Below are positions 1 through 6,504 of a stretch of DNA of 6,504 bases, one piece after another. The notes below the pieces were generated by a model that did not search any database, had not been told where the DNA came from, and worked only from the letters and a program-made list of their open reading frames with translations. This stretch comes from an uncultured Selenomonadales bacterium (GTDB lineage: Bacteria > Bacillota_C > Negativicutes > Selenomonadales > Selenomonadaceae): contig CAMYWI010000080.1 of the NCBI GenBank assembly GCA_947302675.1, positions 1 through 6,504 of the forward strand. The letters run 5' to 3'. Positions within the stretch are counted from its first letter, which is position 1, and each line of letters begins with the position of its first letter. A program made the translations under genes and the position numbers.

Positions 1-234
1 TTTTGGCGATATGCTGGTCACTTTAATGTTGTTGCCGCCGTTTACAGCTATGGTCTCGATGTTATTGTTCGCGTTATCCAAGACAATATCTTTAGCCGCC
101 GCGACCGTAATTTTCTTTGCGCTGATTACTTCGGTTTTGTCGTCGACTTGCGCGATTGAACCTTCCGAACTTATGCTTACATCTTCGCTGCTGACTTTGC
201 CGAGCGTCAATATCCCGTCATTAACGCCCTTGAT
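1..234 (-). repeat. Adhesin beta module, copy 2 (left edge)
   Basis: The encoded IKGVNDGILTLGKV... and EGSIAQ, followed by IVLDNANNN and a GGNNIKV strand, match a block about 915 nt upstream in the gene (about 915-1149) in order and spacing. Identity is partial, so this is an old duplication at protein level, not a recent DNA repeat. The module continues past the left edge. Confidence 0.55.
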
Positions 235-3200
235 ATGAGCCGCGCCGTAAAGGGTCAAGCCGTCGGTCTTCGCGGCTTTGTTGGCTATCATAATGGGATT
301 GTCCGCCGTGCCGATTTGGTTGCCCTTGTCGACGTTGAATTCTATCCTGCCCGTCGTGCCGAAGTAGCCCGTCGTGCCTGCGCGGCGATAAATGTTCTGC
401 GCCCTTATATCTATATCTTTGCCCGTCAATAAAGTGGAGCCGTATTCAAAATCGCCTTGAGTCTCGGCTTTGAAAGTGCCGCCAATTTTTATCTTCTTGC
501 CGCCGCCGAAGGAAAGCAAGCCGCCCGTCTTGGTGTTGGTCAAAGTCACGTCGCCCGTAACGTTATTCTTAATAGTCGGCGCGAAGGTGTCAGCCTTAAT
601 CGTGACTTCGATTGAGCCGTTGATAGCTTTGCCGTCGCGGCTCGCGATTTCCAACGCGCTGAAACTATTTTCCGTGTTGTCAATCTTGACGCCGTTATCC
701 GTCGCGATCGTCAGCTTGTCGGTATGAATTTCGCCCTTGTGAGTAAAAGTCGCGCTGGAGAGTTTAATTTCCTTAGTCGCCGTCAAGCCGCCCGTCGAAG
801 TTATGTTTCCGCTCTCCGACGCCAAGCTTAACGTTGAACCATTAACCGAACCTTCCAGAGCAATGTCGCCGCGCTGAGTGATTTGAGCGTCGCCCGTGAT
901 TGTGCCGCCGAAGTTTGCCGTCAACTTGTCCGAATCGTTTTTGAGTTCAAAGTTGCCGCCGATTGCTCCGAGATCTATCGCGGCGAGTTTGTTATTGCCG
1001 TCAAGAATTACGTCGCTGTTTGCAGCAACTTTTATATCGGTCAAAGTGTTCGTGCCGGTTGCCGTTTGCTTTATCGAACCTTCGGTATCTATTTCCACTT
1101 TGCCGCTGATGTCGTTAAGATTAATCGTGCCGTCATTAATGCCTTTGATATAGAAGTTGTCGCCGTCCTTAAGATTTAAAACGGTCTTTTCATGCGGTTT
1201 GACAACTATCGGCGAACTATCGGTGCCCGATGTGCCGATAAGCGTCAACTCGCCGGGCGTGTCGAAATAGGTTTCGTCTATCTCGTCATAGCGCGCACTG
1301 TGTTCGATTCTGGTGTTTTCGTCGGCGGTTATGCGAATCGCTTTGGGCGAATACATGGCACTTACTCTGAAATTATCCGCGCCGACACTCTTAAGATTGA
1401 TTTCGTCGTTGGCGCGAGCGTCGAGTAAATCGCCCGTCAAGCGAACAGCGAACGGTTTCTCCTGCGTACCGATTGCGCCATTGCCGCCGACCAAGACTAA
1501 ATGTTTGCCGATAACATTTTCCCCGCTGTCAGCCGCGTTGAATATGCCCGCCGCGCCGACTATGCGAACATCTTGATAGTTGTTGTCGATTTCGCTCGTC
1601 TCGATTTTGTTTATGTTCAGCGGGCTGTAAGAATCCTTGTTCGGATTGGTCGTCTCGGTTATCTTGACGCCCTTATTGCGTCCCGCAATGTACGTGCCGT
1701 TTTTGCCCGTCGTATTGACCGTGATATTTCCGGTGGCATTTATTCCGACAGGTATCTTGCCGCTTATCTCGAACGACTCAATTTCTTTATTCTCTATGGT
1801 ATTCGTGCTTAAAATTATGTCGCTCAAGTCGTAGTTGCCGTTGGCGTCTTTGGCGACCTTGACCGCGTCCCCGATTTGTTTTAAATCTTTGTCGTAGGTG
1901 TACTTCAAAAGGTTGCCGTCGGCGTCGTTGCGATAGCGAACGTAGTTGCCTGCCTCGTCGATATAATAGCCTTTGGTCGCGTCGTGTCTGTAAGTAACTT
2001 GCGTGACCGTCTGCTTTACGGGATTGCCGTTCTCGTCGAGTACGTAATTAACTTTAACGTCCGCCGCCGAGACATTTGCCAACGCGCTCAACTTTTCCAG
2101 CCGCGCAGATTTTTCTTTAGCCGTCTCGTTTTCTTTTACGCGGAGTTCGGACATGTTAATCTTCGTAGTTTCTTTTGAGTTGGAGCCGACGCCCGCGCCC
2201 GTCAGCGTCACATTGCGAGCGGTGATATTGGCGTCTTTCAAGCGCGTTACGTCATCGGATGCGCCCGTTTGCTTATTGACTATCGACGAACGGATTGAGC
2301 TAAGCAATTCTTCTTCCGTCCATTGATATTGAGGATTTGCCACCGTCGCGACCAGCGTTTGATAATCTTTGTCCGCCGCCAAATAAGCGTCCTCCGAATC
2401 GTAGTTCGCAAATTTTTTCTCAAGTAAAACCAGACGAGCGCTCTTCTCCGGAGCCTTGACTTCGGCGGGGTCGGTTACCCCCTGATAAACCGCCAATACC
2501 GATTTATCCTCAAAGCTGTTGTATTCGTCGAGTTGCTTTTGATAAGCGACGAGCAGAGCTTGATACTCCTTGAAAAGTTCGGTCACGTCGGCTTTGTAAT
2601 TGTCGCGGTCTTGTTCAAGCCTATTGAGATACGCGCCCTTGTAATCGTCCGTGCCCGCGATTAAGCCCATGTCTATCCACGACTTGATTAACTCGCTTTT
2701 TTGCATGTCGGAGTTATCGCGAGCTTTGTCTAAGGCGTCGACGAACTTGCCGTTGGCTTTCAATTCAACGTCGCCGCTCGTCGAGACGATTGACCCGATT
2801 AAGAAATCGTCATTATCGGTTTTGGTCAGTTTAATGTCGCCCTTCGCCGCCGCACTGATTGCCGAAAGTTCTGCGCCGCTTTGAGCGTCCGATTTTATCT
2901 TAAGATTAATCGCGCCGTCCGTCGATTCAAGCTTGATATTCCGCGCATTTATCGGCGCGTCGTCAATCGTCTGCTTAATGTCGCCTTGCGCCGTCAGTTG
3001 CACTTCGCCATATTTGCTGTTGAGCGTGTCGACGACTACCGCGCCTTTTAAACTCTGATTGTTATGAATGCCGCCCGTTACATTAACGCTTATTTTGCCC
3101 TCGTTCGAGGTCGATTTGGCATTAAGTTTTAAATCGTCCGTGCGGTGATTCACGATGTCGATATTCTTGATGTCATTGAGCGCGGAAAGGTTGATGTTGT

Positions 3201-3876
3201 CGGTCGAGAGTTTGACGCCCGCATCTTGAATGATACTGCCGCTTTTCGCCGTGATATTCAGCGTGCCTTTGTCGTTGCGAATGTCGCCCCTTAAGTACAA
3301 GTCGCCGCCCTTGTTCGACGTGTTCGCCAGATTGATTGAAGGATTGCTCTTGCCGATTATCCCGACACTTATCGGATAATCAGCCTTCAGCGAATAAGTA
3401 TAAATCTGCTTGGTGCCGGTGCTTTTGTAAAAATCGAGCTCCCAATCTTTGAAAAACTTTGCGCCGGAATAGAAGGGACCTTTCCACGTTTCAATCTGAT
3501 AGCCATTTTCCATTACCACATTTTGCGCAATCACTATGAGATTAACGTCCTTGACAGTGTCGTCTTTTGAATCTTTATTTTGGTTAAACAGATATGTATA
3601 TTTACCTATTAAATCACCTAAAGATTTAACGTCCGCGTCGGTTTCGTTGCCCGTGTCAGAGCCGTCAGCGATAAATTTTCCGATTCCCAGGTCAACAAAT
3701 TTAGTATCACCCGTCTGAGAAAACCGGCTGGCTTTGCGGCCTCTTTTGTTAAGGTATTTCGGAATGACTTCCTCTGCCAACTTTTTAAGGTCTTTTTTAC
3801 ACTCATCATATTCAGAGTCGCCTTTTGCTCCCCACCAAGTAGTTTCTACCAAGTATGTATAACTTACTTTCTCATG
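1..3876 (-). CDS. Same adhesin frame continued after the amber codon; partial at left edge
   Basis: In the same frame as the preceding segment, 1292 codons run without a stop to the left edge, all with the same Gly/Asn/Asp/Thr-rich beta-repeat style, so this is the continuation of one gene. In order: a lysine- and acid-rich, AT-richer stretch (about 3541-3876); beta repeats such as GGDLYLRGDIRNDKGTLNIT (about 3250-3310); a long helical insert (2263-2745) opening with SWIDMGLIAGTDDYKGAY, a motif I associate with LktA-family adhesins; a strand pair ANITARNVTLTGAGVG (about 2185-2235), a charged helix and four DxxGN motifs (1834-2037); then beta modules, with IGTxxxPxxV-type strands and a duplicated block, to position 1. 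One cysteine is encoded (3799-3801). No start codon with a good ribosome site follows the TAG; the first ATG is at 3511-3513, deep inside conserved-looking sequence. Unless TAG is read through, this part would not be made from the upstream start. The C-terminus is outside the window. Confidence 0.8.
915..1149 (-). repeat. Adhesin beta module, copy 1
   Basis: The encoded IKGINDGTINLNDISGKV... and EGSIKQ, then VILDGNNKL and a GGNFELK strand, correspond to the block at 1-234. The shared pattern is IKG-[VI]-NDG, then EGSI-x-Q, then a strand with LD and NN, then GGN. Offset between copies is about 915 nt (305 residues). This is consistent with the tandem large modules of filamentous adhesins. Confidence 0.55.
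1834..2037 (-). repeat. Four DxxGN turn motifs in the adhesin
   Basis: The encoded protein has DENGN (2023-2037), DEAGN (1945-1959), DADGN (1912-1926) and DANGN (1834-1848). Spacings are 26, 11 and 26 residues, with Tyr-rich strands between them (YYIDEAGNYVRY, LLKYTYD). The pattern recalls beta-hairpin repeats of the YD or toxin-complement kind but is too short and degenerate to assign. The aspartate-rich turns could bind calcium; that is speculation. Confidence 0.45.
2263..2745 (-). other. Long helical, coiled-coil-like insert in the adhesin (second)
   Basis: About 160 residues rich in Glu, Lys, Gln, Leu, Ala and Tyr, with little of the Gly/Asn strand pattern seen on either side. It includes ELIKSWIDMGLIAGTDDYKG, then a Glu/Gln/Tyr-rich helix ending AYQKQLDEY, and later SARLVLLEKKFANY and WTEEELLSSIRSSI. 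Beta strands ending GDVELKANG precede it and ANITARNVTLTG follows it. Repeated helix-like blocks separated by Pro- or Gly-containing turns suggest a helical bundle or hairpins inserted in the beta-rich passenger. Confidence 0.55.
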
Positions 3877-3879
3877 CTA
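3877..3879 (-). other. In-frame amber (TAG) codon inside the adhesin gene
   Basis: The frame reads GGC GCA GAG TAG CAT GAG AAA, with open adhesin-like coding on both sides. It is the only stop in about 2129 codons of this frame. A C-to-T change in a CAG glutamine codon is the simplest origin. The following base is C, a context known to favour leaky UAG reading in some systems. Whether this is a disabling mutation, a recoded codon or a base-call error cannot be told from the sequence. Confidence 0.9.
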
Positions 3880-6389
3880 CTCTGCGCCTTCCGTCCAATT
3901 ATACGTCAAGCCGCTTTTGGGATTATATTCGACGAACTGACCGATTGACAGTCCTTTGTCCTCTGTAACTTTGCTCTCTGTAAGTTTGTCCTTTTTGTTT
4001 TCGACGAGCCACTTGGAATAATTTTCTATGGTGCGCGTTTTTCCGCTGCTATACTCGGTTAATTTGTCCTGCGCGGAGTCGACAATCTGAATAAAGCCTT
4101 CGCCTTCGTTACTCGTTACCTTGCCGACGCTCATATCTGCCGACGAATTGTTGGTTATGTTGATATTGCTTAAGCCGTCGTTGGCTATGATTCTGCCGTT
4201 ACCTGTGGACGATATACGACCCGCCAGATAAATTTTGCCGCTCGACGAATCTATATTATCAACGTAAAGCTTGTTGTTCGCCTTGTCGTAGTAAACTTGC
4301 GGCTCATAGACATAGTAGCCTTTGGAATTGAGTTTCTCGCCGCCGTCGTTGACTTTGTACATAAGCGTATCATTGAAGAACGTCGTTTCGGTCGCGTTGT
4401 CGAGGTCGGCTTGCGTTATATTCACCGCAAAATCGGAATAGCCCGCTTGAATCAAGCCGTTAATGTTTATATCCCGCGCAGAAATGTAAATCGCTTTGCC
4501 TGCTTTCCAAGGCGAGCCGCCGGTATACTTCCAATCGCTTGTTTTAGTTTCAATTTTGTCGCTCTGGAGGTGCTTTAATATATCAGTCTCATTACCTATG
4601 GTGAATTGCCAGTCTCTATCCCAACCGACCGCCTTGCGCAATTTCTTTGCCTCGTCGGCGTAAGCATATTCGGGATTGTAGGCGATATTGACTATGCTGT
4701 CGGTGTAGCCCTGCGTAATGCTGTCCCCAGCCCGCATTTCTAGATCCATTGCATTAACAGTTGCGCCCGTGCTGATTTTGATACTGCCATGCGTGTTGCT
4801 GATAAACGCCTTGCCGACAGGATTCGTTACGTCGCCGATTATCTCAATGTAATTTAGCGGCGTATATTTGGTTCCTTCTTTTTTAACTTCGTCGGGCAGT
4901 TTGGAATAGCCTTCCGCTTTCGGGTCTACCTTCACGGAGATTGGACCGGAGCCGGAATAATTGTTAGATACTTTTATCGTCGGGATTTCTTTAGAGTTGG
5001 CAACTTTGATTTCGGCAAATTTCGCGTCGCCGCCTATATCCGAATTGCTCGCTACTGTCTTACCGTTGAAGATGACATTGCCGCCCTTGTCGGCTATCGT
5101 CAATTTGTTCGCAACGAGATAAGCGGTTGAATCGTTTTCAATGTCGATTTGAGGAACGCCGCTGGCATTGAGTTTACCGGAGCCGCTGAAACTGCCCGTA
5201 CGGACGTTGATACTTCCGCCGCTGACTTCCACATTGGGCAATACAAGCGTCTTTATTCCTACTGAAAAATCCGGGTCAAGTAAAAATTCTCCGCTTTCTG
5301 TGTAGCGACCCAAGCTCAACTTTTCCAATTCTTCTTCGAGAGATTTTTTCTCCTGCAAAAGACTGTTATAGGCCACAATGTCGTTTCTGCCATTAACCCC
5401 ATATTCGTTGACATTTGTTTCTATTTCTTTGTAGCGGGGAATCAGACTGTCTTCGGGTCGAATCATACCGGTCGTTATGCCGTTGTAAACGTATTGCGCA
5501 AAGGCTTCTTCGCTGGTCATGTCCTTGAAATTCGTATTCTTTTTGGTGACGGTTTCATTGCCGCTCGTCACGCTGTACGACAGATTTTTGGCATTCTTAT
5601 CAACCAAAAGGAAATCGTCGGGCACTGCTACGCCGCTGATTTTTATCGTCGCGTTCGGGACACTGCCCGCTTTAAGGGAGCCGTCGACTTTCACGTTTTT
5701 ACTGTGCGTGTAACTATTGCCGGTGACGTTGCCCAGCTCAGTCATTGACACGTTATCTTTGTGTTCTCCTTTTCCCCAAAGAGTGCCGGCAAACGCATGA
5801 TCATCGTAAGTTTCATACCCCGCGTTTGATATGATATTAACGTCGTGCTTAGCCTCGCCGTAAGCCCCGCTGTTGATATTGACATTGGAAGTGGTCTTGC
5901 CACTGCGAGACACTTTAACTGAAGAAGCGGGTATAACTGTGTTAGATTCTGTAACTGATTCCGAGTAGGAATTGACTTTGGAGCCTTCGCCGTTGGTATC
6001 TGCGCCCGCGTAGAGATTTAAATCCTTCGCGCTGTTCAACGTGCCGTTAATCGTGATGGTCGAATTTCTTTTTAAATCGGTAAGAGTTTCTACGCCGACA
6101 TAACCGGCAACACCCGCTTGGGCATAACCTTTTGCCCTAAAATTAAATTTCAAATTATCATGCGCCGCTAAAGTGATTCCGCTGTCTTCGTAGAGACCGC
6201 CTTCGTTTTTGAGAAGTGCGCCCTCACCGACGTTGATATTTTCGTTCGCCGTGATGTAGTTATCAGAGTCAGCCCAGTGCAAGCTAAGCAGTAAGCTGCC
6301 GCCTTCTCCGTGAACTTTATTTTGTAAATCGTAATTACTTAGCGCGTCATAAGTTTGCGTGCCGGTCGTCTGTATCGTCGCGTTCTTGC
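3877..6389 (-). CDS. Giant LktA-family-like filamentous adhesin, downstream exon up to the in-frame amber codon
   Basis: About 836 codons of a very large surface or secreted adhesin; its N-terminus with any signal peptide lies beyond the intron. The exon is entered two bases into a split codon (GC, then AAG AAC GCG ACG). The protein is rich in Gly, Asn, Ser, Thr and Asp, and built from short beta-strand repeats suggesting a beta-helix, for example INGTLNSAKDLNLYAGADTN near 6030 and a similar GAYGEAKHDVNIISNAGYET near 5840. A helical insert follows at 5308-5520. Later blocks KAVGWDRDWQFTIG (about 4600-4641) and SGLTYNWTEG (about 3886-3915) resemble conserved stretches I remember from LktA-family adhesins. 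No cysteine is encoded apart from a TGC formed with an intron base at the junction. The open frame can be extended to a GTG at 6435, but that codon is in intron domain VI and has no convincing Shine-Dalgarno spacing, so I start the segment at the splice site. It ends at TAG, after which the same frame continues. Family assignment is likely, not verified. Confidence 0.82.
5308..5520 (-). other. Helical, coiled-coil-like insert in the adhesin (first)
   Basis: The encoded segment starts near MTSEEAFAQYVYNGI and ends near LQEKKSLEEELEKLSLG. It is rich in Glu, Lys and Leu with heptad-like spacing and breaks the surrounding beta-repeat pattern. It resembles the longer helical insert at 2263-2745: an amphipathic opening, an acidic turn, then a coiled coil. 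It may form a hairpin projecting from a beta-helical stalk, which is an inference. Confidence 0.5.
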
Positions 6390-6391
6390 AT

Positions 6392-6436
6392 AGTGATAGG
6401 TAATTCTTTGAGGTAATCGCTGAATTTTCCCCCACT
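6392..6436 (-). ncRNA. Group II intron domain VI with branch-point adenosine
   Basis: Starting 2 nt after domain V, AGUG (6436-6433) pairs with CACU (6395-6392), followed by a G.U pair, one unpaired A (6397), another G.U pair and two G-C pairs. After a small internal loop, AAUUC (6426-6422) pairs with GAAUU (6406-6402) around a 15-nt loop. An unpaired A flanked by G.U pairs and placed 8 nt from the intron end is the classic lariat branch point. The helix was folded by hand, so pairs around the internal loop are less certain than the lower stem. Confidence 0.82.
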
Positions 6437-6438
6437 CC

Positions 6439-6472
6439 ACACCGTGCTTGCGACTTTCACCGCACACGGCGT
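6439..6472 (-). ncRNA. Group II intron domain V (catalytic hairpin)
   Basis: On the minus strand these 34 nt fold as an 8-bp lower stem, a 2-nt AG bulge on the 3' side (6448-6447), a 6-bp upper stem and a GAAA tetraloop (6458-6455). This is the canonical domain V architecture and length. The catalytic triad reads C-G-C (6471-6469), with the central G in a G.U wobble and the flanking bases in C-G pairs. In AGC-type introns the first pair is A-U, so this is a covariant change of the kind known from class C introns. Domain V binds the active-site metal ions for both splicing steps. No disrupting mismatch is seen, so the hairpin looks intact. Confidence 0.93.
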
Positions 6473-6504
6473 TCCATCTTTGTTAATTCATTCCAATCTA
6501 ATCA

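Follow-up and report, generated by a model that had tools for sequence, protein, structure and literature searches.

A sense-oriented group II intron, probably a recent insertion, within a giant adhesin gene of a gut Selenomonadaceae bacterium

The stretch of DNA analysed here, referred to as the window, is an entire contig of 6504 bases. Its minus strand begins inside a group II intron and continues from the intron's 3' end directly into a long adhesin frame, which is interrupted by one stop codon and otherwise remains open up to the other end of the contig (Table 1). From 6389 on, the adhesin frame continues within a codon whose letters at the border are one intron base and the two bases GC; this agrees with the preliminary description of this DNA, according to which the exon begins again with two bases of a divided codon. 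Since the window is the whole contig and ends inside the intron, intron domains I–IV and the upstream exon are missing from it. Using Pfam and NCBIfam we found no named domain in the adhesin pieces of the window, and neither Fil_haemagg nor TPS haemagglutination domains were recognised in them; the name "adhesin" is based on filament-like repeats and on the relatives described below.

Table 1. Position, strand and supporting evidence of the features located in the window
Feature	Position	Strand	Evidence
Group II intron, last 115 nt, cut by contig end	6390..6504	-	RF00029 6474-6390; similarity to relatives' copies
Domain V hairpin	6439..6472	-	Rfam alignment; pairs conserved and covarying, 18 sequences
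Domain VI, presumed branch-point A at 6397	6393..6435	-	Rfam alignment; helix 98.1% of cells paired
3' splice site, intron base 6390 / exon base 6389	6389..6390	-	RF00029 match end; border conserved in relatives; homologous protein resumes at next full codon
GC, last two bases of split codon	6388..6389	-	GGC (glycine) in 9/9 homologous loci
Adhesin exon downstream of the intron; 836 full codons before the TAG	3880..6387	-	Frame reading; homologous loci
In-frame TAG, single stop in 2,129 codons	3877..3879	-	Frame reading
Adhesin continuation, same frame open to contig end	1..3876	-	Frame reading; homologous loci

A domain V and a domain VI with a correctly placed branch A, located on the coding strand and immediately followed by the adhesin frame, had already been noted in the preliminary description, and an Rfam covariance search had been proposed there as a check. 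This search bears the reading out: RF00029, the Rfam model of group II domains V and VI, matches the minus strand at 6474–6390 over its full length (model positions 1–77 of 77) with a score of 58.6 bits (E-value 6.3e-10; cut-off 40 bits). It is the sole Rfam match above the cut-off in the window, and its score falls within the range of 55.5–64.1 bits observed for seven relatives that were scanned. The branch-point A of group II introns is unpaired and located 7–8 nt before the intron 3' end. In the window A6397 is unpaired in the 3' strand of domain VI, both in the Rfam alignment and in the structure used for counting pairs, and lies 7 nt ahead of 6390, the final base of the intron; from this position we presume it to be the branch point.

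To analyse pairing within the two domains, we aligned the window to a selection of 17 relatives, comprising 14 of the 39 family copies with a 3' end, two plasmid copies and one viral contig. Standard pairing was found in 98.8% of the cells of the domain V/VI pairs, and changes on both sides were present in 6 of the 19 pairs, a value that none of 500 shuffles reached (shuffled mean 1.4). When the partners were slid by 1–3 columns, pairing fell to 27–58%. The folding energy of the 115 nt alone is not unusually stable (z = -0.96), 31 of 200 shuffles being equally good. The support for the intron end is therefore provided by homology and covariation and not by energy.

A single genome scan yielded ten adhesin loci: nine close ones (L001–L009) and L010, a distant locus whose identity to the first piece is about 28%. 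Each of the nine close loci contains a single open frame of 4,123–6,196 residues. Six of these frames are complete and comprise 5,878–6,196 residues; the other three reach or start at the end of a contig or locus. The downstream exon of the window is 56–62% identical to eight of the nine loci in a single alignment, and to L009 in two pieces with 53 and 58% identity. In all nine loci the frame is uninterrupted through the junction point, where the codon is GGC. Because GC directly follows the intron in the window, we place the intron between the first and second bases of a glycine codon. Up to that first base the nine loci read ATATCG (six loci), ATATTG (two) or AAATTG (one), to which an EBS1 of about CGATAT, CAATAT or CAATTT would be complementary. 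For the six complete frames, the junction point corresponds to residue 3,118–3,283, that is mid-protein, and a location of the intron at the upstream edge of the gene was rejected on these grounds. P0003, a protein encoded in a Selenomonadaceae MAG (under the source name IJP68_05065), agrees with the window in 444 of 458 residues (97%) and spans the junction without an insertion; P0002 and P0005 likewise span it uninterrupted. As the insertion is located mid-gene, is precise and is absent from a close relative, it appears to be recent. For the proposal that an intron splits the adhesin gene, the sense orientation and the mid-gene position could thus be established in the window and its homologues, while the upstream exon and domains I–IV are suggested by the relatives and would lie beyond the contig end. 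Two protein searches for a fragment of the upstream exon running into the intron (candidate lengths of about 536–1704 and about 165–525) returned none.

The gene directly upstream of the adhesin homologue in L006 encodes POTRA and ShlB domains, as in a TpsB transporter, and thereby suggests two-partner secretion. For both L006 and L002, Pfam gave no match in the first 1000 residues, and no haemagglutination domain was recognised at the N-terminus; Fil_haemagg was detected in the C-terminal piece of L002, below its cut-off. Some copies are not whole: among 14 matches to P0003 in three genomes, the adhesin gene at G002:C42 is present as two shorter frames. P0008, P0010 and P0013 are adhesin relatives with unrelated tails; broken or frameshifted copies or assemblies seem to be frequent in this adhesin family. 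In P0010 the tail starts a few residues after the junction and does not fit an intron of the window type read in phase 1.

Downstream of the junction the adhesin frame contains a TAG that the preliminary description had missed. Base composition at the three codon positions is similar on both sides of it, and the close homologous loci have an open frame with a sense codon at this position. The TAG at 3879–3877 may represent a recent nonsense change, a sequence error or a case of readthrough, and the gene could be decaying. Barring a sequence error at the TAG, full-length adhesin is probably not produced from this allele, since the stop ends the protein 836 codons on even if splicing is perfect.

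Using the 115 nt of the intron as a query, we found matches in 24 of the 189 genomes of the bacterial family to which genome G001 belongs, with DNA identities of up to 92% over the full 115 nt. Forty of the 44 listed places were examined, of which 39 have the intron 3' end and one (L063) does not; other intron copies appear shortened. A loose motif is found at the 3' border in 38 of the 39 copies, and 31 of the 39 have exactly ACCTATCACTAT. In 16 of the 39 the contig ends less than 300 nt upstream of the 3' border, so that the end of the window 115 nt into the intron corresponds to a usual assembly break in a repeated element. Matching the RF00029 model against genomes gave no match in any of four genomes, one of which (G003) does contain part of a copy according to DNA similarity.

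Four full-length copies (L047, L055, L059 and L061) comprise 2541–2548 nt and start with GTGCGACTTGTTC at the 5' end; the copies in L066 and L058 are 2535 and 2376 nt long, respectively. In the former four the upstream and downstream frames are both in phase 1. The 5' consensus of group II introns is GUGYG, and GTGCG was found at the 5' end of six full-length relatives and in all four pieces of split core genes described below. RF02004, which represents domains I–IV, matches all four of these full-length copies as well as three of three other sources. The intron protein of L055, the sole one examined, meets a group II reverse transcriptase/maturase model and has an HNH domain. Splicing of group II introns requires the contact between EBS1 and IBS1. 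EBS1 pairs with the copy's own 5' exon end at 4, 5, 5, 6, 6 and 6 of 6 positions in six copies, which are not independent as three of the exon ends are alike. In the alignment of domain I the EBS1 column reached an own-minus-other score of 2.73 versus 1.07 for the next best column. The intron family is probably CL-like. Ll.LtrB, the relaxase-gene homing intron of Lactococcus lactis, is an intron of class ML and belongs to a different lineage from the intron in the window.

Outside this bacterial family, a 125-base query matched 362 plasmid records, 313 of them from Enterococcus, indicating that this kind of intron is widespread on plasmids of other Bacillota. Plasmid introns of Enterococcus faecium and Cytobacillus firmus (L042 and L043) show 80–85% DNA identity over 80–88% of the query; both RF02004 and RF00029 match them, and an annotated ltrA is located upstream of the match. 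Unlike in the window, no adhesin is annotated under the match; the neighbours there encode a Y-family DNA polymerase and a DUF3854 protein. On a viral contig (L011, 3551–4036, minus strand) RF02004 and RF00029 match close together, and domain V is identical to that of the window over 34 nt; this is a short intron of the window kind in a virus, apparently without a long protein gene inside.

We also assessed into which genes the family has inserted. The gene deoB is found in two pieces in genome G057 (L050 and L085), covering profile positions 1–85 and 81–380 of 381, and argC in two pieces in G109 (L082 and L088), covering positions 1–58 and 59–345 of 345. For topB in G079 (L045, L091 and L092) positions 3–109 of 706 are covered twice and positions 110–648 once; the two topB-like upstream pieces are cut at the same codon and there is one downstream piece. 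GTGCGACTTGTTC directly follows all four upstream pieces of deoB, argC and topB, and the contigs end 131–174 nt beyond. The phases of the upstream and downstream pieces agree with each other in each gene (0 for deoB, 1 for argC and 1 for topB). The halves are located on separate contigs and would be linked by one intron. Exons of other copies belong to a trbE-like gene (L061), a resolvase gene (L047) and a gene with an ERF domain (L055); that of L048 is perhaps an RTX-like repeat gene, with a match below the cut-off.

The idea that the family generally prefers genes was rejected: a sense frame of at least 100 codons follows the border in 14 of the 39 copies, compared to 41% at positions drawn at random nearby. 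Of the frames that touch the border, those in sense and antisense orientation number 20 and 13 for a length of 60 codons, 14 and 5 for 100, 12 and 2 for 150, and 9 and 0 for 200. This bias fits a loss of antisense insertions, as antisense copies cannot splice from the mRNA of the gene. Among the 14 copies with a sense frame of at least 100 codons the longest frame is in phase 1 in nine; the window is also in phase 1. In three genomes the copy (L065, L071 and L074) is followed by a near-identical gene end of 25 codons in phase 1, so the three copies probably share one target site.

Most probably a mobile group II intron has recently inserted, in sense orientation, in the middle of the gene for a filamentous adhesin of about 6,000 residues in a Selenomonadaceae gut bacterium, and the insertion is tolerated since the intron can be spliced; in this reading it is not a dedicated switch. 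The intron RNA would fold within the adhesin pre-mRNA and would be removed with the help of the intron-encoded protein, upon which the exons would join within the glycine codon and restore the frame at the junction. On unspliced RNA, ribosomes that read on from the upstream exon would terminate shortly past the intron 5' end: read in phase 1, five full relatives have a stop after 12–27 residues. A recent insertion tolerated because it is removed had been one of two options in the preliminary description. The first part agrees with the absence of the intron from all nine homologous loci, whereas the removal is predicted from the sequence.

It is unlikely, although conceivable, that the intron is present but truncated or dead and no longer splices, the adhesin gene being simply broken in this strain. 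The in-frame TAG downstream would fit such a state, as would the place that has no intron 3' end (L063) and the seemingly shortened copies elsewhere. Bacterial intron copies are moreover described as mostly truncated or inactivated in the accessible part of a review (PMC4424553). However, domains V and VI of the window are intact, with a score in the range of the relatives, and the 3' border is unaltered.

The other option raised earlier, a regulated switch in which the level of splicing sets the amount of full-length adhesin at the surface, appears highly improbable to us. Its attraction is the location within a surface-protein gene, along with the early stop expected upon reading into the intron and the precedent of Clostridium tetani. 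There the group II intron C.te.I1 resides in a surface-protein gene and undergoes alternative splicing, the surface-layer intron giving rise to five isoforms according to the available sections of the report (PMC3919590). As in the window, an intron is located in a surface-protein gene and splicing decides, or in our case would decide, which protein is made. However, C.te.I1 has four downstream domain V/VI repeats in addition to its alternative splicing, as far as described in the accessible text (PMC4424553), whereas repeats of this kind are absent from the 6.5 kb of the window with its one RF00029 match. Across growth conditions, the same available sections of the C. tetani report indicate no large change in splicing (PMC3919590). 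The insertion is absent from the nine homologous loci and from P0003, and has therefore not been kept as a regulatory element; the TAG further weakens the idea of a regulated production of the full protein from the window copy. Neither regulated splicing nor the same insertion kept in many strains was seen in our analysis. We likewise attach very little probability to a broader scenario, in which a group II intron lineage with re-aimed EBS1 has spread through protein-coding and core genes in gut Selenomonadaceae and the level of splicing sets mid-protein-truncated versus longer forms of the adhesin at the surface. That the assembly wrongly fused an intron end to a contig of an unrelated adhesin can practically be dismissed: the junction does lie at a contig end and in multi-copy sequence, but the join is located exactly at the intron 3' end and the bases that follow are precisely the GC of GGC in the homologues, a combination that is unlikely for a random join.

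The insertion favoured here has a counterpart in Lactococcus lactis SK11, where a copy of Ll.LtrB is located in a cell surface protein gene, likely as a result of retrotransposition (accessible text of PMC5072309); in both cases the gene hit by a mobile group II intron is chromosomal and encodes a surface protein. In Thermosynechococcus elongatus, multi-copy introns can be grouped into families whose EBS sequences differ in accordance with the sites they target. The window family resembles them in this respect; a difference is that only a small number of the T. elongatus introns are located within genes, as reported in the available part of the study (PMC2882425). The literature covered by us, which includes few subscription papers and hence gives no proof that the case is unpublished, contained no report of an intron in this adhesin host gene among the listed titles and openings of abstracts.

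The adhesin case is one more in-gene insertion of a known intron type. That bacterial group II introns are mostly located between genes or in mobile elements, as the preliminary description stated, fits the literature, in which they are described as mostly outside housekeeping genes with exceptions in cyanobacteria and in the CL and ML lineages (available parts of PMC4424553 and PMC6003770). The statement holds less well for the family studied here, which also splits deoB, argC and topB. Close relatives of the intron within one bacterial family thus split at least three core genes at exact borders, and the family is accordingly well suited for measuring the splicing efficiency of such introns in bacteria.
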